DNA of 40,599 nt from a virus, in IMG/VR virus record IMGVR_UViG_3300031227_000138, positions 1-40,599 of that record; one strand, 5' to 3'. Shown piece by piece: positions 1 through 40,599 of the stretch. The notes below the pieces were generated by a model. It worked only from the letters and a program-made list of their open reading frames with translations, was not told the DNA's origin and made no database searches. How positions within the stretch are numbered: position 1 is the stretch's first letter; each line of letters begins with the position of its first letter. Both the position numbers and the translations under genes were made by a program.

Positions 1-121
1 CAAAAACATCATTTAATCGTTCAATTACATAGGCGGCTTTGATCGAAGTCAAAGGGAAACCTCGACTATTATCCTCACTATATGCTTCTTGCGGAAAATC
101 GGCTCTAAGTTCTTCTTTCAT
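1..121 (-). CDS. Rad52-like single-strand annealing protein, N-terminus (partial)
   Basis: The first 40 codons of a gene that runs off the left edge. The start ATG overlaps the stop of the next upstream gene (ATGA). The visible residues include FPQEAYSEDNSRGFPLTSIK followed by AAYVIERLNDVF. That resembles the N-terminus of phage Rad52/Rad22-type annealing proteins, which load onto single-stranded DNA and anneal complementary strands during recombination. Only the start is seen, so the family call is from memory of the pattern and is tentative. Confidence 0.55.
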   Translation of the reverse strand, partial: MKEELRADFPQEAYSEDNSRGFPLTSIKAAYVIERLNDVF

Positions 122-258
122 TTTGCCCCTTTTAATGTTTTTTTAATTTCTTCTATCCTTTTTTCCATATCTTCTACCTTTACATAAGCAACATTGTCTA
201 CTGCTACAAAAGTCATGCCGTCACTTTCCCAGCTTTTAATGTTATAACTTTTTTCCAT
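118..258 (-). CDS. small hypothetical protein (46 aa)
   Basis: Short open frame beginning MEKSYNIKSWESDG and ending in a charged helix rich in Lys and Glu. A GGAGAAAC Shine-Dalgarno lies just upstream. The stop overlaps the start of the Rad52-like gene by ATGA, and the start lies within the end of the preceding small gene, so it is translationally coupled on both sides. No family recognised. Coding confidence rests on spacing and ribosome site. Confidence 0.6.
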   Translation of the reverse strand: MEKSYNIKSWESDGMTFVAVDNVAYVKVEDMEKRIEEIKKTLKGAK

Positions 259-385
259 GTTTCTCCTTTTCTTTTAACATTTGCATAATGTAGTCTGGGT
301 CTGGATCACGAGGCTCTTCTATTAAATCCATCCAGTCCTCAAACTTGGGCGGTTGACTTAATTCGTTCAATCTTGTAGTATCCAT
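242..385 (-). CDS. small hypothetical protein (47 aa)
   Basis: Begins MDTTRLNELSQPPKFEDWMD and ends KEKEKHGKKL. It has an AAAGGA ribosome site and overlaps the next gene by 17 nt. It is acidic in the middle (IEEPRDPDPD) and basic at the end. No recognised domain. It sits at the end of a run of tiny co-directional genes typical of a phage early region. Confidence 0.6.
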   Translation of the reverse strand: MDTTRLNELSQPPKFEDWMDLIEEPRDPDPDYIMQMLKEKEKHGKKL

Positions 386-400
386 AGTGTCCTTTCTAAG

Positions 401-424
401 AGGCTTGTTGACGCAAGCCTTTTT
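401..424. repeat. hairpin between small genes
   Basis: A perfect 7-bp inverted repeat AGGCTTG / CAAGCCT with a 6-nt loop, immediately after the stop codon of the minus-strand gene at 423-794. The T tract lies on the plus-strand side, so it looks like a plus-strand terminator although no plus-strand gene is seen. On the minus strand it may act as an mRNA-stabilising or processing hairpin. Confidence 0.45.
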
Positions 425-794
425 AATTTAATTTATAAACTTCATTTGTGTGAACATCTCTTAATTCTTTTGGTAGCTTCTTTCCAGTTAATAGTTTTAC
501 CCATTTCTTGTGTTCTTTTTTTGTTTCTTTTTTGGTTTCATATTCGCCAACAATTATCCAATCTCTGTCTTTTTGATAACGAACATCTATTATTCCAGTT
601 TCAAAACAACCAGTAGCTTTAGCAAAACAGGTATCTATAACTAAATCATCATCGTCTTCTCCATAGCGTGCTACCAATCTATCTTCTCTACCAGATGGGC
701 CTTTAAACATTGCCCCACCAAATCCGCTTCCCAATCCACCAATCCCTAAATCAAAACCGTCTTTTCCTGAAATATTTTTTTGTTTTGGTTTCAT
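423..794 (-). CDS. hypothetical protein (123 aa)
   Basis: Soluble protein. The N-terminal 35 residues are rich in Gly (GIGGLGSGFGGAMFKG) and probably flexible; an acidic patch EDDDD follows, then a mixed alpha/beta C-terminal part containing the charged run ETKKETKKEHKKW. No signal peptide and no catalytic motif recognised. It lies 8 nt after the small membrane protein at 803-1036 in the same operon. Function unknown. Confidence 0.7.
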   Translation of the reverse strand: MKPKQKNISGKDGFDLGIGGLGSGFGGAMFKGPSGREDRLVARYGEDDDDLVIDTCFAKATGCFETGIIDVRYQKDRDWIIVGEYETKKETKKEHKKWVKLLTGKKLPKELRDVHTNEVYKLN

Positions 795-802
795 AATTCC
801 TC

Positions 803-1036
803 CTATAATTCTTCAATAATCTCAAACATTTGCTTAAATTCTTGATCTGCTTCGTTTAATTTAAGTGTTTGGTAATTCTTCATTAATCTAACTTTGTCCG
901 GTTGAAGAATCGTATAAGTTAAAACATCATAATTGTTGTAAGTAAATTCTCCGATTGCGTAAGCTGCTAAAGCAAGTAAGATCATTAAGATTGCTTTAAT
1001 GGTTAGCTTTTTGAAGTTAAGATTTTTTAGTTTCAT
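803..1036 (-). CDS. small membrane protein (77 aa)
   Basis: A basic N-terminus (MKLKNLNFKKLTIK) is followed by one hydrophobic segment (AILMILLALAAYAIG, about residues 15-30), giving a single-pass or signal-anchored protein. The rest is a hydrophilic tail with a possible helix at the end. An AAAGGAGGAAC ribosome site lies inside the end of the preceding gene (20-nt overlap). Topology is inferred; function unknown. Confidence 0.7.
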   Translation of the reverse strand: MKLKNLNFKKLTIKAILMILLALAAYAIGEFTYNNYDVLTYTILQPDKVRLMKNYQTLKLNEADQEFKQMFEIIEEL

Positions 1037-1202
1037 GTTCCTCCTTTCTTAGCCATTTATAATAAAACACCTTGTCTCTACTACTCATTTTGTAAAAGTC
1101 TGTTTTTTCTTGATCGGTTAGTCCTTCAAAATCTTCTAAGTCAATATAGCCTTCTTTGATTCCAAAACTTATATAGTCGTTTGCTTCTCTTAAATTATTC
1201 AT
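1017..1202 (-). CDS. small acidic hypothetical protein (61 aa)
   Basis: Begins MNNLREANDYISFGIKEGYI; highly charged, predicted helical, no Cys. Its ATG overlaps the TGA of the HTH/nuclease gene (ATGA), and its end overlaps the next gene by 20 nt, so it is the second gene of the operon driven by the promoter at 1773-1801. No family recognised. Confidence 0.65.
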   Translation of the reverse strand: MNNLREANDYISFGIKEGYIDLEDFEGLTDQEKTDFYKMSSRDKVFYYKWLRKEEHETKKS

Positions 1203-1765
1203 TTATTCCCTTTCTCTGCCCTAAAGATTCTATATTTTTCAAATATTTTACTTGTTGCGTTTAAAGTAATGCTTCCGCTTTTGCCTTTTTTCTTAAACAC
1301 AGTTGACGAAGGAACCAAGTAGCCTCTTAAAATGTTGTTCCAATCATCATCATAACAAATAAAAAGAATGTAATCACAATAAGTTTCTCTATCATTTTCT
1401 ATACAAGAACGATATTTGTTGGAAGAATGCGCACTAATATTAAATCTCCAATAGTAGTGATCTTTTTTTGTGGTCTTTGTGATGCGGAGTCCAAGTTTCG
1501 AGGCTTTTACATCAATTTTTTGCCCGTCAAACAAAATATCATAGGGAAATCCTCTTTTCTGACGAACAGCACTTTCTCCTAATAATAAAATTGCTTCATT
1601 TTCAGACTTATCTTCGTAGGTTATGCTTTTTGCAAACAACCAACTTTTTCCTATTTTTTTTCCACTAATTTTCTTTGTTCTGGCCCATCTCCTAATAGTT
1701 TCTTCACTAACACTATAAATCTCGCTCATCTCTTTTACTTTAAAATATCCGCTTTTTGTTCTCAT
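1199..1765 (-). CDS. excisionase-like HTH fused to PD-(D/E)XK-type domain (188 aa)
   Basis: Residues 8-50 (GYFKVKEMSEIYSVSEETIR, then RWARTKKISGKKIGKSWLF) form a MerR/excisionase-type winged helix of the HTH_17 kind. The C-terminal half has an acidic D76 strand followed by D85-V-K87, the spacing of a PD-(D/E)XK endonuclease core, then a mixed beta region with aromatic residues. I therefore infer a site-directed DNA-binding nuclease or a nuclease-derived regulator. I chose the ATG at 1765 because a perfect promoter lies immediately upstream; a longer frame to 1813 would overlap the -35 box. With that start the mRNA is essentially leaderless. First gene of the leftmost operon. Confidence 0.7.
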   Translation of the reverse strand: MRTKSGYFKVKEMSEIYSVSEETIRRWARTKKISGKKIGKSWLFAKSITYEDKSENEAILLLGESAVRQKRGFPYDILFDGQKIDVKASKLGLRITKTTKKDHYYWRFNISAHSSNKYRSCIENDRETYCDYILFICYDDDWNNILRGYLVPSSTVFKKKGKSGSITLNATSKIFEKYRIFRAEKGNK

Positions 1766-1772
1766 TTGCTTG

Positions 1773-1801
1773 ATATTACCACAATGTGCTACACTTGTCA
1801 A
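1773..1801 (-). promoter_or_regulatory. sigma70-type promoter of the leftmost operon
   Basis: TTGACA at 1796-1801, 17-bp spacer, TAATAT at 1773-1778. The predicted start is near 1766, one base before the ATG at 1765, so the transcript should be leaderless or nearly so. Confidence 0.75.
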
Positions 1802-1805
1802 GTTT

Positions 1806-1994
1806 CTAGTCAAGGCTAAAAATTGCGGTTCGGCTTATAATAAAAGCATCTTTCATGTCTTTTTCAACCATTCCTTCAATTCTTCGCCCCATAATTCTAC
1901 CAAAGTTGTATAGGATATTGACAAAAACTTTTTTCCGTTTTATTATATCTTCTAAGGGGGGAATAGAGGTAGGGATACGAACTAAGAAAGACAT
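1806..1994 (-). CDS. doubtful small ORF (62 aa)
   Basis: An open frame beginning MSFLVRIPTSIPPLEDIIKR that fills the space between the zinc-finger gene and the promoter at 1773-1801. Composition is protein-like, with a basic middle (GRRIEGMVEKDMKDA), but no convincing ribosome site precedes the ATG. The opposite strand is also open here. Low confidence; if not coding, this interval is a 200-bp intergenic stretch without other visible structure. Confidence 0.35.
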   Translation of the reverse strand: MSFLVRIPTSIPPLEDIIKRKKVFVNILYNFGRIMGRRIEGMVEKDMKDAFIISRTAIFSLD

Positions 1995-2009
1995 TAGAGT
2001 AAGACAGAG

Positions 2010-2171
2010 TTACCATTCTCTTTTCATCCTTTCCATTCTTCTTTTATATTCACCAAATAACTCTTCTTCTAAGTTTTTAAATTCGGTCGAATTAAAATAA
2101 ACTCTCCTGCATCTTATATTGCAGAAGTTCTTATTTTTTACTTGTTTTTCGCAATTAAAGCATTTTTTCAT
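2010..2171 (-). CDS. small zinc-finger protein (53 aa)
   Basis: Translates as MKKCFNCEKQVKNKNFCNIR and continues with a Cys-bearing basic helix and a charged tail. The Cys pattern CxxC-x10-CxxxC indicates a single zinc-binding finger, as in many phage and mobile-element proteins. It is preceded by the 19-nt linker repeat at 2183-2201, although the usual GGAG is replaced here by a weak AT-rich site. DNA or RNA binding is inferred. Confidence 0.6.
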   Translation of the reverse strand: MKKCFNCEKQVKNKNFCNIRCRRVYFNSTEFKNLEEELFGEYKRRMERMKREW

Positions 2172-2182
2172 TTACAATTATC

Positions 2183-2201
2183 TTTACAATAATGTTTACT
2201 A
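2183..2201 (-). repeat. intercistronic linker repeat A, copy 1
   Basis: TAGTAAACATTATTGTAAA read on the minus strand. It starts with the TAG stop of the upstream gene. Identical copies are at 2480-2498 and 4160-4178. Confidence 0.8.
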
Positions 2202-2471
2202 AATTGCCTGCATGACTTGCGCTTTTCCAATAAATGATGTTGCTGAAATATCTAATTCTAAATCTTTAATAACTAAATGATATTTTCTGTCTTTTTTAAC
2301 TACCTTGCCCTCTTTGATAAGCCTTTTCATTCTCAACCAAAGACTTTTATGACTTTTATAACCAAGTTTTCTGCAAATTTCGTAAAGCGTAGGTGATTTT
2401 AAAATCGGCTCCATTGCTTCTAGGATTTGTTCATCTGTAATTCCTTTTGGTGCATATTTGCTTTTTTTCAT
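2199..2471 (-). CDS. winged-helix DNA-binding protein (90 aa)
   Basis: Residues about 12-60 (ITDEQILEAMEPILKSPTLY, EICRKLGYKSHKSLWLRMKR) read as a winged helix-turn-helix: three helices followed by a wing VVKKDRKYHL. It is preceded by linker repeat A ending in AAAGGAGC, a clear ribosome site. Probably a small early transcriptional regulator; target unknown. Confidence 0.65.
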   Translation of the reverse strand: MKKSKYAPKGITDEQILEAMEPILKSPTLYEICRKLGYKSHKSLWLRMKRLIKEGKVVKKDRKYHLVIKDLELDISATSFIGKAQVMQAI

Positions 2472-2479
2472 TTTGCTCC

Positions 2480-2498
2480 TTTACAATAATGTTTACTA
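2480..2498 (-). repeat. intercistronic linker repeat A, copy 2
   Basis: Same 19-mer as at 2183-2201. It begins with the TAG stop of the gene at 2496-2672 and runs straight into the AAAGGAG ribosome site of the winged-helix gene. Confidence 0.85.
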
Positions 2499-2672
2499 TT
2501 TTTTCTTTTTATATGTTCTTTTTGTTCCTAAAATAAGCCATCTATCAGTATTTCCAAGAAAACAATTTACTGGAGCTTGGCTTACCATATTTTTACCATC
2601 CACCATAAAATTAAACATCACACTTTTAAGAGTAGTATTTGGTAATATTTTATTTACTAAAATTTTCTTCAT
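2496..2672 (-). CDS. small basic hypothetical protein (58 aa)
   Basis: Begins MKKILVNKILPNTTLKSVMF and ends with a Lys-rich tail TYKKKK. It is preceded by the strong ribosome site GGAGGGAGAG that recurs in this region. The middle looks like two or three beta strands (MFNFMVDGKNMV, DRWLILGTKR). No family recognised. Confidence 0.65.
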   Translation of the reverse strand: MKKILVNKILPNTTLKSVMFNFMVDGKNMVSQAPVNCFLGNTDRWLILGTKRTYKKKK

Positions 2673-2693
2673 CTCTCCCTCCTTTCATAAAAG

Positions 2694-2840
2694 CTAACCA
2701 CTCCAATAAACATAAGGCTCTTCTTTATATGATGTTTCCCACTTCTCCCACTCTCCCTTACCACCAAATCTTCTAAAACAATATACTTTGCCATCTATCT
2801 TTTTAAAATATTCTTCCATTAAAATTGTTTCTTTCTTCAT
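2694..2840 (-). CDS. small aromatic-rich hypothetical protein (48 aa)
   Basis: Begins MKKETILMEEYFKKIDGKVY and ends YKEEPYVYWSG; unusually rich in Tyr, Trp and Phe. The start overlaps the end of the upstream HTH gene by 4 nt. No known motif; probably a small globular early protein. Confidence 0.6.
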   Translation of the reverse strand: MKKETILMEEYFKKIDGKVYCFRRFGGKGEWEKWETSYKEEPYVYWSG

Positions 2841-3091
2841 AAAAACCTCATTTGTTCTTCCTTAGTCATTTTTAATAAATCATACTTGTCTTTTTTTTCT
2901 TCTGGTGTATAAGCTAATTTCCACATTTCAATCTTTTTTTTGAATGGGTGCGGTTTTTTCAAGAAACGATAGCCTTCTCTTTTAAGATCATGTATTCTAG
3001 CACCGTATCTCCAACCGACTTTATGCAGTTCTTCGGTTGACACCCATTCATGTTCTTTTAATAGATTAAGAATTCTTTTTTTGTGAGTCAT
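2837..3091 (-). CDS. winged-helix DNA-binding protein (84 aa)
   Basis: MTHKKRILNLLKEHEWVSTE, then a helix and the signature YGARIHDLKREGY, is the phage helix-turn-helix type seen in small early proteins that carry a GARIHDLR-like recognition helix. The C-terminus is charged (TPEEKKDKYDLLKMTKEEQM). Start is ambiguous: ATG at 3091 with weak GAGAA, or GTG at 3106 adding five residues. It overlaps the membrane-protein gene upstream by 26 nt. Confidence 0.7.
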   Translation of the reverse strand: MTHKKRILNLLKEHEWVSTEELHKVGWRYGARIHDLKREGYRFLKKPHPFKKKIEMWKLAYTPEEKKDKYDLLKMTKEEQMRFL

Positions 3092-3242
3092 GTTCTCGAA
3101 TATCACTTATCATCATTCCAATAATTAAACCCGTATATATTAAAGCAAAGAACCCCTCATCAAGTTCCAATGGTGCTGTTAAAGTATAGGGAATTGCTAA
3201 TATAGTCCAAACTAAAACAATCCATGCTAGTGTTTTTTTCAT
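3066..3242 (-). CDS. small two-segment membrane protein (58 aa)
   Basis: MKKTLAWIVLVWTILAIPYT forms a first hydrophobic segment; a short acidic turn (LELDEG) precedes a second one (FFALIYTGLIIGMMI). It ends IREHDSQKKNS. This is a helical hairpin in the membrane, both ends probably cytoplasmic. AAGGAGG ribosome site upstream. Function unknown; holin-like size but far from the lysis genes. Confidence 0.65.
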   Translation of the reverse strand: MKKTLAWIVLVWTILAIPYTLTAPLELDEGFFALIYTGLIIGMMISDIREHDSQKKNS

Positions 3243-3367
3243 TTTACCTCCTTCCTTTTAATTCGTTCAGCCACTTTCTCCATTAAGTTCATGGTGGTTT
3301 TGTCTCCCCGTTTTTTTGCTCTAACCCATACATCTCTTGTTTTTTGTAAGACTTGGTTGTTGTTCAT
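3239..3367 (-). CDS. small basic hypothetical protein (42 aa)
   Basis: MNNNQVLQKTRDVWVRAKKR followed by a second helix; Lys/Arg-rich and probably nucleic-acid binding or structural. Its ATG overlaps the TGA of the zinc-ribbon gene upstream, and its TGA overlaps the ATG of the membrane protein downstream. Confidence 0.6.
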   Translation of the reverse strand: MNNNQVLQKTRDVWVRAKKRGDKTTMNLMEKVAERIKRKEVK

Positions 3368-3561
3368 TTAATTTCTTTTCCCAACAACTCTTCTCTTCTT
3401 AATTCTTGACACTTTTGACATTCCCAAAGAATAGTCGTTACTCCAAACATTATTCTTTCCAAAACTTTCCTACCTCTTCCTTGAATCTCAAGCCCACTTG
3501 ATTGTGGTTCTGCATAAGTTCTGCTTATTTCCTTCCATTGATGTTTACATATTCCAAACAT
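3364..3561 (-). CDS. small zinc-ribbon protein (65 aa)
   Basis: Starts MFGICKHQWKEISRTYAEPQ and has a second metal site WECQKCQELRRE. C5/H7 and the CxxC near residue 50 are the likely ligands. It is preceded by GGAGGGAGAG, which follows the TGA of the upstream gene. Small zinc ribbons of this type occur in many phage early regions; role unknown. Confidence 0.65.
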   Translation of the reverse strand: MFGICKHQWKEISRTYAEPQSSGLEIQGRGRKVLERIMFGVTTILWECQKCQELRREELLGKEIK

Positions 3562-3573
3562 CTCTCCCTCCTT

Positions 3574-3741
3574 TCATTTCTTCAATATACAAATTGCTTT
3601 ATTAAAATCTTTACCCCAGTCAACAATGTACTTCCCGCCAGCGAAATTACATAAGGGTTTAAAACCATAACTTCTTAAGTTAAGATTCAGACCTATTAAG
3701 AAAGCTATTAAGATTAAAAAAAAGATAATTATTTTATTCAT
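3574..3741 (-). CDS. small signal-anchored protein (55 aa)
   Basis: MNKIIIFFLILIAFLIGLNL is a single hydrophobic segment at the N-terminus, followed by a short outside domain with two Cys (PLCNFAGGKY, KAICILKK) that could pair. ATG at 3741 is preferred over a longer frame to 3762. It directly follows the structured non-coding region at 3742-4008, which would be its 5' leader. Confidence 0.55.
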   Translation of the reverse strand: MNKIIIFFLILIAFLIGLNLNLRSYGFKPLCNFAGGKYIVDWGKDFNKAICILKK

Positions 3742-4008
3742 GTTAATATTATTCCAAGGCAATAGAAAGGTAAGTAGTGCGTTTTAGTGAGTAGGATTTA
3801 ACCGATTTTTTCTTCGATCCTTTACTCAGCCTACTACCTGTCCCAAACCTCTAATTGATAGAGGAAGGGGCGACCCCATAGTACGAGGGGGCTACCGCCT
3901 CACATTTTTCAACTATTCCTCGGCAATCTAGGATTCCGCCTAGCCGTCAGGGTTAGCTCATAGACTTTTCTGTCAACCGACCTCTATGATTTAAAGTGCA
4001 GTCGGTAA
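3742..4008 (-). ncRNA. large structured non-coding RNA candidate, about 267 nt
   Basis: No gene fits here, but inverted repeats are dense. In plus coordinates: 4001-4006 with 976-981 (+3000) and 3983-3988 with 3959-3964 interlock as a pseudoknot; 3928-3932 with 3939-3943, extended by 3921-3923 with 3944-3946; 3869-3872/3874-3877 with 3896-3899/3887-3890; 3848-3853 with 3859-3864 (perfect 6 bp, 5-nt loop); and 3788-3797 with 3817-3828 plus 3803-3805 with 3814-3816. It starts right at the stop of the upstream gene and ends at the next start codon. GC content is well above the flanks. It does not match the group I intron, tmRNA, RNase P or 6S patterns I know. Strand is inferred from neighbouring genes. 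Confidence 0.6.
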
Positions 4009-4149
4009 TTAATTGTCACCTAAAACAATAGCTTTTAATGGCAAGCAATATGCTTTTTCGCTTTTATCCCAATACCATTTAGATTCTTTATCAGCATAAC
4101 CAGCTTCTACATATCGTTTTTTTAATTCAGTTTTACTAATTTTCTTCAT
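4009..4149 (-). CDS. small hypothetical protein (46 aa)
   Basis: MKKISKTELKKRYVEAGYAD, then KESKWYWDKSEKAYCLPLKA. Compact, basic and aromatic-rich. The ATG at 4149 follows linker repeat A and an AGAGGGAGAG ribosome site. The stop lies two bases from the structured region. No family recognised. Confidence 0.65.
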   Translation of the reverse strand: MKKISKTELKKRYVEAGYADKESKWYWDKSEKAYCLPLKAIVLGDN

Positions 4150-4159
4150 CTCTCCCTCT

Positions 4160-4178
4160 TTTACAATAATGTTTACTA
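4160..4178 (-). repeat. intercistronic linker repeat A, copy 3
   Basis: Third identical copy of the 19-mer, again starting with the TAG stop of the upstream gene and ending just before the Shine-Dalgarno of the next. Confidence 0.85.
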
Positions 4179-4322
4179 ATAAGCGTGTTTTATGCAATAC
4201 CAAATATTATCTGAGATTTCTGGATAGCAAAGATTAAACTGCCACCTTATTAATAAAAGTGAAGCACCAAATATTAAGGCTATAAGAATATATGCTAATA
4301 CTGTGCCAATAGTTTCATTCAT
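4176..4322 (-). CDS. small membrane protein (48 aa)
   Basis: MNETIGTVLAYILIALIFGA plus SLLLIR is one transmembrane helix with a short N-terminal tail, followed by a hydrophilic tail with two Cys (LCYPEIS, WYCIKHAY). GGAGGGAGA ribosome site directly follows the TGA of the upstream gene. Function unknown. Confidence 0.65.
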   Translation of the reverse strand: MNETIGTVLAYILIALIFGASLLLIRWQFNLCYPEISDNIWYCIKHAY

Positions 4323-4333
4323 TCTCCCTCCTT

Positions 4334-4477
4334 TCATAACTCCTCCAAAATAGCTTCTCCTAATTCTTTAACACCTGAAAACCTTCCTTCTTCCCAATCG
4401 CCTTTTCTGTTCTTACTGGCAATGTGTTTATAAGATTCAATTATGGATTTGATTTTGTCTACTTTAGATTTTTTCAT
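4334..4477 (-). CDS. small hypothetical protein (47 aa)
   Basis: MKKSKVDKIKSIIESYKHIA followed by SKNRKGDWEEGRFSGVKELG; two amphipathic helices separated by a charged turn. ATG at 4477 has GAAGG upstream and overlaps the TGA of the zinc-finger gene (ATGA), so it is preferred over the upstream ATG at 4522. No family recognised. Confidence 0.6.
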   Translation of the reverse strand: MKKSKVDKIKSIIESYKHIASKNRKGDWEEGRFSGVKELGEAILEEL

Positions 4478-4638
4478 TTTGACCTTCTTTCGTCTAAAAG
4501 TCTTTGAATTTCGTTTAGACACTCTTTACACAAGTCTATTTTTCTATAACATTTAGTTTTTACACTCCAATAAGCAAACCATCTAAGGGCTTTTCCTTCA
4601 GTAAATTTGTCGCATTTTTCACATTTAAAGGCTTTCAT
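4474..4638 (-). CDS. small zinc-finger protein (54 aa)
   Basis: MKAFKCEKCDKFTEGKALRW, later YRKIDLCKECLNEIQRLLDE. Two CxxC knuckles (residues 6-9 and 37-40) make a four-Cys zinc ribbon followed by a helix. Start overlaps the end of the HNH gene by 4 nt. A nucleic-acid-binding role is inferred. Confidence 0.65.
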   Translation of the reverse strand: MKAFKCEKCDKFTEGKALRWFAYWSVKTKCYRKIDLCKECLNEIQRLLDERRSK

Positions 4639-5120
4639 AATTCTAAACTCTTCTTATAAAAATTTAATAAAGCAAATTCACCATGATATTTCTTAGCTGC
4701 CATATCATAAGCTAGTGCTGCTTCTTTTGCAGTTAAAAAAGAACCTAGATAATATCTTTTTTTATCTGACATAATTTCAGCTCTATATTGTTTTCTACCA
4801 AGCCATACTCCTTTATATCCACTCTTATTATTTTTATTAACTTTTCTATTTTTGAGATTGTCTGCAAAAGAACATATCCTCAAATTACTTTTTCTATTAT
4901 CAAGTGCATCCCCGTTTATGTGGTCAATTGTTTCATTTCTTTTACAAGGCATAATAAATCTATGTATCAACACAAGTTTATTCTTTTTTGGACCAGAACC
5001 AATAGCATATTTTCTGTTTGATTTTGCTCTCAAAAGATTCCACTTAAACTGATTCACTAAATCAAAATCTTCATCATCTACTATTGTATATTCGCCCTGA
5101 GTTAGTGGTATTTTCTTCAT
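4635..5120 (-). CDS. HNH homing endonuclease with AP2 DNA-binding domain (161 aa)
   Basis: Residues about 48-95 hold an HNH_3-type nuclease: H53 (LIHRFIM), D66-H67-N69 (ETIDHINGDALDNR), N75 and N79 (KSNLRICSFADN). Residues 99-150 (SGYKGVWLGRKQYRAEI, YYLGSFLTAKEAALAYDMAA) are an AP2-like three-strand DNA-binding domain. This pairing is typical of free-standing phage homing endonucleases. ATG at 5120 is used; the frame to 5171 would run through the terminator at 5126-5169. It has its own promoter and attenuator, so expression appears conditional. Confidence 0.9.
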   Translation of the reverse strand: MKKIPLTQGEYTIVDDEDFDLVNQFKWNLLRAKSNRKYAIGSGPKKNKLVLIHRFIMPCKRNETIDHINGDALDNRKSNLRICSFADNLKNRKVNKNNKSGYKGVWLGRKQYRAEIMSDKKRYYLGSFLTAKEAALAYDMAAKKYHGEFALLNFYKKSLEL

Positions 5121-5125
5121 ATTAC

Positions 5126-5169
5126 AAAAAGGACGGCTATTGACCCAGAATCGGAGACAATAACCGCCC
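5126..5169 (-). terminator. attenuator/terminator in the HNH leader
   Basis: A 12-bp stem (5158-5169 with 5131-5142; two G-U pairs on the minus strand) is followed by five Ts at 5126-5130. The 15-nt loop contains CGATTCTGGG, complementary to the leader segment at 5212-5221, so an alternative pairing is possible. It ends 6 nt before the HNH start. Confidence 0.75.
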
Positions 5170-5211
5170 AATAAAAAAGCTCTTTTATTGATTTTGTGTG
5201 TTAAGAGATTG

Positions 5212-5221
5212 CGATTCTGGG
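5212..5221 (-). promoter_or_regulatory. anti-terminator arm in the HNH leader
   Basis: CCCAGAATCG on the minus strand, about 10-18 nt into the predicted transcript. It is a perfect 10-nt complement of the terminator loop at 5144-5153. Confidence 0.55.
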
Positions 5222-5236
5222 ATTTTCATTATTTTT

Positions 5237-5265
5237 ATACTACCATTTTTTTAAAGGTTTGTCAA
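5237..5265 (-). promoter_or_regulatory. sigma70-type promoter of the HNH/small-gene operon
   Basis: TTGACA at 5260-5265, 17-bp spacer, TAGTAT at 5237-5242; predicted start near 5230. It lies directly after the terminator at 5268-5298. Confidence 0.8.
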
Positions 5266-5267
5266 GT

Positions 5268-5298
5268 AAAAAAGGCCATCTCGATTTCTCCAGATGGC
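5268..5298 (-). terminator. intrinsic terminator of the lysis operon
   Basis: GCCATCT / AGATGGC stem (5292-5298 with 5275-5281), 10-nt loop, then six Ts on the minus strand. It lies between the last gene of the lysis block and the HNH promoter. Confidence 0.8.
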
Positions 5299-5305
5299 AT
5301 ACTGT

Positions 5306-5335
5306 ATTATACCAATTCTATGCAACTTTTGTTAA
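5306..5335 (-). promoter_or_regulatory. candidate promoter directly before a terminator
   Basis: TTAACA at 5330-5335, 18-bp spacer, perfect TATAAT at 5306-5311. Predicted start near 5299, which would give an RNA of only about 30 nt ending at the terminator. Confidence 0.5.
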
Positions 5336-5391
5336 AAAAACATTAAAGCTGTATATAAAATGAGAGAATCTGGGCAATTAGTTATCTTCTG

Positions 5392-5553
5392 CTACCTCTT
5401 TTTCTTTTGTTTACTAACTTCTCCTCTTTTTTTATGACCTGTCTTTTCAGAATAATGGGTATCAGGAAAATCTGGATCATCTTTCCAGTCAAATTCTAAA
5501 TCCTCTACTTTAAGTTCTTCAAGCATCTTTTGGGTTATTTTTAGGCGTTCCAT
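5392..5553 (-). CDS. small charged hypothetical protein (53 aa)
   Basis: MERLKITQKMLEELKVEDLE, then an acidic stretch and a basic tail (EVSKQKKKR). Start chosen at 5553, 8 nt after GGAG; the longer frame to 5601 lacks a site. It overlaps the end of the gene at 5519-5677. Last gene before the lysis-operon terminator. Function unknown. Confidence 0.55.
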   Translation of the reverse strand: MERLKITQKMLEELKVEDLEFDWKDDPDFPDTHYSEKTGHKKRGEVSKQKKKR

Positions 5554-5677
5554 CTCCAGTACTCCATGTCTCAAAGGGTTCACCCTCAGCCACAGCGTCA
5601 ATCATATCCTGAATGTCAGGATCAGGTTTGTCTTTGTTGCGAAAATTAATTAATTCACCCATTATGGTTTCTTTCAT
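5519..5677 (-). CDS. small hypothetical protein (52 aa)
   Basis: MKETIMGELINFRNKDKPDP, then DIQDMIDAVAEGEPFETWST; acidic, no hydrophobic segment. Start overlaps the upstream TGA (ATGA). It may be a small virion or lysis accessory protein by position only. Confidence 0.55.
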   Translation of the reverse strand: MKETIMGELINFRNKDKPDPDIQDMIDAVAEGEPFETWSTGDGTPKNNPKDA

Positions 5678-5769
5678 CTCAAGTCTTCCTTTACTTGTTG
5701 TTTAATGCCCTCTATCTCTTCCTCTGTCAACTCATCTTCTGCTGGTACTGGCGGTCTTTCTTTACTCAT
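5674..5769 (-). CDS. tiny acidic protein (31 aa)
   Basis: MSKERPPVPAEDELTEEEIE plus GIKQQVKEDLR. Short, Pro- and Glu-rich with one predicted helix. It overlaps the end of the holin-like gene by 4 nt and the next gene by ATGA. Coding potential is supported mainly by the tight packing. Confidence 0.5.
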   Translation of the reverse strand: MSKERPPVPAEDELTEEEIEGIKQQVKEDLR

Positions 5770-5993
5770 AATATTATTTTATGCTCTAAACTCGCATAAT
5801 CCTTTCCTTCTCTCAACATTTTTGCTATTGCGGCTAATCCTGCCGCTACTCCTGCTTTTAAAACTGAAATTCTAATATCTTGAGTTCCTAATACTAATTG
5901 ATCTATTGCTAAACCTGCTATAAAAGCGTCAACGAAAACACGGAGATATCTCCAAATTAATTTCTTATAAAGCGGATAGTTTATTTTTTTCAT
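5766..5993 (-). CDS. holin-like membrane protein (75 aa)
   Basis: Basic N-terminus (MKKINYPLYKKLIWRYLR), first hydrophobic helix (VFVDAFIAGLAI, about 19-31), then SVLKAGVAAGLAAIAKML (about 43-60) as a second Ala/Gly-rich helix. The LKAGVAAGLAA pattern resembles r1t-type phage holins, which form inner-membrane holes and release the endolysin. It lies in the same run as the endolysin. GGGGGTGTAAC ribosome site upstream. Confidence 0.6.
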   Translation of the reverse strand: MKKINYPLYKKLIWRYLRVFVDAFIAGLAIDQLVLGTQDIRISVLKAGVAAGLAAIAKMLREGKDYASLEHKIIL

Positions 5994-6017
5994 GTTACAC
6001 CCCCTCTCTTATGTAAC

Positions 6018-6095
6018 CTATGTTACACCCTTACCAAAATACATCGAATAAATTATCATTCCAAATATTACACCAAGAACAAATCCAAGTATCAT
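6018..6095 (-). CDS. tiny membrane peptide (25 aa)
   Basis: MILGFVLGVIFGMIIYSMYF plus GKGVT: a single transmembrane helix. The ATG overlaps the TGA of the endolysin (ATGA). Position between endolysin and holin-like genes suggests a lysis accessory such as an antiholin, inferred from context only. Confidence 0.5.
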   Translation of the reverse strand: MILGFVLGVIFGMIIYSMYFGKGVT

Positions 6096-6964
6096 TTGAA
6101 TATTTTTCCTATAAGAGCTTTTAATAATTCTTTGGTTGTTAATTCATTTATTGGTTGGAGTTGTTCAAGGTCAGTTATCTTTTGGTCAAGTATAAATAAT
6201 TCGCCATCAAGCTTCTCATTCGATTCAGAGAGCGCACTAGCCGTCATCTCTGCCGCTTTTAATTCATTTGTGAGCTGTGATACCACTTCATTGTGTTTGT
6301 CTTCGCTTGCAAGCAATACTTCAATCTTACCTTTTATGGCTGATTCATCAGCAGGACATTCTGGGCCAAGTTGATTGGCTAGAGAATTTATATATTCTTC
6401 GTGTTTCTTTTCTTCTATTTCAATTCTTTTGTCTAAATCTTCCACTTGTGTTTCTAGTCCTTCTCGTTTTCCTAATTCTTCTTTATAAAGATTCCAGTTG
6501 CGATCTCTATCATTTCTTAATTCGTCTAAAAGTTCCTGTATATCTTCTTGAGGCGGTGATCCTTTGTATCTCAACCAACCCAAGACGTTATTGTAATTAT
6601 GACCTTGAATGTGGCAAGGAGTACCAGTAGGATAATTCTGATCGAAGCTTTTAAAGGTGTTTACATTTCCCTCATAATACATGGCAACGTGTCCCCAAGT
6701 CCCATGTCCCCAGATGATAATATCACCTTCATTGGGGATTCCGTCTGGAGTGTTAGTTATTTTGTCGAAGAGTTCGTGTCCGAAAATTGTATCGAAGTTG
6801 TTGAAAATATCTTTTGCGGCGGGGGCTGATAAAACTCGGCCATCAGTAATGCCAAGAACTTCTACACAATATTGATGGAGAAGGTCCATGCACTGGCTGG
6901 AATATATGCCATCAAAGTCAATGAATTTGCCTTGATATTTGAGGATGAAGTTCTTAAAATTCAT
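6092..6964 (-). CDS. CHAP-domain endolysin (290 aa)
   Basis: Residues 1-130 form a CHAP (NlpC/P60-like) amidase/endopeptidase: catalytic C25 in YSSQCMDLLHQYC, H92 in WGHVAMYYEG, and D108/N110 in SFDQNYP. Such enzymes cut peptidoglycan peptide cross-links at lysis. Residues about 140-270 are a long charged coiled coil (LLDELRNDRDRNWNLYKEEL and onward), unusual for an endolysin, which normally has a wall-binding domain; it may multimerise or tether the enzyme. No signal peptide, so it needs the adjacent holin. Overlaps the XhlA-like gene by 4 nt. Confidence 0.88.
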   Translation of the reverse strand: MNFKNFILKYQGKFIDFDGIYSSQCMDLLHQYCVEVLGITDGRVLSAPAAKDIFNNFDTIFGHELFDKITNTPDGIPNEGDIIIWGHGTWGHVAMYYEGNVNTFKSFDQNYPTGTPCHIQGHNYNNVLGWLRYKGSPPQEDIQELLDELRNDRDRNWNLYKEELGKREGLETQVEDLDKRIEIEEKKHEEYINSLANQLGPECPADESAIKGKIEVLLASEDKHNEVVSQLTNELKAAEMTASALSESNEKLDGELFILDQKITDLEQLQPINELTTKELLKALIGKIFK

Positions 6965-7164
6965 AACATCTTGGAAATTATAATACCAAATACAATAGCA
7001 CCGATATTTAAAGCAGTCATTAAAGTAATCCTTGTCTTTAAAGATGATAGCTCTTCTTGGATATGAGGCAGTTCATTAGTTCTAATTTTGTCTAATTTCT
7101 CACCAATATCTCCAACCTTCTTCTCTAATTCTCCAACTCGGTATGATAAAGTGTTGTTTTTCAT
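6961..7164 (-). CDS. XhlA-like coiled-coil membrane protein (67 aa)
   Basis: Heptad-rich helix (VGELEKKVGDIGEKLDKIRT, ELPHIQEELSSLKTRI) followed by one C-terminal transmembrane helix (MTALNIGAIVFGIIISKML). This is the layout of XhlA/haemolysin-type proteins that cooperate with holins in phages such as PBSX. It lies directly before the endolysin. Ribosome site weak. Confidence 0.65.
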   Translation of the reverse strand: MKNNTLSYRVGELEKKVGDIGEKLDKIRTNELPHIQEELSSLKTRITLMTALNIGAIVFGIIISKML

Positions 7165-7200
7165 ATTCTGCGGGAATCGTGCCTAATTAGGGTGTCCCCG

Positions 7201-7228
7201 CCTCTCCCCCGCTTCGGTGGGGGAGTGG
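7201..7228 (+). repeat. GC-rich UUCG-capped hairpin
   Basis: CTCCCCC GC TTCG GT GGGGGAG on the plus strand, with a C(UUCG)G tetraloop and a G-U pair that exist only in plus-strand RNA. No T tract on either side. It lies in the 160-bp gap between the lysis genes and the internal virion protein; the rest of that gap holds no convincing gene. Confidence 0.5.
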
Positions 7229-7324
7229 CATTGATGTGATATAATTAAGTAATGTTATTTGATGCGTTAATTTATTTTATGCTAGCTTCTACAATTTTAT
7301 GGTTATTTAGCGATCACACTTAAA

Positions 7325-8908
7325 CTACCTTTGTTCTCTAAAAGCTCCTGAAATATCTAATCCAAGAAGTTTTGATAATCCAAATAATCCTGCTCCTGTT
7401 GCTGCGCCACCAGCAACTTTTTTTCCTGTGCCTTTTAAAAATTCTAAAATAGGAGATGGAGTTCCTTTTATTCCACCTTTTATCTCTCCTTTTTCTAAGG
7501 CTGTTCTAATTGCTTTTAATAGTTTATCTTTTTCTAACCCTTGCCTCATTAAACTGGTTCCTTCATCAAATCCAGGGGCTGCCTTTTCTAGTCCTTTTCG
7601 CAAAGCATCCCTTATAGTTCGATGATAGCCCGCTTCTAAAGTATTGCCTGCTTTACCAGCATTAGTAAATCCTTTTCTCGCATCATCCCATAGATTCTTG
7701 GCTGTATTAGCTGTTAAGTTTTTACCCTTTATTCTTTTACTAATTCCCTTGGCAAAATCATCTACTGCACCAGATTGTGTAGGATTTGCCAATTTTGCTC
7801 TTTTTGCCCATTCTTTAACATCTTGTACAATACTTGTTCCTGATACTTTTTTACCTGCTTTTTGTGCTTTCTGAAGTGCAACTGTTCTTACACCTTTTCC
7901 TTTATTTACTAACTCCATTCCTTCCTCAAGCACCTCTTTTCCTAATTTGGCTGGTTTGGCTTTAAATGGTTTTGTTATTGCTTTGCCGGCCGACTTTATG
8001 TTTTTTGGCAAACTTAGAAGATTTAAGATTTCTAACCCAGGAGCAGCTATATCCCGTCTATACTCTGGATCGGTTAAGCCAATTGGGGGCATCGATTTTA
8101 GAGCCATTTCAAGAGGGGATTCGTCTTTTCCATATACATCCTCTCCACCCTTTATTCTTTTAACAAGACCTTTTGTGCTTCCCAAAAGTATATCTGATAA
8201 CAACTTTCCTGCTCCAACTGCAAGTCCACCCACTCCACTTATTTCTTCTTTTCTTGTTTTCTCTATTTCTGGCAAGCGTGTTTTTTCAAATCCCCCAACT
8301 CTTTTACTTGGCTCTAAATCAAATTTTCCTCGCATTGACTTAAAAAGTGCTATTGCTTCCTTTGGAGTAGATTGCTCATCTGGCAATCCCTTTCCTGCCA
8401 TTATTTGTTCTGCAAGTGCAATATTGCCCGCATCTCCTGCGGCTTTAGCAAGTTGGGGCCTAATACTTTCAAGTGTTCTTTTATATGTATTTAGTCTTAC
8501 ACTTTCGGGGAATGACTCTGGGGCTATTTTTGTTTGTATTCCTTTTGCTATTCCTGGCAATCTGCCACCAGTTCCCTTTTTACCAAAAGCAAGTGGCTGA
8601 TCTCCTTCTTCTCCTAGATATATTGATTCAAGCAAATCGATGGCTGTAGAAGATTCTCCTTTTTTTTGTTTTTTTGCTAATTCTGCCGCAGTTGGTGGTG
8701 GAGCAATAAGTTCCTTAGCAGCACTAATTTTAGAAAGATTTTTACCACCAGTAGTTAACAAGTCCATTAATGCACCACGCTGAAAAGCATCACCACCCTG
8801 ACCAGTCTGCATTCCTGGCTGTTGTTGCTGGGCTTGTTGAGCATTACGAATCCAATCATTTGATTGTTGATCCCATCTCCATTGTTTTTGTGGTGAGTAT
8901 GTTGGCAT
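7325..8908 (-). CDS. probable internal/ejected virion protein (527 aa)
   Basis: Starts MPTYSPQKQWRWDQQSNDWI; a Gln-rich N-terminus (QQAQQQQPGMQTGQGG), an alpha-helical Ala/Lys-rich body and a Gly/Ala-rich hydrophobic C-terminus (GKKVAGGAATGAGLFGLSKL) that could insert in a membrane. Length, composition and position after the tail genes fit the internal proteins that podoviruses eject with DNA. No enzymatic motif seen. Function is inferred from context. Confidence 0.6.
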   Translation of the reverse strand: MPTYSPQKQWRWDQQSNDWIRNAQQAQQQQPGMQTGQGGDAFQRGALMDLLTTGGKNLSKISAAKELIAPPPTAAELAKKQKKGESSTAIDLLESIYLGEEGDQPLAFGKKGTGGRLPGIAKGIQTKIAPESFPESVRLNTYKRTLESIRPQLAKAAGDAGNIALAEQIMAGKGLPDEQSTPKEAIALFKSMRGKFDLEPSKRVGGFEKTRLPEIEKTRKEEISGVGGLAVGAGKLLSDILLGSTKGLVKRIKGGEDVYGKDESPLEMALKSMPPIGLTDPEYRRDIAAPGLEILNLLSLPKNIKSAGKAITKPFKAKPAKLGKEVLEEGMELVNKGKGVRTVALQKAQKAGKKVSGTSIVQDVKEWAKRAKLANPTQSGAVDDFAKGISKRIKGKNLTANTAKNLWDDARKGFTNAGKAGNTLEAGYHRTIRDALRKGLEKAAPGFDEGTSLMRQGLEKDKLLKAIRTALEKGEIKGGIKGTPSPILEFLKGTGKKVAGGAATGAGLFGLSKLLGLDISGAFREQR

Positions 8909-8913
8909 ATTAT

Positions 8914-9762
8914 TTATGGTGCGATACCGAAACTAGGATAAGCATAACTTTGATTTTGTCCATATATAGATTGACCACCAGGTTTCCATGTCGGTTTTGG
9001 TTCATCTGTCCCCACTCCACCTGGATTTAAAATTCCTTGCAGCCAAGTAAGGTCTGTTCCAGCTCCGCCAGTAGTCGGTTTGTAATAAGGTTTATCTAAT
9101 TGAGACTGCCACATCTTTTCCTGCCAGGGCTGTTCCCATGCCTGCTGTGCTGTTTGTGCTGCTTGTGTTGCCTGAAACTGTTGCTGTTGTTGGGCTAGTT
9201 GCGCTGCCTGTTGTCCTGCCTGTTGTTGCATTCCATATATATTCTGAGCTGCACCAATCCCGCCAGTCATTGCTCCTGATTGCAAGGCAGCAATAGCTGA
9301 TTGTAGATTTTGTAATTCTCCACTTCTTAATTGGGCTGCTTGCAGTTGCTGGGGTTCGATTGCTCGAGCTAATTCTTGTTCGTAAAGACCAGAATTTTGT
9401 ATTGGTATCCCACGTCTACCAAATTCTTGTGCTGTTGCTCTTGTAGAAAGTCTTGTAACATCTTTGAGTAAGGTTTGGTATCGGCTTTCAATCCCTGGCT
9501 TTTGGCCTTGTAATGCTTTGACTTGGGGTTGAATTGCCTGAGTATACATTTGTTGGGCTTGTTTGGCAATACCCCCAAAATCACCTGCATTAAATCCTTG
9601 AGAGGTTTGAGGAGCGGCTTGAGCAGGAGAACCATATTGAGCCCTCAAACCAGGCTCTACTTGTTCAGCCCAATAGGTATCATCCCAGTGTCCAGTGCTT
9701 GGATTACGGGCATATTCATGCCCCGTTGCTGGATTGATGTCTGATTTACCTGGCATTCCCAT
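8914..9762 (-). CDS. Gln/Ala-rich probable virion protein (282 aa)
   Basis: N-terminal PATGHEYARNPSTGHWDDTY segment, central helices (about 80-200) very rich in Gln and Ala (QQQAGQQAAQLAQQQQQFQA), C-terminal Gly/Pro/Tyr-rich tail (GGQSIYGQNQSYAYPSFG). It looks like a small internal or ejection protein partnering the 527-aa protein 5 nt downstream. First gene after the promoter-RNA element at 9774-9880. Start ATG at 9762 with GGAG; a second ATG lies two codons in. Confidence 0.6.
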   Translation of the reverse strand: MGMPGKSDINPATGHEYARNPSTGHWDDTYWAEQVEPGLRAQYGSPAQAAPQTSQGFNAGDFGGIAKQAQQMYTQAIQPQVKALQGQKPGIESRYQTLLKDVTRLSTRATAQEFGRRGIPIQNSGLYEQELARAIEPQQLQAAQLRSGELQNLQSAIAALQSGAMTGGIGAAQNIYGMQQQAGQQAAQLAQQQQQFQATQAAQTAQQAWEQPWQEKMWQSQLDKPYYKPTTGGAGTDLTWLQGILNPGGVGTDEPKPTWKPGGQSIYGQNQSYAYPSFGIAP

Positions 9763-9773
9763 AATTTACTCCA

Positions 9774-9845
9774 TAAAAAAAACCACAATTCAATAAGAAT
9801 CGTGGTCTTCTGCTTTCACCACAAATGCCAGCCATTTCGTCTGGT
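9774..9845 (-). ncRNA. promoter-proximal attenuator RNA, copy 1
   Basis: The predicted RNA starts at P1 (9841-9844 with 9828-9831, 9-nt loop ending AUGG), then P2 (9818-9823 with 9801-9806) closing the conserved loop GAAAGCAGAAG. The right arm of P2 is also the left arm of a terminator (9782-9806, 10-bp stem, then T8 at 9774-9781). P2 and the terminator are therefore mutually exclusive. Same design as 23586-23670 and 33707-33765. Confidence 0.75.
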
Positions 9846-9851
9846 AAAAAT

Positions 9852-9880
9852 ATACTAACAAATTATTTTATTCTTGTCAA
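9852..9880 (-). promoter_or_regulatory. sigma70-type promoter, internal-protein/lysis operon
   Basis: TTGACA at 9875-9880, 17-bp spacer, TAGTAT at 9852-9857. The predicted start at about 9845 coincides with the first base before helix P1. Confidence 0.85.
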
Positions 9881-9881
9881 C

Positions 9882-10370
9882 TTATTTTCCTAAAACAGTA
9901 TAACCAAAATGTGAATATTCAGTTATTGTAATAGTTCCACCCGCCACTGATGTCTTGGCTTGTAGTTTTACTATGTTTGTTCCTGTTGGAATATCTACTA
10001 AATAAGAGATTGAAAAACCCATTGGTTCATCAGCAACAGGATAATATTGTATCCAGCCAGGACTATTAGCTTGATTCGGATATATTGTTGTACCACTATT
10101 TATATTTAATCTAAAATAGGCATTTATTGTTCCTTCTGCAATAAACTCAGCCCTAGTAAAAAAAAGAACTGGCGTTGTTCTGGTTGTAGTCACCGTTCCA
10201 CCCAGTTTAGTAATGTCTAAATAGGTTCCTCCAACAATGTCTTGATTTGCTGTGCTTTCAGAAATAGAACTTATAAAACTGGTTGCTCCTACTAATCCAG
10301 ATGAATCAATAACGGCTGCCCCAGCTGAATCAGTAATCTTTTCACCTGTTGATGTAAATTCTCTTCCCAT
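9882..10370 (-). CDS. beta-rich structural protein (162 aa)
   Basis: MGREFTSTGEKITDSAGAAV, then alternating Thr/Ser/Gly-rich beta strands (TKLGGTVTTTRTTPVLFFTR, GGTITITEYSHFGYTVLGK). No Cys, jelly-roll-like composition. It lies at the end of the tail operon and is probably a fibre or decoration protein. Its stop lies one base from the -35 box of the next operon. Family not recognised. Confidence 0.65.
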   Translation of the reverse strand: MGREFTSTGEKITDSAGAAVIDSSGLVGATSFISSISESTANQDIVGGTYLDITKLGGTVTTTRTTPVLFFTRAEFIAEGTINAYFRLNINSGTTIYPNQANSPGWIQYYPVADEPMGFSISYLVDIPTGTNIVKLQAKTSVAGGTITITEYSHFGYTVLGK

Positions 10371-10568
10371 TTATCTCTCCTTTTTAATTTTCTTTGTTTT
10401 TCTTAATATTTTTTTATCTTTAGGATTTTTCCGCAACTTTTTATATTCCTCTTTTGTTAATTCATCAAGATTATATTCTTTTATTGGTTCAATACCAGCA
10501 GGATAAATACCTACTAATCCACCATCAAAATATCTTGATCCATCTTTATATACTTTTAGTATTTTCAT
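10371..10568 (-). CDS. small basic hypothetical protein (65 aa)
   Basis: A short beta N-terminus (MKILKVYKDGSRYFDGGLVG) followed by a Lys-rich helical tail (RKNPKDKKILRKTKKIKKER). It overlaps the upstream gene by 4 nt. It resembles small phage proteins with a KxYKDGS start found among tail-fibre genes, possibly fibre accessory or chaperone. Function unproven. Confidence 0.6.
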   Translation of the reverse strand: MKILKVYKDGSRYFDGGLVGIYPAGIEPIKEYNLDELTKEEYKKLRKNPKDKKILRKTKKIKKER

Positions 10569-11077
10569 GTTCCCCTGCTTCTAGTATCGCAATGCCACCA
10601 CTTAGTGGCAAACGTTATTACTTGCGAGCTAGTTCCGTTTGTATCTATTATCCTTCCACGCCATCGACTTTTAATCTCATCCCATCCAGTCAAATCATAA
10701 GAGCTTTGAACATCATATCTTCCATTGGTTACGCTTGATCCTGCTATTGGATAAATTTGTGTTGCCGTAGAAGTACCAGCCCCTTGATAAATTGAAACAT
10801 TAATATTGCCAAATATTTTCTTTGTACTGTAAGGAGAAAGATAAGTTAAGGTTGAGGTTAAATTTAAGGATTGGCTTGTGCTAAAAGTTCCTAAAGCTGT
10901 TCCTAAAGCTGACAATCTAATAAACTCAACTACATTTAGTTTGCTTACTGTAATAGCACCAGTGCTAACCTGATAATCTGCCTCAAATTCTGAGCTGTCA
11001 ATCCGTTTCTTTTTCTCTGCAGGACTGCCCTTTTTTCTTAATCTATTATTTAAGCCAATATCACTGTAATTTCTCAT
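10565..11077 (-). CDS. structural protein, probable tail/fibre component (170 aa)
   Basis: MRNYSDIGLNNRLRKKGSPA then a beta-rich Ser/Thr region (TGAITVSKLNVVEFIRLSAL, YSTKKIFGNINVSIYQG). It overlaps the nozzle-like gene by 4 nt. The C-terminal WWHCDTRSRGT is unusual but reads as coding. No known domain; role inferred from position within tail genes. Confidence 0.6.
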   Translation of the reverse strand: MRNYSDIGLNNRLRKKGSPAEKKKRIDSSEFEADYQVSTGAITVSKLNVVEFIRLSALGTALGTFSTSQSLNLTSTLTYLSPYSTKKIFGNINVSIYQGAGTSTATQIYPIAGSSVTNGRYDVQSSYDLTGWDEIKSRWRGRIIDTNGTSSQVITFATKWWHCDTRSRGT

Positions 11078-12486
11078 AGGCCAATATTTTCGTAATCAGT
11101 TACAAACCCATAAAATGTAAAAGGAGCGTCTTTCGACAACTCGGTTAATTGGTAAAAAAGCAACTTACCCCTTGTTCCTCCAGGAAAATCCAACTTTCTT
11201 ATTCCTGTTCTTAAATCACCAACATCAATCCAATTCTTTTTGTCTTTTCTAAAACTGTCACCAATAGCTACTTGGACTTTTGCCTGACACCCAGGACTAG
11301 CAATAGCCCAAAGCCTATTAAACTTCTTGTCTTGTTCTGGAGCGCCAAAATGTAAAAACCCTTGCAGTCCCGCCATAATTGCCGAAGTATTATCAGCCGT
11401 TGCTGTTCCATTCATTTGATAGCACTGCCCGCCAGAAGCACCAAAGATTAATTGCTTATCACCGTCAGCGTCTTTGTAAGAACACCAACTGGTGGGAACA
11501 TGACCAAATGCGTAATTATCCCAATCATCAAATTGAAAATTATATCTCTGAATACAATTAGCGATTGTTTCTTCGGTGATTTCGTCTGTAACTGTCCCAA
11601 CAGCACAAAGATAATTCATTCTATGAGCAACGCCAGGAGCGCTGTCAAAAGTAGTTCCCACAATCGCACTGCCAGCATTGTTGTAAATTTGGTTTTCTAT
11701 TGGATTTGATAAAAGCTCTGGTCGGTCCCCATTGTAGCCAAGATAACCTTGCCTATTTAAGTAAATCCAATAATCCTCTACTTGAGCCAAAGACTCATAA
11801 GAGCTTAAACCTTCATTAGTCGGCACTCTTACTAAGTTATAACCATCATAACGATACATTAAACCAGAATCTTTTGTAATAACTACTCTGTCATTAGCAT
11901 AAAATACGCCATTGATTGCTCCTTCGCCTGGAATAGTCAAAGACGAACTATCACTTGTACCCGAAGTTGACCAATTAGTCCCATCACCTGAAGTAGAATA
12001 AAACAAAGTAGAAGCCGAACCGATATATACCCGATTATCTCTTGAAGAACACAAATATCCTCCAGGCGGGGCGGCAGTAGTATCAGTAAAAGCCGAGCCA
12101 TTAGTAGTATGCCTCATTGTTCCACCTTGTTGATTCATAAACAAGGTGTCGTCTAAAACTGCATGACCAACAGCCACGCCAGCCGTAATCGTGCCATTTC
12201 CAGCCAACGCCCATGCCGCTGTTCCTTGAAGGGAATAATAAACCTTATTGCCAAAAGCACCATAAACATTCAAAGTCGTTCCGTCTTCTTTTGTCCAACT
12301 AAAAAGTGATTGAGAGGCACTTCCATTAGCAGTTCCTAAAAACGTGGTATAACCTGATCTTTTTCTCTTTGCTCCATAAGGAATTGGGTCTAAGTTAAGA
12401 CACTGCAATAATTCCCCTTCTTTTTGAAGAAATGGGGATACTTTCAAATTCATCCCGCTAATGTTCATTGCTCTAAACTTTGCCAT
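11074..12486 (-). CDS. tail nozzle / gp10-like beta-propeller protein (470 aa)
   Basis: The start MAKFRAMNISGMNLKVSPFL and the early phrase LQCLNLDPIPYGAKRKRSGY resemble podoviral head-tail stabilisation/nozzle proteins (P22 gp10, T7 gp12). These build a beta-propeller at the end of the short tail. Repeated blade-like units follow (DGTTLNVYGAFGNKVYYS; DNRVYIGSASTLFYSTSG; NDRVVITKDSGLMYRYDGY). Its place right after the adaptor gene supports the call. Confidence 0.7.
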   Translation of the reverse strand: MAKFRAMNISGMNLKVSPFLQKEGELLQCLNLDPIPYGAKRKRSGYTTFLGTANGSASQSLFSWTKEDGTTLNVYGAFGNKVYYSLQGTAAWALAGNGTITAGVAVGHAVLDDTLFMNQQGGTMRHTTNGSAFTDTTAAPPGGYLCSSRDNRVYIGSASTLFYSTSGDGTNWSTSGTSDSSSLTIPGEGAINGVFYANDRVVITKDSGLMYRYDGYNLVRVPTNEGLSSYESLAQVEDYWIYLNRQGYLGYNGDRPELLSNPIENQIYNNAGSAIVGTTFDSAPGVAHRMNYLCAVGTVTDEITEETIANCIQRYNFQFDDWDNYAFGHVPTSWCSYKDADGDKQLIFGASGGQCYQMNGTATADNTSAIMAGLQGFLHFGAPEQDKKFNRLWAIASPGCQAKVQVAIGDSFRKDKKNWIDVGDLRTGIRKLDFPGGTRGKLLFYQLTELSKDAPFTFYGFVTDYENIGL

Positions 12487-12490
12487 ATTA

Positions 12491-13627
12491 CTAGAAGGGG
12501 TCTAACTGATCCCCTGGAATGTTTTCTACTATATCAATGTAAGTCTGACTTGATTTGTTTCTTGGTGTCATTTCTTTTTTAAACCTTGCTAGGTCGGCTT
12601 GAGATTGATTTTCTAATGCAGTTGCCTCTGGAATCATCTTGTCTTTCCTGTAAGCCTGCGCTAAGGCATAGTTTACAAAAGACTTAGTATATCCCTTCAT
12701 TGGAGTTGGAAGATTGTCTGCATCGCTGTCTAAGATGGCATTCAACTTATAATAGCTTACAGCAATTGTTCCACTTCTTTCATAAGGATTCCTGCCAATT
12801 TCAGTATCCCCTCTCATATGATAATAAGGATTGGTTTCGCTGAATCCCTCAGTCGGAGTAAAATCTACATATTCTTGTTTTGTCATCCTGTGCCAATCAC
12901 CCCCGCCCTCTGTGTACCAAGCCCGTCTTACTTGTTTAAAATCTGTTGTTGCAGTTCCTAGGTCAGCATATTGAGCCGTTCCTGAAAATCCTATATTAAC
13001 TGTTCCTACTCTATAATCCTCATTAACATCAATGGCCGTATTATTCATTGTTTCCATCCATTCATTTGTCCACTCGTCAATCTCGTCATCTTCAACACTG
13101 CTTAGTAATTTTGTCTTAACTCTTTTTCTAATACCGCCCAAAGAATAAAAAGCGTGTCCCGCTGGAGTAATCCAGTCCGATTCTGAACTTGAAGTGTCAA
13201 GTCCAGTGCTATACAAAGAAACCCGATAAGCATAAGTCGCTGATCCGCTGGTATCATCAAACTGGGTAAAGTCTTGGTCTGGGGTGATTGTTACTGTTCC
13301 GTCAGTCATGGCTGTTGCCGTTCCAGAAGTCCCAGCCGTTGATCGCTTAAAAAATATCTGATTGTATTTAATAGAATAAACAGGGGTGTCAGATGGATGG
13401 TCAAAAATTGCCGTCCCTGCCGTAGTAATTGTTGTCCCAGATGGCGCACCCTCAATTTCTAACACCTCTGATTTTTCTTCTCCAACTGCTCCTAATTGAA
13501 TATTCCAGTTATCATAAAAACCAGCAATATTGCGGACAAAAACAGAAGTCCCGCCAGCACTGATAGTTGACGCTAAAAAGGTTTTCTGTGAATCTACCGT
13601 TTGGTCATTTTTTGTTTTTATTAACAT
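12491..13627 (-). CDS. head-tail adaptor protein (378 aa)
   Basis: The N-terminal 150 residues are beta-rich (Ig-like: SAGGTSVFVRNIAGFYDNWN). The C-terminal half is helical, with GGIRKRVKTKLLSSVEDDEI, DEWTNEWMETMNNTAIDVNE and a late helix KSFVNYALAQAYRKDKM. That arrangement fits adaptors that dock under the portal (P22 gp4/T7 gp11 class), here with an additional N-terminal domain. It ends 4 nt before the nozzle gene. Role inferred from order and fold impression. Confidence 0.65.
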   Translation of the reverse strand: MLIKTKNDQTVDSQKTFLASTISAGGTSVFVRNIAGFYDNWNIQLGAVGEEKSEVLEIEGAPSGTTITTAGTAIFDHPSDTPVYSIKYNQIFFKRSTAGTSGTATAMTDGTVTITPDQDFTQFDDTSGSATYAYRVSLYSTGLDTSSSESDWITPAGHAFYSLGGIRKRVKTKLLSSVEDDEIDEWTNEWMETMNNTAIDVNEDYRVGTVNIGFSGTAQYADLGTATTDFKQVRRAWYTEGGGDWHRMTKQEYVDFTPTEGFSETNPYYHMRGDTEIGRNPYERSGTIAVSYYKLNAILDSDADNLPTPMKGYTKSFVNYALAQAYRKDKMIPEATALENQSQADLARFKKEMTPRNKSSQTYIDIVENIPGDQLDPF

Positions 13628-13885
13628 TTACACCTCCTCTATTAGTTTAATTTTTGGTTTTATATCTTCAATGCTTGCTTTTGGTTTCATGTCTGCCACT
13701 GTTTTCATTCCTGGTATTATATCTTCTATGGTCATTCTTACTTCACTTTTATCAACTGTCCAACCAAAGAGATCATTGTCGCCATATCTTAACAATTCAC
13801 TATACAAATGGTAGGTTGCGTGTCTTAAACCTTGCCTAATCCCTATTTTTGGCATTATATTTTCTATTGTTGTTTTAGGTTTCAT
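13628..13885 (-). CDS. small protein with repeated KPKxxIExIxPKI motifs (85 aa)
   Basis: MKPKTTIENIMPKIGIRQGL at the N-terminus is echoed by MKPKASIEDIKPKIKLIEEV at the C-terminus and by RMTIEDIIPGMKTV between them, so a short motif occurs three times around a central helix (HATYHLYSELLRYG). ATG at 13885 has AAAGGTGTT and overlaps the stop of the tail-spike gene. It may be a linker or assembly protein for spike and adaptor. Confidence 0.65.
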   Translation of the reverse strand: MKPKTTIENIMPKIGIRQGLRHATYHLYSELLRYGDNDLFGWTVDKSEVRMTIEDIIPGMKTVADMKPKASIEDIKPKIKLIEEV

Positions 13886-15459
13886 AACACCTTTGCCTTC
13901 CAACTAAAATCTAAATTTGAAGCCCCTGGAACATTCTCACAATTAACAGTAAAATAGGTATCTGTAATCGTATCAACCCATATAGCGCCTGGTGTATTTG
14001 TTGGATTTTCTCCCAAAGTTATTGAAATATCAGCAAGCACTGGTGTGTAACCTAGACCATGAGTTATAATGTCAGATGTTACTGCGGCTGTTATTGATCC
14101 TGTCCCTTTATTTTCAGTTACAAAACCGTCATTATCTCTCACTTTATCAGTAGCGGCAAAATTGCCGTATACTGCCGCTGTAACTCCACTAATTTCATTA
14201 TTAGAAATCATGTTCTTACCAGTACTAACAATATATAATCCATATAATTGTGCAGCTGGAGAGGCTTCGGCGGCGCTTACAATAAGATGGTTGCCTACTA
14301 TCGTATGGATAACACCATTTAAAACAATTCCTGCGGCATAAGTTGGTGAGTCGGCAGTTCCATTATTTATACAATGATTACCCAAAACTGAAGAGCGATA
14401 AGCTACCATATAGATTCCAGCATCCCCATTTTGATAGCATTTATTCCCATGTATTGACACACCAAAAGTCCCAGCGTTAATTCCATATCTTGTGTTTTCA
14501 TGACAACTATTATTGTCTATTGTTGTTCCTCGACAATCATTATGAGAACTAATACCATCTAAGCCGTTGTTGTAGCAAGTATTGTGATGAACTTTGGTAT
14601 GACGGGCATTACGGAAATTAATTCCACTCTTTGTGCAGTCATAAGCTGTATTATTAGAGATAACACAATCTTCCGCTGCATCTTCCATAACAAAACCCTG
14701 CTGACAGCTATTAGCAAAACACTTATCAATAACTGCTCCAGTAAGACCATGTGAAAAGAAAACTCCACCAGAATTATACTCATCAAGATATCCATTAACG
14801 CTAATACCACAATTATGAAAATTACAGCCAGTAATAGTTAAACTGCTGTAAGGAAAATCAGGCTTAGCATAAGTATAAGAACAAATACCAGCCCATTTTG
14901 CATTGTTTACTCTTACATTTTCTATGCGGCAGTTTTTAACCAATTCTGTCATTATTCCCGAAAATTGATAATTTCCATCTACATCTTGATTTGCTCCATT
15001 AACATCTATTAGAAGGTCTCTAATTATTATATTTTCGAAAGTAGCAGAAGCGGCAGTAAAGGTATCATCCATAATGGAAATTACTCCTATTGCTTTTTCA
15101 TTTCCTACACGAGTATCTCGCCACGGCCCTGTAGCATTGTCTTTTAGCTTTAGAACAGTAGCAAAGCCTTCTCCTTCAACTGTTATATTCGAAGTAACAC
15201 GCAGATAGTTATTAAGGCTGTAATTTCCTGCCCTAATAAACAATAATCCACCACCAGCCGTTTCAAGAGCGTCTAAAGCCGCTTGAAGTTGAATGTCGTC
15301 ATCTACACCATCGCAGTTATAATCGCCATAACCAGCAGCGGCAACAACAACAAAAGGAACACGATTGTGCCTTAATTCGTTAATATGTGCAGGATATAGA
15401 TGATCGTCATCAGTCAGCGTTGTGCTTCCCGATACATCACCCACTGTTCCAAATGGCAT
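13882..15459 (-). CDS. right-handed beta-helix tail spike (525 aa)
   Basis: The N-terminus (MPFGTVGDVSGSTTLTDDDH, LYPAHINELRHN) looks like a particle-binding adaptor. AAGYGDYNCDGVDDDIQLQA opens a pectate-lyase/NosD-type parallel beta-helix, with many HxNxCxxN rungs over about residues 60-430 (SNNTAYDCTKSGINFRNARH; VHHNTCYNNGLDGISSHNDC; IDNNSCHENTRYGINAGTFG). A separate C-terminal domain of about 80 residues probably recognises the receptor. Phage proteins of this shape bind or depolymerise host surface glycan. No catalytic residues can be assigned by eye. Confidence 0.85.
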   Translation of the reverse strand: MPFGTVGDVSGSTTLTDDDHLYPAHINELRHNRVPFVVVAAAGYGDYNCDGVDDDIQLQAALDALETAGGGLLFIRAGNYSLNNYLRVTSNITVEGEGFATVLKLKDNATGPWRDTRVGNEKAIGVISIMDDTFTAASATFENIIIRDLLIDVNGANQDVDGNYQFSGIMTELVKNCRIENVRVNNAKWAGICSYTYAKPDFPYSSLTITGCNFHNCGISVNGYLDEYNSGGVFFSHGLTGAVIDKCFANSCQQGFVMEDAAEDCVISNNTAYDCTKSGINFRNARHTKVHHNTCYNNGLDGISSHNDCRGTTIDNNSCHENTRYGINAGTFGVSIHGNKCYQNGDAGIYMVAYRSSVLGNHCINNGTADSPTYAAGIVLNGVIHTIVGNHLIVSAAEASPAAQLYGLYIVSTGKNMISNNEISGVTAAVYGNFAATDKVRDNDGFVTENKGTGSITAAVTSDIITHGLGYTPVLADISITLGENPTNTPGAIWVDTITDTYFTVNCENVPGASNLDFSWKAKVL

Positions 15460-15490
15460 ATTTTCTCCTAAACGACTACACTTGTAATTT

Positions 15491-16087
15491 CTAAGTCTTT
15501 ACCAAAGTCATTGAGTTTACATCAAACCAAGCATCAGAAATAGCTCCTCCAATATAATTCCTAAGAGTAATTACTCCCCATACAGCATCAGCATTAGAAG
15601 TAAAAGTTACTGTAAGCAAAGTCCAATCATTAGTTCCTGTTAATCTATTGGTGGATCTCCCTGTTCCTGAAACAGCAGCAAAATCATATTCGTAAATCCC
15701 TGCGTAAACAGAATCTGCTGCTACACTATCAGTCTTTGCGTAAACATTTAAGGTATATTCTGTTGATGGTTTCAAACGAAATCCATAGGAAAGTAAATCT
15801 GCTACACCCGGAACCCACGGAGCCGAAATTACAAATCCCCTTGCATCAGTATCAAGATGAGATAATTTAATAGTAAAATTTCCTGTTCTTGTAATGGCAC
15901 TATCAAATTCAGCACTAGCTCCTTCGGTGGGTTCAACAAGCATCCATCCATATTTTGCATCTTCTATCCACTGTGCGTTAGTATCTTGTGCAATATCTCC
16001 AGTAGCTCCATCAATAGATCGAGTTCCTTTAATATAAACTCCCTTATCAGGTATTCTTGGATAATCAATCGCATTTCTTGTTGCCAT
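15491..16087 (-). CDS. carbohydrate-binding-like jelly-roll structural protein (198 aa)
   Basis: Start at 16087 has a perfect AAAGGAGGTGA site; an in-frame ATG two codons earlier is less likely. The core reads as a CBM4/9-type beta-sandwich: GNFTIKLSHLDTDARGFVIS, LKPSTEYTLNVYAKTDSVAA, TGTNDWTLLTVTFTSNADAV, and SDAWFDVNSMTLVKT at the end. Such domains bind sugars and occur in phage fibres. It lies between a repeat fibre protein and the tail spike. Confidence 0.7.
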   Translation of the reverse strand: MATRNAIDYPRIPDKGVYIKGTRSIDGATGDIAQDTNAQWIEDAKYGWMLVEPTEGASAEFDSAITRTGNFTIKLSHLDTDARGFVISAPWVPGVADLLSYGFRLKPSTEYTLNVYAKTDSVAADSVYAGIYEYDFAAVSGTGRSTNRLTGTNDWTLLTVTFTSNADAVWGVITLRNYIGGAISDAWFDVNSMTLVKT

Positions 16088-16120
16088 ATTCACCTCCTTT
16101 TCTCACCATATTACTCATTT

Positions 16121-16136
16121 AGCAACCAAGGTTGCT
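16121..16136. repeat. short perfect inverted repeat
   Basis: AGCAACCAAGGTTGCT, a palindrome able to form a 6-bp hairpin with a 4-nt loop, in the gap after the repeat fibre gene. No T tract follows on the minus strand. Function unclear: RNA-stability hairpin or protein site. Confidence 0.5.
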
Positions 16137-16160
16137 TTCTAATTAAGCGTCAAGCACCTC

Positions 16161-17147
16161 TTACCTATAAATGAACGTTACGTTGGTAAAGCCTGCTATG
16201 TCTGCTGTTATACCAACAGTAAACTTGGCGTCAACGAGAATTGTTTTAGGAAAGCCCGATTCGTCTGTTGCTCCTCCTTGAAGAAAAATCTGAACATTCC
16301 CGTCACCATCTGAGGCGTGGTCTGAAACTTCAACAATTCCACCAGTTACCCATTTGCCTAAAATAATTGCGTGTAAGAAGCCAGCCGAAGCCTTAATAAC
16401 ATTGTCTGCTCCTACTCCTGCCACATAGCTGTAAGAAAACTGTTCCTCAGTTTTTAAAACATCATTAGTTTGATCTTCGCCTGAAATTAGAACAGATATC
16501 TCGTTAATTGTCCCTGCATCGTGGATTTTTGCTATGTTAGAAATAGAACCTAAGCCTGGTACAGTGCCGACTGAGGCTATAGTACCTGCCGTTACATTGA
16601 TTGATCCTTGTGGTAAATTTGGAAGTGTACCTATTGTATGTACCAATTTTACATCTGCTACCGTTCCAACTGTTCCTGCTATTACAGCGATAGAACCAGT
16701 TGATAATTTGTTGATAGTACCAACGGCATGAACCAATTTCACATCTGCAACTGTGCCAATCGTGCCAGCTATTACCGCTATTGATCCACTTGATAATTTG
16801 GCGACTGTTCCTACAGTATGTACTAATTTAGTGTCTGCAACTGTACCAATAGTTCCTGCTACGATTGCAATACTTCCACTTTCCATCTTGCTAAGCGTTC
16901 CCAAAGTATTTAGTGTACCAACAGTAACTGTCCCAATCTGAACAACCACTGATTCAGTACCTATAAGGTCAACCTGAACGGCAGTACCGCCAGATGAAGT
17001 GCCAATAGGCAGTCTTTCAAATGTCGTACCGCCCATTTCTACACCACCAATAATCATTCCATTAACTGTAGAAGTTGGTAGTGCTTCTCCTTGTTCGCCA
17101 AAGCTCGCTACAAAATAGTCGTCTTTAGCTTTTTTTGTTTGACTCAT
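16161..17147 (-). CDS. GT[I/V]-repeat fibre protein, shorter paralogue (328 aa)
   Basis: After a unique N-terminal 50 residues comes a domain VQVDLIGTESVVVQIGTVTV. Then tandem units of about 28 residues with the theme GSIAVIAGTIGTVADVKLVH (about 75-190) suggest a beta-solenoid or triple-stranded fibre shaft. The C-terminal 90 residues (SAGFLHAIILG, VEVSDHASDGDGNVQIFLQG, VTFIYR end) match the C-terminus of the 937-aa protein at 24959-27772. Probably a capsid or tail surface fibre. It overlaps the glycosyltransferase gene by 23 nt. Confidence 0.75.
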   Translation of the reverse strand: MSQTKKAKDDYFVASFGEQGEALPTSTVNGMIIGGVEMGGTTFERLPIGTSSGGTAVQVDLIGTESVVVQIGTVTVGTLNTLGTLSKMESGSIAIVAGTIGTVADTKLVHTVGTVAKLSSGSIAVIAGTIGTVADVKLVHAVGTINKLSTGSIAVIAGTVGTVADVKLVHTIGTLPNLPQGSINVTAGTIASVGTVPGLGSISNIAKIHDAGTINEISVLISGEDQTNDVLKTEEQFSYSYVAGVGADNVIKASAGFLHAIILGKWVTGGIVEVSDHASDGDGNVQIFLQGGATDESGFPKTILVDAKFTVGITADIAGFTNVTFIYR

Positions 17148-18339
17148 TTATTCCCACCCCCTTATAAATATCTTTCTGTATACCTTTTAAGAAAGGTATC
17201 CATTTTTCACTAACGATTTTATTCATATCGTAATTTTTTAATATATGTTTTCTTGCTCTCTTGCCCATCTTTCCTATATCCATTTTATAAATCTTCTCCA
17301 TATTGTTATAAAGATCGTCTGGGTCTGGATGAGCAACATAGCCCCCTAATCCTGTCCATCTTTTAAAAGCAACCTTTGTTTTTAATCCTGTTTTTTCTTC
17401 TATTATGTGTTCCGGCATGGCCGTCCAGTCGGTAACAATGACTGGTTTTTCACAACTTTGAGCCTCAATTATCGGTATGCCAAATCCTTCATTTTGTGAA
17501 GGACAAAGTAATACGTCAAATGTATTAATTAATTCTGCTATCTTGTCAGAACCCAGTGTGACAATTACATCATAAGGCTTCATGTGATAAATCTTTTCAT
17601 TAATTCCTAAATGTCTTGAATATTGTGCGATGTTAAATCCTCCGCCCTGCTCAAGTAATGTGTGCATAAACAAGCCTGATTTTGGATGTTTCTTGTGAAA
17701 CTTCGCAAAAGCGTCCATTACTCTTTGAAAGCTCTTTCTCGGCGGATTATCTTTATTAGCTGATACCATTCCAAACAAGAAAATGTCTGGCGGTATACCA
17801 TACTTCTTCCTCATGGCAAGTTTGTTCATTGGTCTGAATAACTCCGTATCAACTCCGTGCGGTATCATCTCGCTTGCAAAGCCTGCATTTTCCAGCATTT
17901 TCTGTCCAAACTTTGAGAAAGTAATAATCCTGTATGCTAGTTTCATTCTTTCTACTACTGCCGGTGGTGCTGGATCATGGTCTACTGGCACATAAAATAT
18001 AGGTCTTTTTATTTTCTTTAAAATATTGATATTCAAAACCCAAGAGTCTTGAAAAAAGACGGTTGCGTCAGCCCCCCAGTGATTGCCGTTGTGCATGGCG
18101 GCATCAACCCCCCACTGGTCAGCCAGCTTAGGATATATTTTCAAACCATTGACTGTTAAGATTCCCCCCTCAAGGCCGTAAAAGGCCGTGTGAGCCATTT
18201 TCCACTTATCGTCTATCAGTCTATACAGAATATCCCTGCTCTGAGTAGAATATCCTGAATGACAGAATACGCCATTACTGCTCCACATGATTTTTAACCT
18301 TCTATCTTTTTCCTCAACTTGAGGATTTTGTTTTGCCAT
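17125..18339 (-). CDS. GT-B family glycosyltransferase, group 1 (404 aa)
   Basis: Two Rossmann-like halves: LKIMWSSNGVFCHSGYSTQS at the N-terminus, MIPHGVDTELFRPMNKLAMR at mid-protein, and the donor-binding E-x7-E motif EGFGIPIIEAQSCEKPVIVT near residue 290. Such enzymes transfer a sugar from a nucleotide donor in the cytoplasm. It lies inside the head/tail operon between the other glycosyltransferase and a repeat fibre gene, so virion glycosylation is the likely job. Acceptor and sugar cannot be read from sequence. Confidence 0.88.
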   Translation of the reverse strand: MAKQNPQVEEKDRRLKIMWSSNGVFCHSGYSTQSRDILYRLIDDKWKMAHTAFYGLEGGILTVNGLKIYPKLADQWGVDAAMHNGNHWGADATVFFQDSWVLNINILKKIKRPIFYVPVDHDPAPPAVVERMKLAYRIITFSKFGQKMLENAGFASEMIPHGVDTELFRPMNKLAMRKKYGIPPDIFLFGMVSANKDNPPRKSFQRVMDAFAKFHKKHPKSGLFMHTLLEQGGGFNIAQYSRHLGINEKIYHMKPYDVIVTLGSDKIAELINTFDVLLCPSQNEGFGIPIIEAQSCEKPVIVTDWTAMPEHIIEEKTGLKTKVAFKRWTGLGGYVAHPDPDDLYNNMEKIYKMDIGKMGKRARKHILKNYDMNKIVSEKWIPFLKGIQKDIYKGVGINESNKKS

Positions 18340-19066
18340 TTTCCTCCTTTGTTAAATATTCTAATCTTTTAATAACTGACGGCTTAAAATGAAGATGAAA
18401 ATTCATCTTGTTTGGCGTGTTTCCGCCCGCCCAATGGATTATCTTTATAGTCTTATCTTCATCTGGATATTTCTCGCCCTTTGGCAAGACGATATCATCC
18501 CCCCTCATTTCGCATTTTACCCAGTAGCCGTTGCTTGCTAGGCCGTGAAATTTGTTTAAGTCGTCAAAACACCTTGTTTTGTAATTTCCGTACTGGTAAA
18601 GGATATTTAATAAGTCTTGTTCCCTAAACCTATACTTCCTAAAGTGTTTTGTCTGGCACAACTGCCACCAGTGATTTATAAACCTCTCACTTCTCATGGC
18701 GACAAATCCGCAATTCATGTATTCTGGCGGACTAATGTCCCAGATACCGACTTGTAAAGTCTTAGGGCTTGAGTTCCTGACACAGCCAACGTCAAAGTCA
18801 TCATTAATTATATGGTCAAGAGAACCGCAAATTACTGAATCAGCGTCAATCTTAATCACCAATTCGTATTCTTTAATTAAGTCTTTGGCAATTAAAGGAG
18901 TCATCAGATAAAACTTATCTGATATTAAAATCGTGTCTAATCGTTCAGGCCCAATCACGACTAATGGTGCGTCTGGATAAAACTTTTTTAATGAGTTCTC
19001 CATCATTTTCGCATAGTGGAGGTTTGCTTCATCCGCAACTGTAAAAAAGACCAATGGTTTTTTCAT
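18314..19066 (-). CDS. glycosyltransferase with DxD motif (250 aa)
   Basis: MKKPLVFFTVADEANLHYAK, and IKIDADSVICGSLDHIINDD with the DAD metal site at residues 74-76, indicate a GT-A fold transferase (GT8-like). GFVAMRSERFINHWWQL and IIHWAGGNTPNKM are typical later motifs of that group. Start at 19066 follows GGAAGGAAATT. It overlaps FkbM by 4 nt and the GT-B gene by 26 nt, so the three are coupled. Confidence 0.82.
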   Translation of the reverse strand: MKKPLVFFTVADEANLHYAKMMENSLKKFYPDAPLVVIGPERLDTILISDKFYLMTPLIAKDLIKEYELVIKIDADSVICGSLDHIINDDFDVGCVRNSSPKTLQVGIWDISPPEYMNCGFVAMRSERFINHWWQLCQTKHFRKYRFREQDLLNILYQYGNYKTRCFDDLNKFHGLASNGYWVKCEMRGDDIVLPKGEKYPDEDKTIKIIHWAGGNTPNKMNFHLHFKPSVIKRLEYLTKEENGKTKSSS

Positions 19067-19788
19067 AATTTCCTTCCTACGAACATTAACGCATTTTCCC
19101 CCCATGTTGAATTCTTGTCTGCGTCATAGTCAATTTCATTGACTTCCTTTCCGTTTATAATAAACTTTGTTTCAAAACCGTAGCTGTCAAGAGCTTGTTT
19201 TATCTGGTTATGATTCCTGCCAGCAAAGTAGTGCAGTTCACCAAAGATAATTTTTATCTTATCGGCTACCTTCCTAAACCCTTCACCAGCGATAACTTCA
19301 AACTCTGATCCTTCAATGTCCATTTTGCAAAAATCAACCTGCTCGATCTTATGATCTTTAAACAATTTGTCCATTGTGATACAGTCGACCATTTCTGCTC
19401 CTTCCATACTGCCGCCCATTAAGTTATAAGCGGTTGGCTGAAACTCGTCACCCTTCGGATCAATATGGAAAAGCGGTCTTTTCTTGTTGACATTTGAAAT
19501 GGCTGCATTAATCACTTTTACAGGCAGTTTATTATGTATCACTAATGCTTTTAATGCGTCAAAATGAACCATTGATGGTTCAACCGCATAAATCTGTTTC
19601 GCATAATAAGCGGCATACATTGAAAACATCCCAACATGAGCGCCTAAATCAAGAATAACCAAGTCCTTTTTATTCCTTAAATACTTGTCATAAACCATGT
19701 CTATATATATCTCTTTTAGAATATGAGGAATAAAGGCAAATTCCTTAAAATAGATTGCTTTTAATGTCAAAGAGCTATGTTTTTTCAT
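19063..19788 (-). CDS. FkbM-family SAM-dependent methyltransferase (241 aa)
   Basis: LDLGAHVGMFSMYAAYYAKQ (SAM motif I, about residues 46-65), IYAVEPS (motif II acidic strand), VDFCKMDIEGSEFEVIAGEG (FkbM hallmark DIEGSE) and IKIIFGELHY identify the family, which O-methylates sugars. ATG at 19788 is preferred; a TTG at 19836 preceded by AAAGGGA is possible and would put the overlapping inverted repeats inside the gene. It probably caps a sugar built by the two adjoining glycosyltransferases. Confidence 0.85.
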   Translation of the reverse strand: MKKHSSLTLKAIYFKEFAFIPHILKEIYIDMVYDKYLRNKKDLVILDLGAHVGMFSMYAAYYAKQIYAVEPSMVHFDALKALVIHNKLPVKVINAAISNVNKKRPLFHIDPKGDEFQPTAYNLMGGSMEGAEMVDCITMDKLFKDHKIEQVDFCKMDIEGSEFEVIAGEGFRKVADKIKIIFGELHYFAGRNHNQIKQALDSYGFETKFIINGKEVNEIDYDADKNSTWGENALMFVGRKL

Positions 19789-19793
19789 AAATT

Positions 19794-19838
19794 CCCAGTG
19801 TAGAGTTGGAGAAATCACACTGGGTAAAATCTCCAACT
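19794..19838 (-). promoter_or_regulatory. overlapping inverted repeats in FkbM leader (RNA switch candidate)
   Basis: AGTTGGAGA (19830-19838) pairs with TCTCCAACT (19804-19812), and CCCAGTGT (19817-19824) pairs with ACACTGGG (19794-19801). The two helices interlock. The 2-nt gap between the last arms makes full simultaneous pairing hard, so they are probably alternatives. The last arm ends 5 nt before the ATG at 19788 and covers the ribosome-site region. Confidence 0.6.
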
Positions 19839-19872
19839 CAACTTATCCCTTTAAATTAATAAAAAGGTCTAA

Positions 19873-20904
19873 CTATGCTGCAGGTACTCCTGCCGAACCA
19901 ATCGCGCCTATACCTGGATCGTGAATGCCTGCTTCTGCAGTACCAGACTGTTGTCCAGTAACCCAGCAGTTATCATCAGTTCCGAATGCGTCAAGGTTGT
20001 AACCGTGACAATTCTGAACCAAAGCCATTCCCTGATCATCAGTAATGTTTCCAGCGATAGCTGATGCTACAGAATTACCTTGATCAATATCAATAAAGCT
20101 GCAATTGTCAAACAAAGTATAATCGATCTTTCCTGTTCCTGCTGTAACAAAAATTCTTCCAGTATCACCAGAATCAACTAAGAATTTGGTGTTATGGAAC
20201 TCCCATCGCTGACCAGAAGGAGCACACGTAACTGGCTGTTGTGTTCCACTGCCTTCTGCAACTGTACCTCCAATCAAACAATTGTCAAATCTTGCTCCGT
20301 GTTGAGAAGCAGCTGCATTAACAACAGATACTGGTTTTGCATCGTCCCAGTCAGTACCAATAGTTTCAATTCCGCAGTCGTGAACATAAAGATTATGCGC
20401 TGAACCGCTAAGGTAAAGAATACCATTGGTCAATGTTCCACCTGCACCAGTTCCTGCGGTTGCTAACATTCTAAAACCTGCAATTTCGCAACCTTCTTGA
20501 GTAACATGGACAACCTCATTGTCCATTATAGTCGCTCCAGCATAACCTTGAATGGTATTGGTATAACCATGAAGTCCTCGGTTATAACCAACACTGACTA
20601 AATGAACTCTGCTTTTATTCATATCAACTGCTGCTGCAAGCTCCCATGCTGAACCACCAGCTTTTGGACAAACCATCACGTAATCGTTTTGGTCGTTCGT
20701 ACATTTGTTAATAGCTGGTTGAATGGTGTCAAACAAATTCTCTTTACCAACTGATTCCTTAAAAGGAATGTAGTCAGCGTCAGATGGGTCTTTTACCCAA
20801 TATACGTTTCCACTGGTAACAATCCCTGCGTTTCTGATTTCACTAATAGGATCAATCTTTCCGCCGAATGCGGAAAATGGATATGTATCTTTAAAACTTG
20901 TCAT
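19873..20904 (-). CDS. beta-helix-like capsid-associated protein (343 aa)
   Basis: MTSFKDTYPFSAFGGKIDPI start, conserved-looking FDTIQPAINKCTNDQNDYVM block, then beta-helix rungs (EVVHVTQEGCEIAGFRMLAT, LYVHDCGIETIGTDWDD, FDNCLIGGTVAEGSG). It ends in a flexible Gly/Ala tail. The GGGGGTGAG ribosome site is strong, so high expression is likely. Two genes after the major capsid protein: a head decoration or fibre protein is the best guess. Confidence 0.65.
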   Translation of the reverse strand: MTSFKDTYPFSAFGGKIDPISEIRNAGIVTSGNVYWVKDPSDADYIPFKESVGKENLFDTIQPAINKCTNDQNDYVMVCPKAGGSAWELAAAVDMNKSRVHLVSVGYNRGLHGYTNTIQGYAGATIMDNEVVHVTQEGCEIAGFRMLATAGTGAGGTLTNGILYLSGSAHNLYVHDCGIETIGTDWDDAKPVSVVNAAASQHGARFDNCLIGGTVAEGSGTQQPVTCAPSGQRWEFHNTKFLVDSGDTGRIFVTAGTGKIDYTLFDNCSFIDIDQGNSVASAIAGNITDDQGMALVQNCHGYNLDAFGTDDNCWVTGQQSGTAEAGIHDPGIGAIGSAGVPAA

Positions 20905-20979
20905 AAATTCTCACCCCCTCTTTGATTTATCTTTCAAATATCTTCGTATTATTAATTTTTGCTTTGGGTTTATGCCCGC

Positions 20980-21020
20980 CTTTCTACATAATGCCGAAAA
21001 GCTCAAGCGTGTGTCAAACA
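20980..21020 (-). promoter_or_regulatory. weak candidate promoter before the beta-helix gene
   Basis: TTGACA within GTGTTTGACACAC, then an 18-bp spacer and CATTAT (4/6 match). It lies at the end of the basic protein gene, 80 nt upstream of the 343-aa gene. The -10 is poor. Confidence 0.3.
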
Positions 21021-21409
21021 CTCTTTTTGCGTTTCTTTGATTTCTTCCCATGTTTTACATCTAAACCTTCACCCATAATTACTTTTCTTTTTAAGTCAGT
21101 CGATATCCCTGCCCTTCTCTTATACTCGTCAACAATATTTTTGCCTTGTAATTTAGCAAGCATTCTCTTGCCAAAGTATTTGTCTACCCCAGTTGACTTT
21201 CCTTGTGTTAAATGTTTTAGATAAAAAGCTGCGGCCTGTGATCTTTCTCCAAGTTTATTAACAAACACCTTCATCTTTCTTGCCCGAGTCATTTCGTACT
21301 TTTTAATCGTCTGGTCAATAATAAACTTATTACGTTTAGGAGAAAAGCCTACATCGGGCTTATCACGCCAAAACTTTTTATCTTTTTCGTCTATATCCCC
21401 TATTTTCAT
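21014..21409 (-). CDS. basic hypothetical protein (131 aa)
   Basis: MKIGDIDEKDKKFWRDKPDV, then strongly basic helices (TRARKMKVFVNKLGERSQAA) and a KHGKKSKKRKKSV tail. It may bind DNA or RNA inside the head or act in assembly. No Shine-Dalgarno precedes the ATG; instead the tRNA 3'-end-like sequence at 21409-21436 abuts it. Family not recognised. Confidence 0.65.
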   Translation of the reverse strand: MKIGDIDEKDKKFWRDKPDVGFSPKRNKFIIDQTIKKYEMTRARKMKVFVNKLGERSQAAAFYLKHLTQGKSTGVDKYFGKRMLAKLQGKNIVDEYKRRAGISTDLKRKVIMGEGLDVKHGKKSKKRKKSV

Positions 21410-21436
21410 GGTGGAAGATAAAGGAGTCGAACCTTA
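21409..21436 (-). other. tRNA 3'-end mimic (T-arm, acceptor strand, CCA)
   Basis: Minus strand: TAAGG TTCGACT CCTTT (T-arm with canonical TTCRANT loop; outer pair mismatched), then ATCTTCC, A, CCA. The final A is the first base of the ATG at 21409. No matching 5' acceptor strand or D-arm is present nearby, so it is not a complete tRNA gene. The 95 nt upstream hold another 7-bp hairpin (21493-21499 with 21470-21476). Confidence 0.5.
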
Positions 21437-21530
21437 CTCTCCCAGTTGATGGCAGTTTTGAAGGTATCCTACTAGCTTATTGATTCACTAATAGTTGCCT
21501 CTCATTGATGCGACCACCATCAGAAACACC

Positions 21531-22772
21531 TTAGTCTGTCTTTTGATACAGAGCGCCATTTGCTGCTGGTGCTAAACAAAAGAAATTAACAAACCAAGCC
21601 ATAGTAGCTTGATAGGTCAAATAGTCTACTTTTCTTAACAATGCCCCGCCGGATGGATCTTCCATCCAGTCAAGATCAGAAACCTGAGTAATAGTAAGAC
21701 TGTCTAAATTAACAATCAAACAAGTTCCATCTGGTACATCGTAGTCCAAGAAAACTCCTACCCTGCCTGCGCCTACTGCGAATTCCAATCCAGTCCAACC
21801 ACCAAGTAAGTCCGCTTCTTTAACAGTTCTCCTCATAGAAGTCAGAATATCTCCGTACTTCTTGTATAGAGTCTTGTTAACAAAGATTGCGTACTGATCA
21901 CCCATTTGGGCGTATTCCTTAGCTGATAAGTATTTGTCTTCCATCCTTGAAAGAGTCAATGCTTCGCTGGTTGTTCCGTATTGAGCCGTCATTCCGAATG
22001 TAGTCCTTGCTACGTTTGCATAAGAACCGCTTGTAGCTGGTCTAAATGCTTTACCAAGTCCGTCGATTTCAGAAGTTCCAAAGCCCTCATTACCGCCGTC
22101 AACAAGACCGATTGCGTCATCTGCTACTGAGGCCACAGTACCGCTAACGGTAACTGTTCCACCTGCAATAGAAGAAATAACTTCAGTACCTGCTGCTGCT
22201 GTTCCGATTCCGATTTGCTGTCCTGCGGTAAGATATTTGTCATAAGCAACATCGCCGTTAATAGTCCCGAAACGATTGATTGCCCGACCATCATCTATGT
22301 CTCCATCAGGAACTTCTAAAGTAAATGTAGTGCTTGAAACTGAGGCCAATACCTGAGATAGAATTCCAGAGCCGTCTCCGTAAAATTGACGATTCACACT
22401 TCTTGCATAGTCACTTGCCAATGTCTTTGCCTGGTGGGTCAGTTGGTTTTCCACTGCACCCTTTACAGTTTTGGTCGCATCGATGGTTAGTTTTGAAATA
22501 TCGAACGTTCCAGTTAAGATTTTGACAGGAACCCTTAATTGACTGTGAGCAGTTTTACTTGAAACAAGTTTATTATCATCATCAGCCAATGCCACAACTC
22601 CTCCATGTCTAGTTACTCGTGTAGCCGCATAGAAATAGTTGTTCATAAAAGTTACGCCAGCATTCCTTTTAACTTTATCTAACAGAATAGTCTGTTTAGG
22701 AAAGTTGTCTTGAATGTAAGGCATGATAACTTTTTGCAAGACGTTTGAAACATCACTTAATTTTATCGCCAT
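21531..22772 (-). CDS. major capsid protein (413 aa)
   Basis: Second gene after the scaffold, and its length fits an HK97-fold coat protein. Features: MAIKLSDVSNVLQKVIMPYI; RNAGVTFMNNYFYAATRVTR; the conserved-looking FDISKLTIDATKTVKGAVEN; SDYARSVNRQFYGDGSGILS (spine-helix region); a beta-rich insertion at 165-215; and LDYDVPDGTCLIVNLDSLTI near the C-terminus. AAAGGGGGTGA ribosome site. It forms the icosahedral shell. Family assignment is by position and pattern. Confidence 0.82.
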   Translation of the reverse strand: MAIKLSDVSNVLQKVIMPYIQDNFPKQTILLDKVKRNAGVTFMNNYFYAATRVTRHGGVVALADDDNKLVSSKTAHSQLRVPVKILTGTFDISKLTIDATKTVKGAVENQLTHQAKTLASDYARSVNRQFYGDGSGILSQVLASVSSTTFTLEVPDGDIDDGRAINRFGTINGDVAYDKYLTAGQQIGIGTAAAGTEVISSIAGGTVTVSGTVASVADDAIGLVDGGNEGFGTSEIDGLGKAFRPATSGSYANVARTTFGMTAQYGTTSEALTLSRMEDKYLSAKEYAQMGDQYAIFVNKTLYKKYGDILTSMRRTVKEADLLGGWTGLEFAVGAGRVGVFLDYDVPDGTCLIVNLDSLTITQVSDLDWMEDPSGGALLRKVDYLTYQATMAWFVNFFCLAPAANGALYQKTD

Positions 22773-22821
22773 TTTTTATTATTTCACCCCCTTTCAATTA
22801 AATTCAGTTAATGATAACTGT

Positions 22822-23526
22822 CTACATCTCGCCCTTGAGAGCGCTTTTAACCATTTCGCTCAAGTTATCACGATTGATCTCTACCTTTTTAGGTAACTTG
22901 CCTCCTGCCTGAGAGCTTTCTTCTGTTACTAAGCCTGGTGATTTTGCCTTGCTTAGTTTCTCATCTCTCCATTTTGATAAAGGCTCTTTGTGTAAAAGAT
23001 CATAAGCGTCATCAGGATTTTTAACTCCTGATTCAATCATGTAATCAAGAACGTCTTTTCTCTTAAAAGCAGGTCTGCCGTCAGTACCATCTATTTTGCC
23101 TTCAAGTTTAAAGCATTTCTCGTTAAGCCTGTCAGCTGCCCTAGCTTCTGCATACCATTCCATGAATTTTGGTTTGGTTGCCAAGCCAATTGATTCTGCC
23201 TGCTTCTGCGCTTGCTGTACCCGTTCTTCCCAGCTTAACTTTTCTCCTGTTTCTACCTTTTTTTCAACGTCCTTCGTTTTAAAGGTCTCAAGTTCTTTTT
23301 CTAATTTACCGATTTTGTTTGCCTTCTTACCCCAATCAGAAGAAAACTTATCAAGAGAGCCGTGCTTAGATTCTATGTCTTTTGCCTGCTTGCCTAGTCC
23401 AACCAAGCCTGCAAGCTCTTCCGACGAGTATTCGTCTTCTCCAATCTTAACCTTTTCTTCTTTAACTTCTTCTTGTTCTTCTGTGGTTTCTTCCTGTACA
23501 TCTTCTTTTTTAAAGAAATCTGCCAT
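22822..23526 (-). CDS. scaffolding protein (234 aa)
   Basis: Highly acidic N-terminus (MADFFKKEDVQEETTEEQEE), a long charged helical middle (ANKIGKLEKELETFKTKDVE) and a basic C-terminal region before the capsid gene. These are the classic marks of a scaffold that guides procapsid assembly and then leaves. I chose ATG at 23526 (AGGGGGTGAG site); a frame to 23643 would cross the terminator and RNA element. A strong hairpin (23552-23567) sits just upstream of the ribosome site. Confidence 0.8.
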   Translation of the reverse strand: MADFFKKEDVQEETTEEQEEVKEEKVKIGEDEYSSEELAGLVGLGKQAKDIESKHGSLDKFSSDWGKKANKIGKLEKELETFKTKDVEKKVETGEKLSWEERVQQAQKQAESIGLATKPKFMEWYAEARAADRLNEKCFKLEGKIDGTDGRPAFKRKDVLDYMIESGVKNPDDAYDLLHKEPLSKWRDEKLSKAKSPGLVTEESSQAGGKLPKKVEINRDNLSEMVKSALKGEM

Positions 23527-23585
23527 ATGTCTCACCCCCTTTTGCCTGTCCCCCCGACACTTCGGGGACCAGTCCATAAAGTAAT

Positions 23586-23670
23586 AAAAAAGACCGAGCG
23601 CTGTATACCATAAGATATACAATGCTCGGTCTTCTGCTTTCACCGAACGATGGTCGCCATTTTGTCGACT
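23586..23670 (-). ncRNA. promoter-proximal attenuator RNA, copy 2
   Basis: P1 is 23666-23669 with 23653-23656 (9-nt loop ending AUGG). P2 is 23642-23648 with 23624-23630, closing the loop GAAAGCAGAAG. The terminator is ACCGAGC/GCTCGGT (23624-23630 with 23593-23599) plus an inner stem, followed by T6 at 23586-23591. As in copy 1, P2 and the terminator share an arm. Confidence 0.78.
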
Positions 23671-23676
23671 ATTATT

Positions 23677-23705
23677 AGAGTAGCAAATTAAAAATGGTTT
23701 GTCAA
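23677..23705 (-). promoter_or_regulatory. sigma70-type promoter, capsid/tail operon
   Basis: TTGACA at 23700-23705, 17-bp spacer, TACTCT at 23677-23682; predicted start near 23670, at the first base before P1. The -35 box lies inside the last codons of the upstream gene. Confidence 0.8.
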
Positions 23706-24941
23706 CTTTTTAAGAAAAAGAATTAAAGCTCCTACTGTGTGCCAAATTCCAGGTGAATAATATCTTCTTTTTCCTGATGGGCCTCCTCCCGCTTCATAGG
23801 TGCAGTAGATAGAGTAGTTACGTCCAGTCCCAGTTTCCGTTAAATTCCAAGGGTCAGGGGGCGCTACAGGAGGACTAACACTCTGTCCGTAATAATTTGG
23901 TGAATCAGAGTCATATTTAATCTTATGTTCACTCCATTTAGCAACTGACTCTTGTGGCCACGCTGACAGAATATACGCGATGCTACCAGTTATAGAAAAA
24001 GAACCTGCTACAATATAAGTATTGTATTGATAAGTCGTTCCTGCTTCTACCTGTGCACTTACGCAGGTTCTCCCGTGACTATTTGCCGCCTCACTATCCT
24101 CTTCGTAAATTGCGCATATTATGTTTGCGGCTTCTGTACCTCCAGTACAGGCGTGTAAACTATCAACTGTTCCAGTGCTAGCGGGTGTATAAGTTGTACC
24201 TCTGTTGGAAGATAGATCATTAATCTCATCTCCACAAAGGATAATGGTAGAACTTCCTGCTGTTTCATATCCAAACTTTAATCCAGTAGCGTGTCTGACA
24301 GGATAAACAGCAGTATCTAAAAAGTCTTGAGAAATGGTAACCGTGAGAAGTTTTTTCTCAATATCAATATTTAATTCACCCCAAACCCATTTACCAACAC
24401 TATCAATTATTTTTGGTCTATAAATATGGAATGCTTTACCAGCTCTATATAGTTTTCCACCCTCATAATTAATTGGATTTCCATTGTGATAAACAGCATA
24501 AGAACCGACTACATTTTCTGGTCTAAAAGCACCTTCATTTTTTTCTTTTTGGGTTAATTCTGGTTGATAATAAAAATTCAACCCCTTTGTTTCAATAGAA
24601 AACTCAATCTTATTGGTAATGGGTTTTTCTTTTAGAATGACCTCAAATTCAAAGCCACCTTTACCAATTTCATCAAAAGGAATTTTATAAAAATGAACCT
24701 CTTTCTTAGCACCAATTAGCTTAATCTTCTCACCTTTGGTCTGGAGAGTTTTAGGTTCATCATCAATCAATCTAAAAGAGGCATTAACCTCATTATCCCA
24801 CCTCATTATTTTCACTTGAGGCCGAAGTTTAGAAGAATCCTTACTATCACCAATTTCAACTTCAATCCTATCTTTAGGATTATCTTTCACTACTTTAGTA
24901 AAAGCATTTTTGGAAAATTTATAGCCTTTAGGAACTTTCAT
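23688..24941 (-). CDS. beta-rich structural protein (417 aa)
   Basis: MKVPKGYKFSKNAFTKVVKD, then a beta domain (residues 20-150) with EVHFYKIPFDEIGKGGFEFE. A second domain has ENVVGSYAVYHNGNPINYEG, KAFHIYRPKIIDSVGKWVWG, ISQDFLDTAVYPV. The C-terminal half is Ser/Thr/Gly-rich (SSTIILCGDEINDLSSNRGT). Resembles phage virion proteins seen next to head fibres, but I cannot name the family. Last gene before the capsid-operon promoter. Confidence 0.65.
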   Translation of the reverse strand: MKVPKGYKFSKNAFTKVVKDNPKDRIEVEIGDSKDSSKLRPQVKIMRWDNEVNASFRLIDDEPKTLQTKGEKIKLIGAKKEVHFYKIPFDEIGKGGFEFEVILKEKPITNKIEFSIETKGLNFYYQPELTQKEKNEGAFRPENVVGSYAVYHNGNPINYEGGKLYRAGKAFHIYRPKIIDSVGKWVWGELNIDIEKKLLTVTISQDFLDTAVYPVRHATGLKFGYETAGSSTIILCGDEINDLSSNRGTTYTPASTGTVDSLHACTGGTEAANIICAIYEEDSEAANSHGRTCVSAQVEAGTTYQYNTYIVAGSFSITGSIAYILSAWPQESVAKWSEHKIKYDSDSPNYYGQSVSPPVAPPDPWNLTETGTGRNYSIYCTYEAGGGPSGKRRYYSPGIWHTVGALILFLKKLTNHF

Positions 24942-24958
24942 TTTTCTTTACCCCTCAA

Positions 24959-27772
24959 CTATTTATAAATAAACGTCACATGAGTTTGGCTTGTTATGTC
25001 TGCCGTTATTCCAGTCCCCATTGTCATATTGACAGGATACAAGGCTGGGCCTAAATCATCTCCTGCCATATAAATAACAACCGCACCATCCCCATCTGAG
25101 GCATTATCTGACACTTCTATTATAGATGTGCCAACTGCATCACCAACCATAATAGCATGAAGAAAACCCGCTGAATTTTTGACAACAACATTCGCACCTG
25201 CAGCAGCCTGATATTTATAAGAATAAGGAGTATTTGAAACAAGAGTTCCGCCAGCAACATTTGTTACTACATCAACTGTACCACCTGGAAGGTCTGGAAG
25301 AACCGTTACCGTTCCAACTGTCATCCGAACACTTCCACTAGTAAGATTGCTTACAGTTGTTACTCCAGTAACTAAATCTACAGTACCTCCTGGTAAATCA
25401 GGTAAGGCCATGACTGTGCCTGCTGTATGAACTTTCGCTATATTAGAGATAGTCCCCAGTCCTGGAACTGTACCAACAGAAGCAATAGTACCTGCTGTTA
25501 CGTTAATTGACCCTTGAGGTAAATTAGGCAGAGTTCCTATTGTATGGATTAATTTTACGTCTGCTACTGTTCCTATAGTGCCAGCTGTTATTTGAATAGA
25601 CCCCTGTTCCACTCTACTAACTGTTCCAGCCTTTAGAACTTGCACCGTGCCTGCATTGTGTACCTGAGCAATATTAGAAATCGTCCCTACTCCTGGTATT
25701 GTGCCAACAGAAGCTACTGTTCCTGCATTATGAACCTTTGCTATGTTAGCAATAGTTCCTAATCCGACTACTGTTCCAACTGTGTTTACTGTTGGAATGG
25801 CTGGTTGGTCGCTTGCTAAAACAACTCTTAAAGTATTACTGCCAGAATCTCCGTCATCAGTATCAACGGCATTGCCCCAAGTTCTAACAATAACATTTGG
25901 AGAAGAAACATCTGATGAAATTTGAGCAGTTATGTCTGCCGAAGTCTGCAAACCACTATTTAATGTCGTTCTGTCAACTACTATATCCGCCAACTCATTA
26001 GCTTCGTCATCAAAGCCAATACCGAGTGCAAAATAAGTTACTGCCGAGCTTATGATTCCAGTCCCTACATAAGTAGTTGGTTTAGTAAATGTCAGCCTAG
26101 CTAAATTCCAACCAGCTACAAAAGTATCATCATCATTACTAAGCCTATATTCGTTATAATTTGAGCCATCAGTTCCTAGTCTAACAAAAACATAATCAAC
26201 ATTAGCTGTTGAAGAAATATAGAATGGAACTAATATAAATCCACCACCCTCAACATAATGACAGCACTTAAATTCAGTAATTGTTTTTTGTATTCCAGCA
26301 ATTGTTGCCCCCGCATCACCGTTAATCTTATCAAATTTAAGAGCACAAGAACCAGAAACATGGTTAGCAGTAGTTCCTAAGTTGGTTGTGTCAACATTTA
26401 AAACAGTCCAACCTGTCGCATCCTCAAAACCATCTAAAGGCTTTATGTGCTGAGCCTCCATGTGTACTCCGCCATGATCACCAAATAAGAATGGGGTATA
26501 ATCTCCATCTGCACTAGCAATTGTATCAAGAGAGTCTTTTCTTACCCCAAGCATCATCACTCCAACATCACCAGAAGTATGAGCCTCATCTTCTGCTTTT
26601 CCTAATTGAGTAGCAGCGCTTCCAGGAACAATAGCGGCTATTGAACCTGCGTTATGAATTTTGGCAATATTAGAAATAGTGCCAACCCCAGGAACAGTAC
26701 CAACGGAGACAACCGTCCCAGCGTTATGTATCTTAGCAATATTAGCAATTGTGCCTAGCCCGACTACCGTACCCACATTATCAATAGTTCCGCCTGGAAT
26801 ATCAGCTGTAAAAGCTCCAATTGTTCCAGCCACTACAGCAATTGATCCACTTTCAACTTTGGCTACAGTTCCGAGAGTATGTAATGTACCTTTGACAACA
26901 TTATCAACACTTGTTACTTTATCTACTGTGCCACCAGGAAGATCGGGTAATCCTGCAACTGTACCTGCATTGTGAACTACGGCGATATTAGAAATCGTAC
27001 CAAGTCCTGGGATAGTACCTACAGAGGCTATTGTCCCCGCTACTACTGCTATTGAACCTGATTCTACTTTAGCCACTGTACCCAATGTATGAAGAGTGCC
27101 CTTAACTATATTGTCTACGCTGGTTATCTTATCAATAGTCCCACCCGTCAAATCACCTATCGTTGTCTCTACTGTACCTGCTGTTACAACAATACTGCCA
27201 CCTTCTACTTTAGTTATAGTACCAGCAGTTAGAAGGTCTATTGTCCCTCCAGTGATATCACCAATGGTAGTCTCTACCGTTCCCGCAGTAACAACAATGC
27301 TCCCGCCAGTTATTTCTGTAACTTTGTCAATAGTCCCGCCTGTCAAGTCGCCCATTGCTGTTACTACTGTCCCTGCTGTTACCACAATTGATCCGCTAGT
27401 CACTACAGCGTCTGAAACTTTGTCCACTGTCCCCCCTGGCAAATCTGGTAGGGCCATAACCGTTCCCGCCGTGTGAACCTTTTTAATATCGGAGATAGTA
27501 CCAATTCCAGGAACAGTACCCACCGATGCTATTGTCCCCGCCACTACAGCAATTGATCCACTTTCTAGTTTACTTACTGTCCCTAGAGTGTTTAATGTCC
27601 CCACTGAAACCGTCCCAATCTGAACTACTACTGGTTCTGTTCCAACTAAATCAACATTCAATGCTCCATCTGATGATGTTAATCTCACAGTTTCAGCAGT
27701 ACCAGCAGTTCCTGTATGAGCAATTAAAGCGGGAAATTGATTTTGGTCTTGTTTTGCAAATTGATTAGCCAT
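24959..27772 (-). CDS. giant GT[I/V]-repeat head-fibre-like protein (937 aa)
   Basis: Residues about 25-390 and 650-820 are dominated by imperfect repeats such as GSIAVVAGTIASVGTVPGLG, TISNIAKIHNAGTV and LPDLPGGTVDKV, predicting a beta-solenoid shaft. A non-repetitive jelly-roll-like insert (about 400-620; KPLDGFEDATGWTVLNVDTT) interrupts it. The C-terminal 90 residues match the 328-aa protein at 16161-17147. GGGGAG ribosome site. It lies between portal and scaffold, so a capsid surface fibre is likely. DNA repeats inside the gene could allow length change by recombination. Confidence 0.75.
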   Translation of the reverse strand: MANQFAKQDQNQFPALIAHTGTAGTAETVRLTSSDGALNVDLVGTEPVVVQIGTVSVGTLNTLGTVSKLESGSIAVVAGTIASVGTVPGIGTISDIKKVHTAGTVMALPDLPGGTVDKVSDAVVTSGSIVVTAGTVVTAMGDLTGGTIDKVTEITGGSIVVTAGTVETTIGDITGGTIDLLTAGTITKVEGGSIVVTAGTVETTIGDLTGGTIDKITSVDNIVKGTLHTLGTVAKVESGSIAVVAGTIASVGTIPGLGTISNIAVVHNAGTVAGLPDLPGGTVDKVTSVDNVVKGTLHTLGTVAKVESGSIAVVAGTIGAFTADIPGGTIDNVGTVVGLGTIANIAKIHNAGTVVSVGTVPGVGTISNIAKIHNAGSIAAIVPGSAATQLGKAEDEAHTSGDVGVMMLGVRKDSLDTIASADGDYTPFLFGDHGGVHMEAQHIKPLDGFEDATGWTVLNVDTTNLGTTANHVSGSCALKFDKINGDAGATIAGIQKTITEFKCCHYVEGGGFILVPFYISSTANVDYVFVRLGTDGSNYNEYRLSNDDDTFVAGWNLARLTFTKPTTYVGTGIISSAVTYFALGIGFDDEANELADIVVDRTTLNSGLQTSADITAQISSDVSSPNVIVRTWGNAVDTDDGDSGSNTLRVVLASDQPAIPTVNTVGTVVGLGTIANIAKVHNAGTVASVGTIPGVGTISNIAQVHNAGTVQVLKAGTVSRVEQGSIQITAGTIGTVADVKLIHTIGTLPNLPQGSINVTAGTIASVGTVPGLGTISNIAKVHTAGTVMALPDLPGGTVDLVTGVTTVSNLTSGSVRMTVGTVTVLPDLPGGTVDVVTNVAGGTLVSNTPYSYKYQAAAGANVVVKNSAGFLHAIMVGDAVGTSIIEVSDNASDGDGAVVIYMAGDDLGPALYPVNMTMGTGITADITSQTHVTFIYK

Positions 27773-27773
27773 A

Positions 27774-28127
27774 TTATCTCCCCGTAGCTGCTTTTCTACT
27801 TATTCTTCTAAATCCCCTATCAACCCTTTTACTCTTTTCTTTAAACTTTCTTTCTGGAGCTTTTACTTTTCTTTCTGTTAATCCACGGATACGGCCTTTT
27901 ATAGTCTGTGGTCTTCCTACTGGTTTTGGAGCTTCCTTTACTATCTCTTCTTTTTTCCGAATATATAATAATCTCTTGCTTGTTTGTCCCTCTACGTTTT
28001 TAATAATCTCAGATTCAAAACCATGAGATTTAAAGAACTTAGCTAAATCCTGCTCGAATTGATACAAATGCTGCCAAGTATTGGCAGGATCAAACAAAAA
28101 CATATAATCTAACAATACTGCTTTCAT
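27774..28127 (-). CDS. hypothetical protein, basic C-terminus (117 aa)
   Basis: MKAVLLDYMFLFDPANTWQH, a compact alpha/beta N-terminal half (FEQDLAKFFKSHGFESEIIK, SKRLLYIRKKEEI) followed by a very basic tail (RGLTERKVKAPERKFKEKSK). It may be a small head protein that touches DNA. Coupled by ATGA to the tiny basic gene upstream; its stop is 1 nt before the repeat-protein start. Confidence 0.6.
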   Translation of the reverse strand: MKAVLLDYMFLFDPANTWQHLYQFEQDLAKFFKSHGFESEIIKNVEGQTSKRLLYIRKKEEIVKEAPKPVGRPQTIKGRIRGLTERKVKAPERKFKEKSKRVDRGFRRISRKAATGR

Positions 28128-28264
28128 GCTTTACTCCTTGCTTTCTTGATAACTGACATTGAATAATGTTCTTTCTTCTTCTTTTTCTTCTTTTTCTTTT
28201 CAAATGCAGACCAATGAGAAACCTTACCAGTTTTAGGATTTATAAACTTTGATTTTCTTGGCAT
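28124..28264 (-). CDS. small Lys-rich protein (46 aa)
   Basis: MPRKSKFINPKTGKVSHWSA, then nine consecutive Lys after FE, and SMSVIKKARSKA. Extremely basic, so probably a DNA-binding head component. It starts 1 nt after the portal stop. Confidence 0.6.
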   Translation of the reverse strand: MPRKSKFINPKTGKVSHWSAFEKKKKKKKKKEHYSMSVIKKARSKA

Positions 28265-28265
28265 A

Positions 28266-30248
28266 TTATCCCTTCTCTACCAGCTTAACTTCACTCTTAG
28301 TCTTTTTGCCATCTTTGCCTTCTTCAATCGTTTCGCTTCTAGTAGTCTCTCTTGTGCCTTTTTGTTGTTCTTCTTGCTGTTCTGCCTGCCCCTTAGCCTT
28401 GTCATAGTCTATAAGCACTTGCAGCATCATCTCTTTCATTTCGTCCTTTTTCTCTGGTGTCATCTCGTCATTATCAGGCTGGATATTCTCCAACGCCTCC
28501 ATTAAGTCAGCTGTAGGTCCGAACTTAAATATCTCTACAAGTCTTTGAACTATAATTTTAACTGCATCTGGTGTCAAGAGTCCTGTTTTAGCCATCTCCA
28601 AGAAGAATTGGGATATCTCCATCATTCGTCCCTTCTTGCCTTCTTCGGTATAACCAAGACCTTGCTCAACTTCAATTTTAACTTTGTAATCCTTTTTAAT
28701 AGGAATTATATTCTGGTCAACTTGTTCCTGCAATTCATCCCTTCTAACATCAATGCCCTTCTGTCCCATGATCTGAAAGTAGTTGGGTTCGCCCTTATCA
28801 AGTAGTTCAACATCCTGTGGTTTAACAAAGTGTCTGTCGGCAATCCAAAGCATTTTCTCAGTAATATTTCTCACTGTCTTTTTCAACATCTTAATAGGAA
28901 TAAAGAGGTTGGCGAATTCTGAAGCCTTCAATGACTCAATCGCTCCCCATGCTTTTACTCCTTTTGGTACTTTTCCAAGTGCCGAAGTGGTTACTCCCTG
29001 TTCTTCGATAAATGATTCTAATAAGCCGATAAAGTTAAATACATGGGCAGGAATTGTGGCAAGATTCATTTGTTGTGGTGGCATACCGTCATACTCTGCA
29101 ACCAGTCCACCTGATACATTGTTAATCTTAAAGTTTTCTCCCCTTCTCTTTAGCCAAACTCCTACATTCATTGTATGGATAAACTTCTCCATTCTTGACA
29201 TAATACTGTCTAAAGACTTGTTGGCGGGTATAAACCTCTCTATCTGGGCTGTGCCGTAAATCTTGCCTGGTTCAAGTCTTAAGTCAACAAATGGATATCC
29301 TGGCAAGTTCACATACTGATCCCTTAACCAAACACCACCGGCACTAAAGATTTGTCTGATAACCATGTCTCCTTTTTTCTTTTCAGCTAGAATGTCCTTA
29401 CCTTGCTCGCTTTTTCTAATTTGGGGTATATTCTCATCATTGAGATATTCTTTGATAAAGAATTCTTTTAATAGGAGAGTTGCCGAAGCGTCTGATGGGT
29501 TGCCCTGCCTGCCGAACTTAGAAGCCAAGTAAGCCTCTTTTACTTCGTCAGAAGCGTATCTGTTGTCTGGACTAATCTTTAATAATTGGTCTTTGTCAAA
29601 GTGTTCGTTTGCTTTTATCTCTTTAACTGTTTTAGGAATGATCTTGCCGATAAATGGACAGTCTTCAATGTCTGTATAATTTCCCAGTAAGTAAATGTCA
29701 AAAGCGTCATACACTTGAGTCTTGATTCTTTCCTCTACTGGATCAGGCCATATCTGCATAAAAGAGATATAGTGCTTCATGGTTAAAAGCATCATAAACG
29801 CCAGCTTAATGTCTAATTCTTGGACTCTTTCCCAGTCCTCTTTAATCCAATGGCCTACCTTTTGGGCAATTAGTTTTGATCTTTGCATTGCCTCTTTGTA
29901 TTCCTCTGGATTTGGATAGTTGACATGACTTACTTTTTCAGGATAGATGGTCGGTACAAAGTCACTAGATAACATTAAATTAGCCATTCCTCTTATTTGA
30001 CGTGACGCTTTTGGAATAGCCCGCTTAGGAGAATAGATACTAGCTTTAGTGGATAAGTCGGTAATTCTTCCTGTAGTTCTGGAGATAAATCTAAAGTGGT
30101 GGCCGTCATCAAAGAAGTTATTATCATACCAATGACGACTATAATTCTTTCGTTGATCTTCAGCCATTCTCTGCATGGCATCAATCTGCTGTCCCATGTT
30201 TTTAGTAGGAATACTGCTAGTGTCCCTTTCTGGTAGTCTGTCAGCCAT
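28266..30248 (-). CDS. portal protein (660 aa)
   Basis: Large protein directly downstream of the terminase block. It has a long helical region near 270-480 (RFIPANKSLDSIMSRMEKFI, AEYDGMPPQQMNLATIPAHV, AWGAIESLKASEFANLFIPI, KKTVRNITEKMLWIADRHFV) and a Gln/Glu/Lys-rich C-terminal tail (KAKGQAEQQEEQQKGTRETT) resembling the barrel end of P22-type portals. The dodecamer forms the DNA channel and binds terminase and adaptor. Length fits podoviral portals. Confidence 0.82.
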   Translation of the reverse strand: MADRLPERDTSSIPTKNMGQQIDAMQRMAEDQRKNYSRHWYDNNFFDDGHHFRFISRTTGRITDLSTKASIYSPKRAIPKASRQIRGMANLMLSSDFVPTIYPEKVSHVNYPNPEEYKEAMQRSKLIAQKVGHWIKEDWERVQELDIKLAFMMLLTMKHYISFMQIWPDPVEERIKTQVYDAFDIYLLGNYTDIEDCPFIGKIIPKTVKEIKANEHFDKDQLLKISPDNRYASDEVKEAYLASKFGRQGNPSDASATLLLKEFFIKEYLNDENIPQIRKSEQGKDILAEKKKGDMVIRQIFSAGGVWLRDQYVNLPGYPFVDLRLEPGKIYGTAQIERFIPANKSLDSIMSRMEKFIHTMNVGVWLKRRGENFKINNVSGGLVAEYDGMPPQQMNLATIPAHVFNFIGLLESFIEEQGVTTSALGKVPKGVKAWGAIESLKASEFANLFIPIKMLKKTVRNITEKMLWIADRHFVKPQDVELLDKGEPNYFQIMGQKGIDVRRDELQEQVDQNIIPIKKDYKVKIEVEQGLGYTEEGKKGRMMEISQFFLEMAKTGLLTPDAVKIIVQRLVEIFKFGPTADLMEALENIQPDNDEMTPEKKDEMKEMMLQVLIDYDKAKGQAEQQEEQQKGTRETTRSETIEEGKDGKKTKSEVKLVEKG

Positions 30249-30381
30249 TTTTCCTCCTCTTCTTTCTTGCTTTAGCTAAATCCTTAACTGCCTTCTTAAC
30301 TAATTTCTTCCACGCTGGCCCCCCAACCTTTTTATTCAAAAGTCCTGGTTCGTATGTTACTAATCCTGCTCTAAATTTCAT
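30241..30381 (-). CDS. small basic protein (46 aa)
   Basis: MKFRAGLVTYEPGLLNKKVG, then AWKKLVKKAVKDLAKARKKR. An amphipathic, strongly basic helix. It overlaps the portal start by 8 nt and the previous stop by 1 nt. DNA-binding or assembly role possible; not recognised. Confidence 0.55.
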   Translation of the reverse strand: MKFRAGLVTYEPGLLNKKVGGPAWKKLVKKAVKDLAKARKKRRKNG

Positions 30382-30515
30382 TATTTCCTTCCTACTGGGC
30401 CTTTTCCTCTTCCTGTTCCCATTCCTCTTCCTTGACCCTTGCTTCTAATTTTCTGTCCCCACATTCCAGCCTTATAACCTGCCGATGTTCCTGCTTTTGC
30501 TTTTCTTTTTGCCAT
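30381..30515 (-). CDS. small Gly/Arg/Lys-rich protein (44 aa)
   Basis: MAKRKAKAGTSAGYKAGMWG followed by QGRGMGTGRGKGPVGRK. Low-complexity basic protein like those often found near phage head genes. It shares its last base with the start of the next gene and begins 3 nt before the end of the membrane-anchored gene. Composition gives only moderate coding confidence. Confidence 0.5.
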   Translation of the reverse strand: MAKRKAKAGTSAGYKAGMWGQKIRSKGQGRGMGTGRGKGPVGRK

Positions 30516-30518
30516 GAT

Positions 30519-30806
30519 TCACCTCACAATCTTTTTTAATGCTTCTTTTGCTTTCTCCATTTTACCCTCACGACCTAATTCCTTTTTAATTGCTTTTGTA
30601 AAATCCTCATCACTTGCCTGCTCCACTGGTTGGAATTCAGGTGGAAGCTCCTCTTGAGGCTCTACCTTCTCTCTATGTTCTTCTTGTTTAAACTCTTTGA
30701 AGCTTTTAGCCATGACCGCATCAACTAACCTTTTACGCTCCTTGCGGTTAAGGTGTTCTTGTAAGACTATAAATACTAATAGTGCGATTATTACTATTTC
30801 AAGCAT
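30519..30806 (-). CDS. membrane-anchored helical protein (95 aa)
   Basis: MLEIVIIALLVFIVLQEHLN is an N-terminal transmembrane helix; the remainder is a long charged helix (NRKERKRLVDAVMAKSFKEF and onward), Glu/Gln/Pro-rich in the middle. Single-pass, C-terminus probably in the cytoplasm. Overlaps the LicD gene by 13 nt. Similar small anchored proteins occur upstream of phage portal genes; role unknown. Confidence 0.65.
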   Translation of the reverse strand: MLEIVIIALLVFIVLQEHLNRKERKRLVDAVMAKSFKEFKQEEHREKVEPQEELPPEFQPVEQASDEDFTKAIKKELGREGKMEKAKEALKKIVR

Positions 30807-31402
30807 GTTATATCAATTCTATTACAACTATCTTCGTGCCACTTCCAATCTTCAATTCGTTCACGCCAATTACCATAATACGCTTTTAACCAACCCTCTA
30901 CATCATTTGGTGTCTTCCACTCTTTACCAAGATATTTAATCTTGCCCATGTTTTCAATGTGATGTCTAGGCCAAATTAACCCTGTTTTAGATATCTGATT
31001 CATGTAAACCCTATCTTTAAACTCATACATCGGAAACAAGTCTACCCTTATCTCATTAAAGTTAAAGCTAAGCTGTCCGTGTTCGCTTACCGTTCTTGAT
31101 TCTGTTCTATAATTTGAATGTGTTTTAATCTTTTCCTTTATCTCTGGTGTAATGTCTTTTGCCATGCAGGCAAAATCTAAGTCATCATCAGGAAACAACT
31201 CGCCTTCTCTTATCAATCCCAACAATGCACCACCGAAAAGAAAATAAGGTATGCCAATCTTGTCTAATGCTTCACCGGCCTGTAAAAGTGCTTTATCTAA
31301 TTGTTCTTTTGACCATGTCATGTTTATAATAAGTTTTTTGTCTTTTATATCAAGCGACTTTATTGTATCACCGCCAACATATTTATTAATATCAATCTTC
31401 AT
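30794..31402 (-). CDS. LicD/fukutin-type nucleotidyl/phosphoryl transferase (202 aa)
   Basis: IPYFLFGGALLGLIREGELF then PDDDLDFACMAKD gives the LicD pattern: a GG turn at 57-58 followed by the metal-binding DDDLD at 72-76, with INEIRVDLFPMYEF-like third acidic strand and PNDVEGWLKAYYGNWRERIE near the end. LicD proteins attach phosphocholine or similar groups to glycans. In a phage head operon this probably modifies a virion or host glycan. Intact catalytic set. Confidence 0.82.
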   Translation of the reverse strand: MKIDINKYVGGDTIKSLDIKDKKLIINMTWSKEQLDKALLQAGEALDKIGIPYFLFGGALLGLIREGELFPDDDLDFACMAKDITPEIKEKIKTHSNYRTESRTVSEHGQLSFNFNEIRVDLFPMYEFKDRVYMNQISKTGLIWPRHHIENMGKIKYLGKEWKTPNDVEGWLKAYYGNWRERIEDWKWHEDSCNRIDITCLK

Positions 31403-31833
31403 CTAAGAAAATGTCTCGCTTTCCAATATTCATCCACAGGATTTGGTATACGATACTGTGTTACCTTATACCAAATAATGTTTGGGTTTTCCACAACTTT
31501 GAATTTCTTGTGGATAACTAATACCTCTACTGGTACATCATCAACCCTAAATTTAATCTTTGTTAACTTATTGTCTTTATCGTGAATCTGTGTAATATCA
31601 ACCACCATCTTCAACATTCCCAGTGTGTCGCTTGTTAAATGTTGCTTTCTAATTCCAATTTCAATTTTCTCACCATCAACTTGTTCTTTGTCCATGACGC
31701 TTCTAAGCGTCTGTCCTAATAGTATGAATGGTATAGTTGAACGCTCCATATACTCTTCAGCAGTCATTAAAGCCTTGTCTAACTGCTCTGGCGTCCATTT
31801 AATATTCGAGCCACTCTTTTTCTTCGTCTTCAT
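31399..31833 (-). CDS. degenerate LicD-like paralogue (144 aa)
   Basis: KWTPEQLDKALMTAEEYMER then STIPFILLGQTLRSVMDKEQ aligns with the start of the LicD gene downstream, and FRVDDVPVEVLVIHKKF matches its third acidic strand. The GG turn is changed to GQ and the DDDLD metal site is lost (EKIEIGI). It also ends in PNPVDEYWKARHFL. It is therefore probably non-catalytic, perhaps a partner subunit. Overlaps TerL by 35 nt and the LicD gene by 4 nt. Confidence 0.7.
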   Translation of the reverse strand: MKTKKKSGSNIKWTPEQLDKALMTAEEYMERSTIPFILLGQTLRSVMDKEQVDGEKIEIGIRKQHLTSDTLGMLKMVVDITQIHDKDNKLTKIKFRVDDVPVEVLVIHKKFKVVENPNIIWYKVTQYRIPNPVDEYWKARHFLR

Positions 31834-33187
31834 TTTCTTCCTCCTCCCATCTACGGACTAAATGTTTATAATGTCTTGCTATATTACTCTTCTTTACTTT
31901 CTTAGGTCTAACTGGTTTAGCAGGTCTTGACATAAAAAAGTACCTATCTCGGTCGTACGCATGATCCTCGGCTTTAGTATCAACATCCTCAACCTTCCTC
32001 AAGTCGTAGGGCAGACTCGGTATTGTCCTAATCGTGTCTAAACAACTTGAAAACACTTGATACCACGGTTTTCCGTCCGGTGCTATACTTAAAGCCTCTC
32101 GATACCTTGCCAATCCGTTTACTCTGTCATTATCCGCTGGAACCATTTTAACACCTTCGCCGATCATTAGCTCTGCTATAGAAGGCCCGCCTTCTGGCTT
32201 GTTCCACATTGACGGATCGGCTACACAATATCTATAATTATCATTACTCTTCTTGCTTACGTTAGTTATTACTCTTGCCATTCTTTTAGCAGTAAGCGGT
32301 GTGCCAAATGTTTTTAAAAACTTAATCCCGTCCATGTACAATTCACGGTAAAGAAATACCCTGCCGTCATAATTCTGAGCATACCAGCCCACTGCTGACG
32401 GGTTATTAACTCCCCAGTCTATGGCTATCCACTTAATCCATTCTACTGGTATTTTAAACGGCTTAACTACATGAGTCTGACTGTTCCATTCAGTAAATAC
32501 TTGTCCGGCAACAATATCCCAGTTGCCGTCCCGCCATGCCCTTCTTAATTGTTCTGGCAAACCATCGAGAAATTTTAAGTATCCAGGATCGTTGATTACT
32601 AATGTCGGATTGTCAGTGACTTTGGCAGGTATAAATATTCTTGTCTTTTCTTTAATCGTATAAGGTCGGCCTGGTACTCCTAAGTCAACAAATCTTGACT
32701 TGACCCAGCCATGTCCTATGCCTCCTGGATTACTGGTCAGAAACACCTGCGGTTTAATATTTATTGTTGATCTGCATGAAGAAATAAGCTTAAGATACAA
32801 TTCCTCATTTGGTATCTGTGTTAACTCCTCAACCAGCATTTTCTGATACTCGTGTCCTAAATACTTACCGTAAGCATTATCATCCTTCAAATGACCTGTC
32901 TTGAATATTGCCCCGCTTGGAAATGTAATTACTGCGGGCCTGTAAGCAAAAATAGCCCCAGTATCACGATACATTGTCCTGGCTCGGTCAATCCAGTCTG
33001 ACAAATCATCAGCATTCTTTCTAATAATCAATGCCCTGTATTTTGGGTTTTCAATGTGCCTTAAAAGCCATGCCATTCCTGCATCTGTTTTCCCTCCACC
33101 CCTAGCACCTCCGTATAATATTTCAAACTCAGTCCTTTTTAGTACTTTGGTCTGCGGGCCTGGATGGGGTTGCCACAATATCTTCAT
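31799..33187 (-). CDS. terminase large subunit (462 aa)
   Basis: ATPase domain: Walker A GGARGGGKT at residues 26-34, Walker B KMLVEELTQIPNEE, coupling motif FLTSNPGG. RNase H-like nuclease: WIAIDWGVNNPSAVGWYAQN (first Asp), YCVADPSMWN (second), KAEDHAYDRDRYFFM (third). It cuts concatemeric DNA and pumps it through the portal. Overlaps TerS by 59 nt. Full length and all motors residues are visible. Confidence 0.95.
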   Translation of the reverse strand: MKILWQPHPGPQTKVLKRTEFEILYGGARGGGKTDAGMAWLLRHIENPKYRALIIRKNADDLSDWIDRARTMYRDTGAIFAYRPAVITFPSGAIFKTGHLKDDNAYGKYLGHEYQKMLVEELTQIPNEELYLKLISSCRSTINIKPQVFLTSNPGGIGHGWVKSRFVDLGVPGRPYTIKEKTRIFIPAKVTDNPTLVINDPGYLKFLDGLPEQLRRAWRDGNWDIVAGQVFTEWNSQTHVVKPFKIPVEWIKWIAIDWGVNNPSAVGWYAQNYDGRVFLYRELYMDGIKFLKTFGTPLTAKRMARVITNVSKKSNDNYRYCVADPSMWNKPEGGPSIAELMIGEGVKMVPADNDRVNGLARYREALSIAPDGKPWYQVFSSCLDTIRTIPSLPYDLRKVEDVDTKAEDHAYDRDRYFFMSRPAKPVRPKKVKKSNIARHYKHLVRRWEEEENEDEEKEWLEY

Positions 33188-33545
33188 TTAATTTTGGTAA
33201 AACTACAACTGCGACTGGTAATTTTGGATCACCTATTATTCTGTCAGTTTCAATCATGTCGTGATTTGCTTTGAGTAAGAATATCGCCATTGTTGAGTTG
33301 ACTTCTTTGCCTCCGTATAGGCCATCATTCATTAATTGTTCCTTCTGATGTTCTTTTAGTCTTTTTATTGCGGCGGAAAACTTAGGGTATTTCTTGCCCC
33401 ATTCAACAAGCGTATCTCCATTAATTCCAATATATCTTGAGAACTCACTAACAGTAGGTAACTTGGTCTGTTCACGACCAGCGGTTTTGAGATATACTTC
33501 TACCTCATCACAAAATTGTTCTTTATATTTAGTAGGTCTTGCCAT
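33129..33545 (-). CDS. terminase small subunit (138 aa)
   Basis: Starts MARPTKYKEQFCDEVEVYLK, preceded by GAGGAAATAAAC; the longer frame to 33623 runs into a structured leader. SEFSRYIGINGDTLVEWGKK is the helix-turn-helix that recognises pac/cos DNA, followed by a helical oligomerisation region (FSAAIKRLKEHQKEQLMNDG) and ATMAIFLLK-like motif (STMAIFLLKANHDM). Typical of TerS of P22/lambdoid-like phages. Confidence 0.85.
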   Translation of the reverse strand: MARPTKYKEQFCDEVEVYLKTAGREQTKLPTVSEFSRYIGINGDTLVEWGKKYPKFSAAIKRLKEHQKEQLMNDGLYGGKEVNSTMAIFLLKANHDMIETDRIIGDPKLPVAVVVLPKLNEDIVATPSRPADQSTKKD

Positions 33546-33700
33546 GTTTATTTCCTCAAATCCAAGAGCGAGATTCTGCATACTCGCAAGGACAGCGTCT
33601 AGAACAGTAGTATGACCGTCCAACCTCTCATTTCCCTTTACATCAGGTGTTAAGAGTGCCTTAGCCCCTAGACGAGCTTATTCAGCCATCTCAGATTTCA
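33546..33700 (-). other. structured leader of the terminase operon
   Basis: No gene, but several complementary segments: CGTCTAG (about 33669-33675) with CTAGACG (33597-33603); GGACGG (33617-33622) with CTGTCC (33591-33596); CATACT (33610-33615) with AGTATG (33580-33585); GCGAG with CTCGC (33568-33572, 33583-33587). Some pairings exclude each other. GTCTAGGGGCTAAGGC resembles a tRNA D-arm, but no tRNA can be completed. Confidence 0.5.
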
Positions 33701-33706
33701 ATTAAC

Positions 33707-33765
33707 AAAAAAACTACCACTCGTGCCTTCTGCCTTCACACGAAATGGTAGCCATATTATCTACT
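33707..33765 (-). ncRNA. promoter-proximal attenuator RNA, copy 3
   Basis: P1 is 33761-33764 with 33748-33751 (9-nt loop ending AUGG). P2 is 33738-33744 with 33720-33726, closing the loop GAAGGCAGAAG. The terminator here extends P2 outward (33746-33751 with 33714-33719) and is followed by T7 at 33707-33713, so it competes with P1 rather than P2. Overall design matches copies 1 and 2. Confidence 0.75.
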
Positions 33766-33771
33766 AATTTG

Positions 33772-33800
33772 ACTATACTATTTTTTTTGTTCTTTGTCAA
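33772..33800 (-). promoter_or_regulatory. sigma70-type promoter, packaging/head operon
   Basis: TTGACA at 33795-33800, 17-bp spacer, TATAGT at 33772-33777; predicted start about 33765, adjoining P1. Confidence 0.85.
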
Positions 33801-33803
33801 CTA

Positions 33804-34061
33804 TTACCAATTATACCGATACCCACTCCAATATCCACTATCATTCCAACTTGGCGTGTACCAACTAGAGCTATAATTGCGTCTTGGAGAATAATAAGAG
33901 TCATTATAAAGCGAACCACCGCTATAAGAATAATTATCGTATCTATAAGCATTTGGCCTAGAACGATAATGACCTGAAACATAACTTCCATTACTTCTCC
34001 AATATCCTGAAACCCAAACAAACAAAAATGTCATTAATAAAGTTAAAAAATATTTCTTCAT
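33804..34061 (-). CDS. secreted Tyr/Ser/Gly-rich protein (85 aa)
   Basis: Signal peptide MKKYFLTLLMTFLFVWVSG, then YWRSNGSYVSGHYRSRPNAY and a low-complexity Tyr/Ser/Gly/Asn tail. The phrase YxRSNGxYVxxHYRS is a recurrent motif of small exported bacterial proteins. Perhaps host-derived, acting at the cell surface (for example to alter adsorption). AAAGGAGGTGA site upstream; last gene before the packaging promoter. Confidence 0.65.
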   Translation of the reverse strand: MKKYFLTLLMTFLFVWVSGYWRSNGSYVSGHYRSRPNAYRYDNYSYSGGSLYNDSYYSPRRNYSSSWYTPSWNDSGYWSGYRYNW

Positions 34062-34345
34062 TTTTCACCTCCTTTCTTTTTTTTGTTGTCAACTTTTGGT
34101 TTCATTTCTAAAATAAGCATAAAACTCTTTCCATCTCCAATTTCTCTCTCTGCTTCTTCACAAAAAACCTGAGCAACTTCATATTTCTTCATTACTTCAT
34201 GTGCCATTTCTTCAGCCAACTTCTGTAATTTTTCTACAAGAATATTCTCAATGTTTTGAGCAACATAAGGACTAAGCACTTTCTCTATTGTTGTGTCAGA
34301 TAAAGTAATTTTCTCTGCTTTTTTAAAAAAGTTAAATCTATTCAC
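34058..34345 (-). CDS. helical hypothetical protein (95 aa)
   Basis: GTG start at 34345 preceded by AAAGGAGGTGGG. MNRFNFFKKAEKITLSDTTI, then a long helix (ENILVEKLQKLAEEMAHEVM), and a Lys/Gly tail. No recognised domain. The start codon change and tight coupling to the upstream TGA are notable. Confidence 0.6.
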   Translation of the reverse strand: MNRFNFFKKAEKITLSDTTIEKVLSPYVAQNIENILVEKLQKLAEEMAHEVMKKYEVAQVFCEEAEREIGDGKSFMLILEMKPKVDNKKKKGGEK

Positions 34346-34358
34346 TTCCCACCTCCTT

Positions 34359-34562
34359 TCATAAAAACTTCTCTAAATATTTAATCGGTTCTTTCTCAAG
34401 TACCATTTGTTGAAGATGATAAACCCATATAGGCAACAATCTTGTTCCATCATCTTTATCCATCCAAAAAGCCTTGGCAACTTTAAAATCATCCTTCGTA
34501 AACAAACAAAGTGTATGTTCAGGATTTTGCTTTGCTTTTTCTAAAATAGTTTCTTTCTTCAT
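34359..34562 (-). CDS. small hypothetical protein (67 aa)
   Basis: MKKETILEKAKQNPEHTLCL then FTKDDFKVAKAFWMDKDDGT; a small alpha/beta fold with an aromatic C-terminal half (LLPIWVYHLQQMVLEKEP). ATG at 34562 is used with a GGAG site; the frame to 34607 is less likely. Function unknown. Confidence 0.6.
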   Translation of the reverse strand: MKKETILEKAKQNPEHTLCLFTKDDFKVAKAFWMDKDDGTRLLPIWVYHLQQMVLEKEPIKYLEKFL

Positions 34563-35221
34563 ATTTCTCCTTTCTTCCTCAATCCCACTAGCAAACTTTT
34601 CGGCCAAATTCCCTCAACCGCCCACACATCAGTTCTTAACAAGTCCTGAAACACCCAATTATGTATTTTGGGCAATGAACTTCCTTTATAAGGAAAAGCG
34701 TCATGGATAAACAAATAGCCATCCTCAACTATCTTATCCACTACTGCCTCATAACCTGTTTTCATTGAAACAATAAAGTCCATGTCTAAGAAAGCTAAAT
34801 TTATATATGGTATGTCCTTACATGAGTCCTTATGTACTTCACCTTTTACAAGAATAGCGTTATCTAATCCTTCCTCATCAAGTATCTTTCTTTGAAAATC
34901 ATAAGCAAGCCTTTCAGTCCCTAATTTCTCATACCATAAGTCCATACAATCAACCGCAAAGCCCTCATCTTTTACTGCTAAATGCTTGGGGTGTTCGGCT
35001 TCAAACACATCATAACCATAAGCCTTGCCCCTGCCCTTCCAAAGTTTAGCCATTGTTTCTACTTCACCACCATAAGCTGAGCCCATAATCACGCCGTTTA
35101 ACTGACCTTGAAATTGAAGCAGACACTTTTGGGCATAAGTCAAAACCACTTCATGCGCTCCATTGGCGTAATTAAGAATGTTAAGCCTAACACCTTTTAT
35201 AATTTCTTTGTAATCAAGCAT
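34559..35221 (-). CDS. TylF-like SAM-dependent methyltransferase (220 aa)
   Basis: GVIMGSAYGGEVETMAKLWK is the SAM-binding loop, YGYDVFE the second motif, INLAFLDMDFIVSMKTGYEA and VEDGYLFIHDAFPYKGSSLP the metal/catalytic region, as in macrocin-O-methyltransferases that methylate sugar hydroxyls. Start MLDYKEIIKG at 35221 preferred to 35239. It closes the cluster epimerase-transketolase-methyltransferase and may cap the resulting sugar. Confidence 0.72.
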   Translation of the reverse strand: MLDYKEIIKGVRLNILNYANGAHEVVLTYAQKCLLQFQGQLNGVIMGSAYGGEVETMAKLWKGRGKAYGYDVFEAEHPKHLAVKDEGFAVDCMDLWYEKLGTERLAYDFQRKILDEEGLDNAILVKGEVHKDSCKDIPYINLAFLDMDFIVSMKTGYEAVVDKIVEDGYLFIHDAFPYKGSSLPKIHNWVFQDLLRTDVWAVEGIWPKSLLVGLRKKGEI

Positions 35222-35570
35222 TTTTTTTAAACTCCACATTTCTAGACTTTCTTAACTTTCCCATTTTAATCTTGCGCTTCCACTGACTATACTTGTCCGC
35301 TTCTTCAAAAAGATTATCAAAACTTTCTCTGCCATAAATAATCCTTCCTAACTTATGCCTTGCTCTCAAATATCTATTAACCCATTCATGCCAAGTCAAG
35401 TCATTTAAAAAATCATCAACTCTTGACAATAATCGCCAGCGAAAAACATTTTGCTTATAATAGCCAAATTTATGACACTTCGGACACCACAACACCCACT
35501 CATCACCAGCGTGGTGATAATATTCAAGATTGTGTCCTTTATCACATTTTTTTCGTGATGGTATTATCAT
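35214..35570 (-). CDS. zinc-ribbon-containing protein (118 aa)
   Basis: CDKGHNLEYYHHAGDEWVLW then CPKCHKFGYYKQNVFRW shows C9 and H12/C30-xx-C33 as zinc ligands. The remainder is helical and basic (WVNRYLRARHKLGRIIYGRE). It overlaps the transketolase and methyltransferase genes by 4 and 8 nt. Not recognised as an enzyme; perhaps a binding partner. Confidence 0.6.
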   Translation of the reverse strand: MIIPSRKKCDKGHNLEYYHHAGDEWVLWCPKCHKFGYYKQNVFRWRLLSRVDDFLNDLTWHEWVNRYLRARHKLGRIIYGRESFDNLFEEADKYSQWKRKIKMGKLRKSRNVEFKKNA

Positions 35571-36052
35571 TTTACTCCATATCTTGAGAGAGAAATAAAC
35601 ACAGGCCCGTCTTTTAATGAATCCTTAACTGCGTGTTTTACTTCTTTCTCACTTGTCGGCCAGTATTCCTTAATATTGTCAAAAGTTCCAATTAGTTTGG
35701 CCGACTTGTAAGCAAAGTGAGTGAAGCCGTCTTCTTTGTATTCTCCTCTCCTGCCAGCACCTACTAATTTTACATTAGCTTTGTCAAAGTCTACATCTAT
35801 TTTTATAAACTCATAAGCCCGATCAATCAAGAATGGCGTGATCGAATAAACAAACGGTATCAGCCCTTGACTAGCCATCCCACAAGCCACACCGATCATG
35901 TTCGCCTCTGCAACACCACAATTAACAAATCTGTCAGGAAAGTCGTCCTTTATTTTATCTAGCACACCAAATCCAAGATCGCCAGTAAGCAACCACACCT
36001 TGTCATTCTTCTGCATTTCTTCGTGTAATAATTTAACGAATAGTTTTCTCAT
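35567..36052 (-). CDS. transketolase-like, pyrimidine-binding subunit (161 aa)
   Basis: MRKLFVKLLHEEMQKNDKVW, and NCGVAEANMIGVACGMASQG with E49, the glutamate that activates thiamine diphosphate, then YSITPFLIDRAYEFIKIDVD. This is the Pyr domain of transketolase/DXS as a separate gene. The C-terminal third domain is absent. With the gene at 36033-36707 it should form one active enzyme. ATG at 36052 preferred. Such split transketolases occur in nucleotide-sugar clusters. Confidence 0.82.
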   Translation of the reverse strand: MRKLFVKLLHEEMQKNDKVWLLTGDLGFGVLDKIKDDFPDRFVNCGVAEANMIGVACGMASQGLIPFVYSITPFLIDRAYEFIKIDVDFDKANVKLVGAGRRGEYKEDGFTHFAYKSAKLIGTFDNIKEYWPTSEKEVKHAVKDSLKDGPVFISLSRYGVK

Positions 36053-36707
36053 ACATCTTTTTATCAATCTTAATATAATGGCTTTTTAAAGTATCCTCTA
36101 TCTCTGGGATTCCTTTGCCTTTGGTTGTTTTAGCAAATACAAGAGAATTGTTTTTTATTGCTGATGACAAACTTTTAAAAGAATGACCATTAGCCACCCA
36201 ACTATTTTTAAAAAGCGGCAAGCTGTATTCTGCCTTTTTATATGCCTGCCAACCATTGCAATCCACAATCGCTGTTAAATTTCTTAACTTTCTTTTTTCT
36301 GCAAACTTAATTGCTTCCATTGTCGATCCTTCATCCATATCTCCATCACTTAGCAAAACAAATGTTCTAGTGCCAGCTAAGGCACAACCAGCACCTAGAC
36401 TAAGCCCATGCCCTAGACTCCCTGTTGTAAAATGAATACCAATGTCGGGATTCTTGTAAGGATGACCGCCTAACTTGTCTAAATCAATGTCTTTTAGTAT
36501 TCCTTTCTCCATAAGCGTGGAGTATAAAGCAATGCTTTTATGTCCAGGGGATAGAATAAAGACATCTTCTGGCTTCATTATTTCAAAAAACAATACTGTC
36601 AGAATTTCAACACATGAAAGTGAGCTCCCCACATGAGTATAACCAGTTTCGTAGTGAGTTTTAATTATTCTATTTCTTATGTTTTCGGCTCTTTTTTTTA
36701 AGTTCAT
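36033..36707 (-). CDS. transketolase-like, diphosphate-binding subunit (224 aa)
   Basis: THVGSSLSCVEILTVLFFEI, LSPGHKSIALYSTL, TTGSLGHGLSLGAGCALAGT and the ThDP/Mg motif SDGDMDEGSTMEAIKFAEKR with a downstream DCNG (N151). This is the PP domain of a two-gene transketolase. It transfers a two-carbon unit between sugars. It overlaps the Pyr-domain gene by 20 nt, so 1:1 synthesis is likely. Probably supplies a rare sugar with the neighbouring epimerase. Confidence 0.85.
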   Translation of the reverse strand: MNLKKRAENIRNRIIKTHYETGYTHVGSSLSCVEILTVLFFEIMKPEDVFILSPGHKSIALYSTLMEKGILKDIDLDKLGGHPYKNPDIGIHFTTGSLGHGLSLGAGCALAGTRTFVLLSDGDMDEGSTMEAIKFAEKRKLRNLTAIVDCNGWQAYKKAEYSLPLFKNSWVANGHSFKSLSSAIKNNSLVFAKTTKGKGIPEIEDTLKSHYIKIDKKMYEKTIR

Positions 36708-37503
36708 TGATTATCCTCTCCAGTCCTTCCTCTAGGGTAATTGTCGGCGACCAGCCTAAATCTATTGCCTTCTCAATATCAGCCACCCACATCTTAGAAT
36801 CACCTTCTCTTCTTTGTCCTTTGTGCTTCTTTAGCTTCATTTTCTTTTTACATAACTTCTCAATATGTCTTATAACCTGCTCATTACCTGCTTGAATGCC
36901 CGTTCCCACATTCACAATCTGACCAGGCAATTCTAAACTGCTGAAATAAACCAATGCCTTGACAAAATCGTCTATGTGAATCCAGTCGTGGTTGCCTTCC
37001 CAGAAGTTAAAAGTCTTGCCTTCTAAGCAGGACTTAATAGCAGTCGTGAAGAATCTGTTGTCGTCTTCGTCTTCACCATATAATGAGAATGGGCGGAGAA
37101 TAATAATATTCTTTTTAGCAGAACCAGCAGTCAGTTGAGCAAATAGTGTCCCCATGATCTTGGTACAAGCATAAACTGTATTTGGATAACATTCGTCATC
37201 TTCCTGCATTGGTCGATTAGTGATTCCGTATTCACTTGAAGTACCTACATAAATAAAAGTCTGATAGTCTATTTGATTAGCTATCGATAACAAGTCTCCA
37301 GTGAGCTTGACATTGCTTTTGAACATCTCTAAGTCATCGTTAAGTTCGGCTGCAATGTGATAAATAATATCAGGATTAAACTCTTTTAATACACTTATGT
37401 CTTCGCCTCTTTTGTATTTATAGACTTGGTCGAATTTTGACAACCCTTTGACTAAATTCCGTCCAACGAATCCGCTTGCTCCTGAAATCCAAATTCTTGC
37501 CAT
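36670..37503 (-). CDS. NAD-dependent epimerase/dehydratase (277 aa)
   Basis: MARIWISGASGFVGRNLVKG with GxxGxxG at 8-14, TSSEYG (Ser 89/90), and the catalytic Y111-x3-K115 in YACTKIMGTLFAQL: a full extended short-chain dehydrogenase (nucleotide-sugar epimerase/dehydratase/reductase). HDWIHIDDFVKALVYF and VNVGTGIQAG are the usual C-terminal motifs. ATG at 37503 has GGGGGTCAAG. It overlaps the zinc-ribbon gene by 86 nt. Exact reaction cannot be read. Confidence 0.88.
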   Translation of the reverse strand: MARIWISGASGFVGRNLVKGLSKFDQVYKYKRGEDISVLKEFNPDIIYHIAAELNDDLEMFKSNVKLTGDLLSIANQIDYQTFIYVGTSSEYGITNRPMQEDDECYPNTVYACTKIMGTLFAQLTAGSAKKNIIILRPFSLYGEDEDDNRFFTTAIKSCLEGKTFNFWEGNHDWIHIDDFVKALVYFSSLELPGQIVNVGTGIQAGNEQVIRHIEKLCKKKMKLKKHKGQRREGDSKMWVADIEKAIDLGWSPTITLEEGLERIINELKKKSRKHKK

Positions 37504-37690
37504 CTTGACCCCCTTTCTTGATGTAAATAAGACTGCCGCAATTATCACAAACAACCCCAAAACAATTGCCAACTATTCTTGTTCCCCCTTTATGATATCT
37601 CTCAACAACAAAATGACCATCTTTTAATTCACCTAAAACTTGCTTCTTACCATTCTTCTTACAGACAGGGCAAATTATCAATTTTTTCAT
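37418..37690 (-). CDS. zinc-ribbon protein (90 aa)
   Basis: MKKLIICPVCKKNGKKQVLG, then CFGVVCDNCGSLIYIKKGGQ; two CxxC knuckles form a rubredoxin-like zinc ribbon. The last 28 codons overlap the start of the epimerase in another frame, an unusually long same-strand overlap, so the real stop or start may differ. It overlaps the nuclease-like gene upstream by 4 nt. Confidence 0.65.
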   Translation of the reverse strand: MKKLIICPVCKKNGKKQVLGELKDGHFVVERYHKGGTRIVGNCFGVVCDNCGSLIYIKKGGQDGKNLDFRSKRIRWTEFSQRVVKIRPSL

Positions 37691-37992
37691 TTAATTATTT
37701 CTTTTCTTACTTTCTTATTTCTACCATAAGTCCATATCTCTTTTATACAACAATCAGGCATTTTAAAGTTTTCTACTGCTTCTCTATGTGCTTTTGGCAC
37801 GCCGCCATGACCCTTAATACTTATCCACCTTATTATATCACCGCCTTGCATTGCCAAAATATCAAAACGACCAAAATAATCTACATTATATCCTCTTGGC
37901 ATTTTCCTACCTGAGGGCCGAATTTTCCAGTCAACAAGCCAGTTATCAGCCTCAAGCTCTTTCTGACACTTCCTCTCGTATTTACTCCTCAT
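37687..37992 (-). CDS. PD-(D/E)XK nuclease-like protein (101 aa)
   Basis: MRSKYERKCQKELEADNWLV gives an early Glu (E6 or E12); NVDYFGRFDILAMQGGDIIR holds D44, and WISIKGHGGVPKAHREAV the K60 strand with the xxK of a restriction/Holliday-resolvase fold (SIK in place of ExK). It resembles small archaeal-type resolvases and VRR-NUC proteins that process recombination or replication intermediates. The second acidic residue is atypical, so activity is uncertain. Confidence 0.6.
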   Translation of the reverse strand: MRSKYERKCQKELEADNWLVDWKIRPSGRKMPRGYNVDYFGRFDILAMQGGDIIRWISIKGHGGVPKAHREAVENFKMPDCCIKEIWTYGRNKKVRKEIIK

Positions 37993-38087
37993 ATCAACCC
38001 CGCTAAAAATAAAATCAAAGCACTAACTGCAAACCAAGCTAAAATAACAATCAATCCTGCCATTAAACAACCAGTGTTATTATTCAT
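37989..38087 (-). CDS. tiny membrane protein (32 aa)
   Basis: MNNNTGCLMAGLIVILAWFA plus VSALILFLAGLI: one long hydrophobic helix. Stop overlaps the nuclease-like ATG (ATGA). Too short to assign; typical early small membrane protein. Confidence 0.5.
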   Translation of the reverse strand: MNNNTGCLMAGLIVILAWFAVSALILFLAGLI

Positions 38088-38302
38088 TTTTCCTTAATCT
38101 TTTCCATTCTCATAATTATTAATCTTCTCCAGTTTCCACCACCATGTCCTTTTTTTAATAAATCTTCTAACATTTCTAAAGCGTGCTTATTAGAGAGTTT
38201 AACAAAACCATCAACATCACTCGGTGTATACCATCTTCCTGTTGGGTAATTCCTGCTAACTAAAACTGATACCATTTCTTCAATTTTATCTCTAAGCTTC
38301 AT
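38084..38302 (-). CDS. small hypothetical protein, HTH-like (72 aa)
   Basis: MKLRDKIEEMVSVLVSRNYP, then WYTPSDVDGFVKLSNKHALE, suggests a winged-helix arrangement (three helices). GHGGGNWRRLIIMR may be a wing. Overlaps both neighbours by 4 nt. Possible early DNA-binding protein; weak evidence. Confidence 0.55.
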   Translation of the reverse strand: MKLRDKIEEMVSVLVSRNYPTGRWYTPSDVDGFVKLSNKHALEMLEDLLKKGHGGGNWRRLIIMRMEKIKEK

Positions 38303-38550
38303 TTAATCCTCTCCCTTAATCTTTTTTTCTCTGCATTTACACCAAAAAGCATATCTTTTAGCTTCCCATCTTTTTTATCATCACTATAATTCCATTCATT
38401 CTCATCCTCTCCAACCATCTCTAAAAACCATTTCTTCATTTTCTCTTTAACTATTTTTCTGTTCCTTTTACAGGCTTCACACTCACAACCTTGACCAACA
38501 TTATCACCAACATAATTTAATAAAACTTTGTCAATATCTTCTATTTTCAT
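38299..38550 (-). CDS. Cys-cluster hypothetical protein (83 aa)
   Basis: MKIEDIDKVLLNYVGDNVGQ, then GCECEACKRNRKIVKEKMKK: C22, C24 and C27 form a CxCxxC cluster that may bind zinc but has only three Cys. The rest is helical and highly charged. GAAAGGATTT ribosome site. Not recognised. Confidence 0.6.
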   Translation of the reverse strand: MKIEDIDKVLLNYVGDNVGQGCECEACKRNRKIVKEKMKKWFLEMVGEDENEWNYSDDKKDGKLKDMLFGVNAEKKRLRERIK

Positions 38551-38637
38551 AAATCCTTTCTCTATTTCCTACTACTAGTTTTCTATTTTTCAGTAGTTAA
38601 TTAGTACATTCTCTTTTCTTCCTTCCTATTTTTGCTA
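38551..38637. repeat. AT-rich spacer with repeats next to the HNH gene
   Basis: It holds CTACTAGTTTTCT (38572-38584), repeated at 38635-38647, and one copy (38584-38606) of a 23-bp repeat that recurs at 39094-39116 on the other side of the HNH gene with two mismatches. No gene or terminator seen. Confidence 0.65.
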
Positions 38638-39060
38638 CTAGTTTTCTGGTGTCTTTTCATAAAAATCAACAACATTTTTACAAATTTTAATTAGTTCTTC
38701 TATACTAAAATTGTTTTTTAATTTATTTATTTTTTTTGTACACCAACCAAGATTTCTAATTTCGCACTTTAATTCTGGGGCTTTACTTTGTGGAATAAAA
38801 TGGTCTAACGAAGCGTTTTTACCCAAAATAAGTTTCTCTCCAGTTAAATAACATCTTGCATTTTGAGCATTAAACAGTTCTTCAATTTCTGTTGCCATTT
38901 TTATATCACCCAAATTTCCCGTTGCTTTTGAAACAAACCAATGTTTTTTACACAAATTACTATGTTTAAGTTTTTTGTTGTTACAAGAGACACACAAGTT
39001 CTTTCTTTTCTGCTTCTCCATCCAATTTTTATTCCATCTACTTTGTTTCTTCATAATCAT
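38638..39060 (-). CDS. HNH endonuclease with zinc knuckle (140 aa)
   Basis: CVSCNNKKLKHSNLCKKHWF is a Cys/His zinc finger near the N-terminus. LFNAQNARCYLTGEKLILGK leads to ASLDHFIPQSKAPELKCEIR with the DH pair, then NLGWCTKKINKLKNNFSIEE with the final Asn. This is a full HNH fold of the free-standing homing type. The gene is flanked by direct repeats, suggesting insertion. No good ribosome site, so its start (39060 or 39054) is uncertain. Confidence 0.82.
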   Translation of the reverse strand: MIMKKQSRWNKNWMEKQKRKNLCVSCNNKKLKHSNLCKKHWFVSKATGNLGDIKMATEIEELFNAQNARCYLTGEKLILGKNASLDHFIPQSKAPELKCEIRNLGWCTKKINKLKNNFSIEELIKICKNVVDFYEKTPEN

Positions 39061-39093
39061 ATTATAACTAACCTACATAAAAAAATCAATTAG

Positions 39094-39116
39094 TATTTTT
39101 AAGTAGTTGATTAGTA
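39094..39116. repeat. direct repeat flanking the HNH gene, right copy
   Basis: 23-bp match to 38584-38606 with two mismatches, containing AAGTAGTTGATTAGTA. It includes the stop codon of the gene at 39111-39263. Confidence 0.7.
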
Positions 39117-39263
39117 GTTTATACTCTCCATTTCTAATTCAGTCCTCATATCCTTTATTATTTTAGAAAGTGTTAGCAATTCATTAGCGGTTGCACGAAG
39201 GAAATGACCATCAATGGTAATAAAATATTCTTCGCCGTGTTTTTCTATTTTTATATTTTCCAT
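39111..39263 (-). CDS. small hypothetical protein (50 aa)
   Basis: MENIKIEKHGEEYFITIDGH then FLRATANELLTLSKIIKDMR: a beta hairpin followed by a helix, a layout common to small phage early proteins. Preceded by linker repeat B and GAGGAG. Stop lies in the right HNH-flanking repeat. Function unknown. Confidence 0.65.
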   Translation of the reverse strand: MENIKIEKHGEEYFITIDGHFLRATANELLTLSKIIKDMRTELEMESINY

Positions 39264-39269
39264 AACTCC

Positions 39270-39292
39270 TCTCTAACTGATAGGGTTAGTTA
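39270..39292 (-). repeat. intercistronic linker repeat B, copy 1
   Basis: TAACTAACCCTATCAGTTAG on the minus strand, beginning with the TAA stop of the gene at 39290-39463 and leading into GAGGAG. It contains a CTAAC/GTTAG inverted repeat. Second copy at 39472-39492. Confidence 0.7.
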
Positions 39293-39463
39293 TACTTTTA
39301 CTTCCCGACAACTAAACTTTCCATAATCATCATCATATTTAATATCTTCTTTTTCAATTAACTTAAGCACTTCATCATATGTTGGCTCTTTTTCAAACCT
39401 TACATGGAAAATATACATATCTTCTAATTCTCTTTTAACTGATACACAATATAATTTTTTCAT
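39290..39463 (-). CDS. small hypothetical protein (57 aa)
   Basis: MKKLYCVSVKRELEDMYIFH, then VRFEKEPTYDEVLKLIEKED and a final beta strand. A small alpha/beta fold. Linker repeat B and AAAGGAG precede it. Not recognised. Confidence 0.65.
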   Translation of the reverse strand: MKKLYCVSVKRELEDMYIFHVRFEKEPTYDEVLKLIEKEDIKYDDDYGKFSCREVKV

Positions 39464-39471
39464 CTTCTCCT

Positions 39472-39492
39472 TTCTAACTGATAGGTTAGTTA
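39472..39492 (-). repeat. intercistronic linker repeat B, copy 2
   Basis: TAACTAACCTATCAGTTAGA on the minus strand, again beginning exactly with the TAA stop of the upstream gene and ending at AAAGGAG. One base shorter in the C run than copy 1. Confidence 0.7.
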
Positions 39493-39765
39493 TTTTTTCC
39501 TTTCTAAATAATTGTCTATTTCATTGTTTTGTTGTCTGATTGCCTTATTGAAACCATAAGTAATAAAACGAACTTCGTCATTTGCATCTAGTTTAATATC
39601 TAACATTCTCATCCTCAATTCCTCTCCCATTTCCTTCTCTTTGTCTTGAAGGGCTTTAACTACTTTCTTTGCTAATGGTCTAATTGGTGGGTATGGTTCG
39701 TAATTCCATTCCCTAATAATATCTACCCATTTTTCAATCTCTTTCAACTCTTTTTTAGTTTTCAT
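39490..39765 (-). CDS. helical hypothetical protein (91 aa)
   Basis: MKTKKELKEIEKWVDIIREW, NYEPYPPIRPLAKKVVKALQ, then more charged helix ending NYLERKK. All-alpha. The start overlaps the end of the lysozyme-like gene by 4 nt. No domain recognised. Confidence 0.6.
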   Translation of the reverse strand: MKTKKELKEIEKWVDIIREWNYEPYPPIRPLAKKVVKALQDKEKEMGEELRMRMLDIKLDANDEVRFITYGFNKAIRQQNNEIDNYLERKK

Positions 39766-40220
39766 AATTTATTATAAAAATAATTAATCATATTTAACCA
39801 ATGTTCTTGCCTCACAGGACAATAGACTTCGGCAAGTGCTGAGAGATCACTTTTATCTTCTCTCCACGCTTCATAGTACGATAGGGTTTCAAGTTTATAC
39901 CCAATCGTCCTAATAGCGTCTTCAAAACTCTCAAAGGCAATTTTGCCACTGCCCCAGCCAAAACAATTAAAAGTAGAGGGAATAAAGCGATCGCAAAGCC
40001 CAGACTCACCAAAAGCAATACCAGGCAAGAGCCTAAAATCGAAACCATATTCGTCAGCGACTTCAACAAAGACTTGCTCTTGACCCTCAAGTAGAGTTCC
40101 TTTAAGTGCCAGCGCCAGTTGTTCTGATCTTGTGTCTTGTTCAAAAACTGCAACCTCTTGTATTGGGCTTCTGTAACTAGCATGATTTCCTCCTAAAAGT
40201 AAAAGTATTATTAATATCAT
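39762..40220 (-). CDS. secreted lysozyme/transglycosylase-like protein (152 aa)
   Basis: MILIILLLLGGNHAS is a short hydrophobic start that could be an export signal or anchor. YGFDFRLLPGIAFGESGLCD with E72, then NCFGWGSGKIAFESFEDAIR, is the lysozyme-like/SLT pattern: catalytic Glu followed by a Gly/Asn-rich substrate loop. Four Cys could pair outside the cell. Being far from the holin and CHAP genes, it may act early, in entry or exclusion of other phages. No Shine-Dalgarno; its leader is the structured region upstream. Confidence 0.7.
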   Translation of the reverse strand: MILIILLLLGGNHASYRSPIQEVAVFEQDTRSEQLALALKGTLLEGQEQVFVEVADEYGFDFRLLPGIAFGESGLCDRFIPSTFNCFGWGSGKIAFESFEDAIRTIGYKLETLSYYEAWREDKSDLSALAEVYCPVRQEHWLNMINYFYNKL

Positions 40221-40506
40221 ATTGGCAGGCTTAGGCTAGAGTCTGGGAGTGCCCTCAACCCTAGCCCTTTGGGTTATAACCCTAGTGCTGGAGTAAACTC
40301 GTGGGAAGGTAAGCTTTCGCTTACACCGCTTCTACTCCAGCTCAAGATTTATAACCCCTGAAAATGCCTCTCGCTGTTGTTTAAAGAACAGAGTTAATTG
40401 TGTTCTTGTTGTTTAAGCCAGAGACATCTTCAAGAATTATAATGTGGGAGCAGTTACTAAACACTAGCCCCTGCCCCCGCCTTTCTTGCGACATTTTTTT
40501 AAAGTT
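40221..40506 (-). ncRNA. large structured non-coding RNA candidate, about 285 nt
   Basis: Nested perfect helices in plus coordinates: 40349-40357 with 40271-40279 enclose 40333-40341 with 40287-40295, which enclose 40319-40324 with 40309-40314, capped on the minus strand by a GAAA (GNRA) tetraloop. A second domain has 40417-40425 with 40366-40374 (includes a U-G pair only in minus RNA) around 40401-40407 with 40384-40390. A third is 40261-40266 with 40234-40239. GNRA and U-G both favour the minus strand. It is GC-richer than its flanks and ends at the lysozyme-like start codon. Class unknown. Confidence 0.65.
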
Positions 40507-40599
40507 CTACCACTTCATTTTAATAATTGACTCTATTGACTGAACCAAAACATGACAATCATTTGGCAATTCTTGTAAATCAGAAGCCTCTTTACTATT
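40507..40599 (-). CDS. C-terminus of an unidentified protein (partial)
   Basis: Thirty codons open to the right edge, ending KEASDLQELPNDCHVLVQSI then ESIIKMKW and TAG. Too short to identify. Its stop adjoins the structured RNA candidate, which may be its 3' region rather than a separate transcript. Confidence 0.5.
   Translation of the reverse strand, partial: NSKEASDLQELPNDCHVLVQSIESIIKMKW

Follow-up and report, generated by a model that had tools for sequence, protein, structure and literature searches.

A row of RNA hairpins with exchangeable slots, a candidate leader of phage lysis genes

The window, the whole 40,599-nt stretch of viral DNA analysed here (IMGVR_UViG_3300031227_000138), carries its main genes all on the minus strand. 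At its right end, in minus-strand order, the 3' end of a small conserved gene called 'ups' (40507–40599, cut by the end of the window) is followed by a 285-nt gap (40506–40221) and then by two overlapping ORFs; past these come small ORFs and an HNH gene, with the terminase and structural genes farther along. The first of the overlapping ORFs, of 152 residues (39762–40220, minus strand), is lysozyme- or endolysin-like, with a PHROG endolysin match at E 1.4e-4 only and no match in Pfam. Its ATG at 40220 is without a Shine-Dalgarno sequence, as an earlier note on this DNA had observed, though the second, membrane-type ORF of 123 residues in the +1 frame (39812–40183, minus strand) starts 37 nt past that ATG behind a perfect AGGAGG (40189–40194). 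We infer that this second ORF is holin-like. The gap itself is free of genes: no minus-strand ORF of at least 40 residues spans 40221–40506, and the single plus-strand ORF that crosses the interval has 47 residues and a GTG start.

As minus-strand RNA the gap is highly structured. Its minimum free energy is -123.7 kcal/mol against a dinucleotide-shuffle mean of -76.7 ± 4.9 (z -9.56; 0 of 100 shuffles as low), and the plus strand gives z -3.97; these z-scores, like the E-values quoted elsewhere, bear on structure and not on function. The best folds contain 14 G-U pairs on the minus strand and 3 on the plus strand, a count that favours whichever strand is folded; the strand argument is carried by the z-scores and by the comparison of one hairpin, P2, with its counterpart in a related phage. 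The picture drawn in the earlier note, of a gene-free gap filled with strong helices in minus-strand RNA, one of them capped by GAAA, is thus confirmed.

Five hairpins, P2 to P6, follow one another along the minus strand. P2 (40446–40478) is formed by GGGGGCAG and CUGCUCCC. P3 (40349–40442), which reaches z -9.18 when folded alone, consists of a 23-bp helix with five G-U pairs, a 1x1 mismatch, 3 bp, a symmetric internal loop and a 7-bp apical stem, and among the minus-strand helices in the window (at least 12 bp, span up to 140) this run of 23 pairs without interruption scores highest. The differences between its arms are all transitions, giving U-G or G-U in minus-strand RNA where plus-strand RNA would have A-C. 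The same 8-nt string, UAAACAAC, stands on both sides of the internal loop; it sits inside a 10-nt direct repeat, UUAAACAACA. P4 (40287–40341; z -3.75) bears the GAAA tetraloop (GUAAGC-GAAA-GCUUAC), P5 (40271–40282) is a small predicted hairpin, GGGUUAUAACCC, and P6 (40233–40267) is a further predicted hairpin next to the lysozyme start.

The minimum free energy fold, and that fold only, encloses these hairpins by two closing helices, P1 and P1b, with the 5' strand at 40479–40495 and the 3' strand at 40213–40230 (minus strand). The 3' strand includes the UG of the lysozyme AUG, and the start-codon U and G have predicted pairing probabilities of 0.79 and 0.97 in the window and about 0.7 in the related phage. 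P1 and P1b are identical in the two phages and so provide no covariation, and their status is uncertain.

The sole relative found is IMGVR_UViG_3300031227_004701 (L002/L007, hereafter L002). It keeps the upstream gene, with 30 of 30 'ups' residues identical (L002:97-411), the frame of the RNA and the start of the lysis genes, including a homologous start and overlap of the membrane-type ORF. Identity across the 162 nt that cover the end of 'ups' and P2 is 95.7%. Within P2 six positions differ; five of these lie in the stem, where each change preserves or creates a pair in minus-strand RNA. From window to L002, an A-U pair has become G-C through a double change, a G-U pair has become G-C, a G-C pair has become G-U, and U-A stands where the window has a G-A mismatch; all nine pairs form in L002. 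When changes were placed at random, about 0.02% of trials had at least five stem changes that were equally compatible with pairing (P about 2e-4). Alignment with a relative had been put forward in the earlier note as a check on conserved pairing, and in P2 the pairing has indeed been kept through change. Two copies of the RNA are known, and the covariation rests on this one hairpin; P3 is identical in both (94 of 94 positions). A background divergence of roughly 5% would predict about four or five changes in P3, and the identity is a mild sign of extra conservation.

P4 and P6 behave differently from P2 and P3. They show no sequence homology between the two phages, yet the corresponding slots are strongly folded in both. 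In place of P6, L002 has an unrelated hairpin of 11 pairs (z -5.7); at the position of P5 it has GGGUUAUAAUCCC. In place of P4 it has a cloverleaf resembling a class II tRNA (L002:951-1034; z -4.7), which is the unconstrained minimum fold and comprises a 7-bp acceptor stem, a 3-bp D-arm, an anticodon arm, a variable arm and a T-arm. By inspection U8, A14, G19, A21 and A58 are present, and U33, G18, U55, C56 and CCA are absent. The slot thus resembles tRNA-Leu, a class II tRNA, in its cloverleaf and long variable arm and departs from it in lacking those five features; the window itself has no cloverleaf. Neither ARAGORN nor Rfam made a call on the L002 domain, and ARAGORN and RF00005 found no tRNA or tmRNA in the window or in L002. 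Judged from its sequence, the domain is probably tRNA-like without being a decoding tRNA. Its similarity to E. coli tRNA-Leu reaches a z of only 3.2, with some shuffles scoring higher, so that descent from tRNA-Leu is suggestive, the cloverleaf itself being the stronger evidence. It is possible that RNase P or RNase Z would recognize the fold. A part in processing or end protection would fit a tRNA-like fold in this slot without being proved by it; no phage tRNA-like leader came up in a search of the literature. The exchange of hairpins in L002 suggests that folds matter here and not letters alone.

A further difference bears on the overall architecture. In L002, P2 and P3 are separated by an inserted 123-codon ORF, a paralogue of which lies 1.7 kb downstream. 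Because an ORF can separate these hairpins, and because P1 and P1b are weak and identical in both copies, the model of one compact multibranch RNA with P1 as its closing helix was not adopted. Of the nested helices described in the earlier note, the hairpins stand and the nesting through P1 and P1b is not established. What the comparison supports is a leader built of successive hairpins, with slots that keep a fold while their sequence is exchanged.

Outside this region the two phages are far apart: their terminases are about 21% identical, in part, and a comparison of their portals gave no match. The RNA and its flanks thus have the look of a cassette that was exchanged not long ago. Downstream, residues 10–28 of the lysozyme-like ORF are about 95% identical in L002, where a DPBB (RlpA-like) lytic transglycosylase domain (E 4.6e-10) has taken the place of the enzyme domain. 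The lysis ORFs overlap in different frames in both phages (39762–40220 and 39812–40183 in the window; L002:1074-1514 and L002:1135-1443), and the overlap has been kept despite the swap.

Searches were made for known families and for further carriers of the RNA. The Rfam scan proposed in the earlier note was run on the window with Rfam 15; it gave no match at the gathering cut-off, the best sub-threshold hit having E 0.3, and relaxed thresholds brought up mir-515, NEAT1 and the xanthine riboswitch, all at chance level. In the last case, the NMT1 xanthine riboswitch model (RF03054; PMC7373994, PMC8266621) gave P4 a score of 18.1 bits where 36 are required; P4 shares with that family the string GAGUAGAAGCGG at a stem base. 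P4 was not assigned to this family because the middle 28 model positions, which include part of the conserved core, are unaligned, and the xanthine pocket requires conserved J1 and J2 positions (PMC8266621); moreover, P4 is absent from L002. Exact DNA probes in viral and genome contigs, protein probes for the flanking genes, and BLAST against phages and plasmids found no carrier beyond L002. Terminase relatives were examined for DNA similarity and, in a regression scan, for folding energy; the folding peak at L021:1751, when read, contained nothing comparable. Among ten whole records compared with the RNA, only that of L002 itself gave a clear match. The RNA is new as a sequence family and ordinary in its broad kind.

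What lies directly 5' of the lysozyme-like gene is a non-coding, conserved RNA structure specific to one strand. The earlier note had offered a phage non-coding RNA or a riboregulatory leader; folding, and pairing in two phages, uphold the structured minus-strand RNA, and a leader fits better than a free-standing RNA, because a promoter and terminator of its own were not convincingly found and because it adjoins a lysis gene. We consider the chances about even that 40221–40506 acts in cis as a modular structured leader of a phage lysis or late operon. Such a leader would be untranslated and would lie, transcribed leftwards as minus-strand RNA, at the front of the lysis and late gene run. It would be a row of hairpins rather than an aptamer for a single ligand, with P2 and P3 as the constant part and with P4 and P6 as slots in which any stable fold may serve. 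Its most likely role would be to control the processing, stability and translation of the lysis and late mRNA. Counted against this reading are the small number of known copies, two, the ORF that parts P2 from P3 in L002 and argues against one compact RNA, and the pairing of the start codon in P1, which consists of weak, invariant pairs.

P3 may be central to such a mechanism. Its 23 uninterrupted pairs make a duplex of about two turns, and RNase III acts on duplexes of about this length (at least 20 bp); P3 is thus a plausible substrate, judged by its predicted helix. On this view RNase III, or an enzyme like it, would cut or bind the duplex; the folds downstream of it would shield the 5' end so formed, and they would also hold the lysozyme start, which has no Shine-Dalgarno sequence, in a weakly translated state. 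What the sequences show is the strand, the structure, the P2 pairing preserved through change and the exchange of slots; transcription as a leader, cutting by RNase III and an effect on expression are what we infer. Phage mRNAs are known to contain hairpins cut by RNase III, as at the early and late sites of T7 and at lambda sib. P3 is likewise a long intergenic hairpin in the sense RNA, of about two turns with an internal loop, but here five hairpins stand in a row with swappable slots. The large phage-associated GOLLD and ROOL RNAs (structures in PMC12286853) are also structured non-coding RNAs in phage DNA, a likeness to which the tRNA-like element in one of the two copies here (L002) may be added. 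The present RNA differs in being much shorter, in having no Rfam match and in showing no sign of oligomer formation.

Alternatively, the region could be a free-standing small RNA of some 290 nt, transcribed separately or processed from a late transcript and acting in trans. The fold is very strong for its length and the module is conserved between otherwise different phages, as such an RNA might be. No intrinsic terminator (GC stem and U run) and no convincing promoter were found in 40221–40506, however, as would be expected if the element were a leader inside a more extended transcript; it also adjoins the next start codon and is interrupted by an ORF in L002, and we regard a free-standing RNA as unlikely. 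Less probable still is a put-like or EAR-like element for processive antitermination or transcript elongation, which would act on RNA polymerase where the late genes begin. Its position ahead of a long same-strand gene run and the constancy of P2 and P3 would agree with that proposal, and the HK022 put and EAR RNAs are likewise structured RNAs ahead of long gene runs; here, in contrast, no Rfam family is matched at cut-off and the slots are not conserved in sequence, so that only P2 and P3 could be the recognized part. A function at the level of DNA, as a palindromic replication origin, a recombination or packaging site or a hot spot for exchange of lysis modules, is a little more doubtful again. 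This region lies at the centre of the DNA common to both phages, and the downstream enzyme domain has been swapped, but the G-U pairs lie mainly in the minus-strand fold and the differences in P2 and P3 are pairing-neutral only in minus-strand RNA. That the region is a functionless graveyard of tRNA remnants and repeats, as the missing decoding features of the L002 domain and the silence of ARAGORN might hint, is very improbable given strong folds in each slot of both phages and compensated changes in P2. Least probable of all is that the array serves as an internal translation-initiation element, in which structure would place the ribosome on the lysozyme AUG and time lysis and a tRNA-like module could stand in for a hairpin module.

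If the proposed leader does control the lysis genes, RNA modules, among them a tRNA-like fold, have been exchanged between phages while the folds of the slots were kept. Nature would then have provided an experiment in which the effects of structure and sequence in phage mRNA leaders can be told apart, and the RNA would mark a family of uncultured phages outside the coverage of Rfam.

The place next to 'ups' that is occupied by structured RNA in the window is taken in unrelated phages by arrays of G-rich hexamers (L009:951-1118, L030:4320-4478, L031:4336-4624, L032:4333-4510, L034:4330-4605, L036:4338-4580 and L037:3860-3990), with partial arrays at the contig ends of L002 and L035. Each can be taken as a short reading frame with the pattern M-x(8-20)-(Ser-[Arg/Trp/Gly])n. 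The serine codons vary by phage (TCG, TCT, AGT), but almost without exception W, R or G occupies the second position of the pair, which suggests selection on the protein. In L009 the array joins AT-rich phage sequence to a GC-rich, non-coding-looking segment (L009:1110-1860) ahead of an HNH-AP2 ORF; this segment has no match in Rfam and is perhaps an intron-like or HNH-associated RNA, or the mark of a chimeric contig.

Two other features of the window may be mentioned. Near 39270–39295 and 39470–39495 the minus strand repeats a short leader, AACTAACC(C/T)TATCAGTTAGA(A/G)AGGAG plus ATG, which forms a small hairpin immediately 5' of the Shine-Dalgarno sequence and is common to both phages (the L002 copy lies at about 2585). 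At 35567–36707, as read from the sequence, two adjoining ORFs resemble the two halves of a transketolase-type enzyme and lie beside a nucleotide-sugar epimerase-like ORF, in a phage.
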